Below, piece by piece: positions 1 through 60,937 of a DNA stretch of 60,937 bases. How positions within the stretch are numbered: position 1 is the stretch's first letter; each line of letters opens with the position of its first letter. The notes beneath the pieces were generated by a model. It made no database searches and was not told where the DNA came from. It saw nothing but the letters and a program-made list of their open reading frames with translations. The translations under genes were made by a program, and so were the position numbers. The stretch covers positions 1-60,937 of the forward strand of contig NZ_PGCL01000006.1 of the NCBI RefSeq assembly GCF_004297185.1, in the 5' to 3' direction. Origin of the DNA: Methanofollis fontis (GTDB taxonomy: Archaea > Halobacteriota > Methanomicrobia > Methanomicrobiales > Methanofollaceae).

Positions 1-3000
1 CGAGCTGCTGGACGAGCGTAAAGGAGACTTCCTCGGTCTCGTCCTTGGAGAGGGTGACGACTTCCGTTGCCGGGTCGTATCCGTCCAGTTCAACCGTCAC
101 ATTGTAGGTCCCGACCGGTTTGTCTGCGAGGGTAGCATTCGTGAGGTCGCCGGTTGCGGTTCCGTTCAGGTAGACCGCTGCCCCCGAGGGCGTGGAGTTG
201 ATCTGCAGCGTCCCGAGCTGCTGGACGAGAGTGAAACTCACCGTTTCTGTCTGATTTGATGATACCGTGACGTTCTGAGTTTCTGAATCATATCCGCTCA
301 TTGCGACTGTTACATTGTAGATCCCGGTATCGAGATCGCTCAACGTCGCATTCGTGACCGATGCGTTCAGCACACCGTCAAGATAGATGGCGGCACCCGC
401 AGGCGAGGAATTGATCTGCAGACCGCCGGTCTGGCGCACGAGGTCGAAGGTGACGAGTGTTGTGGCATTGTTCGAGACCGTCACCGAATCGTTCACGGCG
501 GTCTCGTAATCGTCCAGCACCAGCGTGACATTGTAGGTGCCGGTATCGAGATTGCTAAGGGTCGCATTCGTGACCGAAGCGTTCAGCACACCGTCAAGGT
601 AGATGCTCGCTCCCGCGGGCGTGGAGTTGATCTGCAGACCGCCGGTCTGGTGGACGAGATCGAATGAGACCTGGGTCGTCTCATTGTACGAGACCGTCAC
701 CGACTCGTTCACGGCGGTCTCGTAGTCCTCCAGCACCACCGTCACATTATAGGTACCTGTGCCAAGAGCGCTCAGGGTCGCATTCGTGACCGAGGCGTTC
801 AGCACGCCGTCGAGGTAGATGCTTGCACCGGAAGGTGTTGAGTTAATCTGTAAACCCCCGGTCCGGCGCACGAGGTCGAAGAAGACAGACGTCGTTTCGT
901 TGCCTGTCACGGCGACTGACTCATTCACTCCGGTCTCGTAACCGTCCAGCACCACCGTGACGTTGTATAGGCCCTCAGGCATGTCCGGGAAGGTGGCATT
1001 GGTTACCTCTGCTGAGTCAACACCATTGAGGGTGACGGATGCCCCTGCCGGAGCCGAGGTGACCGCAATGGTGCCGGTGCTATACGACTGCCACTGGAAG
1101 ATCGGGTACTGACCCTTGTAGGTAAATGCACGCCAGATCTTTGTCGAATCGGCGCTGGTGCTGATGTTACCCGTAGACCAGTTCAGACCGTCGTCAGGCG
1201 TATCCCCGGTGAGGAAATCGATGTCCCGGAACTTCGTCGGATCGGAAACGTATGTGCCGTTGAAACAATCGCCGCCATTATAGTGCCGGTAACAGTTGGT
1301 GACGGTGCCGTCCTCATTTAACCCGATAAGACCGCCGGACTGATACAGAGCATTACCTGCGCCCGTTGCATAGCAGTTCGTGAGGGTGCCATCAGCCATT
1401 ATACCCACAAGACCGCCGGCATAACACGCACCGGCAGTGGCATTGCCTGTCGCATAGCTGTTGGTGACGGTGCCCCCTTCCATCAGACTCACAAGACCGC
1501 CGGCATAATACGTACCGGCAGTGGCAGTGCCTGTTGCATAGCTGTTGGTGATGCTGCCACCAACAGCCATTCCCCCCACAAGACCGCCGGCACCATTTTC
1601 GGCAGTGGCAGTGCATGTTGCATAGCAGTATGTGATGGTGCCATCTGTTACACCCACAAGGCCGCCAACAGCCTCAGATCCACTGACACTGCCTGTTGCA
1701 GAACAGTTTATCATACTGCCTTCACTTGCACCGGCAAGGATTCCCACATTGGCTTTTCCCTGAACGCCACCGGTTCCGGTCGCAACGCTGAGATTGGTAA
1801 TCTCTGCACCTGAACCGAGGTACCCGAAGAGGCCGATACTGTTAAAACCGCTTTTATCGATCGTAAATTCGCTGATGGTGTGGCCCCGACCGTCAAACGT
1901 TCCGGTGAAATAATAATCTGAACTGCTCCCGTTCCCGATCGTCTCCGTCGGGCTTCCTTCGGAGAGAGAGATGTCATTGGTCACGATGAAATGCTTGTCC
2001 CAGTTGGCGGAATCGGTCGAGAGATAGATGACATCGTCCCGGGTGCTGATCTGGTAGGGATTTGCCGCCGTGCCGTTGCCGCCGCTGTACAGCTGGACGA
2101 GGGTAAATGCAGCGGTCTCGGTCTCACCGGCACCGAGAGTGATTTCCAGAGATGCCGGAGTAGTAATATGCCCGTCACGTTCGGCCGTGACAGTATACGT
2201 GCCAGCGGGCATATCAGACAACGTCGCATTGGTCTGACTTCCGGTGGCGACGCCGTTCAGGGAGACGGACGCACCTGCCGGAGCTGAGGCGACCGCAATA
2301 GTGCCGGTGCCGAATGACTGCCACTGGAAGATCGGATACTGACTCTTGTAGGTATATGCCCGCCAGATCTTTGTCGAATCGGCGCTGGTGCTGATGTTAC
2401 CCGTAGACCAGTTCAGACCGTCGTCAGGCGTATCCCCGGTGAGGAAATCGATGTCCCGGAACTTCGTCGGATCAGAAACATAGGTGCCGTCAAGACAATC
2501 GCCGCCATTATAGTGCCGGTAACAGTTGGTGATGGTGCCAGCGCTGCCTCCAATAAGACCGCCGGCATGAGACTGAGCATTCCCGGCGCCCGTTGCATAA
2601 CAATTTTTGATGGCGCCATCGCTTCCCCCAACAAGACCACCGGCACCAATCGCGCTGGTAGTATTGCCTGTTGCGTAACAGTTTGTGATGGTGCCGCGAT
2701 TGTAACCCGCAAGCCCGCCGGCAAAATCCGTCCCGGCATCGGCATTCCCGGTTGCATAGCAGTTTAGCGCGTTGCCACCAAATATCGAACCCGCAAGCCC
2801 GCCGGCAAACATATCTCTGGCAGTGGCATTGCCTGTTGCATAACAGTTTGTGATGGTGCCGCTGATGTCGCTATGCCCAACAAGCCCGCCGGCATTATCC
2901 GTCCCGGCATCGGCATTCCCGGTTGCAGAACAGTTTGTGATGGTGCCACCATTGTTATACCCGGCGAGCCCGCCGGCACAGCTCTCGTCGGCAGTGGCAT

Positions 3001-6000
3001 TCCCGGTTGCAGAACAGTTTGTGATGGTGCCGTTATTGTAACCCGCAAGCCCGCCGGCATAATCCGTCTCGGCATCGGCATTCCCGGTTGCAGAACAGTT
3101 TGTGATGGTGCCAGTGCTGCCTCCAACAAGACCGCCGGCACCATTTTTGCCAGTGGCATTCCCGGTTGCATAACAGTTTGTGATGGTGCCAGTGCTGCCT
3201 CCAACAAGCCCGCCGGCAATACCCTTGTCGGTAGTGGCATTCCCGGTTGCAGAACAGTTGGTGATGGTGCCACCATTGTTATACCCGGCTAGGACACCGA
3301 CCCAGCTATTTCCGGTTACGCCAGCGTCACCGGCGGTGATTCCCAGGTTCTTAATCTCTGCACCCGTACCAACATACCCAAAAAGACCGCCGTGATCAAC
3401 ACCGGTTTTATTCAGGGTGAAATTGCTGATGGTATGGCCCTGCCCACCAAACGTTCCGGTGAACGGGACTGTGATGTTGCCGATGGGTGCGGAGGGCTGA
3501 CCGGATGTAAGAGTGATGTCATTATCCACGACAAAGTGCTTCCCGGCCCAGTCCTCCGGGACAGACACGAGTTCCTCGATATCCGCACTCGAGGTTATCC
3601 GGTAGGGGCTTGCTGCGGTTCCGTTCCCGCCGCTGTATCTGGAGAATTCAAAGAGCACGTCTTCTGTTTCGTTGGACGAGAGCGTGACAGTCCGGGAGAG
3701 AGGGGCCAGATTGGTGCGTGCGACGGTGATGTTGTAGGTCCCGGTATTGATGTCACTGAGCGTTGTATTCGTGACACCGCTCACAGTGCCGTTCAGGTAG
3801 ATGGTCGCCCCTGCAGGAGTCGAATTGATCCGGAGATCTCCGGTCTGGTGGACAAGGTCGAAGGTGACCGGGGTCGTCTCATTGTTCGAGACCGTCACCG
3901 AATTGTTCACGGCGGTCTCGTAGTCCTCCAGTACCAGCGTCACATTATAGGTGCCGGTATCGAGATCACCCAGCGTCGCATTGGTGACACCGCTCGCAGT
4001 GCCGTTCAGGTAGATGGCGGCACCCGCGGGCGAGGAATTGATCTGCAGACCGCCGGTCTGGCGCACGAGGTCGAAGGTGACGAGCGTTGTGACATTGTTC
4101 GAGACCGTCACCGATTCGTTCACGGCGGTCTCGTAGTCCTCCAGCACCAGCGTGACATTGTAGGTGCCGGTATCGAGATTGCTCAGGGTCGCATTCGTGA
4201 CCGAGGCGTTCAGCACACCGTCGAGATAGATGCCCGCCCCCGCGGGCGAGGAGTTGATCTGCAGACCGCCGGTCTGGTGCACGAGGTCGAATGAGACCTG
4301 GGTCGTCTCATTATACGAGACCGTCACCGAATCGTTCACGGCGGTCTCGTAGTCGTCCAGCACCACCGTCACATTATAGGTACCTGTGCCAAGAGCGCTC
4401 AGGGTCGCATTCGTGACCGATGCGTTCAGCACGCCGTCGAGATAGATGGCTGCTCCCGCCGGGGTCGAGTTTACCTGCAGCGTCCCGACCTGAGCAATCA
4501 AACTGAAGTTGACGGATGCCGTTGCATCACTGGCAAGGGTAATGCTCTGATATCCGGTATCGTACCCGGATTTTGTTGCGGAAACATTGTATGTTCCTGC
4601 AGGAATCGAAGAGAGTGTTGCATTGGTCTCGCTCCCGGTGGCGACGCCGTTCAGGGAAATGTTCGCACCGTCAGGCGTCGAGTTTACCTGGATCGTACCG
4701 GTGCCGAACGACTGCCACTGGAAGATCGGGTACTGACCCTTGTAGGTAAATGCCCGCCAGACCTTTGATGAATCGTCGCCGGTGCTGATGATATCCGTGG
4801 ACCACTTCAGACCGTCGTTCGGCGCAGTGCCGGTGAGGAAGGCGATGTCCCTGAACTTCGTCAGATCGGAAACATATGTGCCTTCACGACAATCGCCGCC
4901 GTCATAGTGCCGGTAACAGTTAGAGGTGCCGCCGTATTCGTGGTACTCCCCGACAAGCCCGCCGGCAGATGTACTGGCAGTGGCAGTCCCGGTTGCATAA
5001 CTGTTACTGATGAATAAATAGAGCCACCCGACAAGCCCGCCGGCATAATCACCATCAGCAGTGGCGGTCCCGGTTGCATAGCAGTTGGTGATGCTGCCAT
5101 AGCTATACCCGACAAGCCCGCCGGCATAATTCGTCCCGGCAGTGGCAGTCCCGGCTGCATAACAGTTTGTGATGGTGCCACCGTTCCACCCGACAAGCCC
5201 GCCGGCATAATCACCATCAGCAGTGACATTCCCGGTTGCAGAACATTTGGTGATGGTTTTGGTGGTGCCTTTGCTATACCCAACAAGACCGCCGGCAAAG
5301 CCGCTGGCAGTGGCAGTCCCGGTTGCAGAACAGTTGGTGATTGTGCCTTCGCTATTCCCGATAAGCCCGCCGGCATAATTCGTCACGGCATCAGCATTCC
5401 CGGTTGCATAACAGTTGGTGGTGGTGCTGGTGGCGCCTTTGCTATACCCAACAAGACCGCCGGCATTGCTCCCGCCGGCAGTGGCAGTCCCGGTTGCAGA
5501 ACAGTTTCCGATGGCGACCTCGTAGCCATACCCAACAAGACCACCGGCATTGTGAGCCCCGGCATTGGCACTCCCGGTTGCAGAACAGTTGGTGATGGGG
5601 CCTATGGTATACCCGGCAAGAACGCCGGCATTACTGGCGCTGGCAGTGGCAGTCCCGGCTGCAGAACAGTTGGTGATGTTACCATAATTGTTGCGACCAG
5701 CAAGGACCCCTACAGAAGTCTGTCCGGATACACCGGCGTCACCGGCGGTGACTCTGAGATTCCTGATCTCCGCACCGGTACTCAGATACCCAAAGAAACC
5801 GACATTATCAACACCGGTTTTAGCAATCGTAAAATCGCTGATGGTATGGCCCTGCCCGTCAACATTCCCGGTGAATGTCGTGCCGCTGTTCCCGATTGTC
5901 TCCGCCGGACTTCCTTCAGCGAGGGAGATGTCATTTGTGACGATGAAATGCTTGTCCCAGTTGACAGAATCATTTGAGAGATAGATGACATCCTCCCGGG

Positions 6001-9000
6001 TGCTGATCTGGTAGGGATTCGCCGCGGTGCCATTGCCGCCGCTGTACAGCGGGACCAGGGTAAATGCAGCGGTTTCGGTCTCACCGCTTAAGATGGTCAC
6101 GTTCCTGAATCTGGGTGAGGAAATATAGCCGTCAAGTTCAACGGTCACGTTGTAGGTGCCTGGCAGATAATTGCTGAAGGTGGCGTTGGTGTAATTGCCG
6201 GTGCTGCTGCCATTAATGGAGATCAGGGCACCTGCCGGAGTGGAGTTGACCTGCAGCGTTCCGACCTGTTGGACGAGGGTGAAGTTGACAGATGCTGTTT
6301 CATCACCGGCAAGGGTAATGCTCTGATACCCGGTATCGTACCCGGATTTTGCTGCGGAAACATTGTATGTCCCCGCAGGAATCGAAGAGAGCGTTGCATT
6401 GGTCTCGCTCCCGGTGGCGACGCCGTTCAGGGAAATGTCCGCACCGTCAGGCGTCGAGTTTACCCGGATTGTACCGGTGCCGAATGACTGCCACTGGAAG
6501 ATCGGATACAGACTCTTGGAGGTAAATGCCCGCCAGATCTTTGATGAATCAGCATCGGTGCTGATGATATCCGTGGACCATTTCAGACCGTCGTTCGGCG
6601 TAGTGCCGGTGAGAAACGCAATGTCCCGGAACGTCGTCAGATCGGAAACATATGTGCCGTCAAGACTATCGCTGCCGTTATAGTGCCGGTAACAGTTGGT
6701 GATGGTGCCCCAGTTCTCCCCGACAAGCCCGCCGGCATATTCATTCCCGGCAGTGGCATTCCCGGTTGCATAACAGTTGGTGATGGTGCCAGATTGGAGA
6801 AGTCCAACAAGCCCGCCGGCAAACCTACTCCCGGCATCGGCATTCCCGGTTGCATAACAGTTTGTGATGGTGCCTTCGACGTTATTCCCAACAAGACCAC
6901 CGGCAAGATTACCAGTGCCGGTTGTGGCATTCCCGGTTGCATAACAGTTGGTGATGCTGCCTCCGCTGTTATACCCGACAAGACCACCGGCAAGATAATC
7001 ACTGGCAGTGACGCTCCCGGTTGCATAACAGTTCGTGAGGCTACCCTTACTGTATCCGGCAAGGACACCGACATAGCACTTTCCGGTTACGCCGGCGTCA
7101 CCGGCGGTGATTCCCAGGTTCTTAACCTCTGCACCCGAACCAACCCATCCAAAAAGGCCGACATAATCAACGCCGGATTTATTCAGGGTGAAATCGCTGA
7201 TGGTATGGCCCTGCCCGTCAAAATTCCCGGTGAATCTCGTGCCGCTGTTCCCGATCGTCTCGGTCGGGCCTCCTTCGGAGAGGGAGATGTTCGCGGTCAC
7301 GATGAAATGCTTGTCCCAGTTGACAGAATCATTTGAGAGATAGATGACATCGTTCCGGGTGCTGATCTGGTAGGGATTCGCCGCGGTGCCATTGCCGCCG
7401 CTGTACAGCGGGACAAGGGTAAATGCAGCGGTTTCGGTCTCACCGCTAAAGATGGTCACGTTCCTGAATCTGGGTGAGGAAATATAGCCGTCAAGTTCAA
7501 CGGTCACGTTGTAGGTGCCTGGCAGATAATTGCTGAAGGTGGCGTTGGTGTAATTGCCGGTGCTGCTGCCATTAATGGAGATCAGGGCACCTGCCGGAGT
7601 GGAGTTGACCTGCAGCGTTCCGACCTGTTGGACGAGGGTGAAGTTGACAGATGCTGTTTCATCACCGGCAAGGGTAATGCTCTGATACCCGGTATCGTAC
7701 CCGGATTTTGCTGCGGAAACATTGTATGTCCCCGCAGGAATCGAAGAGAGCGTTGCATTGGTCTCGCTCCCGGTGGCGACGCCGTTCAGGGAAATGTCCG
7801 CACCGTCAGGTGTCGAGTTTACCCGGATTATACCGGTGCCGTACGACTGCCACTGGAAGATCGGGTACTGACCCTTGGAGGTAAATGCACGCCAGACCTT
7901 TGTCAAATCGGCGCTGGTGCTGATGTTACCCGTAGACCATCCCAGACCGTCGTTCGGCGTAGTGCCGGTGAGGAAATCGATGTCCCTGAACGTCGTCAGA
8001 TCAGATACATATGTGCCGTTGAAACACCCGCCGCTATTATAGTGCCGGTAACAGTTGGTGAGGGTGCCAGAAAAAACATATCCGACAAGACCGCCGGTAT
8101 TACTCCCACCGGCAGTGGCACTCCCGGTTGCATAACTATTGGTGATGGCGCCCATGTTCTCCGCAACAAGACCGCCGGCATAATCATTCCTGGCAGTGGC
8201 ATTCCCGGTTGCATAACAGTTGGTGATGCTGCCATCAGATCTGATTGACCCGGCAAGACCGCCGGCACAATCATACCCGGCAGATGCATTCCCGGTTGCA
8301 TAACAGTTGGTGATGCTGCCATAACTTTGCCCGACAAGACCGCCGGCATATTCATCCCCGGCAGTGACATCCCCGGTTGCAGAACAATTGGTTATACTGG
8401 AACTGCCACAAGAGCCAACAAGACCGCCGGCCCAACTAGCCGTGACAGTGGCATCTCCGGTTGCAGAACAGTTGGTGATGGTGCCAGAATTGAAATACCC
8501 GACAAGACCGCCGGCCCAACTCTCCGTGGCAGTGGCATCCCCGGTTGCATAGCAGTTGGTGAGGGTGCCATCGCTTTCTCCAACAAGACCGCCGGCATAC
8601 TCATTGGCAGTGGCGCTCCCGGTTGCAGAACAGTTGGTGAGGGGGCCATGGCTTTCTCCAACAAGACCGCCGGCATAATCCCCGAAGGCTGTGGCATTCC
8701 CGGTTGCATAACAGTTGGTGAGGGTGCCCGTGTTGTAACCGGCAAGGACACCAACATTGTTTGATCCGGATACACCGGCGTCACCGGCGGTGATTCTGAG
8801 ATTCGAGATCTCCGCCCCGGAATCAACGTACCCAAAGAACCCGATATACGAACCGAACCAATTAAAAATCGTAAATTCGCTGATGGTGTGGCCCTGCCCG
8901 TCAAAATTCCCGGTGAATTTCGTGCTGCTGTTCCCGATCGTCGCCGTCGGGCTTCCGTCAGCGAGGGAGATGTCTGTTGTGACGATGAAATGCTTGTCCC

Positions 9001-11518
9001 AGTTTTCAGAATCGGTTGAGAGATAGATGACATCGTCCCGGGTGCTGATCTGGTAGGGATTTGCCGCCGTGCCGTTGCCCCCGCTGTACATCTGGACCAG
9101 GGTAAATGCAGCGGTTTCAGTCTCACCGGTCGCGAGGGTCACGGTCCTGAATCCGGGTGAGGGAATATAGCCGTCAAGTTCAACGGTCACGTTGTAGGTG
9201 CCTGGCAGATAATTGCTGAAGGTGGCGTTGGTGTAATTGCCGGTGCTGCTGCCATTAATGGAGATCAGAGCACCCGCCGGAGTGGAGTTGACCTGCAGCG
9301 TCCCGACCTGTTGGACGAGGGTGAAGTTGACGGATGCAGTTGCATCACCGGTAAGGGTAATGCTCTGATATCCGGTATCGTACCCGGATTTTGTTGCGGA
9401 AACATTGTATGTCCCCGCAGGAATCGCAGAGAGCGTTGCATTGGTCTCGCTCCCGGTGGCGACGCCGTTCAGGGAAATGTTTGCACCGGCAGGCGTTGAG
9501 TTTACCTGGATTGTTCCGGTGCCAAACGACTGCCACTGGAAGATCGGATACTGGCTCTTGTAGGTAAATGCCCGCCAGACCTTTGTCGAATCGGCCTCGG
9601 TGCTGATGATACTTGCAGACCATTTCAGACCGTTGTTGAGTTCATCTCCGGTGAGGAACGCAATGTCCCTGAGCGTCATAAGGTCGGGAACATATGTGCC
9701 CCAGGAATTATCGCCACCGTTATAGTGCCGATAACAGTTTGTGATGGTGCCAGTATTTGAACCAACAAGACCACCGGTCAAACTAGTCCCAACAGTTGCA
9801 TTCCCGGTTGCATAACAGTTTGTGATAGTTCCTCCGTTGTTATACCCGACAAGACCGCCGGCAAATCTAACCTCCGCATTTGCATTCCCGATTGCATAAC
9901 AGTTTGTGATAGTTCCTCCGTTGTTATACCCGACAAGACCACCGGCAAGATTAGCAGTACCGGTTGTGGCATTCCCGGTTGCATAACAGTTTGTGATGGT
10001 GCCTTCACTATACCCGACAAAACCACCGGCAGCATAATCACTGGCATTGGCATTCCCGGTTGCAGAACAGTTGGTGATGCTGCCAGTGTTACTGCCGGCG
10101 AGGACACCGACATAGCACTTTCCGGTTACGCCGGCGTCACCGGCGGTGATTCCCAGGTCCTTAATTTCTGCACCCGAACCAACATACCCAAAAAGGCCGA
10201 CATTTTCAACACCGGTTTTACTCAGGGTGAAATCGCTGATGGTGTGGCCCTGCCCGTCAAAATTCCCGGTGAATTTCGTGCCGCTGTTCCCGATCGTCGC
10301 CGTCGGGCTTCCGTCAGCGAGGGAGATGTCTGTTGTGACGATGAAATGCTTGTCCCAGTTTTCAGAATCGGTTGAGAGATAGATGACATCGTCCCGGGTG
10401 CTGATCTGGTACGGGTCATCCGACGTGCCGCTTCCACCGCTATAGAGTTGTTCTACCTGCACCTGCCACTGGAAGAGTGGATACTCACTCTTATCCGAAA
10501 AAGCCCGCCAGATCTTTGATGAATCGGCATCGGTGCTGATGATACTTGCAGACCATTTCAGACCATTATCCGGTGATGTTCCGATTAAAAAAACATAGTC
10601 CTTAAATTTCGTAATATCAGTGATCAGAATTCCGGTTTCCGAAGGTCCACCGGTGTAACGGTAACAGTTCGTTACGGAGCTATCCCAATTGTAACCAACA
10701 AGACCACCGGCATATGAAGGAGCAGTGGCAATACCCGTTGCATAACAATTTATTAATGAGGAATCGATATTCCAGCCAACAAGACCACCAGCGTCACTTC
10801 CAGTTGCAGTGGCATTGCCCGTTGCATAACAGTTCGTTACGGAGCCAAAGTCATTCCAGCCAATAAGACCGCCGACATCATATTCAGAAGTGGCATTGCC
10901 CGTTGCATAACAGTTCGTTACGGAGCCATAATTCAAACCAACAAGGCCGCCGGCATCATAAAGAGTTGCAGTGGCAGTGCCCGTTGCATAACAGTTCGTT
11001 ACGGAGCCATCATTCAAACCAATAAGACCGCCGGCATCACCTTCAGTTGCGGTGGCAGCGCCCGTTGCATAGCAATTCGTAACCAAGCCTCGATTATCTC
11101 CAACAACCACACCGACAGAATTGCTTCCGCGTACACCATTGGCATTCGTTTCAACGCCCAGATGAGTAATCTTTCCACCCGAACCGACACAGCCAAAGAG
11201 ACCAATATTATCACTATCTTTCAACAATTCGAAGTTGCTGATCGTATATCCCTGCCCGTCAAAATTCCCGGTGAATTTCGTGCCGCTGTTCCCGATCGTC
11301 GCCGTCGGACTCTCTGAGAGGGCGATATCGGTGGTCACGACGAAATAGCTGCTCCAGTGTGCAGAATCAGTTGAGAGCTGGATAATGTCGCTCGCTTGAC
11401 TGATCTGGTAGGGGTTGTCTGCTGTGCCGGTGCCGCCGCTGTACGCAGAAACCGGCGCTGCAACAACACCGCTGAACATCACCAGCAGCGTGCCTATCAG
11501 GAAAAAGAGCGCTCTCAT
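1..11518 (-). CDS. Giant secreted GLUG/PEGA repeat surface protein (3' end outside window)
   Basis: This is one frame, open from an ATG at 11518 to the window edge, at least 3,839 codons with no stop seen; the frame was checked near 10440, 8400, 5400, 1980 and 1-130. The N-terminus MRALFFLIGTLLVMFSG is a signal peptide ending near APVSA. Seven large blocks follow, each opening with YSGGxGTxxxPYQIS and holding runs of GLUG units (AGGLVGxxxGTITNCYATG), then a closing segment (NCYRHYNGGD ... KIWRAFTYKSQYPIFQWQS). Blocks lie near 11460-10450, 10430-9530, 9090-7860, 7410-6490, 6040-4710, 3630-2310 and 2090-1080. PEGA domains (NSTPAGAxIYLDG...GTYNVTV) link them: two, two, two, five, one and at least five copies between or after successive blocks, and none between the first two. 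GLUG repeats are known from adhesin-like beta-helical proteins and PEGA from archaeal and bacterial surface proteins, so a cell-surface or adhesive role is inferred. An in-frame ATG at 11572 would add 18 residues and fits a leaderless start, but the 11518 start begins directly with the signal peptide. Confidence 0.9.
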   Translation of the reverse strand, partial: MRALFFLIGTLLVMFSGVVAAPVSAYSGGTGTADNPYQISQASDIIQLSTDSAHWSSYFVVTTDIALSESPTATIGNSGTKFTGNFDGQGYTISNFELLKDSDNIGLFGCVGSGGKITHLGVETNANGVRGSNSVGVVVGDNRGLVTNCYATGAATATEGDAGGLIGLNDGSVTNCYATGTATATLYDAGGLVGLNYGSVTNCYATGNATSEYDVGGLIGWNDFGSVTNCYATGNATATGSDAGGLVGWNIDSSLINCYATGIATAPSYAGGLVGYNWDSSVTNCYRYTGGPSETGILITDITKFKDYVFLIGTSPDNGLKWSASIISTDADSSKIWRAFSDKSEYPLFQWQVQVEQLYSGGSGTSDDPYQISTRDDVIYLSTDSENWDKHFIVTTDISLADGSPTATIGNSGTKFTGNFDGQGHTISDFTLSKTGVENVGLFGYVGSGAEIKDLGITAGDAGVTGKCYVGVLAGSNTGSITNCSATGNANASDYAAGGFVGYSEGTITNCYATGNATTGTANLAGGLVGYNNGGTITNCYAIGNANAEVRFAGGLVGYNNGGTITNCYATGNATVGTSLTGGLVGSNTGTITNCYRHYNGGDNSWGTYVPDLMTLRDIAFLTGDELNNGLKWSASIISTEADSTKVWRAFTYKSQYPIFQWQSFGTGTIQVNSTPAGANISLNGVATGSETNATLSAIPAGTYNVSATKSGYDTGYQSITLTGDATASVNFTLVQQVGTLQVNSTPAGALISINGSSTGNYTNATFSNYLPGTYNVTVELDGYIPSPGFRTVTLATGETETAAFTLVQMYSGGNGTAANPYQISTRDDVIYLSTDSENWDKHFIVTTDISLADGSPTATIGNSSTKFTGNFDGQGHTISEFTIFNWFGSYIGFFGYVDSGAEISNLRITAGDAGVSGSNNVGVLAGYNTGTLTNCYATGNATAFGDYAGGLVGESHGPLTNCSATGSATANEYAGGLVGESDGTLTNCYATGDATATESWAGGLVGYFNSGTITNCSATGDATVTASWAGGLVGSCGSSSITNCSATGDVTAGDEYAGGLVGQSYGSITNCYATGNASAGYDCAGGLAGSIRSDGSITNCYATGNATARNDYAGGLVAENMGAITNSYATGSATAGGSNTGGLVGYVFSGTLTNCYRHYNSGGCFNGTYVSDLTTFRDIDFLTGTTPNDGLGWSTGNISTSADLTKVWRAFTSKGQYPIFQWQSYGTGIIRVNSTPDGADISLNGVATGSETNATLSSIPAGTYNVSAAKSGYDTGYQSITLAGDETASVNFTLVQQVGTLQVNSTPAGALISINGSSTGNYTNATFSNYLPGTYNVTVELDGYISSPRFRNVTIFSGETETAAFTLVPLYSGGNGTAANPYQISTRNDVIYLSNDSVNWDKHFIVTANISLSEGGPTETIGNSGTRFTGNFDGQGHTISDFTLNKSGVDYVGLFGWVGSGAEVKNLGITAGDAGVTGKCYVGVLAGYSKGSLTNCYATGSVTASDYLAGGLVGYNSGGSITNCYATGNATTGTGNLAGGLVGNNVEGTITNCYATGNADAGSRFAGGLVGLLQSGTITNCYATGNATAGNEYAGGLVGENWGTITNCYRHYNGSDSLDGTYVSDLTTFRDIAFLTGTTPNDGLKWSTDIISTDADSSKIWRAFTSKSLYPIFQWQSFGTGTIRVNSTPDGADISLNGVATGSETNATLSSIPAGTYNVSAAKSGYDTGYQSITLAGDETASVNFTLVQQVGTLQVNSTPAGALISINGSSTGNYTNATFSNYLPGTYNVTVELDGYISSPRFRNVTILSGETETAAFTLVPLYSGGNGTAANPYQISTREDVIYLSNDSVNWDKHFIVTNDISLAEGSPAETIGNSGTTFTGNVDGQGHTISDFTIAKTGVDNVGFFGYLSTGAEIRNLRVTAGDAGVSGQTSVGVLAGRNNYGNITNCSAAGTATASASNAGVLAGYTIGPITNCSATGSANAGAHNAGGLVGYGYEVAIGNCSATGTATAGGSNAGGLVGYSKGATSTTTNCYATGNADAVTNYAGGLIGNSEGTITNCSATGTATASGFAGGLVGYSKGTTKTITKCSATGNVTADGDYAGGLVGWNGGTITNCYAAGTATAGTNYAGGLVGYSYGSITNCYATGTATADGDYAGGLVGWLYLFISNSYATGTATASTSAGGLVGEYHEYGGTSNCYRHYDGGDCREGTYVSDLTKFRDIAFLTGTAPNDGLKWSTDIISTGDDSSKVWRAFTYKGQYPIFQWQSFGTGTIQVNSTPDGANISLNGVATGSETNATLSSIPAGTYNVSATKSGYDTGYQSITLASDATASVNFSLIAQVGTLQVNSTPAGAAIYLDGVLNASVTNATLSALGTGTYNVTVVLDDYETAVNDSVTVSYNETTQVSFDLVHQTGGLQINSSPAGAGIYLDGVLNASVTNATLSNLDTGTYNVTLVLEDYETAVNESVTVSNNVTTLVTFDLVRQTGGLQINSSPAGAAIYLNGTASGVTNATLGDLDTGTYNVTLVLEDYETAVNNSVTVSNNETTPVTFDLVHQTGDLRINSTPAGATIYLNGTVSGVTNTTLSDINTGTYNITVARTNLAPLSRTVTLSSNETEDVLFEFSRYSGGNGTAASPYRITSSADIEELVSVPEDWAGKHFVVDNDITLTSGQPSAPIGNITVPFTGTFGGQGHTISNFTLNKTGVDHGGLFGYVGTGAEIKNLGITAGDAGVTGNSWVGVLAGYNNGGTITNCSATGNATTDKGIAGGLVGGSTGTITNCYATGNATGKNGAGGLVGGSTGTITNCSATGNADAETDYAGGLAGYNNGTITNCSATGNATADESCAGGLAGYNNGGTITNCSATGNADAGTDNAGGLVGHSDISGTITNCYATGNATARDMFAGGLAGSIFGGNALNCYATGNADAGTDFAGGLAGYNRGTITNCYATGNTTSAIGAGGLVGGSDGAIKNCYATGAGNAQSHAGGLIGGSAGTITNCYRHYNGGDCLDGTYVSDPTKFRDIDFLTGDTPDDGLNWSTGNISTSADSTKIWRAYTYKSQYPIFQWQSFGTGTIAVASAPAGASVSLNGVATGSQTNATLSDMPAGTYTVTAERDGHITTPASLEITLGAGETETAAFTLVQLYSGGNGTAANPYQISTRDDVIYLSTDSANWDKHFIVTNDISLSEGSPTETIGNGSSSDYYFTGTFDGRGHTISEFTIDKSGFNSIGLFGYLGSGAEITNLSVATGTGGVQGKANVGILAGASEGSMINCSATGSVSGSEAVGGLVGVTDGTITYCYATCTATAENGAGGLVGGMAVGGSITNSYATGTATAGTYYAGGLVSLMEGGTVTNSYATGNATAGACYAGGLVGIMADGTLTNCYATGAGNALYQSGGLIGLNEDGTVTNCYRHYNGGDCFNGTYVSDPTKFRDIDFLTGDTPDDGLNWSTGNISTSADSTKIWRAFTYKGQYPIFQWQSYSTGTIAVTSAPAGASVTLNGVDSAEVTNATFPDMPEGLYNVTVVLDGYETGVNESVAVTGNETTSVFFDLVRRTGGLQINSTPSGASIYLDGVLNASVTNATLSALGTGTYNVTVVLEDYETAVNESVTVSYNETTQVSFDLVHQTGGLQINSTPAGASIYLDGVLNASVTNATLSNLDTGTYNVTLVLDDYETAVNDSVTVSNNATTLVTFDLVRQTGGLQINSSPAGAAIYLDGVLNASVTNATLSDLDTGIYNVTVAMSGYDSETQNVTVSSNQTETVSFTLVQQLGTLQINSTPSGAAVYLNGTATGDLTNATLADKPVGTYNVTVELDGYDPATEVVTLSKDETEEVSFTLVQQL
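387..812 (-). repeat. PEGA array duplication, copy A
   Basis: About 425 bp coding for tandem PEGA domains closely matches 4014-4439 at an in-frame offset of 3,627 bp (1,209 codons). Only scattered, mostly third-position, mismatches are seen. Confidence 0.8.
4014..4439 (-). repeat. PEGA array duplication, copy B
   Basis: Partner of 387-812. It lies in the five-PEGA linker between the fifth and sixth GLUG blocks counted from the N-terminus. Confidence 0.8.
5941..6482 (-). repeat. Near-identical internal duplication, copy A
   Basis: This 542-bp stretch matches 7300-7841 at a constant offset of 1,359 bp (453 codons), with about six mismatches by eye. It covers the start of a GLUG block and the two PEGA domains before it. 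A more diverged third copy of the PEGA pair sits around 9120-9520, at a further offset of 1,683 bp (561 codons). Both offsets keep the reading frame. Confidence 0.9.
7300..7841 (-). repeat. Near-identical internal duplication, copy B
   Basis: Partner of 5941-6482 inside the giant gene, about 99% identical. The low divergence at synonymous sites points to recent duplication or ongoing gene conversion. Confidence 0.9.
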
Positions 11519-12003
11519 CTCGCGGACATCTGGAGAACCTACACGGTATGAACAGATGAGTCGGGGGATCATTATGAGGAATTTGCATAATTTTGTATTT
11601 ATTATTGTTCATTTGGTTTCGCCTGAAAAATGGCATTTGCACTCATTAAATGAAACTTTGTGGATAGATCTCTGGAAATAGGCCTTAATGTGCTGTTAAA
11701 AATTACCTTTTTCTGAAAAAATATCTTTGGTCAAAATAACCTCCCTCTGCCCCTATTCCCGACCGGGTGGATGCATCTCAACGTGCGGGAGGTGATCGGG
11801 TGATCGGGGGGGTGGGGCGAAGCTTCACCCTCCGCAACGGCGTGAGGGGAGGCACCCGGCACTCCCGTCTCCATCGTTTTCTGAGGGTTATGGGCGTATA
11901 ATCCCGTCTAAAATGAAATAAAAACCAATTTTTTAAATTTTCATTTTTTATATTTTGAGATACTTTTATGTGGTATTGCAGTATAATATCCCGCTGACCT
12001 GAG
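11519..12003. other. Divergent intergenic region with promoter of the giant gene
   Basis: No convincing gene is seen in these 485 bp. On the minus strand an AT-rich box at 11595-11606 (AATAATAAATAC) would start transcription near 11574, just before the alternative ATG at 11572. On the plus strand AT-rich boxes around 11945-11972 precede the small gene at 12004. No good Shine-Dalgarno sequence precedes either minus-strand start. The stretch 11760-11880 is GC-rich and shows nothing recognisable. Confidence 0.5.
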
Positions 12004-12294
12004 ATGCCCTCCCTGTGCAGTGATGAGTGTGTTGTTGCGATGCGGTGCGACCGTGATGTGAAATACATTGTTATTGACCAGTATCTCTTTGAAGTCCTCT
12101 CCAAAATCTCCTCCGTCGACGATCCCGCCCTCGAAAATGAATTATGCCGACTCCTGAAACGCATGCCGGTGAATGAGGCCATCGTCCACGTAAACGATGA
12201 ATATCTGGAACAGATCTTTCGTATCTGCTACGGCTATATAAAGAACAATTCCGTGTGCGCCGCCATGCCTGAATCTGAGGCGCATCTCTTATAA
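12004..12294 (+). CDS. Small hypothetical protein (96 aa)
   Basis: I do not recognise this 96-residue protein. Its middle (KYIVIDQYLFEVLSKI) and the acidic/basic pattern that follows look like a real soluble helical protein, and codons end in C or G as in neighbouring genes. No Shine-Dalgarno is visible before ATG 12004; a second ATG at 12040 is possible. AT-rich promoter-like sequence lies 30-60 bp upstream. It ends 37 bp before the convergent macro-domain gene. Confidence 0.5.
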   Translation: MPSLCSDECVVAMRCDRDVKYIVIDQYLFEVLSKISSVDDPALENELCRLLKRMPVNEAIVHVNDEYLEQIFRICYGYIKNNSVCAAMPESEAHLL

Positions 12295-12331
12295 CGTCCT
12301 TTCAGGGGATTTCAGGTCCTCATACCCCATT

Positions 12332-12856
12332 TCAGCCGACTTCTTCAAGCGCCCTCTCCAGCACCGCCGCCGATGCCCGGGAAAAGGCGACAAGTATGAC
12401 GTCCGGGGCGGCGGGATGGTCGCTGATGTAGGTCCTGAGCGTACGCGCCGCGATCGCTGCCGCCCGTTCGGGCGGAAAACCATATGCCCCGGTCGATATT
12501 GCAGGAAAGGCGATCGTCCCGACGCCGAGACGCTCCGCCTCCTCAAGGGAGCGGCGGTAGCAGGAGGCGAGGAGGTCGTCCTCGCCGTTCCCGCCCCCCC
12601 GCCAGACCGGTCCTGCCGTATGGATCACGAAGCGCACCTTCAGGCGGTAACCCGCCGTCACCCTCACCTCCCCGGTGGGGCACCCCCTGAGTCTCCGGCA
12701 CTCGTCAAGGAGCGCCGGTCCTGCCGCCCTGTGGATCGCCCCGTCCACCCCGCCGCCCCCGAGGAGGGAGGTGTTGGCGGCGTTCACAATGGCATCGACC
12801 TCGAGGGTGGTGATGTCGGCGACGATGACGCGGATCCGGTGCTGCTCCTGTTTCAT
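12332..12856 (-). CDS. Macro domain protein (ADP-ribose / O-acetyl-ADP-ribose hydrolase-like)
   Basis: The 174-residue protein is a single stand-alone macro domain. Visible signatures are ADITTLEVDAIVNAANTSL near the N-terminus, the GGGGVDGAIHRAAG loop and IAFPAISTGAYGFP, which together form the ADP-ribose pocket in the YmdB/MacroD type. Such enzymes hydrolyse O-acetyl-ADP-ribose and remove ADP-ribose from proteins or nucleic acids; the substrate here is inferred. The Shine-Dalgarno GGAGAG precedes the ATG. It lies 27 bp downstream of the protease gene on the same strand and may be cotranscribed with it, though the functions look unrelated. Confidence 0.9.
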   Translation of the reverse strand: MKQEQHRIRVIVADITTLEVDAIVNAANTSLLGGGGVDGAIHRAAGPALLDECRRLRGCPTGEVRVTAGYRLKVRFVIHTAGPVWRGGGNGEDDLLASCYRRSLEEAERLGVGTIAFPAISTGAYGFPPERAAAIAARTLRTYISDHPAAPDVILVAFSRASAAVLERALEEVG

Positions 12857-12883
12857 GGTTTTTCTCTCCAGAGAACGCCGGGA

Positions 12884-15709
12884 TCAGGCGGCGAGCGCCC
12901 GGAACCACACGTCCCGCAGACCCACATTATGCTGGGCGATATAGAGGGCGTCTCCCACCTCGATCACCCCGTTCTCGTGGACATCGCTCTTTCTGAACCC
13001 CTCGCTCTCCGCCTCCGGCAGGGCGGAGAGTCCGACCACCTGCTTCAGCACCCGGAGGGTGTCCGCCTGATTCACCGCACCGTCCTCATTGGCGTCGCCG
13101 AAGAGGAGGGGCAGGGCATCGATATACCCCTCCTTCGTCACCGTCCCCGCCCCATTGTCCACCGTCAGGGAGACGGTGTAGGTGCCGGCGACCGTGTAGG
13201 TGTGCGCCGGGTGCTGCTCTGCCGATGTGGCGTTGTCCCCGAACGCCCATGACCATGCCGATGCCCCCTCAGGGGTGAGGTCGGTGAAACCGACGCCGAA
13301 GGGCACGACCCCAACCGTGCGGTTCGCCGTGAACGCCGGGTGCAGGGGCGTGATCGCCGTAATGGTCGTTGTCGTGCGGTTCTCCGTCCCGAAGGAATCG
13401 GTGACGGTGAGGTTCACCAGATAGGTGCCGCCGGCGGTGAAGATGTGGACCGGGTTCTGTTCTGTGGAGGTGGTGGTGTCCCCGAACTCCCAGAACCATG
13501 CCGTCGGACTGCCGGTGCTGGCGTCATCGAACTGCACCGCCAGCGGGGCAAAACCCGATGTGAGGTTTACCCGGATCCCGGCGAATAGCAGCGGGAAGTC
13601 CACATCGATATACCGCTCCGCCGTCTTTGTGCTGGTGCTCCCGAAGGAATCGGTGACAGTGAGGTTCACCGTGAACGCGCCGGGCATCAGGTAGGTGTGG
13701 AGGGGGTGCTGCTCCGTGGAGGTGGCATTGTCCCCGAACGCCCATGACCATGCTGTCGGTGTCCCGACACTCGTATCGGTGAAGGAGACGGTGAACGGCG
13801 CCGTCCCCGCCGTGCTGTTGGCGGAGAAGTTCGCCTCAAGGGGGGGCGCCGTCACGGCGATGTACTCGGACTCTGTCATCGTATCGTTCCCGAAGGCGTT
13901 CGATGCGGTCAGGGAGACCGTATAGGTGCCGGGCATCGCGTAGGTGTGGAGGGGGTGCTGCTCTGTGGAGGTCTCGTTGTCCCCGAACGCCCAGGACCAT
14001 GCTGTCGGGGTTCCGGTCGAGGTGTCGTTAAACGCCACTGTCAGCGGCGCCTCGCCAGAGAGGGGCGATGCGGTGAAGGATGCGTTCGGCGGGAAACCGC
14101 TCGCATTATAGAGGGCGAAGGCGTCGACCCGCCCCGCCCCGAAGGTGTTGTCGAACCCACCCGTCCCGAGGTCTGCCGCCGTGGAGAGGAGCAGTCCCCG
14201 CATCTCGTCGGCGCTCCTCTCCGGAACAAGCCCCCAGACCAGTCCGCACACCGCCGCCACATGGGGTGCGGCGGCGCTCGTCCCGTAGAAGGGGTTCGAA
14301 AACCCGCCGGCGCCGGTGACCTGGACGCCGTCGGTGGCGACCACCTGGGGTTTGCCCCGTTCAGTCGCCGCCGGATAGGAGATGGTCGCCGGACCGCGTG
14401 AGGAATAGTAGCGGATCCCGTCGCGGTGGTCGATCGAACCGGCGGCGATCACACCCTCCGCCGCCGAATGCCCGTAGACCGAGTCCTCAACGGTGCGGTC
14501 GTCCGGGGGGATCATACCGCCGAAGGCATAGATCTCGAGGGTCCGCGCCGAACCCGAGTATTTCTGGACGGCGGCGTAATAGGTCGCCGTTGTTGTGCCG
14601 GTGTTGGTGATCCGCACCTCCTCGATCGGGTTGTCGTTCCCGTCCTGCGGTCCGGTGCTCGATGCCACCTGGACCCCGTTGGCGTCGTACACCACCAGGT
14701 CGTAGTCGTTCCCTGACGCCCCCCAGGGGTCGTTCCACTGGAGGATGAGATAGACCGTCCGTCCCGGCGACACCGTAAAGGGCAGCACACCCTTCTCCCC
14801 GAACTCGTGCCGTCCCTCGCCATCATCGCTGAAGAGGGCCTGATAGTGGCAATCAGCGTCGTTTCCGGCCGATGAGACATAGATCAGCCCCCCATCATCG
14901 ACCAGGGACTGGATGTGCGAGGCGATGATCCCGTCCTCGAAGTAGGGCACCTGCAGCCAACCGATATCGTCGCAGATCACCGTGCACCCGGCGGCGGCAA
15001 GGGCTTCGATGGCATTATTGAAGGCGATCCAGTTGTTGCCGCAGTCATGGAAGCAGAGGTCGGCGTCAGGAGCGATGTCATGGACGATCTCCAGCATCGC
15101 CGTCCCTTCGTCCCCGCCGCAGGTGTTGGAGAGCACCTGCACATCGGACGGGAGATCACCGGAGGCGACGGCGTCGTCGATATGATCGACGCCATCCGAT
15201 ATGACTCCGATCCGCATGCCGGCACCCCCGTATCCGGTCGCCTCCCTCAGCGCCGCCGCCCGCAGCAGGGTGTCGCCCTCGGTCACCGTCGATCCCGTCC
15301 TGACCGACGGCGGCAGCACCTGACGCACCCAGAGCACCGACGGGACGGATGCCAGATCGAGAAGGTCGTCCGCAGACACATGGGCGGCGGCAAGGTGATG
15401 CTCCTCATCGCGGTCGGTCACCTCATCCGCATAGGGATCGATCACATGGGTGGATGCGGCGGCATCGAGCCCCACATACACATACACGCTTCCCCCATCG
15501 TCGGTTTCAGGTGCGCCGGAGAGCAGTGGGGCGCCGCTCACGGTTGAGCGGGCGATCCCGAGGAGATCAGAGGAGAGTTTTCCCTCAGATGCCGTAAGGT
15601 TCTCTTTATCTGTCTGAAACGCCGGACCTGAGCCCGGTTCAAACAGTGCTCCGGCCGGAACCGACAGCACTGACAGGAGTATGAGTATGCAGATGGTGAA
15701 CGGTTTCAT
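12884..15709 (-). CDS. Secreted subtilisin/sedolisin-like protease with four PKD domains and a C-terminal dockerin
   Basis: The 941-residue protein starts at ATG 15709, preceded by GGGAGGGATCACC; the start is supported by the signal peptide MKPFTICILILLSVLSVPAG. The peptidase domain spans roughly residues 150-535, with D172 in VISDGVD, the oxyanion-region N283 in SSAGND and the nucleophile S478 in GTSAAAPHVA. At the usual His position (HGT) the sequence is GGDEGTAM, so Glu201 replaces His, as in sedolisin-like (S53-like) members of the fold. D247/D248 (CDDIGW) could also take part. Four PKD domains (WSWAFGDN motifs) cover about residues 545-880. The C-terminus carries two dockerin-like calcium loops (GDANEDGAVNQADTLRVLK and SDVHENGVIEVGDALYIAQ). 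Secretion and surface or complex attachment through the dockerin are inferred; no cohesin is seen in the window. Confidence 0.92.
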   Translation of the reverse strand: MKPFTICILILLSVLSVPAGALFEPGSGPAFQTDKENLTASEGKLSSDLLGIARSTVSGAPLLSGAPETDDGGSVYVYVGLDAAASTHVIDPYADEVTDRDEEHHLAAAHVSADDLLDLASVPSVLWVRQVLPPSVRTGSTVTEGDTLLRAAALREATGYGGAGMRIGVISDGVDHIDDAVASGDLPSDVQVLSNTCGGDEGTAMLEIVHDIAPDADLCFHDCGNNWIAFNNAIEALAAAGCTVICDDIGWLQVPYFEDGIIASHIQSLVDDGGLIYVSSAGNDADCHYQALFSDDGEGRHEFGEKGVLPFTVSPGRTVYLILQWNDPWGASGNDYDLVVYDANGVQVASSTGPQDGNDNPIEEVRITNTGTTTATYYAAVQKYSGSARTLEIYAFGGMIPPDDRTVEDSVYGHSAAEGVIAAGSIDHRDGIRYYSSRGPATISYPAATERGKPQVVATDGVQVTGAGGFSNPFYGTSAAAPHVAAVCGLVWGLVPERSADEMRGLLLSTAADLGTGGFDNTFGAGRVDAFALYNASGFPPNASFTASPLSGEAPLTVAFNDTSTGTPTAWSWAFGDNETSTEQHPLHTYAMPGTYTVSLTASNAFGNDTMTESEYIAVTAPPLEANFSANSTAGTAPFTVSFTDTSVGTPTAWSWAFGDNATSTEQHPLHTYLMPGAFTVNLTVTDSFGSTSTKTAERYIDVDFPLLFAGIRVNLTSGFAPLAVQFDDASTGSPTAWFWEFGDTTTSTEQNPVHIFTAGGTYLVNLTVTDSFGTENRTTTTITAITPLHPAFTANRTVGVVPFGVGFTDLTPEGASAWSWAFGDNATSAEQHPAHTYTVAGTYTVSLTVDNGAGTVTKEGYIDALPLLFGDANEDGAVNQADTLRVLKQVVGLSALPEAESEGFRKSDVHENGVIEVGDALYIAQHNVGLRDVWFRALAA

Positions 15710-15855
15710 GGTGATCCCTCCCGGTGCAGGGGGTGAAGAGAGGGGGTAGCGGCTAATGACCGGAAAAACCCGATTCACATGACCTGAATCAGATCTCTTC
15801 TTTTCCGGACCTCTGTGCACGACGAACGCATCCTCACTATATATGTCTGTTCCTC

Positions 15856-17172
15856 TCACGCTCCGCCGGCACCGTCATAGCGCTCGATCAGGTCGGTCAC
15901 CCGCCTCACATCGTCGCCCTGCTTTCTTGCCTCTGAGAGATAGACGTTGAACACCTCGTCGGTGACCACATGGAGGGTGGGCTTAAAGAGATCGGCGTGC
16001 ATCGAGAGGTCGAAGTAGCGCGCCTCCGCCTCGCTGAAGCGGAGCGATCGGTACTCGCCGGTATGGGGCACATACACGGGATTTTCCTCATGCGGCGTCT
16101 TCAGCACCAGTTCTGCAAGCGGGGTGCGCGGGATCGGTTCGGCGACTGAGATGAACACGTCGTCGAGCATCTCCTCCTCGATAAACCCCTTTGTGGCCTG
16201 ATAGTCGTCCTCGGTCTCGGTCGGATACCCGACGATAAAGCACCCGGCCACATGCAGACCGTGCTGGCGCGACGCCTCCACGGCATCATGCATCTGCACC
16301 GTGCTCACCCCCTTGCCCATCTGGCGGAGGATCTCGTCGCTCCCTGACTCGAACCCGAAAAAGAGCCATCCAATCGTGTACTTCCGGATCGCCTCAAGGA
16401 TCTCGTCATTGATGGCGTCCACCCTGATATCGGGCGCCGATACATTCCGCGGCCCGAGTTCCTCTGCCAGCATCTCCAGGAGGGCGATGACGGCGCCGGT
16501 GTCCAGGTCGCCGTCATACCCATAGAGCGATCCCGTCCCCCCGGAGACGGAGAGGCGGACGGCCCCCTTCTCCCTGAACGCCCTGACCTCTTTGCGGATC
16601 TCGTCCAGATCCCTGCTCCTGATCTCCCTGCCGAAAAACCGCGGCACCTGACAGAAGGTGCAGGCCCCGATACAGCCCCGGTGTGTCTCGATATATGCGT
16701 TAGCACCCCTGATGCTCTGTTTTCCGATGGTGTCCGGGATAAGGGGCAGGGGGCGCTCCACCGATACCGGGAGGGCAGGGGGTGTCAGGACCACCCGTCC
16801 CTCCTCGCAGTATGCGATCCCCGGAAGACCGGGGTGCACGCCCTCCTTGAGGAGGCGGGGCACCGTCTCCTCCCCCTCGCCGACCACCACCGCATCGGGG
16901 CCGATCTCCCCCAGGATATACTCGGGATAGGCCGAAACCGGTCCGCCGACATAGACCGGACGCCCCGAGGCCCGCACCCCGGCGACGAACTCCCGTATTG
17001 CCGGGTCCATCAGGTGCTGGGTGGAGTAGAGGCTGAGGAGCACCGTTTCAGCATCGCCTGCCGCAAGGGCGGTGGAAAGCGCGACCTCGTGCCCGGCCTC
17101 CCGGACGACGCCGCCGATCAGCATTGCCCCATAGGTGGCGATCTCCGGTGAGATGACCACTGTCTTCATCAT
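15856..17172 (-). CDS. B12-binding domain / radical SAM protein (MJ0865-like)
   Basis: The N-terminal ~130 residues form a cobalamin-binding-like Rossmann region (GAMLIGGVVREAGHEV, VYVGGPVSAYPE, VVVGEGEETV). The radical SAM domain follows with the canonical cluster CIGACTFC (CX3CX2C) and a glycine-rich SVSGGTGSLYG loop. It resembles the archaeal B12-binding/radical SAM family of which MJ0865 is a member; its reaction is not known to me. Two ATGs at 17172 and 17169 are both possible starts. It is 146 bp upstream of the protease gene on the same strand. There is no evidence for a functional link with the surface proteins around it. Confidence 0.85.
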   Translation of the reverse strand: MMKTVVISPEIATYGAMLIGGVVREAGHEVALSTALAAGDAETVLLSLYSTQHLMDPAIREFVAGVRASGRPVYVGGPVSAYPEYILGEIGPDAVVVGEGEETVPRLLKEGVHPGLPGIAYCEEGRVVLTPPALPVSVERPLPLIPDTIGKQSIRGANAYIETHRGCIGACTFCQVPRFFGREIRSRDLDEIRKEVRAFREKGAVRLSVSGGTGSLYGYDGDLDTGAVIALLEMLAEELGPRNVSAPDIRVDAINDEILEAIRKYTIGWLFFGFESGSDEILRQMGKGVSTVQMHDAVEASRQHGLHVAGCFIVGYPTETEDDYQATKGFIEEEMLDDVFISVAEPIPRTPLAELVLKTPHEENPVYVPHTGEYRSLRFSEAEARYFDLSMHADLFKPTLHVVTDEVFNVYLSEARKQGDDVRRVTDLIERYDGAGGA

Positions 17173-17227
17173 GGGATCTATCGGCCGCGTGGCACTTCAA
17201 GGATCTGATCAAAAAAGAGGGATGGGT

Positions 17228-18541
17228 TCAGGGACGCCGCCGGAGCACGACCACCGCACCGAGAATTGCCAGGGCGCCGAGGGCGGTCACCGGCAGGGCG
17301 GCGGACTGGGTGGTCGGTGGCGGTGTCTGGACGAGCTGGGCCGAGACCGGGGTGGTGGTGCCGGCGTTCACCGTGGCCGTCGTCGACCAGTCCGCATAGC
17401 CGTTGAGCTTCAGGGTCACCGTATAGCTCCCCACCTGGAGGGAGGAGAGGGTGAGGGGGGTGACGCCCTTGTTTGCATTGTTCAGGTAGACCGTGGCCCC
17501 TGCGGGCTCGGAGGTGATCTCCATCGAACCGGTGTCGGCGCCGACCGGCGTGAGCGTGGAGCTGACCGTCGACTGCTGTCCTGAGTTCACGTTCACCGAG
17601 GTGATGGAGTCCTGGTAGCCGCTGAGGGTGAGCTTCACCTCATGGCTGCCGGGCGAGACGCCGATGACCACGAACCCTTCGGGATAGGTCCTGCCCTGAT
17701 AGGTGCCGTCCAGATAGATGTAGGCCCCGACCGGGTCTGAATACACGGCGATGGTCCCTGAGGTCGGCTGCGAGTCAGGGGTGAGGCTGACCGAGACGTG
17801 GGCCTGCTGGCTTGGATACACCCGCACGCTTCCGGACCATTCCTGGTATCCGGCCTTCTCGATCTCCACCACATGGGTGCCCTGATCGACGCCGGTGATC
17901 GTCTTCGGCGTGGTGCCCTGGTAGGATCCGTCCAGATAGACATAGGCGCCGGAGGGGCTGGAGGTGACATAGATCGACCCCTGCGACGGTTCGTGAGAGA
18001 GCACGGCATAGACGTTCGTCACGCCACCGGCGCTGACACCGGCGGACTGGGTGAAGGTGGTGTAACCGTCGAGGCTCACCTGCACCGAGTGGGAGCCCAC
18101 CGAGAGACCGGAGATCACCTGCGGCGTCCTGCCGTAGTAGGACCCGTCAACATAGGTCTTCGCACCGGACGGGCTGGAGGTCACCGAGAGGGTGCCGGTG
18201 GAGGGGGGCACCGGCGTGGGTACCGGGTTCAGGGTGATATAGATCGTCTTTGTCTCCCCTGCCGCCGGATAGGATCCGATGGAGGTCGAAGAGGTGTAAT
18301 ACCCGTCCATCGTTGCCTTGGCGGTGTAATAGGGTGTGCCGGTGGTATAGACCGGGACATTCAGCTGCCCGCTGGAGATCTGCCCCTTGTAGTCGTTGTC
18401 GAAGTAGATCGATGCGCCGTCGACGTTGCAGCTCACCTGAATCCAGGCCTCGTCTCCGCCGATGGTGGCGGCCGAGACAGAGGCGGTCAGGAGGAGGAGC
18501 ACCAGTGCCCCCCCGGTCAGAAGGAATGCCTTTCTGATCAT
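17228..18541 (-). CDS. PEGA-domain surface protein with C-terminal membrane anchor
   Basis: The 437-residue protein has a signal peptide (MIRKAFLLTGGALVLLLLTA), an N-terminal region with one PEGA-like unit, then four clear PEGA domains (SSPSGAKTYVDG, SSPSGAYVYLDG, SDPVGAYIYLDG, SEPAGATVYLNN, each followed by a GxHxV or GSYTV strand). A Pro/Thr linker and one C-terminal membrane helix with the basic tail RRRP follow, so the repeats should face outward while tethered to the membrane. PEGA domains are beta-rich modules common in methanogen surface proteins. A TATA-like box on the minus strand near 18573-18580 gives a start close to the ATG and a very short leader. It is independent of the giant PEGA/GLUG gene and less repetitive at the DNA level. 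Confidence 0.9.
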   Translation of the reverse strand: MIRKAFLLTGGALVLLLLTASVSAATIGGDEAWIQVSCNVDGASIYFDNDYKGQISSGQLNVPVYTTGTPYYTAKATMDGYYTSSTSIGSYPAAGETKTIYITLNPVPTPVPPSTGTLSVTSSPSGAKTYVDGSYYGRTPQVISGLSVGSHSVQVSLDGYTTFTQSAGVSAGGVTNVYAVLSHEPSQGSIYVTSSPSGAYVYLDGSYQGTTPKTITGVDQGTHVVEIEKAGYQEWSGSVRVYPSQQAHVSVSLTPDSQPTSGTIAVYSDPVGAYIYLDGTYQGRTYPEGFVVIGVSPGSHEVKLTLSGYQDSITSVNVNSGQQSTVSSTLTPVGADTGSMEITSEPAGATVYLNNANKGVTPLTLSSLQVGSYTVTLKLNGYADWSTTATVNAGTTTPVSAQLVQTPPPTTQSAALPVTALGALAILGAVVVLRRRP

Positions 18542-18640
18542 GATGGATCAGGTATTGAGTACGGAAACTCACGATATATTCTTTGTTTTTTCTTCCTGCA
18601 GAACCGGGCCACCTCTGCCAGAAATGAATGGTTTTTCCGG

Positions 18641-19711
18641 TTACGGTGTGGTGGTCCTGGCGATCCGGCGGGCATAGCGCTCGGTGAACAGGGCAAGCAG
18701 TGTCGCACCGCCGCCGACGACCAGCAGACCCGTCCAGCCGGCCGGAACGGCGGTGCCGGCGGCGAGAAGCACGACCAGGTTGACCGGATTGCCCGGGACC
18801 GAGAGCACGACCAGGAGCACCGCCACCAGGGCAGTGGAGTAGATGAACTGTGCGCTCGTGCGTTCACGGTAATGGAGCGCTGCGATCGCCCCGATAAGGA
18901 TCAGGGCCAGTGATGCCACTGCGACATGGAGGAGCACCGGGACGACATTGGCGATGGTGATGCCGTTGATGGCGAGCAGGATGAGCCATGCACCGGCCTG
19001 AACCGGGACGAGCACCCATGCGGCGAACACCTTGCCCCAGAGGATCTCGGAGAAGGTGAGCGGCGTCGAGAGCAGGGTCTCGAGGGTGCGGGCGCTGTAT
19101 TCCTCGGTGATGAAGTCGATGATCAGGCTTGCCGAGATAATCGCCGGCATGAACAGCAGGAGAGGAACGAGCAAACCGTAGATGAAGATGAAAAAGCCCT
19201 GTCCGCCGCTTCCTGAAGGTATGGCGACCTCGATGGGGAGGACGTCGAGACGGTCGCTGCGGGTATCCCTGAGCATCCCCTCATAGGTCTCCAGCGCCTC
19301 CCGGATCCGGGTGCCGGTGACCGATGCGGAGATGTCGTTTTTCACGGTGTACAGGGTGATCTTGACGGGTTCGGCAGCATCGGGCGGGGTATCCGGCACC
19401 CAGACCGCGGCCGCCAGCTTCCGTTCGGAGAGGGAGGCCACGGCATCGGAGAGGTCCATGTGATGCACGGAGAAGCCTTTCTCCTCCAGAAGGCCATCGA
19501 GCGGAGAGTCCGCACCTGCATACCCCACAGCATACCCGCCGGCAAGACCGCCGAGCGAGGAGGGGTCGTAGAGGGTGGTCAACCCCACGACCAGGAACGA
19601 GGAGAACATGGCGATAAAGACCTGCAACAGGATCGCAAGCACGATCGTCCGCTCGTTCCGTATCCCCCTGAGTTCTTTTCGTGCGATTGTCAGGATATGT
19701 CGGGCGTTCAT
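18641..19711 (-). CDS. ABC-2 type transporter permease (NatB-like)
   Basis: The 356-residue membrane protein starts with a cytoplasmic stretch LTIARKELRGIRNERT and a first membrane helix. A large extracytoplasmic loop of about 120 residues follows, then five further membrane helices. The segment FITEEYSARTLETLLSTP is typical of ABC-2 (NatB/ABC2_membrane_3) exporters. It overlaps the upstream permease gene by 4 bp, so the two are probably translationally coupled. With the divergent ATPase at 21577 they form a NatA-NatB-type exporter; the substrate is unknown. Confidence 0.88.
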   Translation of the reverse strand: MNARHILTIARKELRGIRNERTIVLAILLQVFIAMFSSFLVVGLTTLYDPSSLGGLAGGYAVGYAGADSPLDGLLEEKGFSVHHMDLSDAVASLSERKLAAAVWVPDTPPDAAEPVKITLYTVKNDISASVTGTRIREALETYEGMLRDTRSDRLDVLPIEVAIPSGSGGQGFFIFIYGLLVPLLLFMPAIISASLIIDFITEEYSARTLETLLSTPLTFSEILWGKVFAAWVLVPVQAGAWLILLAINGITIANVVPVLLHVAVASLALILIGAIAALHYRERTSAQFIYSTALVAVLLVVLSVPGNPVNLVVLLAAGTAVPAGWTGLLVVGGGATLLALFTERYARRIARTTTP

Positions 19712-21444
19712 AGCGCACCCCCGATCAGTATCAGGTTATAGGCGGCATGAACCGCGGCGGCGAGCAGGATCGCCGGGACATAGGCGCCCCGCCCGCCCAC
19801 CTTCAGGGCCGCCCCCACGATGAGGGCGCCGGCCGAATGGAGGAGGAAAGGCATCCAGAGCAGACCCACGCCCGAGAAGAGGACGGCGCCGAAGACCGAC
19901 CCGGTCACCTGGGAGAGCATCGCAAACAGCAGGAGTTTCTCGCCGACCAGAAAACCAAGACCGGTTGCTGCGGCGGCGATGACCACGTTCTTCCAGGTGA
20001 ATAGACCGGGTATCCCCCGCCAGACGGCGATGATCCCGATCGACTTCGCCGCCTCCTCGGTGAGCGCCGCCAGCAGGATCAGGAGCAGCAGGGACCAGGG
20101 CAGCGGGAGGTTGAAGAGCAGCACCAGGTACATCAGCTGCACCATGAAGACGAGGGGGATGGAGAGGGCGTTGACGGCGACGAGCGAGGCGAAGGGGTGG
20201 TTCCTGGACATCGCCGAGAAGATGAAGGAGCGCAGGCGCGAGGTGAGGCGCTCCTGGGAAAACAACCGCTCTTCATTGAAGTTCCGGGTGCAGAGCCAGA
20301 GTATCAGGGCCGTAGAGAGCCAGAAGAGGGCGGTGGCATAGAGATAGTCGGCAGCCGAAAACCCGCTCCCCCCGAACTCCAGCACGATCAGGGTGAGGGG
20401 GGAGATCAGGCTGATCACATGGACATTTGCGAACACCGAGGGGAAGAAGAGGTAGGAGGTCATCACCGTCGAGAAGAAGATGGAGAGAAAGGAGAGTTCC
20501 CGGTAACTCCGCGCCGTCATGCCGATGAGCAGCGCCGCCGCAAGGAAGAAGAGGATGACCGGGACGAGGGGGAGGAGCACGACGAAGGACCCGCCGGATA
20601 CCAGGACGATCGCCGAACTGATGAGGATCATCAGGAGGAAGTACGGGAGCATCTTGCCGCAGATGATCGTCAGGGGACCGGCCGGTGTGGAGAGCAGGAT
20701 CTCGCCCCGCCGGTCGGTGCGTTCGTTTGCGACCGACATCATGGCGAACTGCGAGGTGAAATAGAGGGGGAAAATAAAGACGAAGACATAGATGAGCGAA
20801 TCGAAGGGGAGGGGCGGTGAGAGCTGGGACGGGGTCTTGAACTCCCCGAGGTCGGGCCCGTCTGAGAACATCCCGAGATATCTGGTGACGGTGCCGCTGT
20901 CCGCGGGTGCGGCGGCAAGATCCTCCCGCAGGTCCTCTGCCGTGACGGCGAGTGTCGCCGATGGCGTGGGCACCTCCTCGACCGGTCCTGAGGGGCGGAC
21001 CGTATCGCCCCTCTGCACGGCGGAGATGATCTCCCCGCTCTCCGTCGCATCGAAGTCGAGTCTGCTCTCCACCTCCACCGTATCGATCCAGAGCGGATAG
21101 GCGGCAAAGAGGTCGCTCTCCCCGGTATAGACGGCACCCGTATAGTGGCGGTAGGTGGTGGCAAAGGCCGAGAGTGCCGCCCGCCCCTTCGCCGTCGGAC
21201 CGGCGTGCGCCTCCCCTCCGACGACGATCAGGTCGTATGCGTCCGTGCCGCCGATCTGCCGGGGATCGGCGAGGGTCACGGAAAAGACGGTGTTCTCGGC
21301 GATGATCGCCGCCACTGCCTGATCGTCGGTGATCGCCGTATAGATGCCGTCCTGCAGGTGGACGCCGCTCTGGGCGGCAAAACCGGAGGCCAGAAGGAGG
21401 GCGACGAGCAGGACGGCGGTCATGGGGAGGACGTCCCTGCTCAT
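19708..21444 (-). CDS. ABC-2 permease fused to a PrsW/CPBP-like intramembrane protease domain
   Basis: The N-terminal ~400 residues form an ABC-2 permease with one membrane helix, a long extracytoplasmic domain and a cluster of helices (the signature ERTDRRGEILLSTPAGPL lies before helix 2). The last ~160 residues form a second membrane domain with LTEEAAKSIGI (EExxK), LGFLVGEKLLLF, LLHSAG and AAVHAAYN, arranged like glutamic intramembrane proteases of the PrsW/CPBP type. The coordinates use ATG 21444 (578 aa). The frame stays open upstream and encodes ISLRTALTIARWETKRSLTT, which aligns with the N-terminus of the neighbouring permease (ARHILTIARKE). The true start is therefore probably near 21498-21504, but only CTG or ATC codons occur there. 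Related permease-protease fusions are known in bacteria and archaea; function is inferred. Confidence 0.8.
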   Translation of the reverse strand: MSRDVLPMTAVLLVALLLASGFAAQSGVHLQDGIYTAITDDQAVAAIIAENTVFSVTLADPRQIGGTDAYDLIVVGGEAHAGPTAKGRAALSAFATTYRHYTGAVYTGESDLFAAYPLWIDTVEVESRLDFDATESGEIISAVQRGDTVRPSGPVEEVPTPSATLAVTAEDLREDLAAAPADSGTVTRYLGMFSDGPDLGEFKTPSQLSPPLPFDSLIYVFVFIFPLYFTSQFAMMSVANERTDRRGEILLSTPAGPLTIICGKMLPYFLLMILISSAIVLVSGGSFVVLLPLVPVILFFLAAALLIGMTARSYRELSFLSIFFSTVMTSYLFFPSVFANVHVISLISPLTLIVLEFGGSGFSAADYLYATALFWLSTALILWLCTRNFNEERLFSQERLTSRLRSFIFSAMSRNHPFASLVAVNALSIPLVFMVQLMYLVLLFNLPLPWSLLLLILLAALTEEAAKSIGIIAVWRGIPGLFTWKNVVIAAAATGLGFLVGEKLLLFAMLSQVTGSVFGAVLFSGVGLLWMPFLLHSAGALIVGAALKVGGRGAYVPAILLAAAVHAAYNLILIGGAL

Positions 21445-21543
21445 CGTGGTGAGAGAGCGTTTTGTCTCCCACCGTGCAATGGTCAGGGCGGTACGCAGGC
21501 TGATCTGGATCGACTCCTGCGGGATCGTTTGACTGTATGGAAT

Positions 21544-21553
21544 ATGATTTATC
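21544..21553 (+). promoter_or_regulatory. TATA box of leaderless ABC ATPase gene
   Basis: GATTTATCC is centred about 27 bp before the ATG at 21577, the usual archaeal TATA-to-start distance. No Shine-Dalgarno precedes the ATG, so the transcript is probably leaderless. Confidence 0.55.
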
Positions 21554-21576
21554 CGGTGGCGATAAGACCCGATATA

Positions 21577-22464
21577 ATGATCATCGCACGGGATCTGGTC
21601 AAGGACTACGGGACGTTCCGGGCGCTCGACGGGGTGAGTTTTGATCTGGGGGAGGGGGAGATCCTGGGCGTGGTCGGGCACAACGGCGCCGGAAAAACCA
21701 CTCTCCTGAAGATCCTCTCCGGCCTCTCCCTGCCGACCTCGGGCGCTCTTTCCATCGCCGGAACCGATGTCCTCCGCCATCCCGGTGCCCTCAAACAGAC
21801 CCTCGGCTATCTCCCCGAGGAGTCGCGCCTCTATGAGACGATGCGTGTCGCCGACTATCTCTCGTTCTTCGGTGAGATCTATGCCCTCTCCGGGGACGAG
21901 ATCCGCAGACGGAGTGCGGACCTCCTCGCCTCCCTCTCCCTTGATGCAGGGGAGAAGCGGATCGGCGAACTATCCAAGGGGATGCGGCGGAAGGTGGCGA
22001 TCGCCCGCTCACTCCTCCACGACCCCCGGTTTCTCGTCTATGACGAACCGGCGTCCGGCCTCGACCCGATGACCGGGCGGTTCATCGGTGATTATCTGCG
22101 GCAACTGCGTTCAGAGGGGAGGACGATCGTGCTCTCGGCCCACAACCTCTACCAGATCGAGGAGATCTGCGACCGCGTGATGATCCTCAGGCGCGGCCGG
22201 ATCGAGGCCTTCGGGACAATGCAAGGTTTACGCGAGCGTTTCGGCTCGCTCACCTACGAGATCTATTTCAGCATATCCGACCCCGGAAACCTGGACCCCT
22301 CCCTCGCCTATTCGCGCGCCGAGGGTATCTATATGGCCTCTGCCGACGATGTCGCCGGCATGAACGAGGTGACGGCGGCCGTTGCGGCGGGCGGCGGGAC
22401 GGTGGAGCGGATCGAGTCAAAATACCCCTCGCTCGAGGAGATGCTTGTCGCCGTCGGAAAATGA
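21577..22464 (+). CDS. ABC transporter ATP-binding protein (NatA-like)
   Basis: The 295-residue ATPase contains Walker A GHNGAGKTTLLKIL, the signature ELSKGMRRKVAIARSL, Walker B FLVYDEPASGLDP and the H-loop region VLSAHN. A ~70-residue C-terminal extension follows, as in drug- or sodium-export ATPases. The ATG at 21577 is chosen because the ABC domain begins there (MIIARDLVKDYGTFRALDG) and a TATA box lies at the right distance. It is divergent from the two ABC-2 permease genes and almost certainly powers them. The 5' end overlaps the possible upstream extension of the permease frame only if a much earlier start were used there. Confidence 0.93.
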   Translation: MIIARDLVKDYGTFRALDGVSFDLGEGEILGVVGHNGAGKTTLLKILSGLSLPTSGALSIAGTDVLRHPGALKQTLGYLPEESRLYETMRVADYLSFFGEIYALSGDEIRRRSADLLASLSLDAGEKRIGELSKGMRRKVAIARSLLHDPRFLVYDEPASGLDPMTGRFIGDYLRQLRSEGRTIVLSAHNLYQIEEICDRVMILRRGRIEAFGTMQGLRERFGSLTYEIYFSISDPGNLDPSLAYSRAEGIYMASADDVAGMNEVTAAVAAGGGTVERIESKYPSLEEMLVAVGK

Positions 22465-22698
22465 TGGATTGAACGAGTTCAGGCGCATCGTCCGTCAAAA
22501 CCCGGAACCCCCCGTCCGGTGCACCCTCTTGCTGGTGGACTCCGCCTCGCCAGAATGCCCGAAATAATGCTCTGATAGAACAAAAAACCATTCGATGGCG
22601 TCCCTGGTGCCGGATCATATGCTTCCCATGGAACTCCATGCAACGACACGCTGCCGCACGACAGAAAAACGACAACAAAACCAACGCAAGAATAAGAA

Positions 22699-22772
22699 CG
22701 GGCCTGAAGGGATTTGAACCCCTGGCCTGCGGATTAAGAGTCCGCCGCTATGCCAAACTAAGCTACAGGCCC
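22699..22772 (-). tRNA. tRNA-Lys (CUU)
   Basis: The minus strand folds as a cloverleaf: acceptor GGGCCTG/CAGGCCC, anticodon stem GCGGA/TCCGC with loop CTCTTAA (anticodon CTT), T loop GTTCAAATC and discriminator G. CCA is not encoded. On the minus strand a TATA-like TTTATATC lies about 38 bp upstream (22808-22815). Confidence 0.97.
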
Positions 22773-22802
22773 CTGTGGTTTGACCATACTATATTGGCTA
22801 AA

Positions 22803-22815
22803 TTTTGATATAAAG
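22803..22815. promoter_or_regulatory. AT-rich divergent promoter (tRNA-Lys / RCK-DHH gene)
   Basis: The sequence TTTTGATATAAAG can serve as a TATA box on either strand. It lies about 38 bp from the tRNA-Lys gene on one side and 10-20 bp from the candidate starts of the next gene on the other. Confidence 0.4.
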
Positions 22816-22824
22816 GTTGTGGCG

Positions 22825-24327
22825 ATGGTTAATTATTCAGAGAGATCACACGATGTTCAGATGGCCGATGCAGCTCCTCCCGGATCGCCCGGGAAGATAA
22901 AATACCTCATCTGTGGCTGCGGGAGCACGGGATATAACGTTGTAGAGGAACTCTACAAGGAAACCGACTCAATACTTATTCTCGATAAGGATGAAAAGCG
23001 GGTCGAAGACCTGCTTGATCAGAAATACGATGCAGTCGTCCGTGATCTGAAGGATCCGGACCTTTTCGAGGATCTGCCAGTTCCAGAAGTCATATTCGTC
23101 CTTTCAAACGATCGGGATGCAAATCTCGCCATTGTCAGGGCCGCCGAGGACACCTATCCCTCCGCCCACCTGATCGCGCGGGCGACGGATCCGATGAGCA
23201 AGGACATGCTCGAAGATGCCGGTGCCGACGTCGTTCTCTATCCACAGGAGGTCATTGCAAAAACCGCCGTGCATCGTGTCCGCCGTCTCTCGGCGGCACG
23301 CATTGCACGCAAACTCTACACCCTCCTCGGTTCATGGGAGGGGACGCTGGGGATCGTGACCCATACCAATCCCGACCCGGACTCGGTCTCGAGCGCCATG
23401 GCGCTGGCGGCGATGGCGCGGGATGCGAGCGACGGAAAACTGAAGGCGCGCATCCTCTATGACGGCAATATCGGTCACCAGGAGAACCGGGCCTTTGTCA
23501 ACCTCCTTGACATCACCATGGAGCGGATCACGCCCGAGGTCCTCGGCGAATGCGAACATCTCGCCATTGTCGATTCATCGGCGCCGGGCGTGAACAATGC
23601 CCTTGACCGCGATGCCCGCGTGAACATCATCATCGATCACCACAAGAACGGCACCCACGACTCCACCACCTCCGATTTTGTCGATATCAGGCCTGGAATG
23701 GGGGCGACCGCCTCCATCATGACGCAGTACCTCCAGGAACTCGATATCCCGGTGGACACCAAGGTGGCGACCGCCCTCCTCTACGGCATCCGGGCGGACA
23801 CGCGGGACTTCAGGCGGAACACCTCGCCGCAGGACCTGAACTATGCCGCCTTTCTGCTTCCGCTCACCGACAGGGATATCCTGGACAAGATCATGTCTCC
23901 GGCCGTCTCGCAGGAGACCCTCGATGTGATCGGGAACGCCATCCGGGGGCGGGAGGTCGTCTCCGGCTACCTCTTCACGAATGTCGGCTACCTGCGCAAC
24001 CGCGACGCCGTGCCGCAGGCGGCGGACATGCTGATCAACCTCGAAGGGGTGAACACGGCCCTCGTCTACGGCATCACCGACACGAATATCATCTTCTCCG
24101 CCCGCAACCGGGATATCAGGATTCACATCGGCAAGGTGCTCGAGGAGGCCTTCGCCGGTCTCGGCGAGGCGGGCGGGCATGCAAATATGGCCGCCGCATC
24201 AGTGCCGCTCACCTACTTCTCGATGGTCAAGGACAAGGAGGACCTCCTCGACCTGATCATCGACCCCATCCTCAAGCGCATCCGGCGGATCGTGGGGCTC
24301 GAGAACGAGGCAAACCATGAGGTTTGA
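22825..24327 (+). CDS. RCK (TrkA-N) domain - DHH/DHHA1 phosphoesterase
   Basis: The 500-residue protein begins with a Rossmann RCK domain (YLICGCGSTGYNVVEEL, ILDKDEKRVEDLL, VVRDLKDPDLF). A DHH phosphoesterase domain follows, with THTNPDPDS, IVDSSAPG and IIIDHHKNG, and a C-terminal DHHA1 module ending in GEAGGHANMAA. DHH proteins are metal-dependent phosphodiesterases that cleave cyclic dinucleotides, short oligonucleotides or nucleotides. The RCK part suggests control by NAD(H) or a nucleotide; the substrate is inferred only in general terms. ATG 22825 follows the weak ribosome site AGGTTGTGG; ATG 22861 is an alternative. It overlaps mptE by 11 bp, suggesting one transcription unit. Confidence 0.88.
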   Translation: MVNYSERSHDVQMADAAPPGSPGKIKYLICGCGSTGYNVVEELYKETDSILILDKDEKRVEDLLDQKYDAVVRDLKDPDLFEDLPVPEVIFVLSNDRDANLAIVRAAEDTYPSAHLIARATDPMSKDMLEDAGADVVLYPQEVIAKTAVHRVRRLSAARIARKLYTLLGSWEGTLGIVTHTNPDPDSVSSAMALAAMARDASDGKLKARILYDGNIGHQENRAFVNLLDITMERITPEVLGECEHLAIVDSSAPGVNNALDRDARVNIIIDHHKNGTHDSTTSDFVDIRPGMGATASIMTQYLQELDIPVDTKVATALLYGIRADTRDFRRNTSPQDLNYAAFLLPLTDRDILDKIMSPAVSQETLDVIGNAIRGREVVSGYLFTNVGYLRNRDAVPQAADMLINLEGVNTALVYGITDTNIIFSARNRDIRIHIGKVLEEAFAGLGEAGGHANMAAASVPLTYFSMVKDKEDLLDLIIDPILKRIRRIVGLENEANHEV

Positions 24328-24937
24328 GGACTGGGAACCCTTTTATACCGAGATCCTGGATTATTTCTCGTTTGATCGCGCCGGCGACGAGGAGGCCGCC
24401 CGCATCCTGGACACCCTCCTCGACCGGGACGACTGCGCCGCCCTCGCCGCCCTCTGCGCCGGGCGGACCGTGACGGTCTGCGGGAACGCCCCCACGCTGC
24501 CCGCAGAGATCGGACGGATCGAGGGCACGGTCTTTGCCGCCGATGCCGCCGCCGACCTGCTGTATGCCAGAGGCATCAGGCCGGACGCTGTGTTCACCGA
24601 TCTCGACGGGGCGACCGACGCCTTCGAGGAGATGAACCGTGAGGGCACGGTGCTGGTCGTCCACGCCCACGGCGACAACATCCCCCTCCTCCGCCTGCGG
24701 GTGCCCCGGTATGCCGGTCCGATCGTCGGCACCACTCAGGCCCGCCCCTTCGGCCGGATCCATAACTTCGGCGGTTTCTCAGACGGTGACCGCGCCGCCT
24801 TCGCCGCCCATGCCCTCGGTGCGTCGCGGGTGGTCCTGGTCGGCTTCGACCTCGACGACCCGGACGTCGATCCGGTGAAGCGGGGCAAACTCCGGTGGGC
24901 CCGCCGCCTTCTCGCTCTCCTTGGCCATGAGATCTGA
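24317..24937 (+). CDS. mptE: 6-hydroxymethyl-7,8-dihydropterin pyrophosphokinase, archaeal MptE type
   Basis: The 206-residue protein matches the DUF115/MptE family, the archaeal enzyme that pyrophosphorylates 6-hydroxymethyl-7,8-dihydropterin for tetrahydromethanopterin synthesis. Typical segments are VTVCGNAPTLPAEI, GIRPDAVFTDLDG with the acidic metal site, VVHAHGDNIP, and NFGGFSDGDRAAF near the C-terminus. It overlaps the RCK-DHH gene upstream by 11 bp and the radical SAM gene downstream by 11 bp, so the three are very likely cotranslated. A cofactor role for the operon is consistent but unproven for the partners. Confidence 0.88.
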   Translation: MRFEDWEPFYTEILDYFSFDRAGDEEAARILDTLLDRDDCAALAALCAGRTVTVCGNAPTLPAEIGRIEGTVFAADAAADLLYARGIRPDAVFTDLDGATDAFEEMNREGTVLVVHAHGDNIPLLRLRVPRYAGPIVGTTQARPFGRIHNFGGFSDGDRAAFAAHALGASRVVLVGFDLDDPDVDPVKRGKLRWARRLLALLGHEI

Positions 24938-26576
24938 TGCGGTGATCCTGGACGGGTATGTGGACGAACCCGCCTGCTTCGGCGTCCCGCCCTATATCTC
25001 CCCCTATATCCGCTACTGTGCCGGGGTGCTCGCCGAGCACGGGCACCGGGTGCGCTACACCACCATCGACGCCGTGCGGGCGGACCCCGCCATCCTGCAG
25101 ACCTTTTCCGATGCCGCCGTCCTGCTGCTGATCGCCGGGATCACCGTGCCGGGCAAGTACCTCGGCGGCACTCCGGCCAGCCTGACCGAGATATCGCAGA
25201 TCGGCATGCAGGTCCGTGGCCCCCTGAAGGTGCTCGGCGGACCCATCGGCTTTGGATACTCGCCGGCAGGGGGAAAAAAGGCGATCCGGGCGGCGGCGGC
25301 CGGTTTCGATCATCTCCTGCACGGTTCTCCGGCAGCATCCCTCGACTCCCTCCTCTCCGGCGGGGAACCGGCAGTGCGGGGGGATTATGTGGATATCGAC
25401 CGCTGGAGCGTGCTGGGTGCGGGGGTGATCGCCCATCACCCCCTCTACCCGCGGGTGATGATCGAACTCGAGACCGCACAGGGCTGTTCCCGTTCGGTCG
25501 GGGGCGGGTGTTCGTTCTGCACCGAACCCTTCTACGGGGCGCCGCGCTACCGCTCCCTCTCCGGGATCGCCGCTGAGGTGGAGGCGCTCCATACTGCCGG
25601 CGCCCGCCACTTCAGGCTTGGCCGCCAGCCCGACCTGCTGGCCTACGGCACCGGCGGCAGCGCCGAGTTCCCAAAACCCCGCCCCGACCTGCTCCAGGAC
25701 CTCTTCACCCGCATCCGCAAAGCCGCCCCCGATCTCCTCACCCTCCAGATCGACAACATCAACCCGGGCACGATCGCCCGGCACCAGGAGGAGAGTCGGG
25801 AGGCGCTGGCGGCGATCGTGGAGGGGCATACCCCAGGCGACGTCGCCGCCTTCGGGATGGAGACCGCCGACCCGGAGGTGATCCGGGCAAACAACCTCAA
25901 GGCGCAGCCTGAAGAGGTCAGGCGGGCGATCGAGATCGTCAACGAGGTCGGGGGTCGGCGCCATGACGGCATCCCCCACCTCCTGCCCGGCTTGAACTTC
26001 GTCTGCGGGCTTGCCGGCGAGACCGGGGAGACCTATGAGCACAACCGCCGCTTTCTCCAGGGGGTGCTGGATGCCGGTCTGCTCGTCCGGCGGGTGAACA
26101 TCAGGCAGCTGATGCCCTTTGAGGGGACGCAGGCATATGAGGAGAACACCCTCGGACAGCACGATGCCGCCTTCCGCCGCTTCAAGGAATGGACCCGCAC
26201 CCATTTTGATCTGCCCATGCTCAGGAAGGTCTTCCCGGCCGGAACCCTCTTGCGGGACGTCGGGGTCGAGGTCGGCGGCAGAACGAGTTTTGGGCGGCAG
26301 ATGGGTTCCTACCCCATCCTGGTCGGTCTCCCCCTCGATATACCGGTCGGCACACCCCTCGATGCCGTTGTCGTCGGTCACGGCATGCGCTCGGTCACCG
26401 CCCTGCCGGTGCCGGTGCGGATCAACACCCTCCCCGTCTCCGCCCTCCGGCAGATCCCGGGCGTCGGAAAGAAGGTGCTGCCGCGGCTGATCGCACGCCG
26501 CCCCTTCAGGGGGGTGGCAGAGTTTCAGGCACTGGTCGGCGAAACACCGGTGGAGCCCTATCTGACATTTGATTGA
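24927..26576 (+). CDS. Radical SAM protein with C-terminal helix-hairpin-helix (MJ1155-like)
   Basis: The 549-residue protein has an N-terminal B12-binding-like region, then a radical SAM domain whose cysteine motif is C-X7-C-X2-C (CSRSVGGGCSFC) instead of CX3CX2C. FGMETADPEVIRANNL and LNFVCGLAGETGETYEHN are typical of the MJ1155-like family, in which this spacing recurs as far as I recall. The last ~60 residues contain a helix-hairpin-helix (SALRQIPGVGKKVLPRLIARRPF) that may bind nucleic acid. The start is ATG 24927; a TTG two codons upstream is possible. The reaction is unknown to me. Tight overlap with mptE may hint at a cofactor or RNA-modification role. Confidence 0.85.
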   Translation: MRSDAVILDGYVDEPACFGVPPYISPYIRYCAGVLAEHGHRVRYTTIDAVRADPAILQTFSDAAVLLLIAGITVPGKYLGGTPASLTEISQIGMQVRGPLKVLGGPIGFGYSPAGGKKAIRAAAAGFDHLLHGSPAASLDSLLSGGEPAVRGDYVDIDRWSVLGAGVIAHHPLYPRVMIELETAQGCSRSVGGGCSFCTEPFYGAPRYRSLSGIAAEVEALHTAGARHFRLGRQPDLLAYGTGGSAEFPKPRPDLLQDLFTRIRKAAPDLLTLQIDNINPGTIARHQEESREALAAIVEGHTPGDVAAFGMETADPEVIRANNLKAQPEEVRRAIEIVNEVGGRRHDGIPHLLPGLNFVCGLAGETGETYEHNRRFLQGVLDAGLLVRRVNIRQLMPFEGTQAYEENTLGQHDAAFRRFKEWTRTHFDLPMLRKVFPAGTLLRDVGVEVGGRTSFGRQMGSYPILVGLPLDIPVGTPLDAVVVGHGMRSVTALPVPVRINTLPVSALRQIPGVGKKVLPRLIARRPFRGVAEFQALVGETPVEPYLTFD

Positions 26577-26629
26577 GGTGCACTGATATGAACGGGGGTA
26601 TTTCTGTATTCAATCGGTATCTGCACCCC

Positions 26630-27775
26630 TCACGCCTCTTTGATCTCGAGCATGGTGAGCACATCGGTCCTGGTCACGATCCCGACCAGTTCTCCACCCT
26701 TTTTCACCGGGATCCGACCGATCCCCGTCTTTGACATGATCTGCATCGCCTCGGTGAGCTGGGCCGTCGGCGGCAGGGTCACCACATCGCGGCTCATCAG
26801 GTCGCGCACCTGCATCGCCTCCCGGTCGATTGCCGGTGCGGCATGGATATCCCCCAGGGTGATCATCCCGACGAGCGTCTCGTGCTCGACCACCGGAAAC
26901 CCGAGATGCTTGGTATCATACATTAGCCGCATCACCTCGGAGACCGGCATCTCCGGGGGCACCGTCTGCACCGGCGTGGACATCACGTCCCCGACCGAGA
27001 TGTCCCTGAGCAGGTAATTATAGCGCACCATCGTCGCCTCCTGATTTGCCCCGATATAGATGAAGAAGGCGATGATGATCAGGATCGGGTTGAAGACGAG
27101 AAACCCGAAAATACCGAACAGGACCGCAAAACCCCGCCCCACATCGGCGGCGATGCGGGTGGCCTGGTGGAGGGGCATCTTCTTTGCAAGCCATGCCCTG
27201 AGCACCCGCCCCCCGTCCATCGGAAACGCCGGGAGGAGGTTGAAGGCAAAGAGGATCAGGTTGAGCAGCGCCAGATAGCCGAAGAAGAAGATGAAGATCC
27301 CGCCGGTCTCCGGGGTGATCTGTCCTGTCCCGACGAGGGCGGCGGCGCCATAGGTAAGGGCCAGAGAGATGAGTCCGATGACGAACGATGTCAAGGGTCC
27401 GGCGAGCGCCATCGGGAGTTCAATCTTCGGATCGGGCGTTCCTTCCTCCATCGAGGCCACCCCGCCGAAGATGAGCAGGGTAATGGAGTTGATCTTGATC
27501 CCCTTCGATCTGGCCACGATGGAGTGCGCAAGCTCATGGACGAGCACCCCGGCAAACAGACCGATGGCGACGGCCGTACCCAGGATATAGGGGATCCATC
27601 CGCCGACAAATGCGGTCATCGTGATCTCGACGCCGAAGGTTTCTGCAAGGAGTTCGGTCGTCAGGGCGATCTGGCTGCCGATGATCCATGCGAACAACGG
27701 TACGACGATGAGAAATGTCCAGTGCAGATAGATGGGAATCCCGAATAAATGCCCGATTCGAAAGGATCCGTTCAT
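26630..27775 (-). CDS. Site-2 protease family metalloprotease (M50) with two CBS domains
   Basis: The 381-residue protein has six or so membrane helices holding the zinc motif VHELAHS (HExxH) and the distal metal ligand NLLPAFPMDGGRVLRA. Two C-terminal CBS domains follow (ISVGDVMSTPVQTVP and VRDLMSRDVVTLPP). This architecture is the common archaeal S2P form; it cleaves within membrane segments, and the CBS pair is expected to sense adenine nucleotides. Targets are unknown. It is divergent from the PRC-barrel gene and shares the AT-rich promoter between them. The ATG at 27775 is close to that box, so a leaderless or very short-leader transcript is likely. Confidence 0.93.
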   Translation of the reverse strand: MNGSFRIGHLFGIPIYLHWTFLIVVPLFAWIIGSQIALTTELLAETFGVEITMTAFVGGWIPYILGTAVAIGLFAGVLVHELAHSIVARSKGIKINSITLLIFGGVASMEEGTPDPKIELPMALAGPLTSFVIGLISLALTYGAAALVGTGQITPETGGIFIFFFGYLALLNLILFAFNLLPAFPMDGGRVLRAWLAKKMPLHQATRIAADVGRGFAVLFGIFGFLVFNPILIIIAFFIYIGANQEATMVRYNYLLRDISVGDVMSTPVQTVPPEMPVSEVMRLMYDTKHLGFPVVEHETLVGMITLGDIHAAPAIDREAMQVRDLMSRDVVTLPPTAQLTEAMQIMSKTGIGRIPVKKGGELVGIVTRTDVLTMLEIKEA

Positions 27776-27794
27776 GGAAAATGATAGTCTTTTT

Positions 27795-27811
27795 ATCGTT
27801 TATAGTCTATA
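27795..27811. promoter_or_regulatory. Shared TATA region of two divergent, probably leaderless genes
   Basis: TATAGTCTATA at 27801-27811 is almost palindromic, and with the preceding ATCGTT it lies about 20-30 bp from both ATG 27828 (plus) and ATG 27775 (minus). Neither start has a Shine-Dalgarno sequence. Confidence 0.5.
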
Positions 27812-27827
27812 CCATGAACCGATCACG

Positions 27828-28097
27828 ATGAAAACCCAGGTCACCGAGCTCTTTGGAATGAACGTCTATACAGACAAGGCGATATATGTGGGGGACGTGG
27901 ACGATGTCCTGCTCGATATCGACGGAAAGAAGATCGAGTCGATCGCCGTGGGAAACCTGAACCCTGAAATTGGCGATACAAAGGGCCACCGGGGCTATCT
28001 GATCCCCTTCAGGATCATCAAGGAGATCGGGGACATCATTATTGTCCGCCATATCTCGGCAGCCTTCAGGAGCAAAAAAGAGGAAACCCGCTCCTGA
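27828..28097 (+). CDS. PRC-barrel domain protein
   Basis: The 89-residue protein is a single PRC-barrel: MKTQVTELFGMNVYTDKAIYVGDV, then a strand pair around VDDVLLDIDGKKIESIAVG and the closing PFRIIKEIGDIIIVR. Archaeal PRC-barrel proteins include the CdpB cell-division adaptors of haloarchaea and RNA-linked factors; which role applies here cannot be told. ATG 27828 is chosen over upstream ATGs because the domain starts there and the TATA-like box lies ~22 bp before it. It is followed 17 bp later by thg1 and may be cotranscribed. Confidence 0.85.
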   Translation: MKTQVTELFGMNVYTDKAIYVGDVDDVLLDIDGKKIESIAVGNLNPEIGDTKGHRGYLIPFRIIKEIGDIIIVRHISAAFRSKKEETRS

Positions 28098-28114
28098 CCC
28101 CAGAAGTCCCGTCC

Positions 28115-28837
28115 ATGGAGAGTCATGAGATCTTCTCGGCGCTTGCCATCTATCCCCCCGTCATTCTCCGTCTTGACGGACGGGCATTTCACCGCCTGAC
28201 AGCCAGGTGTGAAAAACCCTTCGATACCCGTTTTCACGCTGCCATGCTCGGGACATGCCGCCGCCTGCTCACAGGGAGCGGCCTGAACCCGGTGTGTGCC
28301 TATACCTTCTCCGATGAGATCAGCCTCTACTGCCCGGTCCTCCCCTTCGGCGGACGGGTAGAGAAACTCGATTCTGTCGGCGCCTCCTATGCGGCGAGTG
28401 CGTTCACCCTCGAGTATGGCGTCACCGAACCGCTTGCCTTCGATGCACGGGTGATCCCGGTGACGCCGGACTACGCCGTTGAATATCTGGCCATGCGGCA
28501 GAGGGAGGCATGGCGCAACCATATCAACGCCTACTGCCAGGCGGCGCTCGTCTCCGAGGGGTCCACGCCCCGTGATGCCGCTGTCCGTCTGCGCGGGATG
28601 GGGGCGGCAGGGATGCATGACCTGATGTTCGCGCGGGGGGTCAACCTGGCCGAGACGCCGGCATGGCAGCGGCGGGGCACGCTCCTCTTCCATGGACGCT
28701 ATCAAAAAGAGGGGTTCAATCCGAAGAGCGGTGAACGGGTGACGGTCGAACGGCGGACCGTCATCGCCGACGAAGACCTGCCGCTCTTCTCCGCCCCTGA
28801 GGGGAGGGAGTATCTCCTCTCACGTCTGGGAACGTGA
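28115..28837 (+). CDS. thg1: tRNA(His) guanylyltransferase family protein (Thg1-like)
   Basis: The 240-residue protein carries the family metal-binding motifs: VILRLDGRAFHRLT at the N-terminus and YTFSDEISLYCP around residue 68. The C-terminal half keeps NHINAYCQAAL and GTLLFHGRY. Thg1-like proteins add nucleotides in the 3'-to-5' direction, to tRNA-His or for tRNA 5'-end repair. The archaeal versions are mostly template-dependent. It has no internal stop, unlike the pyrrolysine-interrupted genes reported in Methanosarcina. Its 3' end overlaps the convergent ileS gene by 18 bp. Confidence 0.92.
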   Translation: MESHEIFSALAIYPPVILRLDGRAFHRLTARCEKPFDTRFHAAMLGTCRRLLTGSGLNPVCAYTFSDEISLYCPVLPFGGRVEKLDSVGASYAASAFTLEYGVTEPLAFDARVIPVTPDYAVEYLAMRQREAWRNHINAYCQAALVSEGSTPRDAAVRLRGMGAAGMHDLMFARGVNLAETPAWQRRGTLLFHGRYQKEGFNPKSGERVTVERRTVIADEDLPLFSAPEGREYLLSRLGT

Positions 28838-31800
28838 GAGCCCCATCATCATCTGGACTCCCTCGACCTCCCACTCCGCCGTCACTTCCCAGGTGCCGCT
28901 CGGAGCGTCGCCATCGACGATATCGAGCGCCGCCGCCCGTACTTCGCCTGCAATGAGGTCCTTCTGCTCGCCGACAAGGGCGGCGATACGGGCGTCGCCG
29001 ATGGCGATGCCTGCCCTGATATTCTCCTCCACCTGCAGGTCGGCCTGACGGCGCATCTCCTGCAGCCTCCGGATCACCTCGCGGGCATAGCCCTCGGCCT
29101 CGAGGTCAGGGCTCAGGTTCACGTCCACATAGACGACGGCATCCTCCATTGCGGCGGCAAAAACCCCTTCGGGCATCTCTTCATGGAAGGTGGCCATCTC
29201 TGGCGTGATCTCATAACCGCCGGCGCTCGCCGTTCCGGACTCTGCAAGGGCGTTCCTGAGAGCGGTGCCGTCCGACTCCTCGATCGCCGCCTTCACGCGG
29301 GGCGCCTCCTTTCCAAAGCGCGGCCCGAGCACCCGCATCACGGCCTCGGCCTGCCACCCGATCCGCTCCCAGTGACCGGAGATGACCCGCACCTGCCGGG
29401 CGTTTGCCCGTGTCCGGCAGAGGTCGTTCAGCCTGATGACGGCGTCCCGCACGGCCTCCGATTCGGTCACGACCACGATCTCGCCGACCGGCCAGCGGAG
29501 TTTGCGCTTCCCGTCCTGCCGGGCGGTTGCGGCGGCGTCGTCGAAGCCCTGCACCACCGCCATCCCCGCCTCCAGAGCGGTGTCGATGAGGGCGGCGTCC
29601 GCACCGGGCCAGTCGGTCATGTGGACGCTCTCCGGGTCGCCCGCGCACCTGAGGTTTGCATAGATCTCCTCGGTGAGGTGCGGGGTGAAGGGGGCGAGAA
29701 GCCCGACAAGTCTGCGGAGCACATAGTAGACTGTCTCATAGGCGCACGTCTTCTCAGGGGCGTCCTCATCGAGCCACATCCGCGGCCTGACGATCTGGAG
29801 GTACCAGCGGGAGAGGTCCTCAAGCACAAAGGAGATGAGCGAACGCGTGATCCGGTGGAGACTGAGGGACTCAAGGTCGCTCTCGATCTCCGCGGTGAGG
29901 GTGTTGATCCGGGAGAGGATCCAGCGGTCCTCGTCCGGCATCGCAGAGAGCAGCGCACGCACCTTTGTATCGTCCCAGCGGTCCCCGTCGGTCGTCGCTG
30001 GTGCGAAATGGTCCAGCGCCATATAGGGCAGGGGGAAGCGGTAGACGTTCCAGAGGATGTTCAGCGACCGGTTGACGGTCTTGACGCCGTCCCAGTTGAA
30101 CTTCATGTCGTCCCAGGGTGCGTTTGCAGAGAGGATGTAGAGGCGCAGGATGTCGACGCCGAAGCGCTCGATCACGTCGGCCGGAGCGACGACGTTCCCG
30201 AGACTCTTGGACATCTTCCTGCCGTCCGCATCGAGGGCGAAACCGTGCATCAACACCGATTTATATGGCGCCTTCCCGAATGCCACCGTCGAGGCGCCGA
30301 GCTGCGAGTAGAACCAGCCGCGGGTCTGGTCCTGTCCCTCGGTGATGAAATCCGCCGGCCAGTAACGCTCGAACGCTTCTTTTTCGCCTGGGAACCCGAG
30401 CGTTGCCCAGGAGGCGACGGCCGAGTCGAACCAGACATCGAAGATGTCTGAGACCCGGTGCATCGTCCCGCCGCAGGAGCAGGGGATGGTGACGCCGTCG
30501 ACGTAGGGGCGGTGCGGGTCCTTCACGTCCTGTCCGCTTGCCTCCTCGAGTTCGGCGATGGTGCCGATCACCTGCCGGTTCTCGCAGGTGTCGCATTTCC
30601 AGACCGGTATTGGGATGCCCCAGTAGCGCTGGCGGGAGATGCACCAGTCCCGCGCCTCCTTGACCCAGTCGTGGAAACGGGCGCTGCCCGCCCAGTCGGG
30701 GTACCAGGTGACCCGCGCCACCTCGTTCAGGAGGGTGTCGCGCATCTCCGAGGCCCTGATAAACCACTGTTCAGTGGCGCGGAAGATGATCGGCGTCTTG
30801 CACCGCCAGCAGTGGCCGTATCGGTGGGTGATCCGCCCGGCGTGGAGGAGATGGCTGCCGAGGGCGTCCATCACCGCCCGGTTCGTCTCCGGGTCCTTGA
30901 CATACTGACCGGCAAAGGTGCCTGCCTTCCTGGTAAACCGTCCGGTGCCATCGACCGGGCAGAGCACCGGGAGGTCGTATTTCACGCCGGTGAGGTAATC
31001 GTCCCATCCATGCCCGGGTGCGGTGTGGACAAGACCGGTGTTCTCCAGCGCCACATAGTCGGCGAGCACGACGCGGTGCTCGATCTCCGCCTGCGCCGGG
31101 ACATCCTCTTTGAGGGGGGACTCATATCTGGTCCCGGCAAGGTCGGTGCCGCTCACGGTCCTGATCACGTCATAACTCTGGTAGCGCCCCTTCCTGAGCA
31201 CCTCCTCAACGAGGGGTTCTGCAATCCAGAGGCGCTCCTCCGCCCCGTCCTTCCGGGCGGCGACGAGCGCATAGGTGATCTCCGAGTGGGCGGCGACGGC
31301 GACATTGGCCGGGAGGGTCCAGGGGGTCGTCGTCCAGATGACCAGGTACTCGCCGTCGGCATCCTTCACCGGGAACTTCACGAAGATCGACGGATCGGTG
31401 GCATCGTCGTACTCCACCTCAGAGTCGGCGATAGCGGTCTCGCAGCGGGGGCACCAGTTCACGACGCGGTGCCCCTGCTCGAGCATGCCGTTCGTCTCCG
31501 CCTGCTGGAGCGTCCACCATGCCGCCTCGATATACTCCTTTCTCAGGGTCTGGTAGGGGTTCTCGAAGTCGAGCCAGATGCCGAGATCCCTGAACTGGTC
31601 GGACATCACCGCCATGTTCTCGAGGGCGAAGTCCCGGCAGCGCTCGATGAAGCGGTCGATGCCATAGGCCTCGATGTCCTTTTTGGAGGTGAACCCGAGC
31701 TGGTGCTCGACCTGCACCTCGATCGGCAGACCGTGCATATCGTAGCCCGCCCGCTCGATGACATTGTAGCCGCACATCCGGCGGTAGCGCAGGATGGCGT

Positions 31801-31993
31801 CCTTGAGAATCTTGTTCCACGCCGTCCCGAGGTGGATGTGTCCGGTGGTGTAGGGGGGGCCGTCTACAAAGAAAAACTGCCGCCCGCTCCGGCGCAGGTC
31901 CCTGACCCGCCGGTAGGTGTCGTCCTCGCGCCAGTGTTCCTGGACGCGGGACTCGATTGCCCGTGCATCATAGCTGCTGGTGACTTCTTTCAC
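28820..31993 (-). CDS. ileS: Isoleucyl-tRNA synthetase
   Basis: The 1,057-residue class Ia synthetase shows PPYTTGHIHLGTAWNKILKD (HIGH motif, near residue 51), an editing CP1 domain with TTPWTLPAN, and the catalytic loop GRKMSKSLGN near residue 600. An anticodon-binding helical region with PRMWLDEDAPE and a C-terminal extension typical of archaeal/eukaryotic-type IleRS follow. It charges tRNA-Ile with isoleucine and edits valine. The start is GTG 31993, preceded by AGAGGGATAGAG. Length matches the family. It converges with thg1 and overlaps its end by 18 bp. Confidence 0.97.
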   Translation of the reverse strand: MKEVTSSYDARAIESRVQEHWREDDTYRRVRDLRRSGRQFFFVDGPPYTTGHIHLGTAWNKILKDAILRYRRMCGYNVIERAGYDMHGLPIEVQVEHQLGFTSKKDIEAYGIDRFIERCRDFALENMAVMSDQFRDLGIWLDFENPYQTLRKEYIEAAWWTLQQAETNGMLEQGHRVVNWCPRCETAIADSEVEYDDATDPSIFVKFPVKDADGEYLVIWTTTPWTLPANVAVAAHSEITYALVAARKDGAEERLWIAEPLVEEVLRKGRYQSYDVIRTVSGTDLAGTRYESPLKEDVPAQAEIEHRVVLADYVALENTGLVHTAPGHGWDDYLTGVKYDLPVLCPVDGTGRFTRKAGTFAGQYVKDPETNRAVMDALGSHLLHAGRITHRYGHCWRCKTPIIFRATEQWFIRASEMRDTLLNEVARVTWYPDWAGSARFHDWVKEARDWCISRQRYWGIPIPVWKCDTCENRQVIGTIAELEEASGQDVKDPHRPYVDGVTIPCSCGGTMHRVSDIFDVWFDSAVASWATLGFPGEKEAFERYWPADFITEGQDQTRGWFYSQLGASTVAFGKAPYKSVLMHGFALDADGRKMSKSLGNVVAPADVIERFGVDILRLYILSANAPWDDMKFNWDGVKTVNRSLNILWNVYRFPLPYMALDHFAPATTDGDRWDDTKVRALLSAMPDEDRWILSRINTLTAEIESDLESLSLHRITRSLISFVLEDLSRWYLQIVRPRMWLDEDAPEKTCAYETVYYVLRRLVGLLAPFTPHLTEEIYANLRCAGDPESVHMTDWPGADAALIDTALEAGMAVVQGFDDAAATARQDGKRKLRWPVGEIVVVTESEAVRDAVIRLNDLCRTRANARQVRVISGHWERIGWQAEAVMRVLGPRFGKEAPRVKAAIEESDGTALRNALAESGTASAGGYEITPEMATFHEEMPEGVFAAAMEDAVVYVDVNLSPDLEAEGYAREVIRRLQEMRRQADLQVEENIRAGIAIGDARIAALVGEQKDLIAGEVRAAALDIVDGDAPSGTWEVTAEWEVEGVQMMMGLSRSQT

Positions 31994-32173
31994 CTCTATC
32001 CCTCTGTTGCGCCCCCGCGAGGGGGGTGATCATGCTGTGAGTGATGGGGTGTGAGAGTCAAAGTAGTTTTTCAATGGTGCGGTCCCCCTCCTTTCGGGGT
32101 CGAAGGAGGGATGTTCATCGCTCTCCGGCAGCGGATGGACCATGGAAATCTATTCATGCGGTCTGCTGAATAC

Positions 32174-32665
32174 ATGCCCATCATGCAGATCGCTGTCATC
32201 GGTGCATCGTCGTGCTCCCCGGAGGAATATGAGGCGGCCCGCACGGTCGGCTACCTGATCGCCGGAAACCGCGAAACCCTCGTCTGCGGCGGGCTGTCCG
32301 GGGTGATGGAGGGTGCATGCCGTGGGGCAAAGGAGATGGACGGGACGACGCTCGGGATCATCCCGGGCACCGCGGGTGAGAACCCCTATGTGGACGTCGT
32401 CGTCAGGACCGGGATGTCCCATGCGCGAAACGCCCTTGTCGTCGGTTCTGCCGATGCGGTGATCGCCATCGGCGGCGGTTACGGCACTCTCTCCGAGATC
32501 GGACTCGCCCTGAAGATGAAAAAAGCGGTGTTTGGTGTGGGCACATGGGAGATCGACGGGATCTTCCGCTGTGCCACGCCCGAGGAGGCGGTGCTTATGG
32601 CAGTACGCGCATCCCGCCTGTCTCGGCCGTCCGGTAGCCCCCCATCCCCTCGAGAATCTCACTGA
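32174..32665 (+). CDS. LOG/TIGR00725-family protein
   Basis: The 163-residue protein belongs to the Rossmann-like LOG superfamily (once called lysine decarboxylase-like), as seen from IAVIGASSCSPEEYEAA, LVCGGLSGVMEGACRGAK and the nucleotide-phosphate loop IGGGYGTLSEIGLAL. Relatives cleave nucleoside monophosphates such as cytokinin precursors; the small archaeal TIGR00725 group has no proven function. ATG 32174 lies ~25 bp after the AT-rich AAATCTATTC, so it may be leaderless; ATG 32183 is possible. The last ~24 codons run across the end of the convergent moeA gene (71 bp overlap) and code for a low-complexity Ser/Pro/Arg tail, which may not be conserved. Confidence 0.85.
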   Translation: MPIMQIAVIGASSCSPEEYEAARTVGYLIAGNRETLVCGGLSGVMEGACRGAKEMDGTTLGIIPGTAGENPYVDVVVRTGMSHARNALVVGSADAVIAIGGGYGTLSEIGLALKMKKAVFGVGTWEIDGIFRCATPEEAVLMAVRASRLSRPSGSPPSPRESH

Positions 32666-34454
32666 ACCTCTCCGACCGGATCGCATCCAGGATCGCCGCC
32701 ATCCTGGGATCATCGAGGGCGTCGGCACGCATCACCAGCTCGTAGCGTTCGGTCGCAACCGGTGCAAAATGCAGCCCGAGGGCCTGTGCCGCCGAATACA
32801 CTCCCATGCCGCAGTCGGCCTCACCCGACCTGACGGCCAGGGCGACGGCGAGGTGGGTGGTGAACTCCCGGTCATATCCCCGGACCGCCGCGGGCTGGAT
32901 TCCCCGCTCCTGCAGGAGGTGGTCCAGGAGGAGCCGCGTTCCCGACCCCTTCTGCCGGTTTGCATAGGTCATTGTGGTCAGGTCGTCGAAAGACGCCCCT
33001 TCCCGGGATATCAGCCCCTGCTCCCGTTCGGCGACGCAGACCAGCACGAGATCGGTGTCGGGCAGGTACTTCCGGAGGAAGGGGGTGTTGTACTCGCCGT
33101 CCGGGGCGAGGAGGTGCATGGGGGCGGCATGGCACTGCCCCTTCTTCAGGGTCAGGAGCCCGCCCATCGAGCCCACATGGGTGGGGTGGATCTCCACGCC
33201 GCCGGGGCGGACGAGATCGGCCAGACGGTCGATGCAGGGGTCGTGGCTCCCGGTGATCAGCACGGCCTCCCTGGCCTGCCGGCGGGGCACCATCAGGCGG
33301 GCCTGCACCGTATCGCCGGCCTCGGCCCCCTCCCTGGACGCCGGGATCGTCATGACGGCGTTTGCCCGGACGGCGCTCATCTGGACCCCCGCACCGCGCG
33401 ACTGCGGCACGGCAACCCAGTCCTCGCCGATCCGTCCGACCGAGAGCAGCACGAACTCGTCGGTGCCGATATCTGAGTGGAGGGTCGTGGTGAGGGTGGC
33501 CTCCACCGTCTGCGCTTCCGGCACCGGGAAGCCGTAGAGGGCGACCAGGGGCGTGATGATCTCGCGCAGCACGGTCAGTGCGGCGAGCGGATAGCCGGGA
33601 AGCCCGATCACCGGTTTGCCGTCGATCCGCCCGATGATCACCGGTTTTGCCGGTTTGATCCCGACGCCGTGGACGAGCACCTCGCCCCGTTCGGCGATGA
33701 TCGAGGCGGTGTAGTCCCGGGTGCCCGCCGAGGATCCGGCAGAGATGATCAGGATCTCATTCTCCCGGATCCCTTCCTCGATCGCTGCCCGGATCAGGTC
33801 GGGTTCGTCGGGCACGATGGCGTTGCGTCGGACGTCCACCCCGAGCGCACGGAGGTGCGCCGCCGCCATCAGGGTATTGCTCTCCACCGCCTGTCCCGGG
33901 CCCGGGCGGGTGCCGATCGGCACCAGTTCAGAACCGGTCGGTATGATCCCTGCCGAGAGTGCGAGCACCTCCACCCCGGTCACCCCGTAGGCGGCCAGCG
34001 CCCCGAGTTCATGCGGGCGGATCTGGTGGAGCGACGGCAGGATCATCTCGGACTCGCCGATATCCTCCCCGACGGGGCGGACGTGCTGCCAGGGGGTGAC
34101 GGCCTTTCTGACCGTATAGGAACCTTCCCCGATCCAGACGTCCTCGATCATCACCACGGCGTCGTACTCGGACGGCACGATGTTGCCGGTGTTCACCCGC
34201 ACTGCATCGGTGATCGTCACCGGTCGCGTCTCGCTTGCCCCCTTCGTCTCGGCGCTCCGCACCGCGATCCCGTCCATCGCCGAGATATGGATGGCCGGCA
34301 CCGAGAAGCGGGCGAAGATCGGGGCGGCGGTGATCCGTCCGGCCGCCTCCCCGAGGGGGACCTGGACGGTGCGCCCCGTCGCCCCGCCGAACTCCTCCCG
34401 CAGGATGCCGAGCGCCCGTTCAAGGGAGATGAGGTCCAGGTAACGCTTCACCAC
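32595..34454 (-). CDS. moeA: MoeA-type molybdopterin molybdotransferase with C-terminal substrate-binding (COG1910) domain
   Basis: Residues ~1-400 form MoeA: PAIHISAMDGIAVRS, the linker with TGNIVPSEYDAVVMIED, IIPTGSELVP, ISAGSSAGTRDYTASII, VIGLPGYPLAAL and a C-terminal domain IV. MoeA inserts molybdate or tungstate into adenylated molybdopterin, needed for formate and formylmethanofuran dehydrogenases in methanogens. The last ~210 residues are a periplasmic-binding-like domain (VLITGSHDPCIDRLADLV, HVGSMGGLLTLKKGQCHAAP, ADCGMGVYSAAQALGL), fused in the well-known COG0303-COG1910 archaeal arrangement. The start GTG 34454 or GTG 34451 follows a near-perfect GGAGGTGAT site and overlaps the upstream moeA by 7 bp. 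Confidence 0.92.
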   Translation of the reverse strand: MVKRYLDLISLERALGILREEFGGATGRTVQVPLGEAAGRITAAPIFARFSVPAIHISAMDGIAVRSAETKGASETRPVTITDAVRVNTGNIVPSEYDAVVMIEDVWIGEGSYTVRKAVTPWQHVRPVGEDIGESEMILPSLHQIRPHELGALAAYGVTGVEVLALSAGIIPTGSELVPIGTRPGPGQAVESNTLMAAAHLRALGVDVRRNAIVPDEPDLIRAAIEEGIRENEILIISAGSSAGTRDYTASIIAERGEVLVHGVGIKPAKPVIIGRIDGKPVIGLPGYPLAALTVLREIITPLVALYGFPVPEAQTVEATLTTTLHSDIGTDEFVLLSVGRIGEDWVAVPQSRGAGVQMSAVRANAVMTIPASREGAEAGDTVQARLMVPRRQAREAVLITGSHDPCIDRLADLVRPGGVEIHPTHVGSMGGLLTLKKGQCHAAPMHLLAPDGEYNTPFLRKYLPDTDLVLVCVAEREQGLISREGASFDDLTTMTYANRQKGSGTRLLLDHLLQERGIQPAAVRGYDREFTTHLAVALAVRSGEADCGMGVYSAAQALGLHFAPVATERYELVMRADALDDPRMAAILDAIRSERFSEILEGMGGYRTAETGGMRVLP

Positions 34455-35650
34455 AGGATCACCTCCGTCTCCTCGCCAGTCTCAAGCCCCTCTCTGCCGG
34501 CCGGCACGACGACGAAACCATCGCTCCTGACCAGGGTGTTCAGGAGACCGGACTTCCCGAAGACCGGGTGTGCGGCCCTGTCAACGACCGCCACACGCAC
34601 ATAGTCCTCACGGCCCTTTGCCGAGGGGATATTAGCTGCCAGGGGCATCCTGGCCAGTCTGAATGGCGTTTCCGCTCCGTTGATTGTCGCAATCAGGTGG
34701 CGGACGACGGCAAAGAGGACGATATAGGCCGACGCCGGATGGCCCGGCAGTCCGATCACCGGGGTGGTCCTGACCCGCCCGATGATCGTCGGTTTTCCGG
34801 GGGCGACGGCGATGCCGTGGACGAGCACCTCGCCGAGTTCGCCGATCACCCCTGCGGTCATGTCCCGCACGTCCTTGGAGCTCCCGCCGGAGATCAGCAC
34901 GCAGTCGCATTCTGATACCGCACGCTCCAGCACCGGCCTGAGGAGCGCCGGGTCGTCCCGCACGATCCCGTAGGTCTGCGTATCACACCCGTGCTCCTGT
35001 GCAAACCCGCTGCAGAGATAGGTGTTGGCGTCCCGTACCTGCCCTGGTGCAGGCGCCGTCTCGGCAGGGACGACCTCGTTGCCGGTGGAGATGATCCCGA
35101 TCCGCGGTCGCCTCACCACATCCACCGACGTGACGCCCGCTGAGGCCAGCACGCCCATGTCCTGCGGGGTGATCCGCCGACCGGTGCTGAGGATCACCGT
35201 ATCTGCGGCATAGTCCTCGTCGTGACTGAGCACATTCTCACCCGGCGCCACCGCCCGTCCGACGAGCACCTCGTCCCCGACCGCTTCTGAGTACTCGATC
35301 ATGGCCACGGCGTCGGCGCCCGGCGGCAGTACGCCGCCGGTCGGAATGTACCAGCATGCCCCTGGCTCCACCGTGCCGGGCGGGGCCTGCCCCATCTCCA
35401 CCCGCCCGCGCAGTGTGAGCATGGCGGGCAGGGCTTCAGAGGCGCCGGTCGTGTCCGACGCCACCACGGCATACCCGTCCACCACCGACCGGTCAAAGCC
35501 CGGGAGGTCGTGAGGTGCCCGCACCTCGCTGCCGAGCACCCGGTGGAGGGCGGCGGTCAGGTCAACCCTCTCGGTCCCGATCTCTGGTGCGATCGAGCGG
35601 ACGACCTCGACCGCCCGTTCGACCGGGACCACCTCGAGAAACAGGCTCAT
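34448..35650 (-). CDS. moeA: MoeA molybdopterin molybdotransferase
   Basis: The 400-residue protein is a full-length MoeA with DLPGFDRSVVDGYAV, PTGGVLPPGADAVAMIE, IGIISTGNEVVP, LISGGSSKDVRDMTAGVI and VIGLPGHPASAY. It and the next gene form the tandem pair of MoeA paralogues common in archaea, where one may serve molybdenum and the other tungsten (known suggestion, not shown here). Its start overlaps the stop of the small cysteine protein gene in the form ATGA. Its stop overlaps the next moeA start, so the three genes look translationally coupled. Confidence 0.94.
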   Translation of the reverse strand: MSLFLEVVPVERAVEVVRSIAPEIGTERVDLTAALHRVLGSEVRAPHDLPGFDRSVVDGYAVVASDTTGASEALPAMLTLRGRVEMGQAPPGTVEPGACWYIPTGGVLPPGADAVAMIEYSEAVGDEVLVGRAVAPGENVLSHDEDYAADTVILSTGRRITPQDMGVLASAGVTSVDVVRRPRIGIISTGNEVVPAETAPAPGQVRDANTYLCSGFAQEHGCDTQTYGIVRDDPALLRPVLERAVSECDCVLISGGSSKDVRDMTAGVIGELGEVLVHGIAVAPGKPTIIGRVRTTPVIGLPGHPASAYIVLFAVVRHLIATINGAETPFRLARMPLAANIPSAKGREDYVRVAVVDRAAHPVFGKSGLLNTLVRSDGFVVVPAGREGLETGEETEVILW

Positions 35651-35862
35651 TTAAAGCAGCCCAGCTGACAGCCGCGGATCTTGATCTTGGGATCGTGGCG
35701 GTTGCAGTAGCGGGCAATGTCCATCTTCGGGATGTCGTATTTCTCACAGATGGCAAATGCCTGCTCGCACCGGATCTCGGTGGTGATCCCGAACTCGGCA
35801 AATGCGGATTCGATCAGATCTTTGTCCATGATGATGTGGTTGCCCCCGGGCATGATGAGCAT
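35647..35862 (-). CDS. Small cysteine-containing protein coupled to moeA (71 aa)
   Basis: I do not recognise the family. ATG 35862 is chosen because GGAGGGGGAA lies directly upstream; an ATG at 35916 would overlap the divergent dtdA start. The protein is a short helix-rich domain with C-terminal cysteines in IARYCNRHDPKIKIRGCQLG plus a final CFK, and two further cysteines in TEIRCEQAFAICEKY. These could bind a metal or cluster. The stop codon overlaps the moeA start (ATGA). Coupling to two moeA genes suggests a part in molybdenum/tungsten cofactor or metal handling, but this rests on context only. Confidence 0.75.
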   Translation of the reverse strand: MLIMPGGNHIIMDKDLIESAFAEFGITTEIRCEQAFAICEKYDIPKMDIARYCNRHDPKIKIRGCQLGCFK

Positions 35863-35910
35863 TTCCCCCTCCGGGCAAGGTTTTAGCCGCGGCGAACCAA
35901 GATTAGAGGC

Positions 35911-37224
35911 ATGCATGTCGCCCTGCTCTTTTCGCGCACCGATCCCGGCGGCTCAAATATTGCCGCCCGTGTCGGCACCCTGCTGAGCGAACGGGACGAT
36001 TGGCCCCTCTGCCGCGCAGCAAAGGTCACGCTCCGGGGGATCGACAGCAGGCTGATCTATGCGGAGGGGGCGGATCGCGGCCTCGACGCCGATCTCCTGG
36101 TCTTCCTCTCCCGCCATTCGAGCGCCCGCCCGGTGCCCGCCCTCACCGTCCACGTCACCGGGAACTTCGGCGAGGCCGCCTTCGGCGGGGACCCGGAATG
36201 CATCGCACCGGCGGCGCCGGCGATGATGCATGCCGTGCTCCGCAATCTGGCCGCCCATGCACCGCCCGGTTACCGCGTGAGCTATGAGGCGACGCACCAT
36301 GGCCCCACCACACTCTCCACCCCCTCGCTGTTTGTCGAGATCGGGAGCACCGAGACGGAGTGGCGGGATCCGGCCGCCGCCGATGCCGCTGCCCTCGCCG
36401 TGCTCTCCGCCGTCCCCGGCGACGTCATACCCCTCGTCGGGTTCGGCGGCACCCACTATGCCGTCCGGCAGACCGAGATCGCCCTCTCCAGCCGCGGCGC
36501 CTTCGGGCATATCGCCCCCACCCATGCGGTCCCCTCTCTTGGACCGGCAATGGTCGGCGCCATGGTCAGGCAGAGCGGTGCTGTGGCCGGGTACATCGAC
36601 CGCAAGGCCCTCCGGCGTGAGGATGTCAGGCGCATCGAGGAATATCTCCAGAATGAAGGGCTGGAGGTGCTCTCCGAGGGGGAGATCACCGATATCCGGG
36701 CCCTCTCCTGGGCGTCATATGCAGAGGTGCGCCGGCGTGCCGGAGATCTCCTGCCCGGAGGGAGGGTCCGCACCGGCGGACTTGCCGGATCAGGGCCGCT
36801 CACGGTCGTCGAATTGCCGCCGTCTCTGGTTTCCGAGGCGGAACGGGCAGACCCCGGCAGGTTCAGGGAGGTGCTCTCACAGGTCAGGGCCGCATCCGTG
36901 GCCGGGGAGAACGGGACGGTGCCCTCGTTCATCACATTCAACTACCAAACCGAAGAAGTAATACATGATTTAATATCTCTGTGTATTAAAATCATAGATG
37001 ATCGGTGGAGCACTGCAGCCGCCGGGGACGACCTTGTGATCACCAGGACGCGGTTCGATCCCTCGCGGGCACGGGAGCTCGGGGTTCCGAAGGGCCCTCT
37101 TTTTGGGGCGCTTTCGGCAGGCCGGACGGTTGAAGTCGACGGCCGGACCATCACCCCCTCCATGGTGCAGTCCTGCAGTGAGACACGTATCCACATCCCG
37201 GGGTTGGAGAGGTATACTGCATGA
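35911..37224 (+). CDS. dtdA: D-aminoacyl-tRNA deacylase, archaeal type
   Basis: The 437-residue protein matches the archaeal DtdA (GEK1) family that removes D-amino acids from mischarged tRNA. Visible family segments are [62 protein letters not shown] and [13 protein letters not shown], with clustered histidines. The first ~280 residues correspond to the minimal enzyme. The rest is the extension also seen in other large euryarchaeal versions, ending [21 protein letters not shown] short AT-rich patch around 36936-37012 stands out from the GC-rich gene and may hold a promoter for ftsZ. It overlaps ftsZ by 4 bp (ATGA). Confidence 0.9.
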
Positions 37225-38315
37225 AATCAATCGTAGAAGAGGCACTTTCACGGGCACGAGACGAATATGAGGATATTGTCCAGCCGGACGAGGAACTCGA
37301 GGATCTCCTCCGGGACCTGAGGACCGAGATCGTTGTCGTCGGCTGCGGGGGCAGCGGTTCGAACACCATGTCCCGGATCGCCGAGGAAGGGATAGCCGGT
37401 GCGAGGCTTGTCGCCGTCAACACCGACGCCCAGCACCTGATCCGCACAAAGGCGGACAAACGGATCCTGATCGGCAGACAGCGCACCCGGGGGCTTGGCG
37501 CTGGTTCGATACCGCAGATCGGTGAGGAGGCCGCCCTTGAGAACGAGGACCAGATCCGCAGTTCTCTCGATGGCGCCGACATGGTCTTCATCACCTCCGG
37601 ACTCGGCGGCGGGACCGGGACCGGTTCTGCACCGGTCGTCGCCAAGGCGGCGCACGAAGAGGGTGCGCTGACCATCGCGGTCGTCACCCTTCCCTTTACC
37701 TCTGAGGGCACGATCCGGATGGAGAATGCGGAGGCCGGCCTTGAACGCCTGCGCGACGTGGCCGACACCGTCATCGTCGTCCCGAACGACCGTCTCCTCG
37801 AGGTCGTGCCGCGGCTGCCGCTCTACGCCGCCTTCAAGGTCGCCGACGAGGTGCTGATGCGTGCCGTCAAGGGGATCACCGAGCTGATCACCGTCCCCGG
37901 TCTGGTGAACCTCGACTTCGCCGATGTGCGCACCGTCATGGAGCGCGGCGGCGTGGCCATGATCGGGATGGGCGACTCCGACTCCGAGGACAAGGCCGCC
38001 GATTCGGTGAAGAAGGCCCTTCGTTCCCCGCTCCTCGATGTGGACATCTCCGGGGCCACGGCGGCGCTGGTCAACGTCGTCGGCGGTCCGGACATGACGA
38101 TGGTCGAGGCCGAGGGTGTGGTGCAGGAGGTCTATGACCGCATTGACCCCTCGGCCCGGATCATCTGGGGTGCGCAGGTCGATCCCGAGATGCAGGGCCG
38201 GATGAGGACGATGCTCGTCGTCACCGGTGTGAACTCGCCGCAGATTTATGGGCGCAACGATCGCTCCCGGAGCTCCCGGGTTGCAAAAGAATTCGACATC
38301 GACTTTCTGAGGTGA
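37221..38315 (+). CDS. ftsZ: Cell division protein FtsZ
   Basis: The 364-residue tubulin-like GTPase has [28 protein letters not shown], the tubulin signature [13 protein letters not shown] and the T7 loop region [12 protein letters not shown]. The C-terminal end [11 protein letters not shown] resembles the tail that binds partners such as SepF. It forms the division ring in euryarchaea. The N-terminal ~35-residue extension before the Rossmann strand is common in archaeal FtsZ1. It is coupled to dtdA upstream and followed 7 bp later by secE, the usual ftsZ-secE-spt5 order. Confidence 0.97.
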
Positions 38316-38322
38316 GAATGGA

Positions 38323-38538
38323 ATGGTGGAGATCGATACCGACTCGATGAAAGAGTCGATGAAAATCAGCAATCTCAATGAGGAATTCATTCAGAAATAT
38401 CTCCGCGTCCTGAAACTTGCGCGGACCCCCACCCGTGAGGAGTTCCAGAAGATCGCCATCGTGGCGGCGCTGGGTGTCCTCCTCATCGGGCTGATCGGGT
38501 TTATCATCTATGAGATCATGCTTGTGCTGCCGCACTGA
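38323..38538 (+). CDS. secE: Protein translocase subunit SecE/Sec61-gamma
   Basis: The 71-residue protein has an amphipathic N-terminal helix (FIQKYLRVLKLARTPTREEF) followed by one C-terminal membrane helix (IAIVAALGVLLIGLIGFIIY), the exact plan of archaeal SecE. It clamps the SecY channel. AGGTGAG, formed at the ftsZ stop, serves as ribosome site. The stop TGA overlaps the next ATG (TGATG). Confidence 0.95.
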   Translation: MVEIDTDSMKESMKISNLNEEFIQKYLRVLKLARTPTREEFQKIAIVAALGVLLIGLIGFIIYEIMLVLPH

Positions 38539-39014
38539 TGCACATGACAGAGGAAACCGAAACCCGGATATTTGCCGTGAAGACGACGGCAAAACAGGAA
38601 CGTGCCGTCGCAGATGGGATCTACCATGCGGTCACCATGGACCCCTCCTTCAAGGTCACGGCGGTGATCTCCCCTGACGAACTGAAGGGGTATGTGCTCG
38701 TCGAGACGCTCGAACCGGTGGCGCGGATCGAGGAGCTGATTGAATCGGTGCCGAGCGCCCGGACGGTCGTGCCGGGTGAGACCTCTCTTGCAGAGATGGG
38801 ACACTATCTGGTGCCGAAACCGGTCGTCTCGGGCATCGATGAGGGGACGATCGTCGAACTCATCGCCGGTCCGTTCAAGGGTGAGAAGGCCGTTGTCAAA
38901 CGGGTCGACTCGTCCAAGGAGGAGATTACGGTTGAACTCTACGAATCCATGGTTCCGATCCCGATCACGGTGCGCGGCGATAACGTCCGTGTGATCGATC
39001 GGGGCGAATCCTGA
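38538..39014 (+). CDS. spt5: Transcription elongation factor Spt5 (NusG family)
   Basis: The 158-residue protein has an NGN domain (IFAVKTTAKQERAVADGI, LKGYVLVETLEP) followed by one KOW domain (GTIVELIAGPFKGEKAVVKRVDSS). It binds the RNA polymerase clamp together with Spt4 and increases processivity. The ATG overlaps the secE stop by one base; ATG 38544 is also possible. A run of eight T at 39025-39032 follows and likely ends the ftsZ-secE-spt5 transcript. Confidence 0.95.
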   Translation: MHMTEETETRIFAVKTTAKQERAVADGIYHAVTMDPSFKVTAVISPDELKGYVLVETLEPVARIEELIESVPSARTVVPGETSLAEMGHYLVPKPVVSGIDEGTIVELIAGPFKGEKAVVKRVDSSKEEITVELYESMVPIPITVRGDNVRVIDRGES

Positions 39015-39024
39015 TCCCATCCCC

Positions 39025-39032
39025 TTTTTTTT
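39025..39032 (+). terminator. T-run terminator after spt5
   Basis: Eight T residues follow the spt5 stop by about 10 bp, the simple U-tract form of archaeal terminator. Confidence 0.5.
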
Positions 39033-39045
39033 CTCGCTCCTGTGA

Positions 39046-39056
39046 AAGGTTTATCT
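39046..39056 (+). promoter_or_regulatory. Promoter of the ribosomal stalk operon
   Basis: AGGTTTATCTG resembles a TATA box about 70 bp before the uL11 ATG. It would give a ~45-base leader that ends with the ribosome site GGTGAT before ATG 39123. Confidence 0.45.
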
Positions 39057-39122
39057 GGCTCCGGGAAAAACCCTAGTCACCCAAGCAGAGTACCCTTTCG
39101 GGGAACGCATGGTGATTGTATT

Positions 39123-39599
39123 ATGGCAGAAACGGTCGAGGTTTTGGTACCCGGCGGCAAGGCAACTGCAGGCCCGCCTATCGGTCCTGCTCTGGGTCCC
39201 CTCGGTATCAACGTAAAAGCGGTTATTGACGAGATCAATAAGAAGACCGCAGAGTTCAACGGCATGCAGGTGCCGGTGACGATCGACGTTGACGATAAGA
39301 AGAACTTCACTGTCTCAGTGGGGATTCCTCCGACAACGGCGCTCATCATGAAGGAAGTTGGTATCGAGAAGGGGTCCAGCGAGCCCGCCGCCCAGTATGT
39401 GGGTGATCTGCCGCTCGAGGCCGCTGTCAGAATCGCACGCATGAAATTTGACGACATGCTCTCTTACCGCCTGACCTCGGCGGTCAAGGAGGTCGTCGGC
39501 ACCTGTGTCTCCGTCGGCGTGACGGTCGAGGGCAAAAAGCCCAAGGAGATGCTTGCAGCCATTGATGCAGGCGAGTTCGACAGCGTAATCGGGGAATAA
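39123..39599 (+). CDS. rpl11: Ribosomal protein uL11
   Basis: The 158-residue protein contains the N-terminal signature VPGGKATAGPPIGPALGPLGIN and the C-terminal rRNA-binding region. It binds the GTPase-associated centre of 23S rRNA. ATG 39123 is set by the conserved N-terminus (MAETVEVLVPGG) and a GGTGAT site. It heads the uL11-uL1-uL10-P1 operon. Confidence 0.97.
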   Translation: MAETVEVLVPGGKATAGPPIGPALGPLGINVKAVIDEINKKTAEFNGMQVPVTIDVDDKKNFTVSVGIPPTTALIMKEVGIEKGSSEPAAQYVGDLPLEAAVRIARMKFDDMLSYRLTSAVKEVVGTCVSVGVTVEGKKPKEMLAAIDAGEFDSVIGE

Positions 39600-39651
39600 A
39601 CGGTAAACATCCATAGGAGATCGAACAGGTCGCAGACTATGGAGGTACGCA

Positions 39652-40296
39652 ATGGTTGAGAAAGAACAGATACTGAAGGCTGTGCAGACGGCCCTTGAGG
39701 CTGCGCCTGAACGGAAGTTTCAGGAGAGCGTTGACATCACGATCAACCTCAAGAATATCGACATGGCGCAGCCCAAAAACCGTATTGATGAGACTATCCT
39801 TCTCCCGAACGGTCTGGGATCGGACGTGAAGGTTGCGGTTCTCGGCAGGGGCGAGATCACGACGCAGGCCCGCGAGGCCGGTGTCGACCTGATCATCAGC
39901 CCTGAGGAGATCGAACGCCTCGGCGGCGAACCCCGTGAGGCACGGAAGATCGCCAACGAATACCGCTTCTTCCTTGCCGAAACCTCGGTGATGGGACAGG
40001 TGGGCCGCTGGCTCGGTCCGCGTCTCGGTCCGAGGGGCAGGATGCCGATGCCGATTCCGACCGGAACGGACGTGCGCCCGATTGTCGAGCGTCTCCGCTC
40101 CTCGGTGAAGATCCGGTCCAAGGACAAGAAGGTGTTCCATGCCCGCGTCGGCACCACGCAGATGCCGCCCGAGCAGATCTCGGAGAACATCGACGCCGTC
40201 ATGAAGAGGATCGAGGGCGTGCTCGAGCAGGGATCGCAGAACGTCCGCTCGGTGTATGTGAAGACCACGATGGGTCCGGCAGTGAGGGTGATCTGA
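39652..40296 (+). CDS. rpl1: Ribosomal protein uL1
   Basis: The 214-residue protein shows the family core FLAETSVMGQVGRWLGPRLG and GRMPMPIPTGTDV. It forms the L1 stalk at the E site. In other methanogens L1 represses its own operon by binding an rRNA-like mRNA hairpin; I could not confidently place such a hairpin here. A strong GGAGGT precedes the ATG. Confidence 0.97.
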   Translation: MVEKEQILKAVQTALEAAPERKFQESVDITINLKNIDMAQPKNRIDETILLPNGLGSDVKVAVLGRGEITTQAREAGVDLIISPEEIERLGGEPREARKIANEYRFFLAETSVMGQVGRWLGPRLGPRGRMPMPIPTGTDVRPIVERLRSSVKIRSKDKKVFHARVGTTQMPPEQISENIDAVMKRIEGVLEQGSQNVRSVYVKTTMGPAVRVI

Positions 40297-41319
40297 ATGG
40301 CACTCTATACGCAGCACCTCCCTGAGTGGAAGAAGAAGCAGGTCGAGGAAATCGCCGCATGTTTTGACCAGTACGCCGTTGCAGGCCTGATCGACATGTA
40401 CGGTATTCCGGCGACCCAGCTCCAGCAGATCCGGCAGAACCTGCGCGGTGTCGCCTACCTGAAGATGGCCCGCAAGACCCTGACCCGTCGTGCATTCGAC
40501 GAGATGGGTGGCGAGGTCGCCGGTATGAGCGAGCACATCTCCGGGCAGAGTGCGCTCATCTTCACAAACGAGAACCCGTTCAAGCTGTTCAAGCTCCTTG
40601 AGCAGACCAAGACGAAGATGGCCGCAAAGGCCGGCGAAGCCGCGCCTGAGGACATCGTCGTCGCCAAGGGGCCGACGAGCTTCAAGCCGGGTCCGATTGT
40701 CGGCGAACTCCAGCAGGCCGGCATCCCGGCGATGATCGAGGGTGGCAAGGTCAAGATCCGCGAGACGAAGACGGTCGTCAAGAAGGGCGATGTCATCAAC
40801 GCCAAGCAGGCCGACGTGCTTGCAAAGCTTGACATTAAACCGATGGATGTCGGTCTTATCCTGAAGGCGGCATTCCAGAACGGCACGATCTTCGCTCCGG
40901 AAACCCTGGCTATCGACGAGAGCGTCTACCTTGGACAGATCACGCTGGCCGCACAGCAGGCATTCAACCTCTCGTTGAACGCGGCGATCCCGACCCCGGC
41001 GACGATGGGCCCGATCCTTGGCAAGGCGTTTGTCGAGGCGAGAAACCTGGCCGTCGAGGCGTGTGTCTATGAGAAGGATGTTGCAGATCTGATCGTTGCA
41101 CGGGCATACCGCCAGATGGTTGCCCTTGCGATGGCAGCCGCCGAGGGCGGATTCGAACTCGATGAGTCGATCGCCCGGGCCGTCGCTGCAGCCGCAGCCG
41201 TACCTGCGCAAGCGCCATCAGCAGAGGAATCTGCTGCTCCGGAAGAGGAAGAGACTGAAGAAGAGGAGAAGGAGGATGAAGAGGGAGGCATGGCCGGTCT
41301 CGGTGCCCTCTTCGGCTGA
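40297..41319 (+). CDS. rpl10: Ribosomal protein uL10 (P0)
   Basis: The 340-residue P0 protein starts directly after the uL1 stop (TGAATG). It has the rRNA-binding L10 domain (YGIPATQLQQIRQNLRG), the archaeal/eukaryotic insertion, spine helices that bind P1 dimers, and an acidic tail ending [11 protein letters not shown]. That tail is shared almost residue for residue with the P1 protein encoded next and recruits elongation factors. Confidence 0.97.
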   Translation: MALYTQHLPEWKKKQVEEIAACFDQYAVAGLIDMYGIPATQLQQIRQNLRGVAYLKMARKTLTRRAFDEMGGEVAGMSEHISGQSALIFTNENPFKLFKLLEQTKTKMAAKAGEAAPEDIVVAKGPTSFKPGPIVGELQQAGIPAMIEGGKVKIRETKTVVKKGDVINAKQADVLAKLDIKPMDVGLILKAAFQNGTIFAPETLAIDESVYLGQITLAAQQAFNLSLNAAIPTPATMGPILGKAFVEARNLAVEACVYEKDVADLIVARAYRQMVALAMAAAEGGFELDESIARAVAAAAAVPAQAPSAEESAAPEEEETEEEEKEDEEGGMAGLGALFG

Positions 41320-41352
41320 ATTCATTGTAAAATATCATCATTGGTGAATATC

Positions 41353-41664
41353 ATGGAGTACATCTACGCTGCACTGCTCCTGCACAACGCAGGCAAGGAC
41401 ATCAACGAGGAGAACGTCAAGGCTGTTCTCTCCGCTGCCGGTATCGACGCTGACGACGCCCGTGTGAAGGCCCTCGTGGCCGCACTCGACGGTGTGGACA
41501 TTGAGGAGGCCATCGCAAAGGCCGCCGCCGCACCGGTCGCCGCCGCACCGGCCGCCGCCGTTGCACCCGCCGAGGCCGCCCCCGCTGAGGAGGAAGAGGC
41601 CGAGGAAGAGGAGAAAGAGGACGAGGAGGGCGGCATGGCCGGCCTCGGTGCCCTCTTCGGCTAA
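41353..41664 (+). CDS. rpl12: Ribosomal protein P1 (archaeal L12)
   Basis: The 103-residue stalk protein has a helical dimerisation domain ([20 protein letters not shown]), an Ala/Pro hinge and the acidic tail [23 protein letters not shown] 41353 follows GGTGAATATC. It is the last gene of the stalk operon. Confidence 0.97.
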
Positions 41665-41665
41665 A

Positions 41666-41678
41666 TTTTTCTTTTTTT
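41666..41678 (+). terminator. T-rich terminator of stalk operon
   Basis: T5-C-T7 directly after the P1 stop codon is a typical archaeal U-tract terminator. Confidence 0.65.
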
Positions 41679-41763
41679 CGTCACGGCACTTCTGTATCTG
41701 CGGCACGGGTGAGCGGAGCGGTTAAGGATCCCCTCTGCATGATCCATTGGGAGGCGGTGATCT

Positions 41764-42558
41764 GTGGTGCGGCTACGCGTATATGGTTCGGGACCGGCGG
41801 CGCTCGCCGTCATCCACGGGGGTCCCGGGGCGCCGGGCGAGATGGCGCCGGTGGCGCAGAGGTTGTCCGCCGCGGGGTGCGTCCTCGAACCCCTGCTGAC
41901 GGCGATGACGGTGGATGGGCAGGTCGAGGAATGTGTGGCGGCACTGGAGGAGTACGCGGGAGGTCCGGTGGTGCTGATCGGTCATTCGTGGGGGGCATGG
42001 CTGAGTCTGATTGTCGCCGCCCGCTCTCCGTCCTCAGTCAGAAAGGTCATATGCGTTGGCAGCGGTGCCTTTGAGGAGGAAGGAACAGATGATCTCATGA
42101 GGGTCCGTCTGGAACGCCTCTCGCCCGAAGAGCAGGCGGAGACGAAACGCCTCCTCGCCGCCATCTCCGATCCGGCGACGGACGATGATGCGGTGCTTGC
42201 CCGGTTCGGCGCTCTCATGGCAAAGGCGGATACCTTCCATCCCCTCCCTCCCGATGAGGGGGGTCGGGATGCCGTCCCTGTCCGGGTAAACGGGGAGGTG
42301 CACAGGAGGGTGTGGGCGGAAGCCCGGGAGATGCGGCGGAACGGGCGACTGCTGGAGATCTGCGGGCAGGTCCACTGCCCTGTGGTTGCAGTCCACGGCG
42401 ACTATGATCCCCACCCTGCAGCGGGGGTGGCGGGCCCCCTGTCGCGGGTCATCGACGAATTCAGGTTCATCCTGCTGGAAAACTGTGGTCATTGCCCCTG
42501 GCTCGAGCGGGAGGCCCGCGACCGATTTTATGAGATCCTCATCCGCGAGGTGCGTTGA
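41764..42558 (+). CDS. Alpha/beta hydrolase
   Basis: The 264-residue protein has the HGGPG oxyanion loop, the nucleophile elbow IGHSWGAWL (Ser within GxSxG), an acidic residue in VVAVHGDYDPHP and the catalytic His in LENCGHCPWLE, a complete Ser-Asp-His triad. HGGPG is typical of proline iminopeptidase/peroxidase-like hydrolases, but the substrate cannot be told. The start is GTG 41764 (GTG 41767 also possible) after GGAGGCGGTGATCT. The gene stands alone. Confidence 0.88.
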   Translation: MVRLRVYGSGPAALAVIHGGPGAPGEMAPVAQRLSAAGCVLEPLLTAMTVDGQVEECVAALEEYAGGPVVLIGHSWGAWLSLIVAARSPSSVRKVICVGSGAFEEEGTDDLMRVRLERLSPEEQAETKRLLAAISDPATDDDAVLARFGALMAKADTFHPLPPDEGGRDAVPVRVNGEVHRRVWAEAREMRRNGRLLEICGQVHCPVVAVHGDYDPHPAAGVAGPLSRVIDEFRFILLENCGHCPWLEREARDRFYEILIREVR

Positions 42559-42653
42559 CGTTCTCTTCTGAACAATGCCCGGTCTGGTGTGGGAGTGGGG
42601 GGCGGCACGTCCTCTGACTGCATGGTTGCCGTGAAAAAGAGTGTGTGGTTTCC

Positions 42654-42848
42654 CTATCGCTCGTATGCGATCAAAATCTTGCCTATCTTCTTCTCTTCGC
42701 CCCTGATCTCCTCCAGTTCACTCTCAGAAAGGTGGGCGACCGCCGGGACCTGTTCAAAGGCCACAAGGATCGTCCCGAACTCTTTCTCCATCTCCTGCAG
42801 ACGTTTCAGTTTATCACCGCTGAGGTGCGCATATGCTGTGCACTGCAT
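42654..42848 (-). CDS. Small conserved-looking hypothetical protein (64 aa)
   Basis: I do not recognise a named family. The 64 residues form two similar halves, each a helix followed by a GxILxAxE strand (MEKEFGTILVAFEQ and EEKKIGKILIAYER), suggesting an internal duplication or a small dimeric fold. GGAGGT lies 10 bp before the ATG. It is transcribed toward the hydrolase gene, with 95 bp of unremarkable sequence between. Confidence 0.7.
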   Translation of the reverse strand: MQCTAYAHLSGDKLKRLQEMEKEFGTILVAFEQVPAVAHLSESELEEIRGEEKKIGKILIAYER

Positions 42849-43229
42849 GCTCCCTTTACCTCCGGGACGGGGATGGGGCAGAGGGGTAATTAAGGCTTTT
42901 TATGGGGGTGTGGTGCCGGCAGGATGCCTTTTTTCGGTCTCGATTTTTCCCTTTTCTGCATCTCTGCCAGCGTATTTCCGGTAAAAATCTGTTTTTCCCC
43001 GCACCTTGGCACTGATCGGATGGATCGGATGTGGCGAGAAATCTATATATTCCGGTTCTGCCTATTCCGTGCCATGCCCTGCACCTGCATGATCGCCTCA
43101 CGGGTGTGTCAATGGAGATGCGGGTGCGCCTTTTCCGTGTTTTTCCACATATTTAGGTAGGGAACCGGCTTTTTTGCTGCGTTCCCCTGTAGTGAACCGG
43201 TCTGCTGGACCGGGAGGTGGGTTTTGATC
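42849..43229. other. Intergenic region with promoters, possible short peptide
   Basis: No standard gene is present. AT-rich sequence near 42890-42903 can serve as the minus-strand promoter of the 64-residue gene. A clear TATA box CTATATAT lies at 43043-43050. A second box CACATATTTAG near 43146-43155 is placed for the symporter operon. A 28-codon frame from ATG 43074 to 43160 follows the first box at leaderless distance. Poly-T stretches occur at 42926-42932 and 43168-43174. Confidence 0.5.
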
Positions 43230-43358
43230 ATGTTTGGTATATCCGACCCCGGTATATGGATGGGATATCTGCTTGCGCTGGGTTTTGCGCTTGCATGTGT
43301 AGTGTACGGTCTTCTGAACTGGAACAACGGCGTCGGGGGGGATCGAGGTGGCGGTTAA
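43230..43358 (+). CDS. Symporter small accessory protein (42 aa)
   Basis: The 42-residue protein MFGISDPGIWMGYLLALGF... has one membrane helix and ends VVYGLLNWN plus a short polar tail. This matches the small accessory subunit found just upstream of sodium:solute symporters in methanogens. GGGAGGTGG lies upstream. Its stop overlaps the symporter start by 11 bp, so the two are translationally coupled. It probably stabilises or regulates the symporter; this is inferred from the pairing. Confidence 0.85.
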   Translation: MFGISDPGIWMGYLLALGFALACVVYGLLNWNNGVGGDRGGG

Positions 43359-44901
43359 CCCCACTACCTTCGCAGCCGTGACCCTGCTCTATCTGGTGGC
43401 GATCATCGGCCTCGGTTATCTCGGCTACCGGCGGACGAGGGGGCATGACGACTATATGGTGGCGGGAAGGCAGATCCATCCGGTGGTCCTCGCCCTCTCC
43501 TATGGCGCCACCTTCATCTCCACCTCGGCGATCATCGGCTTCGGGGGGGCTGCCGCACAGCTCGGCATGGGGATGATCTGGCTGACTGTCCTGAACATCG
43601 GAGTGGGTATTTTCATCGCTTTTGTCGTTTTCGGGAAGAAAACACGTGAAATCGGGCAACGCCTCAATGCGGTCACATTCCCTGACCTGATGGGCCGGTG
43701 TTATGGGTCGCCCGCCCTTCAATATGCCGCCGGCATTGTCATTGCCGTCGGTATGCCGCTCTATACTGCGGCAATCCTGATTGGCGGGGCGCAGTTCATC
43801 ACCAGCACCCTCCTGATCCCCTACGAGACGGCACTTCTTGTATTCGCTGTCATCGTCGCCGTATATGTGGTTCTGGGCGGCCTGATCGCCGTCATGTACA
43901 CCGATGCCCTTCAGGGGTCGATCATGTTTGTCGGGATGAGCGTCCTCATTGTTCTCACCTACATCTCTCTCGGCGGTATCTCGGCGGGGAACCGTGCGCT
44001 GGAAGCGCTGGCCCCTCTGGTCCCGGAAAATCTGGCTGAAGCGGGGATGACGGGCTGGACTTCCATGCCGTCTGCCGGATCGCCTATCTGGTACACCCTG
44101 ATCACGACCCTGGTCCTCGGTGTCGGCATCGGTGTTCTGGCGCAGCCTCAGCTTGCCGTGCGCTTCATGACGGTCCGGGACGGCCGGGCCCTCAACCGTG
44201 CCGTCCTGATCGGGGGTCCGTTCATCCTGATGATGACCGGTGTCGCCTTCACGGTGGGTGCCCTTACCAATGTCTGGTTCTACCAGGCGTCGGGGGAGAT
44301 CGCTGTTCAGGCGGCGACAGGCGGTAATATCGACACCATCATTCCGAATTTCATCAATGCCAGTATGCCCGATATCTTCGTCACCATCTTCATGCTTGCC
44401 CTGCTTGCCGCCGCCATGTCCACGCTGAGTTCTCTCTTCCATACGATGGGCACCGCTCTTGGTTTTGACATCTGGCGGACCTGGCGCGGCGGAACGGCCT
44501 CGATGGTCGGGGTGCAGGTGGGGACGCTCGTGATGATCCTTGTCTCGGTCCTGCTTGCGTATGTGATGCCGGGGAGTATCATCGCGCGGGCTACGGCAAT
44601 GTTCATGGGGCTCTGTGCTTCCGCCTTCCTGCCGGCATACGCCCTTGCATTGTATTCCCGACAACCTTCAGGGAGGGCGGCAAAATGGAGCCTTTTTGTC
44701 GGTGCTGTGGTCTGGTTTTTCTGGACCGTGTTTGTTCACCTGAAGGAGTCCGCGGTTATCGGTCTTTCCGACGCACTTTTTGGTGTGTCAAGCCTGCTTC
44801 CGATGCCCTGGCCCGTGGTGGACCCCCTTATGGTCGCCCTTCCTGCATCCGCACTCGCACTCTCTGTGGGCCTGGCATTTTCCCGGAAGGAATCGGCCTG
44901 A
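43348..44901 (+). CDS. Sodium:solute symporter family protein (SSS)
   Basis: The 517-residue protein has about 13 membrane helices and SSS features: DDYMVAGRQIHPVVLALSYGATFISTSAIIGFGGAA in the first two helices, GGLIAVMYTDALQG, and the sodium-site region FMLALLAAAMSTLSSLFHTMG. It is expected to import a small organic solute with Na+; the substrate is not evident. The start is GTG 43348, inside the end of the small accessory gene. T6 at 44911-44916 may end the transcript. Confidence 0.92.
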   Translation: MAVNPTTFAAVTLLYLVAIIGLGYLGYRRTRGHDDYMVAGRQIHPVVLALSYGATFISTSAIIGFGGAAAQLGMGMIWLTVLNIGVGIFIAFVVFGKKTREIGQRLNAVTFPDLMGRCYGSPALQYAAGIVIAVGMPLYTAAILIGGAQFITSTLLIPYETALLVFAVIVAVYVVLGGLIAVMYTDALQGSIMFVGMSVLIVLTYISLGGISAGNRALEALAPLVPENLAEAGMTGWTSMPSAGSPIWYTLITTLVLGVGIGVLAQPQLAVRFMTVRDGRALNRAVLIGGPFILMMTGVAFTVGALTNVWFYQASGEIAVQAATGGNIDTIIPNFINASMPDIFVTIFMLALLAAAMSTLSSLFHTMGTALGFDIWRTWRGGTASMVGVQVGTLVMILVSVLLAYVMPGSIIARATAMFMGLCASAFLPAYALALYSRQPSGRAAKWSLFVGAVVWFFWTVFVHLKESAVIGLSDALFGVSSLLPMPWPVVDPLMVALPASALALSVGLAFSRKESA

Positions 44902-45275
44902 TCCTATCCCTTTTTTGTGTTCGGTGCTGTGGGGGGGTGTAACTCGCCCTGGTAACTACGACGGTGCATCGTGCCCTCCTGATGGGGTGCTGGAGGGTGG
45001 CGACCCCTTATTTTCGTATAATTCCGGTATCTGTATCGATATTTGAACGGTGCTGGTTTTCCGCGGGTATGCGATTGTTGATGGGGGGGGATTGCAGGCA
45101 CAAACTTTATTGATTATCCCGGCAATCCCCTTCGGGGGACGTTGATCTGTATCCGACTGAGCCGACGCTTTTTCAGAAACCCTGGCTGGATGTCTGGTTT
45201 TCTGTTCCGCATCTCTATCCGGGTCGTCCGAGCGCATATGATCTTTCCTGCACACTCGCAGCCCTGATCATCGAT
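44902..45275 (+). other. Intergenic region and likely 5' part of the next gene
   Basis: After the symporter stop there is a T-run, then G-rich sequence without a recognisable gene. A TATA-like CTTTATTGA lies at 45105-45113. From 45114 onward the frame of the following gene is open and codes for protein-like sequence (LYPTEPTLFQKPWLDVWF), so the last ~130 bp are probably coding. Confidence 0.5.
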
Positions 45276-45905
45276 GTGCGGCGTGCCTTTGCCACCGCAA
45301 AGGCGAACGAGTATGCAACTGGCAATCTCTCTCCTGATGCGCCCTCTCTTGCCGGGAACATCTGCCTCATCGGTGACGCTCCCCATCAAACCCGGTTCAA
45401 GGCACTATTCCGGAAAAATGGCCATCCAAATGGTGTAGAATTTTTGATCGTACCGACAAAACGATATGCCCTCTCTGATTTTGTTGCCGATCGCACCGCC
45501 CTGCTCTCGGTGAACCGGATGCTCGCTTCACACTGGGGTCAGGACGGTGCCATCCCCTCCCTCTTCTATGGCGGATTTGACGAGGACGGTGAACCGGTCG
45601 GGCGGGTGAGTGTCGGCCCCCTCTCGATGCGCTATCTGATGCGGGACCGGATCAGATCGGCGGTGGACGACCTCTTTTCCGACAAAATCTGTTTTTTTGA
45701 GACGGTTTTTGAGAGTCTGCATCCATATCAGGCTGGCGGTCTGAGCGAGTATGCCGCTGTATGGGCCGGTCGGGTCAATGCCATCGTTGACGAAGAACTG
45801 GACCGCCGGCGTATCGACCGCACTCATCTTGAAAAACAGATACGGGTGCTCAACATGTTTTTGCGCAATATCCGTCGCCGGACTGCGATGCCGGGGATGT
45901 GGTGA
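45276..45905 (+). CDS. Hypothetical protein, 5' end uncertain
   Basis: The 209-residue frame starts at GTG 45276, but the same frame is open back to 45114 and reads like real coding sequence, with LYPTEPTLFQKPWLDVWF, PHLYPGRPSAYDLS and TLAALIIDVRRAF. No ATG, GTG or TTG lies in that extension, so either an unusual start or a frameshift is likely. I do not recognise the family; it contains no obvious motif, membrane helix or signal. It ends 5 bp from the convergent hypF stop. Confidence 0.6.
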   Translation: MRRAFATAKANEYATGNLSPDAPSLAGNICLIGDAPHQTRFKALFRKNGHPNGVEFLIVPTKRYALSDFVADRTALLSVNRMLASHWGQDGAIPSLFYGGFDEDGEPVGRVSVGPLSMRYLMRDRIRSAVDDLFSDKICFFETVFESLHPYQAGGLSEYAAVWAGRVNAIVDEELDRRRIDRTHLEKQIRVLNMFLRNIRRRTAMPGMW

Positions 45906-45910
45906 CCGTT

Positions 45911-48124
45911 TCAGCGGTCCAGCAGTGCAGCCGCATACACGCACTGCCCGAAGGAGATGCAGCCGTCACCTGGCGGATACTCAGTGCTCATGAGGAAACG
46001 AAGCCCGGCATCCCTGATGCAGGCGTGGATCGTCCCCCGGATCGCCGGGTTGATCGCCACGCCGCCTGAGAGGGCGACCGTATTGATGCCCCGCTCATGG
46101 GCGGCATCGACGGCGAGTGTGGCGATGCCGCGAGCGAGGTTATGCTGCACCGATGCGGCGATATCTGGGCGGTTCACTCCCGCCCTCTGCGCCTCTGCCG
46201 CCCTCTGCAGCAGGTCGGATGTCAGCAGGGTCCGGCACCCGTCGTCGGTCCCGAACGAGAGGTTCCAGTCTTCGGCCCGCCCGCCGACCGCCGCCGACTC
46301 CAGTTTCATCGCCGGTTCGCCGTCGAAGGTGCGCTCCCGGCAGATCCCGAGCAGTGCCGATGCGGCATCGAGCACCCTGCCGGCGCTGCTCGTCATCGCC
46401 ACATTCACTCCCCGCTCCACCTGCCGCGCAAGCACGCCGCCTTCGATCTCACCCCAGCCGCGAGCACTGAGGAGATCGAGGGTTTCCCCGGTTGGGAGGA
46501 TGCCGTAGAGCATCCGTTCGGGATAGCGCGTGGCGAGGTCGCCGCCCGGCATCGGGACGCACTCCAGGTGGGCGATCCGCTCGAGATCCGGTGACGCTCC
46601 TGCGAAGACCTCGCCGCCCCAGACCGTGCCGTCGTCGCCATAACCCACGCCGTCGATGGCGATGCCCACACACTCCTCCCGGGTGGCGGCAGCGATATGG
46701 GCGCGGTGGTGCTGGACGGGCACGAGTTCGGCGCCGCACTCCGCGGCGAGTTCATGGGCATAGCGCGTCGAGAGGAAACGGGGATGGAGATCGTGGGCGA
46801 TCACTTCGAACTCCGCCCCGAGCAGGGCGCCGATCTTCTCCACCGTCTCCTGCAGGTAGGCGAGGGTCTGGGGGTTTCTCACATTCCCCACATGCGGGGA
46901 GGTGACCGCAAACCCGTTCCGGTAGATCGTCGTCGTGCTGTTCAACTCGGGGCCGACCCCGAGGATGCAGCGGTCACCGAGATCGATCGCCATCCGTTTG
47001 GGGGCGATACCCCTTGAGAGCCTGAGGATATAGCCGTCCCGCATCACCGAATCGTCACAGCGGTTCTGGATCGCCCGGTCGTGCACCAGGAATGCGTCGA
47101 CCTGCCCCTGCAGGCGGGCGACGCCCTCATCGGTGGCGGTAACCATCGGCGTCCCCGGCATATTTGCCGAGGTCATCACCAGGAGGTCGTGTCGCAGGTG
47201 GGAGAAGAGGAGGTGGTGGAGACCGGTGTACGGGAGCATCACCCCGATGGTATGCAGGGGGGAGATGCCGGTGTGAGCGGTTGGGCTGCATTTCGGGATC
47301 ACCACGATCGGGCGGATGCGGTTCTGGAGCATCTCGCGGTCCCCCTCGGTGGGGACGACATAATGCTCCACCGCATCAGGCGGGACCATGACGGCCAGGG
47401 GCTGTTCGGTCCTGCCGAGGCGTCTTTTCAGGGTCTCTGCTGCTTCTTCAATGCAGGAGAGGTGAAATCCGCCGATGCCGCGGATTGCCAGTATTTTTCC
47501 TGCATCAAGGAGTTCCGCCGCTCTGGAGATTGGATCGGTGCAGGTGATCGCCGCCCCCCCTCCGTCGAGGAGGGAGAGGGAGGGGCCGCAGGCAGCGCAG
47601 GCGATCGTCTGTGCATGGTGGCGCCGGGATGCGGGATCGGTGTATTCCGCGTCGCAGGCGCCGCACATCGGGAAATCCTCCATCGCCGTGCGTTCCCGGT
47701 CGTAGGGGAGGGTCCGGATGATGCTGTAGCGGGGGCCGCAGTTCACGCAAGATGTTGCCCAGTAGCCCTCGTAGCGCCCCCCCGGTGTCGTGATGTCCCT
47801 GATGCACTCCTCGCAGACGGCGACATCAGGGGGGATCATGCCGTCGAGGGCGCCTGTTGCCGACTGTCGGATCACAAAACCGTCCGCCGGTGTTTCGTCG
47901 AGCGGCAGCACCTCCACCGAGTCGATCACCGAGAGTGGGGTGCCTGTTGATACCGCCTGAAGAAACTCAGAAAAGCGCGCACCGGCAGCGGCGATCTCCA
48001 CCCGGCTCCCGAGATTCTTTACCCAGCCGGATATGCCGTATTTTTCGGCAAGCGCATAGACAAACGGCCTGAATCCGACGCCCTGCACAATTCCCCGGAT
48101 GACGATTGTTCCGCTGTTTTGCAT
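45911..48124 (-). CDS. hypF: Carbamoyltransferase HypF (hydrogenase maturation)
   Basis: The 737-residue protein makes the thiocarbamate on HypE that supplies cyanide ligands for [NiFe] hydrogenases. Domains in order are acylphosphatase (RGIVQGVGFRPFVYALAE), two zinc fingers (CEECIRDI ... CVNC; CGACDAEY ... CAACG), a YrdC-like domain (ILAIRGIGGFHLSC, VMTSANMPGTP) and a Kae1-like domain with VQHHRAHIAA and VALSGGVAINP. ATG 48124 follows AGGTTGCAC; TTG 48130 is possible. It is alone here, without other hyp genes, and is divergent from a winged-helix regulator that might control it. Confidence 0.96.
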   Translation of the reverse strand: MQNSGTIVIRGIVQGVGFRPFVYALAEKYGISGWVKNLGSRVEIAAAGARFSEFLQAVSTGTPLSVIDSVEVLPLDETPADGFVIRQSATGALDGMIPPDVAVCEECIRDITTPGGRYEGYWATSCVNCGPRYSIIRTLPYDRERTAMEDFPMCGACDAEYTDPASRRHHAQTIACAACGPSLSLLDGGGAAITCTDPISRAAELLDAGKILAIRGIGGFHLSCIEEAAETLKRRLGRTEQPLAVMVPPDAVEHYVVPTEGDREMLQNRIRPIVVIPKCSPTAHTGISPLHTIGVMLPYTGLHHLLFSHLRHDLLVMTSANMPGTPMVTATDEGVARLQGQVDAFLVHDRAIQNRCDDSVMRDGYILRLSRGIAPKRMAIDLGDRCILGVGPELNSTTTIYRNGFAVTSPHVGNVRNPQTLAYLQETVEKIGALLGAEFEVIAHDLHPRFLSTRYAHELAAECGAELVPVQHHRAHIAAATREECVGIAIDGVGYGDDGTVWGGEVFAGASPDLERIAHLECVPMPGGDLATRYPERMLYGILPTGETLDLLSARGWGEIEGGVLARQVERGVNVAMTSSAGRVLDAASALLGICRERTFDGEPAMKLESAAVGGRAEDWNLSFGTDDGCRTLLTSDLLQRAAEAQRAGVNRPDIAASVQHNLARGIATLAVDAAHERGINTVALSGGVAINPAIRGTIHACIRDAGLRFLMSTEYPPGDGCISFGQCVYAAALLDR

Positions 48125-48158
48125 GTGCAACCTGCAAATGTTTATTGGCTCATAGAGC

Positions 48159-48170
48159 GATATATAAATA
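48159..48170. promoter_or_regulatory. Divergent TATA region between hypF and HTH regulator
   Basis: GATATATAAATA lies between the two genes. It is about 40 bp from hypF ATG 48124 and only ~17 bp from GTG 48181, which makes the downstream GTG 48202 a candidate start for the regulator. Confidence 0.5.
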
Positions 48171-48180
48171 GGGTTTTTGC

Positions 48181-48693
48181 GTGACTGGGCATATTCGAAT
48201 AGTGAACGATCCCGTTGAACTCGTGCCTCTGCTGCTCACTTTTACCAATCCGAAATTCAAGCAAATGTACGAACTTCTGAACAAGAACTGGATGACCGAG
48301 GAAGAGCTTACCGAGGAGTGCGGCGGCGGTTGTGTCGCCCCCTGCCTCTCGATCCTCCGAAAAGGGAATCTGATTGAGGAGCAGTGGCGGATGCCGAAAC
48401 CGGGTGAGCGGCCGTGCAAGGAGTTCCGGACAACCTATGGTACCTTCCGGGCGAACTTCCAGTGTTCAATGACCGATCTCGCCGATCTGATCTATGTGGC
48501 GCTGTCGACCGACGAACATCTGCGTACGCTCGTTACCAGTGTTGAGGGGGAACTGGGCTCCGGAAACTCCTCGATTGCGGACATTGCCCGTAGACTGGGT
48601 GTTTCACCACTTTACATCAAGGCACTCTCAAAGAGGATGCCGAATATGGATGTGAAGGGCCAGGGACTGATCCATGCCGACACCACCAGATGA
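48181..48693 (+). CDS. Winged-helix (ArsR-like) putative transcriptional regulator
   Basis: The 170-residue protein begins with a winged-helix region (FKQMYELLNKNWMTEEELTEECG) followed by cysteines in GGGCVAPCLSIL and GERPCKEF. A C-terminal helix-turn-helix-like segment (SSIADIARRLGVSPLYIKALSKRM) follows. I read it as an ArsR-like regulator; the cysteines could sense metal or redox state, which is inference. The GTG start is 48181; GTG 48202 fits the promoter better. It overlaps the next HTH gene by 20 bp. Confidence 0.75.
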   Translation: MTGHIRIVNDPVELVPLLLTFTNPKFKQMYELLNKNWMTEEELTEECGGGCVAPCLSILRKGNLIEEQWRMPKPGERPCKEFRTTYGTFRANFQCSMTDLADLIYVALSTDEHLRTLVTSVEGELGSGNSSIADIARRLGVSPLYIKALSKRMPNMDVKGQGLIHADTTR

Positions 48694-49486
48694 GGATCCC
48701 CTTTCCACGCTCCTGAGGAGCAAGCGGGAGATCACCCGCTTCCAGATCCTTGTCGAGGTGGCCGAGCACCAGCCGGCGGTCCGCCAGCAGGAGGTGGCCG
48801 AGAAGATGGGGGTCACCCCGCAGGCGGTCTCCGAGTATATTCGGGAACTTGCTGAGGACGGATATATCTCCGCCTATGGGCGGGGCCGCTACGAGGTGAC
48901 AAAGGAGGGTATCGAGTGGGTGCTCTCCACCGCCGAGGTGCTGGAGTCCTATGCCCGCCATGTCACGCGCGATGTGATCCAGAAGGTGCGGGTCTGGCCC
49001 GCCATCGCCGCCGAACCCCTGAAGGTCGGGGATCGGGCGGGCGTGTATATGAAGGACGGCTGGCTGTATGCAGGAAAAGATGAGCAGAGCGCAATGGGCG
49101 AGGTGATCGCCGATGCGGAAGCCGGATCCGACGTCGGGATTGCCCGACTGAGCGGGCTCATCGATCATACCGAGGGGAGCGTGCACGTCCTCAAGGTGCC
49201 GCGGATCGAACGTGGGGGATCGCGGAAGGTGGACCTGGACGGCCTCCTCCAGGTCCTGGACGGTGTGGATGTCGTCGGGATCGCCGGTCTTGAGGCGGCG
49301 GTCACCCTGCGGGCGGCAGGTCGAGAGGCTGATATCTCCTTTGGCTCCCGTGAGGGTGTGATCGAGGCCGCCTTCCATGGCGTGGAGTGCGCCATCCTCA
49401 TCGTTGATGAAGAGTTCACCGATTTTCTCAAGAGACTGGAAACTGCCGGCCTGAATTATGTTATCCATGATCTTATCATCCCATGA
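48674..49486 (+). CDS. MarR/HTH-type regulator with C-terminal sensor-like region (DUF7839-like)
   Basis: The 270-residue protein has an N-terminal winged helix (QQEVAEKMGVTPQAVSEYIRELAEDGYI, then YEVTKEGIEWVL). The alpha/beta C-terminal region of ~170 residues contains GLIDHTEGSVHVLKVPRI and ends CAILIVDEEFTDFLKRLE. This arrangement recurs in euryarchaea next to the DUF5814 helicase, though its target is unknown to me. It overlaps the genes on both sides (20 bp and an ATGA overlap), so the three form one unit. Confidence 0.8.
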   Translation: MPTPPDEDPLSTLLRSKREITRFQILVEVAEHQPAVRQQEVAEKMGVTPQAVSEYIRELAEDGYISAYGRGRYEVTKEGIEWVLSTAEVLESYARHVTRDVIQKVRVWPAIAAEPLKVGDRAGVYMKDGWLYAGKDEQSAMGEVIADAEAGSDVGIARLSGLIDHTEGSVHVLKVPRIERGGSRKVDLDGLLQVLDGVDVVGIAGLEAAVTLRAAGREADISFGSREGVIEAAFHGVECAILIVDEEFTDFLKRLETAGLNYVIHDLIIP

Positions 49487-51498
49487 CGGTCATTCTCGTC
49501 CCGCAACGGGGCACCTATAAACTGATCCTTTTTGACGGTCGAAATGTGCGTGAGACGGGGGTGTTCTCGCTCACCCGCTCATCGCGTGGATACAGGCCGA
49601 CCGATCTGAAGATACGTCGCCCGGGGCGCCGGAACTATTCAAACGTCCCGACCAAACGGCTGATCGAAATCCTCCGGCAGGACGAGGTGCGGGTCACCGC
49701 CGATGACCCCGCACTCAACGCATTTCTTGGTGACTTCCAGATCGCCCCTGCGAAGGCCTCCCTCTGCCGCATCTGTCTCCTCGAGGATCGGGTGACGCCG
49801 CTCAAGAAAAAGAACACTGCCCGTTTCGGCCGGGAACAGATCTGCATGGACTGTGCAGAACGCGAACTCAGGCGTGAGATGGGGTATCTCGGAAGGTTCG
49901 GCGACCGGTCAAGCGGGCATGTGCGGGCATTGCTCGAATCCTACCGTGATGTGGACCGGGTGCTCGCCCTCCTCCAGCCCGACCAGCGCGATCGCACGCA
50001 GACGATCTTCGACCGTCTGGAGGCCTCGCGCCCGATTGAGACGAGTCATATCGGCGATATCGCCGTCCCGCAGGAGTTCGCACGGGCCTCGGGTGTGGAG
50101 TATCTCACCCCGGTCCAGCAGCTCGCGGTGAATGCCGGGCTCCTGGAGGGGCAGCACCTGCTGGTGGTCTCGGCGACGGCCAGCGGGAAGACCTTTGTGG
50201 GCGAGATGGCCGGGCTGAAAAATCTCATTGAGGGGAGGGGGCGCCTGCTCTTCCTTGTCCCGCTTGTCGCCCTTGCAAACCAGAAATTCCTCCGTTTCAG
50301 GGAACGATATAAGGACATCGCCTCGGTCTCCCTCCAGATCGGAGCAAGCCGCCTGAACCTCCCGGAGACCCGGCCGGTGGGTGAGCGCAGTACGCGGGCC
50401 CAGATCGTCGTCGGCACATATGAGGGGATGGACACCGTCTTCAGGAATGGTCGGAGCCTGAAGAATATCGGGACGGTCGTCATCGATGAGGTCCAGAACC
50501 TGGAGGAACCGGAACGGGGGCACCGGCTTGACGGTCTGATCGCCCGGATCAAGCACACCTCCCCCAATGCCCAGTTCCTCTATCTCTCGGCGACCATCGG
50601 ATCGCCGGGGGTGCTGGCCCGAAAACTCGGGGCAGGGCTTGTGCGCTATGACAGCCGTCCGGTACCGCTGGAGCGGCACCTGATCTTCTGCGAGAAGAAA
50701 AAGAAGCTCCAGTACGTGAAATCGATGGTGCGCGAGGAGTTCGGGCGCCGGTCGTCGAAGGGATACCGGGGGCAGACGATCGTCTTCACCAACTCGCGGG
50801 CGCGGTGTCACACCCTCGCCGACGCCCTCGGGAACAACGTGGCGCGTCCCTATCATTCGGGCCTGACAGCACAGGAGCGCCGTCATGTGGAGGATCTCTT
50901 CACGTCCCAGAAGATTGCCTGTGTGGTGACGACGGCCGCCCTGGCGGCGGGCGTGGACTTTCCGGCGTCACAGGTGATCTTCGATGCACTGGCGATGGGG
51001 ATCAAATGGCTCAGCGTCCAGGAGTTCAACCAGATGCTCGGCCGTGCGGGACGGCCTGATTTCCATGATGAGGGGCGGGTAGTCATCCTTGCCGAACCCG
51101 GCGCCACCTATTCCCGGACCTCGAAGGTGACCGAGGAGGAGATGGCGATCGCCCTGTTGCGGGGGAGGATGGAGGAGGTGGCCCCGGAGTACGGGATCGA
51201 GGGGAGCTCGGAGGAGTTTGCCGCGAATGCCGTGGTCTGCCGGGGTGATGAGGGTGCTATCAAACGGGCGGAGGCATCGATGGTCGGCACGCTGGAACCG
51301 GTCCTCCCCGTGCTCCTTGAGCACCACCTGGTCAGGCGGCAGAAGGGTCATATCGAGCTCTCCGACCTTGCGAAGGTGATGGCCCGCCATTTCATCGGTG
51401 TGGAGCGCCTGCTTCTCGTCCGCCGGTTGGTCAAAAAAATGGACGATCCCCTCCAGATCCTTGCAGAGATCGACTGCGCCGTGCCCGGGGAGAGGTAA
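49483..51498 (+). CDS. DEAD/DEAH-box helicase with zinc-finger region (DUF5814-like)
   Basis: The 671-residue protein has a ~90-residue N-terminal region and a four-Cys zinc motif (CRICLLED ... CMDC) near residues 93-125. An SF2 helicase core follows: Q-like segment LTPVQQLAVNAGLLEG, motif I SATASGKT, motif II IDEVQNLEE, motif III LSATIGSP, and motif VI QMLGRAGRPD. The late region resembles Ski2/Hel308-like helicases. A role in RNA or DNA handling is expected but unspecified. The ATG overlaps the stop of the HTH gene (ATGA). Confidence 0.9.
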   Translation: MTVILVPQRGTYKLILFDGRNVRETGVFSLTRSSRGYRPTDLKIRRPGRRNYSNVPTKRLIEILRQDEVRVTADDPALNAFLGDFQIAPAKASLCRICLLEDRVTPLKKKNTARFGREQICMDCAERELRREMGYLGRFGDRSSGHVRALLESYRDVDRVLALLQPDQRDRTQTIFDRLEASRPIETSHIGDIAVPQEFARASGVEYLTPVQQLAVNAGLLEGQHLLVVSATASGKTFVGEMAGLKNLIEGRGRLLFLVPLVALANQKFLRFRERYKDIASVSLQIGASRLNLPETRPVGERSTRAQIVVGTYEGMDTVFRNGRSLKNIGTVVIDEVQNLEEPERGHRLDGLIARIKHTSPNAQFLYLSATIGSPGVLARKLGAGLVRYDSRPVPLERHLIFCEKKKKLQYVKSMVREEFGRRSSKGYRGQTIVFTNSRARCHTLADALGNNVARPYHSGLTAQERRHVEDLFTSQKIACVVTTAALAAGVDFPASQVIFDALAMGIKWLSVQEFNQMLGRAGRPDFHDEGRVVILAEPGATYSRTSKVTEEEMAIALLRGRMEEVAPEYGIEGSSEEFAANAVVCRGDEGAIKRAEASMVGTLEPVLPVLLEHHLVRRQKGHIELSDLAKVMARHFIGVERLLLVRRLVKKMDDPLQILAEIDCAVPGER

Positions 51499-51858
51499 TG
51501 TCTCCCCGCGCCTTCTTCTGGCGCCTGGCCGAAACGGGGGAAAATTTGATAATTTTATCCTGATAATTGCGCAGATTGATTTTATCGGTCATGGCAAATC
51601 TATTTATATTTGTTGTCGATTTTATGAATTGATATTTAATGTTTTGCTGGCGGGTGCAGATCGGCCACGCTCTTCCTGCCATTATATTCTGAAATGGGGG
51701 TCTGAGACCTCTTCTCTTTTTATTCGCTGAGATGTCTGTTTATGGTGTATGTCCACAAATAGGAATCCGATCTGATATTTTCGAGTAAATGGGGTGCATT
51801 TTTTATGGGAATATTTATATGGCATTGGGTGCGTATGATTGAATGGCAGGGGATAGCA
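51499..51858 (+). other. AT-rich intergenic region with several promoter-like boxes
   Basis: No recognisable gene. A TGATAATT sequence occurs twice (near 51547 and 51562). TATA-like boxes lie at 51599-51612 and at 51809-51818 (TATTTATATG); the latter fits the 63-residue gene with a ~19-base leader carrying AGGGGAT. T-rich stretches near 51715-51722 could terminate transcription from the helicase operon. Confidence 0.5.
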
Positions 51859-52050
51859 ATGGCATGTGAATGTGTAGGTGGGAATGGTCACGGGCCCTTC
51901 ATGGGAAAAATAACAGGGGACGGTCTCGACGCCAGAAAACTCCTCGGTGGGGAGGAGGATCTGCGGGGTCTTCTGGCCCGGCATGCCGATGACCTCCCGC
52001 CCGCTGAAGCCCTCCTGTACCGCCTGAAAAAATTTGATCCGACGATATAA
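51859..52050 (+). CDS. Small hypothetical protein (63 aa)
   Basis: This short protein begins MACECVGGNGHGPFMGK and ends with a charged helical segment LPPAEALLYRLKKFDPTI. The two N-terminal cysteines with nearby Gly/His could bind metal, but I recognise no family. ATG 51859 is preferred over ATG 51805 because AGGGGAT and a TATA box precede it correctly. A hairpin terminator follows the stop at once. Confidence 0.65.
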   Translation: MACECVGGNGHGPFMGKITGDGLDARKLLGGEEDLRGLLARHADDLPPAEALLYRLKKFDPTI

Positions 52051-52052
52051 GT

Positions 52053-52093
52053 CCCCTGTGCATGGTTGCACCGGGGCATATCGCTCTTTTTTT
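52053..52093 (+). terminator. Hairpin plus T-run terminator
   Basis: CCCC-T-GTGCA, loop TGGT, TGCAC-C-GGGG forms a stem of nine pairs with one mismatch at 52053-52076, followed by T7 at 52087-52093. This bacterial-like form is uncommon in archaea, where a U-tract is normally enough. Confidence 0.75.
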
Positions 52094-52129
52094 CTCTACA
52101 GGGTCGTCGTTTAAAAATAGTGGATCGGT

Positions 52130-52957
52130 TCAGGCCCGGCAGACCCAGCGGTCATAGAGGGCGTCGCGTTCATTCTCCCATACCTCTGGTGAGCGCCCGG
52201 CATCCCGGCACCATCCTGCCACGTCCCTGATCTCCTCCTCGGTTGCCGTGGTGATGAGCACGTCGCCGGCGAGGTAGAGGAGTTCGGCGGTGATCCCCTC
52301 CCAGATTTCCTGATCAAATGAGCGGATCGTCCCGAGCATAAAGGCGGCCCCATAGGGGGCAGGGCTGAAATATGTCGAGACGACGGTTGCATCGATGCAG
52401 GCGGTCTCTTCAGGCTGAAGTCTCCCGCGTTCCAGCCCAAGAGAGAGGAGGGCCGGATCATGGTCATATGCGAGCGGTCGCATGCCGATCGAGCGCAGGG
52501 CGATGGCGCCGATCCCGGAACCGCAGCAACAGTCCAGGCAGCGTTCGCCGTTCCGCTCACCCCACACCTCATGCAGGAGGGATCTGCATTTTTCCACCCG
52601 GTCTGGCGGGATGTCCTCGAAGGCCGGTCTCACGTCCCGGGAGATGGAGAGGCTGAAATACTCCCTGAGGGCCCGGTGCCAGTCTTCCCGTTTCTCCTGA
52701 TAGATCTCGCCCTCCGTTTCGGCGAACAGATCGATCACCGCCGGATCGGGTGGGTGGAAGAGAAAGTTCGCTCCGGTCCAGTGCTCCCCCTGCCTGAAGG
52801 CAACGGCAAGGAGATCCTCGTTCTCATCCACGCACAACCGCCCCTCCTCGGGGCAGCACCGGAGGATCGCCTCCGCAGATGCCGGATCGGCCAGATCGGC
52901 ATATGATCCCTCGACAAATCTGAGTTCTTGTAGTTCAAGCATATCTGCTGCAATCAT
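52130..52957 (-). CDS. Class I SAM-dependent methyltransferase-like protein
   Basis: The 275-residue protein contains RCLDCCCGSGIGAIALRSIG, the SAM-binding glycine motif, followed by an acidic strand end (PLAYDHDPALLSLGLERG). Later strands DVLITTATEEEI are compatible with the fold. The N-terminal ~120 residues are of unknown nature. The substrate is unknown. It lies 6 bp downstream of the bactofilin-like gene and is probably cotranscribed. Confidence 0.75.
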   Translation of the reverse strand: MIAADMLELQELRFVEGSYADLADPASAEAILRCCPEEGRLCVDENEDLLAVAFRQGEHWTGANFLFHPPDPAVIDLFAETEGEIYQEKREDWHRALREYFSLSISRDVRPAFEDIPPDRVEKCRSLLHEVWGERNGERCLDCCCGSGIGAIALRSIGMRPLAYDHDPALLSLGLERGRLQPEETACIDATVVSTYFSPAPYGAAFMLGTIRSFDQEIWEGITAELLYLAGDVLITTATEEEIRDVAGWCRDAGRSPEVWENERDALYDRWVCRA

Positions 52958-52963
52958 GCCCGT

Positions 52964-53803
52964 TCATCCCCGTTCAATTCTGACACCCCGAGGCGCCCTG
53001 ATCATCCCTTCCACGAGCGCCTCCTCATGGAGGGCAAGAGAGAGTCCGGCGGCGTCGCCGAGGATGTGGACGGCGGGGGCCACCGTCACCTCGCCCCCTC
53101 CCTCCACATTCCCGTGGACCTGCGTCCGCCGACCGATCCCGATCGCCCCGCCCGCCCGGAGGCTCCCGAAGATGATCGTGTCCTCGCCGACCTCCACTGT
53201 CTGCGCCCTGATATTGCCGTGAAGGCGGCAATGATCGCCGATGTGCGTCGGTGCCGGGATCGAGAAGACCTTCATGTTCATTTCTGACCCCGGTGGGATG
53301 ATCAGTGGTGATTCGTCACTCATATCCTCTTCTTCGAAGATTTCATCGAGTGCACTGTCGATCTCATCGGGGTTCTCGATCTTCAGGAGTGTCATCACAT
53401 AGAGAAGCAGATAGACGATCACCGGCATCGGGTTTCGGATCGAGATCCAGCCCTTGGCCTCAAATCCCCGATCGATCGTGACGTTGTCGCCGATATCAAG
53501 ATCGCCGTGCACGATCAGGCGACCATGGATCTTTACACCCTCGCCAAGGAAGGCGTCCTCTCCGGCGATCACGTCTCCGTTGATCTCGCACCAGTTGTCG
53601 ATCCTGACATCGCCGTCGGCGACGACGCTCCCGTTGAGGGTGCATAATTCGCAGACGATGATATCCTTCCCTTTCAGCCCGTAATCGATCCTGCAGCGAT
53701 CCCCGATGATGATATTATTCCCGGTCTTCAGGGTATGTTCCTGCAGCTCGGTGCCGTCAGGGAGAGAACACTGATGGAGCCAGTCCTGAACCCCACTCTC
53801 CAT
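52964..53803 (-). CDS. Bactofilin-like / left-handed beta-helix polymer-forming protein
   Basis: The 279-residue protein has two beta-helical halves of short repeated strands (VVADGDVRIDNWCEINGDVI, GEDAFLGEGVKIHGRLIV; later IGDHCRLHGNIRAQTVEVG and IGRRTQVHGNVEGGGEVT). This is the pattern of bactofilins and polymer-forming cytoskeletal proteins. Between them lies a hydrophobic segment (MPVIVYLLLYVMTLLKI) and an acidic linker, which would tether it to the membrane. Filament formation is inferred from the family. Confidence 0.82.
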   Translation of the reverse strand: MESGVQDWLHQCSLPDGTELQEHTLKTGNNIIIGDRCRIDYGLKGKDIIVCELCTLNGSVVADGDVRIDNWCEINGDVIAGEDAFLGEGVKIHGRLIVHGDLDIGDNVTIDRGFEAKGWISIRNPMPVIVYLLLYVMTLLKIENPDEIDSALDEIFEEEDMSDESPLIIPPGSEMNMKVFSIPAPTHIGDHCRLHGNIRAQTVEVGEDTIIFGSLRAGGAIGIGRRTQVHGNVEGGGEVTVAPAVHILGDAAGLSLALHEEALVEGMIRAPRGVRIERG

Positions 53804-53880
53804 GGAACAGTTACACTCTGATTCCGATTCCTTATGAGTCTTGTCAATCAGGGGAGATGAAGGAACAGCAGATGAGACGT

Positions 53881-53889
53881 AAAAAAAAA
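53881..53889 (-). terminator. T-run terminator of the rps15-rps3ae operon
   Basis: On the minus strand nine T residues follow the rps3ae stop almost at once. Confidence 0.65.
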
Positions 53890-53891
53890 GA

Positions 53892-54491
53892 TTAAAAGGC
53901 CATTACGACCGGAGTCTCGACCTTGCTCTTGATGATCTCAACCCGGCGGACCGGGAAGATCGTCTTGACCATCTTGAAGGCTTCCTTGGCGCAGTCGCCC
54001 GAGACGACCGCCTTGGAAAACTCGTCGAATGACATCTCTGCCGCCTGTCCCCTGGCAACATTCGTGATGGTCTCGCGGATGGCGTGTGCCTGCGAGATGT
54101 TTGCCCTGTTGATCGTGAAGCAGGAGATGGTGAGGCGGACCTTCTTGTTGTCCTTGGTCGGCACCAGGATCATGGTGTCGATCCGGGAGGTCTTCCGCTT
54201 CACCAGGCCGCGCATATAGTCGCGGGTGATCTCATGCCCCACGAACTCGGTGTATGCGGCGTCGCCTGCCACATTGTTCACCTTGAAACGCATCTTGATG
54301 TGCTGTTTTGAATAGTCCTGCGAGATCTCACCGAGCGTGGTCTGCATCACGCGCCCCATCACCTTGGAGGGGTCGGCAGAGATCGTGTCCCCAATATGGG
54401 CCTTGCCGAAGGCTTCCGGACCATAGACCTTGTACCAGGACTTGGCCTTCCAGCCCTCGACTCTTTTTCCAACCTGTTTTCTCTTTGCCAT
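53892..54491 (-). CDS. rps3ae: Ribosomal protein eS1 (S3Ae)
   Basis: The 199-residue protein starts MAKRKQVGKRVEGWKAKSWY and has the S3Ae core (NNVAGDAAYTEFVGHEITRDYMRGLVKRKTSRID shortened to the family's central region). It sits on the platform of the small subunit. It is the last gene of the rps15-recJ-pcc1-rps3ae operon, 11 bp after pcc1. Confidence 0.96.
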   Translation of the reverse strand: MAKRKQVGKRVEGWKAKSWYKVYGPEAFGKAHIGDTISADPSKVMGRVMQTTLGEISQDYSKQHIKMRFKVNNVAGDAAYTEFVGHEITRDYMRGLVKRKTSRIDTMILVPTKDNKKVRLTISCFTINRANISQAHAIRETITNVARGQAAEMSFDEFSKAVVSGDCAKEAFKMVKTIFPVRRVEIIKSKVETPVVMAF

Positions 54492-54502
54492 GGATTCACC
54501 AG

Positions 54503-54766
54503 TTACTTTGATTTAATCACCGGGTTCTCTTCTCCAGTTTGTTCTGCCATATTCAGGCCGCATATCTCCTCTGCGATCGCCAGGTTCATCAGGTAGTCGT
54601 CCACCGATGCGGTCACTGAGCGGAGGGCGCCGGACTCGATCGTCGTGACGACCCTCCCGGCCTCTGCCCCTGTCGTCATTCCGGTGAGGTTGTCGGGTGC
54701 GAGTGCCGCCGCAATATGCCCGGCGTCGATGCTGGCGGTGCTGATCTCGCCGGTGATCCGGATCAT
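54503..54766 (-). CDS. pcc1: KEOPS complex subunit Pcc1
   Basis: The 87-residue alpha/beta protein fits Pcc1: an N-terminal ITGEISTASIDAGHIAAALAPDNL, a central strand pair with GRVVTTIESGALRSVTASVDDYL, and a C-terminal helix. Pcc1 dimerises and binds Kae1 in the complex that makes t6A on tRNA. It overlaps recJ by 4 bp, the usual archaeal neighbourhood. Confidence 0.88.
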   Translation of the reverse strand: MIRITGEISTASIDAGHIAAALAPDNLTGMTTGAEAGRVVTTIESGALRSVTASVDDYLMNLAIAEEICGLNMAEQTGEENPVIKSK

Positions 54767-55971
54767 GCGGACACCGCCTTTGAGAAACCCTCCCTGAACT
54801 CATCGATCCGATCGAGCGGGATGCGGGCTCCGGCCCTGGTGTGGTGGCCCCCTCCTGTCCCGCCGGTTCTGGCGGCGAGGGTGCGCATCAGTTCCTCAAG
54901 GTCGACCTCGACCCCCCGCGGACAGCGGGCTGAAACCTGCCAGCAGTCGCCGTTCTGGGCGATCACCGCCACGGCCCCGGTCTGCCTGATGTCGTAGGCG
55001 AGACAGTCGGCAACACCGCTTGCGGCGGAGGCGTCTTCCACGGTATAGATCTGGCCGTTCCGGCTGGCTGCGGTGAGGGCGGCGACCACCCGTCGCCTGA
55101 AGGCGGCCGCAATTCCGGTCGCCTCCTCCACCAGATCGGGGGCGCGCATGCAGACCGCTGCCGCACACCCGCCCCGCCCGCTCTGGCCGCAACCGTCGAT
55201 GACCGCCGCCATCGTGCGGGCGTCCCCGATCACCTCCCGTTCAAGGCGGTAGCGTTCACCGTAGATCCGTGAAAATACCGCGGGGTCCGCGTCCTCGCCC
55301 CCTTCCAGAAGGAGGAGGGAGAGGAGGAGATCTTTCTTGACCTCCTCCTCGCCGGTCGCCGTCTCCAGGATATCCGTGATCTTTTCGCTATTCCCGCTTA
55401 TGCCGGAGATATAGGGGTTGACCGCCGTCTCGAGCGCCTCCCGCAGGTTCTGACCGTTCAGAAGCAGTCCCCGTTCCGGGACGATGAAGCCGTTTGCTAT
55501 GCCCTCGTTGAGGATCTCACGGTTCATGCCGGTGAACGTCTGCCCGTCGCCGAAGACGCCCAGGATGGCGGCACCTGCGAGGTCGCGGTTGTCGCCCATC
55601 TCCTGCGCCACGATGTATGCCGTCCCCGACGCCGAGAGTTCCTGCTCACCGTCGATCCCGCATAACCGGGGGTTGACATGGAATGGGCCCTTGAATGCCG
55701 GGACATGGTGGTCGACGACCATCACGCTATCAGGGAGATCGGTGATTCCAGAGCCGAAATCGCACAGGAGGGTCGATTCTGGATGGATGATGTCCTTGCT
55801 CTCGATCCCCTGCCGGATCCGCAGCCTGAACCTGATGCCCGCCCTGAGCATCGCCTGACAGAGGATCGAGCCTGCGGCGATGCCGTCGGCATCGTGGTGG
55901 GCATAGACCTCGACGAAGTCGGTGGCGAGGATCTGTTTGGCGACCTGTGCGGCTGCGGCCTGAATGGACAT
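54763..55971 (-). CDS. recJ: RecJ-like single-strand exonuclease (GAN type, DHH family)
   Basis: The 402-residue DHH phosphoesterase has VYAHHDADGIAAGSILC, the DHH motif VVDHHVPAF, SASGTAYIVAQEM and a C-terminal DHHA1 part with GGTGGGHHTRAGA. Archaeal relatives bind GINS (GAN) and degrade single-stranded DNA or RNA at replication forks. It is 3 bp downstream of rps15 and coupled to pcc1. Confidence 0.9.
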   Translation of the reverse strand: MSIQAAAAQVAKQILATDFVEVYAHHDADGIAAGSILCQAMLRAGIRFRLRIRQGIESKDIIHPESTLLCDFGSGITDLPDSVMVVDHHVPAFKGPFHVNPRLCGIDGEQELSASGTAYIVAQEMGDNRDLAGAAILGVFGDGQTFTGMNREILNEGIANGFIVPERGLLLNGQNLREALETAVNPYISGISGNSEKITDILETATGEEEVKKDLLLSLLLLEGGEDADPAVFSRIYGERYRLEREVIGDARTMAAVIDGCGQSGRGGCAAAVCMRAPDLVEEATGIAAAFRRRVVAALTAASRNGQIYTVEDASAASGVADCLAYDIRQTGAVAVIAQNGDCWQVSARCPRGVEVDLEELMRTLAARTGGTGGGHHTRAGARIPLDRIDEFREGFSKAVSA

Positions 55972-55974
55972 GGC

Positions 55975-56433
55975 TTATCTGGAGAGGAGAATCTCAGCAG
56001 TCTCAGGCTTATAGGTCCAGCTCTTCTCGAGCCGTCCGTTCGAACGGTAGTACTTCACCAGGCGGCGCACCTTGGACTCGGTGAGCTGGAGCTGCCGCTT
56101 GTTGTGGATATCGTTTCTGTTCTCGGCGAGGTGCTTGCGCATCCCGAGCGCCTTGGCGATCAGGTTGCGGAGGTCCTCGGGGATATCCTGTTCGAGCTCG
56201 TTCTCTTTGAGGATCTCACCGATCTTCTTGCCGGTCACAAGCTTCGCATCGGGTACGCCGTACTTGTCGCGCAGGATAAATCCGATCTCGCTGCTGGATT
56301 TGCCTTTTTTGCGGAGATCGACAACGGTCTTGACGACTTCGTCCGCCGACATCCCGCACCATTCGGGTGATTCGGTGCGGTATGGGGCGACAGAGCCGGA
56401 CTTGCCTCTCCGCCGTGCATGCATTCGTGCCAT
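55975..56433 (-). CDS. rps15: Ribosomal protein uS15
   Basis: The 152-residue archaeal-type uS15 starts [19 protein letters not shown], has the eukaryote-like N-terminal domain ([20 protein letters not shown]) and the core [20 protein letters not shown] that binds 16S rRNA. AGAGGTAGAAC precedes the ATG. The mRNA is predicted to begin with the folded element at 56456-56543, so regulation by that element is possible. Confidence 0.96.
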
Positions 56434-56455
56434 GTTCTACCTCTAAATAGACAGC

Positions 56456-56543
56456 GTAAGTCCAGAAAAGAGCAGTATGAACTACTGACTTTTCTGTAAT
56501 CCCGAGCCACTCCGGGCAGTGCCGTTCGGCACGTCGGACTTAC
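56456..56543 (-). ncRNA. Candidate structured 5' leader RNA of the rps15 operon
   Basis: An 88-base segment is closed by a perfect 8-bp stem, GTAAGTCC (56456-56463) with GGACTTAC (56536-56543). Inside are three hairpins. P2 has AGAAAAG 56464-56470 pairing with CTTTTCT 56489-56495, topped by CAGTA/TACTG (56473-56477/56483-56487). P3 has CCCG 56501-56504 with CGGG 56513-56516. P4 has GTGCC 56519-56523 with GGCAC 56528-56532. The minus-strand TATA box predicts a start near 56546, three bases before the closing stem, and the element ends 22 bases before the rps15 ATG. It could be a ribosomal-protein-binding leader or a separate small RNA; plus-strand use cannot be excluded. No known family is assigned. 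Confidence 0.6.
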
Positions 56544-56549
56544 AGCAGC

Positions 56550-56577
56550 CAGCACCAGACAGTGCTGATTATATATT
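56550..56577 (-). promoter_or_regulatory. rps15 operon promoter with palindromic operator-like site
   Basis: AATATATAAT at 56568-56577 (minus strand), preceded by purine-rich GGG, is a strong TATA box. Directly downstream, at 56550-56567, lies the perfect inverted repeat CAGCAC-N6-GTGCTG. Its place between TATA and start site is typical for archaeal repressors. Confidence 0.65.
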
Positions 56578-56617
56578 CCCGGTCTGAGGTCTTAAGCCTG
56601 ACGGCAGAACAAAACCG

Positions 56618-56629
56618 AAATATATATCG
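56618..56629 (+). promoter_or_regulatory. TATA box of sensor kinase gene
   Basis: AAATATATATCG lies about 40 bp before ATG 56665, giving a predicted start near 56650. Confidence 0.6.
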
Positions 56630-56664
56630 TCTGAAATGAACGGATCACCCATAGGCACCGGTTG

Positions 56665-59600
56665 ATGACGTCTGAGCGCCCCCTCATCAGCGGATCGGAT
56701 CGACAGAAGGCGATTCTGCTCTCTGTCGCCGCAGCGGGAGCGCTGGCCATGACGGCATGGGCGGCGGCAACCGGGGTGACCGTGGTCATCGGGCATCTTC
56801 TGTATGTGCCGGTTATTCTCGCCGTCCTGTGGTACCGCTGGCGGGGCATGTATGTGGTGATCGCCCTTGCGGTGATCTATTCCCTGATCATCTTGGTGTT
56901 TTACGGATTTTCGACCACCTTTGTTGAGGGGATTCTGCGTATGCTGGTGACGGTCGCCATCTCGCTCATCCTTGCGGTGCTCTCCGAGCGGGTGACGGCG
57001 CTGGCACGCGACTATCCCGGCATCTTCCAGCACGGGGGGGTGGGTTTTCTCATCGTCGATAAGGAGCGGATGACGGTGACCGATATCAACCGCACCGCTG
57101 CGGCGATGATCGGTTTTCATCCGGAGGATGTTATCGGTCGCATATTCTCCTCCCTGTTTGCAGATGCACAAGCCGGGCGAGAGGTTTCGGAGATGCTGAG
57201 GCAGGGAGATGATCTCCAGGAGATCGAAGGGAAGCTGACAAAGCGAGACGGCAGCATTTTCTGTGTTCGGATTGTGCCGGGTCTGCTCCCCGAGGGACGA
57301 ATCACCTGCACCCTCATTGATATCAGCCGCCAGAAGGATGACGAACGCACGATGCGCGCCCTTGCAGACTTCACTGAACAGAACCCGGATCCCGTGCTCA
57401 GGATCGAACCCGGCGGCACGCTTCTCTCTGCGAACGATCCGGCCTTTTCTCTGAATGTCCTGTGGGATGACCGCGATGGGATGCACCTCTCTCCGACAGT
57501 CGTTGATGCCGCCAGGAAAGTGCTGAAGAGCGGTCGGCGGGCCGAGATCGAGATCTCGGGCGAGGGTCGGACCCATGTGCTCTCGATCGTCCCGGTGCCC
57601 GGCGAGTGCTATGCCAATGTCTATGGTCGGGAGGTCACGCGGCAGAAGGCGGCGGAAGAGGAGCTTCGCCGGAACGAGCGGCGGCTTGAGGTGCTCCAGA
57701 CACTCAATACGATGTATGACGCTCCGGTCGGTGACATCACCGACTATGCCCTGAAGGCGGGTGTTGCCCTGACCGGGAGTGAGCAGGGGTATTTCGCTGT
57801 GCTCGACGAGAGCAAAGAGGTGATCACGATGCGGTCGTGGACCGACGGGGCGGCAGACGCCCGCAACGGTGTCCGGATACAGCAGAACCCCTCCCCGGTG
57901 GATGAGAACATCATGTACCGGGAGGTGATCAGACTCAGGAGGCCCGTTCTTGTCAATAATTTCCAGGAGCAGATGGATCTCAAGAATGCCCTTCCTCCCG
58001 GTCATCCGGCGGTCCACCGTTGCATGATAGTTCCTGTCATGGAGGGGCAGCGGATTGTGGCGGTCGCCGGGGTGATCAACAAGGGGGATGCATATGATGG
58101 GAGCGATGTCAGGCAGCTCTCGCTGCTGATGAGTGGACTGTGGGGGATCATCCGCGGAAAACAGTATTCAGACGACCTGAAACGTTCGGAAAATCTATAT
58201 CGCGCCATTTTTTCGGCGACAGGGGCGGCGACGATGATCCTGGACGGCGAGGGGCGGATCACGCGTGCAAACTCACAGTTTCTGCCCCTCTTCGGCTACG
58301 ATCCCGGTGACCTGATCGGTAAGAATGCATGGGATACGATCTTCAAGGGGCCGATCGCCGAAACGGCATGGCGATATCACCAGAAACGCCGTCAGGATCC
58401 CCGGGGCCCCCCGTCATTCTATGAGGGTCGGGTGCTCGATGGGCAGGGGATGGAACGGTATGCGCTGGTAGCAGTGGCGATGATCGTGGGCACCGATACA
58501 AGCGTCCTCTCTCTGGCAGATATCTCGTCGCTCAAGCAGACGGAGCGGGAGCTGAAAAAGCGGAACCGGGAACTCTCTATCCTCTCGGAGGTGGCGGAGA
58601 TCACCTCGCCGATACGCCCTCTTCCTGAGACGCTCAACGCCGTTCTGGATGGGGTGCTCGATCTGACGGGATTTGAGTGCGGGGCGGTCTATCTGGTGAA
58701 GGGTGTGGGGGGGCCGGTGGTCAGGGTTGCCGAACACCAGCCCGCCGGCATGAGGCTTCCGCCCACGGATGCTGAGGCCTATCGGCCTGTGGATACACCA
58801 TTGTATTCCGATGATCCTCCGGACGGGGTTCCGGCTTATGTCGCCGATAATTTCCTCTCATATGCATCTATCCCCCTCACTGCCGGATCCGAATGGCTTG
58901 GTGTGCTGGCCATCGCGTCCAGAGATGAGTATGCGTTTCCACCGGCCGAACGGCGGATGCTGGAGGCGATCGGGCAGACGGTGGGGCTTGCCGTCCAGCG
59001 GGCGACCTTGAGGGAGGGGCTGGAGCGGGCGAATGAGGAGGCGAACCTCTATCTCGACATCATCACCCACGACATCAACAATGCCAATGGCATTGCGATG
59101 GGCTACTGCAGCCTGCTCGTCAGAACCCTCTCTGGAAAGGAGAATACGATCGTGCGCAAGGTGCTCGGCGGCATCAGGCAGAGCATGGAGATCATCTCGA
59201 ATGTCTCCACCTACCGCAACATGAGCACGCGGACCTCGAGCATCGAGCCCGTGCCCCTCGACCCGGTGATCCGGGCGCAGCTGACTCAGTTTTCAGAGGT
59301 GGACATCCGCTATGGCGGCACCGACGAGGTGGTGCTGGCGGATGACCTCCTCTCCGAGGTGTTCGTCAACCTGATCGGGAATGCCGTGAAGTTTGGCGGG
59401 CCTGATGTGACCGTCTGGATCGAGGTTGCACGGGAGGGTGATCTGGTGATCGTCCGTCTGACCGACAATGGACCGGGTATACCGGACGACCAGAAATCCG
59501 AAATTTTCAACAGGTTTGTCAGAAAATCCACGAGAGCGAGCGGGAAGGGGCTCGGGCTCTGGATCACGCGTATGCTCCTTGAGCGTTATGGGGGGGCCAT

Positions 59601-59694
59601 CGTTGCCGATGACCGGGTGGCGGGCAGTCCTGAGGGGGGTGCGGCGATGGTGCTCACGTTCAGGCGGGTGCCGGAGATGAAAGAACCTTTATAA
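56665..59694 (+). CDS. Membrane sensor histidine kinase with PAS and GAF domains
   Basis: The 1,009-residue protein has about four N-terminal membrane helices, a PAS domain (GGVGFLIVDKERMTVTDINRTAAAMIGF), a second PAS-like region, a GAF domain (ALKAGVALTGSEQGYFAVLDE), a third PAS (IFSATGAATMILDGEGRITRAN) and a second GAF domain. A kinase core follows: phospho-acceptor DIITHDINNANGIAMGYC, N box NLIGNAVKFGG, G1 DNGPGIPDD and G2 GKGLGLWI. Signals are unknown. No response regulator lies nearby, so it is an orphan kinase in this window. The ATG follows a TTG codon at 56662 that could also be used. The tRNA-Gly promoter overlaps its stop codon region. Confidence 0.92.
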   Translation: MTSERPLISGSDRQKAILLSVAAAGALAMTAWAAATGVTVVIGHLLYVPVILAVLWYRWRGMYVVIALAVIYSLIILVFYGFSTTFVEGILRMLVTVAISLILAVLSERVTALARDYPGIFQHGGVGFLIVDKERMTVTDINRTAAAMIGFHPEDVIGRIFSSLFADAQAGREVSEMLRQGDDLQEIEGKLTKRDGSIFCVRIVPGLLPEGRITCTLIDISRQKDDERTMRALADFTEQNPDPVLRIEPGGTLLSANDPAFSLNVLWDDRDGMHLSPTVVDAARKVLKSGRRAEIEISGEGRTHVLSIVPVPGECYANVYGREVTRQKAAEEELRRNERRLEVLQTLNTMYDAPVGDITDYALKAGVALTGSEQGYFAVLDESKEVITMRSWTDGAADARNGVRIQQNPSPVDENIMYREVIRLRRPVLVNNFQEQMDLKNALPPGHPAVHRCMIVPVMEGQRIVAVAGVINKGDAYDGSDVRQLSLLMSGLWGIIRGKQYSDDLKRSENLYRAIFSATGAATMILDGEGRITRANSQFLPLFGYDPGDLIGKNAWDTIFKGPIAETAWRYHQKRRQDPRGPPSFYEGRVLDGQGMERYALVAVAMIVGTDTSVLSLADISSLKQTERELKKRNRELSILSEVAEITSPIRPLPETLNAVLDGVLDLTGFECGAVYLVKGVGGPVVRVAEHQPAGMRLPPTDAEAYRPVDTPLYSDDPPDGVPAYVADNFLSYASIPLTAGSEWLGVLAIASRDEYAFPPAERRMLEAIGQTVGLAVQRATLREGLERANEEANLYLDIITHDINNANGIAMGYCSLLVRTLSGKENTIVRKVLGGIRQSMEIISNVSTYRNMSTRTSSIEPVPLDPVIRAQLTQFSEVDIRYGGTDEVVLADDLLSEVFVNLIGNAVKFGGPDVTVWIEVAREGDLVIVRLTDNGPGIPDDQKSEIFNRFVRKSTRASGKGLGLWITRMLLERYGGAIVADDRVAGSPEGGAAMVLTFRRVPEMKEPL

Positions 59695-59723
59695 TCCGGC
59701 ACGGCGAACAGTATCTGGCACCT

Positions 59724-59794
59724 GCGATAGTAGTCTAGTGGTAGGACAGGGGCTTCCCAAGCCTCTAACTCGGGTTCGAATCCCGGCTATCGCA
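59724..59794 (+). tRNA. tRNA-Gly (CCC)
   Basis: Cloverleaf with acceptor GCGATAG/CTATCGC, anticodon loop TTCCCAA (anticodon CCC), T loop GTTCGAATC and discriminator A; CCA is not encoded. A TATA box TTTATAAT at 59687-59694 overlaps the stop of the kinase gene. Confidence 0.97.
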
Positions 59795-60472
59795 TAAAGG
59801 AGAGCACGTGGGGAATCCATTACAAAAACGGGGCTTTTTCCTGCCTTCTTTTTCTCAATTTTTTGAGGGTCAAGATCAACATTTTGCCCGGGATTTGTCA
59901 CCACTCCCTCCTTGGATTCAGGGAAAATAAATCTTTTTATGCGTTTCTTATGATCTCGCCGTCAGCATGCTGCCCGAGGGGCGGGGGGGGCCATCGGCAT
60001 ATTGCCGTCTGCAACGCTGGCGTCCCTGTATTCGGCCTTATCCTGGCTCATTGAGTGCTGCGCCGAAATACAATTTTTGAGTAAAAAAAGGGGAAACGAT
60101 CGGTCTCTAATTCCTCCCTTCCAGCAGATATTCGGTGCGCATGCAATGCAACGGCGCGCACACCCACACCTGATCGCCTGGTGAAGACGGGCGTTCGTCT
60201 TTGCTCGCCCATGCTCGCTTCAGACCATCGCCCGCCTGTTCGTAGGCTGACCTGCACCGGACGCCCGCCCGGCCCTCGCTCCCCCTCGGGCCGTGCCGGC
60301 TGTACCTCTTCCTCGCTCCACACCGTGCCGCCGGCACCGTGCTCCGCTCGACCCGACGGTCCCCCTCCGGGGATGGGCGAGCATCCCCTCCGGGCGACGT
60401 CGGCATCCCCCGCCCGCTCCCTGCCGGTCGCTCCTCCCCTCCGGGGCAGTCAGCTGCGATAGGGACCCTGGA
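59795..60472. other. Gene-free stretch, C-rich on plus strand in its second half
   Basis: The first part holds T-rich terminators after the tRNA (59829-59865) and AT-rich sequence near 59926-59942. From about 60180 to 60470 the plus strand is strongly C-rich, with repeated CCCTCCGGGG-type words near 60365, 60387 and 60437. The minus strand is open over ~100 codons but encodes only Arg/Gly-rich low-complexity sequence that I do not believe as a protein. I looked for RNase P and SRP RNA core motifs and did not find them. It may be a degenerate or interspersed repeat. Confidence 0.5.
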
Positions 60473-60622
60473 TTACTCGTCGGGCCCCTCGATCAGGATC
60501 ACCTTCACCTTCTTCCCGATCCAGCCCCGGGGGACGAGCACCTTGGCACCGTTCCCATGCGGGGTGACGACCTTCTCCGTCACTTCATAGCAGTTCTTGA
60601 TCGTCATGTCGAATGGTTCCAT
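60473..60622 (-). CDS. DUF2080-type transposon-associated protein
   Basis: The short protein (49 aa from ATG 60622; 55 aa from ATG 60640) contains VTPHGNGAKVLVPRGWIGK followed by KVKVIL, the hallmark of DUF2080. DUF2080 is a small beta-rich family found with archaeal transposons and resembles AbrB/MazE-like folds. ATG 60673 is unlikely because the TATA-like box at 60680-60692 would place the transcript start after it. No transposase or inverted terminal repeat is visible in the window, so this is an orphan or a remnant. Confidence 0.75.
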   Translation of the reverse strand: MEPFDMTIKNCYEVTEKVVTPHGNGAKVLVPRGWIGKKVKVILIEGPDE

Positions 60623-60695
60623 TGATACAATGTAGCACATAACTCCGCTTATAGTTTTGTAATGTTGATACATTGTAGCAACATTTAAATAATAT
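60620..60695. promoter_or_regulatory. Divergent promoter with repeated TTGATACAxTGTAGCA elements
   Basis: Two near-identical direct repeats, TTGATACAATGTAGCACAT at about 60622 and TTGATACATTGTAGCAACAT at about 60664, flank the predicted DUF2080 start. The second also contains the palindrome ATGTTG-N11-CAACAT. AT-rich TTTAAATAATATT at 60683-60695 can act as TATA box for both directions. The repeats look like operator sites. Confidence 0.55.
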
Positions 60696-60747
60696 TGGTG
60701 CCTATAATGGCATAGGGAGCGGCAGACCGTTCCCGGAGGTATCGAAG

Positions 60748-60937
60748 ATGGGATTTAAAAAAATCGGCCGGATAGGTCTTTTCGAGGGGCGGATGATCTG
60801 CGTCCTCGACGGTCTCGGCGGGTTCTTTTTTGATGAGCATGCGCTCCAGTCCATGCGGGACGGGCGCACCATCGGCACGGTCGGACGATCACGCAGCGGG
60901 CGGGCGGTGAACATGCACCTGAACGGGCGGCTGTTCA
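60748..60937 (+). CDS. Unknown protein, 5' part only
   Basis: ATG 60748 follows a perfect GGAGGT and a TATA-like box at 60683-60695. The 63 codons present begin MGFKKIGRIGLFEGRMICVL, and the frame runs off the window. I recognise no family. It shares its promoter region with the DUF2080 gene and may belong to the same element. Confidence 0.65.
   Translation, partial: MGFKKIGRIGLFEGRMICVLDGLGGFFFDEHALQSMRDGRTIGTVGRSRSGRAVNMHLNGRLF

Follow-up and report, generated by a model that had tools for sequence, protein, structure and literature searches.

A conserved second fold in the uS15 operon leader of Methanomicrobiales and a proposed S15-operated switch

The leader of the uS15 operon of Methanofollis fontis carries an 8-nucleotide strand, S, that can pair with either of two strands located downstream of it. 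Pairing of S with P gives the fold of Rfam family RF03137 (state A), and pairing of the same S with Q gives the fold that had been noticed in a preliminary description of this DNA (state B); the two pairings exclude each other. We propose that the leader is a two-state RNA switch operated by S15, a reading to which we assign a probability of roughly 0.65. The exclusive pairings, their conservation, their predicted stabilities, their order of formation and a corresponding design in Halobacteria were computed, and S15 would be the obvious candidate for holding state A. The leader itself is already catalogued. The part that appears to be new is the second, competing conserved state: the closing stem of the preliminary description is a real, conserved alternative that is apparently undescribed.

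The leader and its operon

The leader and rps15 lie on the minus strand of contig NZ_PGCL01000006.1, and the window, that is, the whole stretch of DNA analysed, comprises 60,937 nucleotides. The features discussed below are collected in Table 1.

Table 1. Features of the uS15 operon and its leader (positions in the window)
Feature	Positions	Strand	Basis
TATA-like box CTTAAG, predicted rps15 operon promoter	56591-56596	-	constant distance to H1, 125 orthologues aligned
H1, 5'-terminal hairpin AGCAC...GUGCU; predicted start near 56566	56551-56566	-	part of RF03137; promoter spacing
Outer strand CUGGC, partner of GUCAG in extended state A	56548-56552	-	RNAalifold
S, shared strand GUAAGUCC; pairs with P in RF03137, with Q in MFE fold	56536-56543	-	
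H2, hairpin GUGCC-GAAC-GGCAC, common to both states	56519-56532	-	
H3, hairpin GCC...GGC of state A	56506-56517	-	
P, strand GGGAUUAC; partner of S in state A; 16S h22-like	56496-56503	-	RF03137; own 16S
H4, hairpin AGAAAAG...CUUUUCU with pyrimidine/U-tract; directly between P and Q; not covered by the Rfam model	56464-56495	-	
GUCAG; in state B the 5' arm of H4, in extended state A paired with CUGGC	56485-56489	-	
Q, strand GGACUUAC; partner of S in state B (the closing stem first described)	56456-56463	-	
Shine-Dalgarno GAGGU of rps15	56439-56443	-	sequence
rps15 (uS15), first gene of the operon	55975-56433	-	Pfam PF08069, PF00312
recJ-like DHH/DHHA1 gene	54763-55971	-	Pfam PF02272
Small ORF, pcc1-like in the preliminary description	54503-54766	-	ORF list; no Pfam hit
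rps3ae (eS1)	53892-54491	-	Pfam PF01015

The Rfam scan found a match to a described family, an outcome that the preliminary description had counted against its own proposal. Positions 56566-56496 match RF03137, the S15-Methanomicrobia leader, with 68.3 bits (gathering cut-off 42.2) over model positions 1-74 of 74. Eckert and Weinberg published this family in 2020 as the predicted S15 leader of rpsO-recJ-rps3ae, and the leader is said there to imitate a multistem junction of 16S rRNA (PMC7247131). The present element immediately precedes rpsO, and recJ and rps3ae follow according to the ORFs and Pfam, which is the arrangement in Table 1 of PMC7247131. Pfam thus agrees with the gene order rps15, recJ-like gene and rps3ae that was first read from this DNA, and the Pfam search gave no hit for the small ORF between the last two. 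Directly downstream of rps3ae, on the same strand, is a gene for a bactofilin/LbH-like protein (52964-53803). A PAS/GAF sensor histidine kinase gene (56662-59694, plus strand) is divergently transcribed, and a ATATATAT stretch near 56618-56628 is a possible TATA box for it. The window's only other Rfam matches are two tRNA genes (22699-22772, minus strand; 59724-59794, plus strand).

RF03137 was found in 183 of 199 genomes of Methanomicrobiales and in none of the 234 genomes of the phylum outside that order. In representatives of other families of the phylum (L138-L152), the sequences upstream of rps15 gave no S15-leader Rfam match, nor do they show obvious 16S-like junction letters, save for an isolated 6-letter match in L147.

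The genome's own 16S rRNA has CUAGGGAUC and CUCCGACAGUG as its two S15-junction strands; the leader has CUCGGGAUUAC and AGUCCGACGUG (compared by eye). The likeness is in line with the imitation proposed in PMC7247131. In state B this S15-like site is broken. The preliminary description had offered an uS15-responsive leader, an eS1-responsive leader and an independent small RNA as candidates. A leader of the uS15 type is borne out by the family assignment, and nothing points to the other two. Although rps3ae is in the same operon, as an eS1 (S3ae)-responsive leader would have it, the RF03137 match, the likeness to the S15 site of 16S rRNA and the constant place directly upstream of rps15 make both of these candidates very improbable.

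The 5' end of the transcript is predicted from promoter spacing. In 125 aligned orthologues a TATA-like box, YTTAWKA, occupies -30 to -24 relative to the GCAC of H1, and its spacing has a standard deviation of 0.74 nt relative to H1 against 3.75 nt relative to the closing stem at S. Because the box keeps its distance to H1 more steadily than to S, the start is predicted near 56566, with H1 as the 5' end. The start had been placed just outside the closing stem, at what was taken for the very 5' end of the transcript; the predicted end is 22 nt further upstream and adds the hairpin H1. The sequence ATATATAA, probably the cue for the earlier placement, falls at the AT-rich promoter position of about -11 to -4.

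Two exclusive folds

State B is reproduced on the minus strand. The perfect 8-bp closing stem (56536-56543 with 56456-56463) around three hairpins forms as described, and the fold of 56543-56456 has a predicted energy of -36.9 kcal/mol (z = -5.09; none of 200 shuffles reached it). The enclosed hairpins have 5 bp, 5 bp and 13 bp, the last in two parts; the 12 bp first reported for the two-part hairpin hold for the plus strand. The plus-strand reading was rejected, as its fold is weaker (-33.6 kcal/mol, z = -4.1) and no gene lies on that strand. The start codon of rps15 (ATG, 56433-56431) does follow just past the stem, 22 nt downstream. In state B the H3 region (56501-56516) also re-pairs as CCCGG/UCGGG, taking the GGG of P, and this is a second way in which state B hides the S15-like strand.

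State A turns out to be larger than its Rfam model. RNAalifold, run on a MAFFT alignment, gives the S/P helix together with a helix between CUGRC, just after H1, and GUCAG. The inner four pairs of this outer helix are formed in 94.7% of cells, and all five are possible in 113 of 128 leaders. With it, the plan of RF03137 is the plan of RF03143, the S15-Halobacteria leader, which has an outer GCAC/GUGC helix in the same place. The CUGRC/GUCAG helix and H4 are mutually exclusive. Since P and Q flank H4 directly, the exchange of P for Q on S has a simple branch-migration geometry.

Conservation and covariation

H4 and a Q-like strand come after P in nearly all of the 132 leaders of the order. In the MAFFT alignment, which was made without structure, 95.5% of S-Q cells are standard pairs. 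A Q that complements S at 8 of 8 positions within 60 nt after P is present in 71 of 132 leaders and in 2.0% of dinucleotide shuffles.

Covariation was assessed per pair with a tree-based null, a simplified version of the R-scape idea. It is significant and modest, since the S and P strands barely vary; it rests on few changes, and some of the p values of about 0.01 would lose significance if corrected for how many pairs were tested. Position 5 of S is mismatched or unpaired with P in every sequence; with Q it forms G-C in 61, G-U in 10 and A-U in 8 of 80 leaders (p = 0.0135). For position 2, covariation is seen with P (p = 0.009) and is marginal with Q (p = 0.067). H2 shows compensatory changes at 4 of its 5 pairs, with p = 0.0005 and 0.0015 for two of them.

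These data bear on whether the leader is simply static, with state A, as in RF03137, doing all the work, the S-Q pairing a by-product of Q resembling P, and the conservation downstream serving something else. RNAalifold picks state A on the same alignment, and S and P are nearly invariant, as imitation of rRNA would require. However, the position of S that is mismatched in state A everywhere covaries with Q, state B is far more stable than state A, and Halobacteria keep the S-Q pairing with other letters, which include a GGGAAC left unpaired in the Rfam model (see below). We consider a static leader unlikely, though it deserves nearly as much weight as the attenuator discussed in the next section.

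A point against the proposal is that Q is degenerate in L042, L058-L061 and L123, which are divergent leaders. Those of genus g30 (L058-L061) score 37-44 bits with RF03137, and their H1 is replaced too. The leaders with a degenerate Q are possibly a subtype that lost or remade the switch.

Stability, order of folding and output

When each state is forced, B lies below A in 128 of 132 leaders, by a median of -7.3 kcal/mol. The free MFE fold holds B in 100 of 132 leaders and A in 0. The order is reversed when the RNA is shortened: in RNA ending just before Q, the key pairs of A exceed a probability of 0.5 in 99 of 132 leaders (0.94 at this locus), whereas in RNA ending 10 nt past Q, A exceeds 0.5 in 0 and B in 127 of 132. 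The probabilities before and after Q indicate that A forms first and that B replaces it unless A is held.

A mechanism may be proposed on this basis. During transcription of the leader, S would pair with P, and the resulting three-way junction would mimic the place on 16S rRNA to which S15 binds. If free S15 is present, it would bind and hold state A. If S15 is absent when Q is transcribed, S would exchange P for Q, the imitation of rRNA would be lost and the more stable state B would form. Excess S15 would thereby trap A and cause repression, A being the OFF and B the ON state. Control would most likely be exerted at translation initiation, as the start codon at this locus follows Q by 22 nt. 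Among 128 leaders, the Shine-Dalgarno sequence is predicted to be more open in B than in A in 46 and less open in 8, with small differences. Together with the openness of the AUG region in Halobacteria (below), these small effects in the folding model fit B as ON and A as OFF.

The spacer between Q and the start of rps15 is often 66-217 nt in families f2 and f6 and 17-34 nt in most others. Such long spacers weaken the case for a simple start-site mechanism, and a terminator-type or a stability effect is possible. Within these two families, L034, L116, L120, L031, L032 and L127 have extra sequence between Q and the start codon, with stable hairpins predicted in it.

Extending a remark on poly-U by Eckert and Weinberg (PMC7247131), H4 with its CUCUUUUCU tract can be regarded as terminator-like, in which case binding of S15 would decide between stopping and reading on. 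The hairpin and U-tract are kept in nearly all leaders, those with long spacers included, and at this locus the tract is open in extended state A (0.56) and closed in B (0.003). Across leaders, though, state A does not regularly expose the tract more than B does (medians 0.33 and 0.26), and the relation is reversed with long spacers; exposure of the U-tract was for this inconsistency rejected as a general output. No comparable conserved U-tract was seen in the Halobacteria leaders listed, and their Q stands at a constant distance from the start codon. We consider an attenuator unlikely, at about one chance in five, and it is the strongest of the alternatives considered here.

A probable counterpart in Halobacteria

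Of 242 sampled genomes of the class Halobacteria, 239 have RF03143, and the standard laboratory archaeon Haloferax volcanii is among those with this leader. The Rfam model leaves the conserved GGGAAC at the 5' end of RF03143 unpaired. We found that a strand GGAAC-N-GCAC-GRCCGCA of these leaders pairs with a downstream UGCGGUC-N-GUGC-N-GUUCC, with at least 10 pairs in 58 of 62 leaders. The duplex of the 5' strand and Q has -25.7 kcal/mol, against -12.7 kcal/mol in shuffles. Three tree-null tests of nucleotides 5 and 6, which are unpaired in state A, gave p values of 0.0045-0.014. The end of the Q block stays 9-17 nt ahead of the start codon, although the spacing of P and Q ranges over 14-128 nt. 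A TATA-like box about 26 nt upstream predicts a start at or beside GGGAAC.

States A and B have about equal predicted energy in these leaders, with a median difference of -0.25 kcal/mol over the 62. Until the Q block has been transcribed, A exceeds 0.5 in all 62 leaders; with the block present it does so in 8 of 62. The AUG region is more open in B in 17 of 62 and less open in 1. By these predictions the leaders of Halobacteria appear to be built like that of Methanomicrobiales with other letters. The two archaeal S15 leader families are then probably halves of one two-state switch in two classes, in which S15 would capture the 5' strand in a 16S-like junction and the strand would otherwise swap to a downstream partner close by the start codon.

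State B might instead be a stem that protects the 5' end and stabilises the mRNA independently of S15. With it the 5' region forms a closed, stable domain, and in Halobacteria GGGAAC, predicted to be the first nucleotides of the transcript, takes part in it. Such protection, which we regard as improbable, leaves unexplained why B destroys exactly the S15-like site and why the two states are nearly equal in energy in Halobacteria.

Relation to known S15 leaders

This locus shares with RF03137 the hairpin H1, the S/P three-way junction with H2 and H3, and the place before rpsO-recJ-rps3ae. The model of that family stops at P and is without H4, Q, the outer helix CUGGC/GUCAG and the stem in which S and Q compete with it. 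In the main text of PMC7247131 the words 'switch', 'alternative' and 'mutually exclusive' do not occur, nor is a competing strand mentioned. RF03143 has the same rRNA-like junction, belongs to the same clan (CL00121) and, from the present analysis, has the same competing downstream strand; its letters are different, and its 5' GGGAAC pairs in state B with GUUCC before the start codon.

The rpsO leaders of E. coli and mycobacteria take two conformations, of which S15 binds one only, and they are pseudoknot-based (PMC8470358). The Escherichia coli leader has two exclusive conformations, as are predicted for the present one, and repression there is translational (PMC8470358). It differs in that a pseudoknot alternates with two hairpins and the ribosome is entrapped, whereas here no pseudoknot is needed and a junction of rRNA is imitated. 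A pseudoknot operator overlapping the start site was not found: both states are nested and end upstream of the Shine-Dalgarno sequence. With nested folds and no pseudoknot, the leader is an analogue rather than a member of the E. coli type of bistable leader, and a member of RF03137. The S15 leaders of Thermus and Geobacillus are three-way junction operators that, like state A, resemble 16S rRNA (PMC8470358). Their sequences are unrelated to the archaeal one. We know of no S-P-Q partner exchange described for them. To our knowledge, the route from protein binding to gene control in archaeal leaders is largely untested.

The published leader models hold the binding site only, and the competing strand would be the missing other half. 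It would also explain the conserved nucleotides that are unpaired in RF03143. If the proposal is true, archaea would possess in these leaders an RNA switch that senses a protein and works through a defined competing helix.
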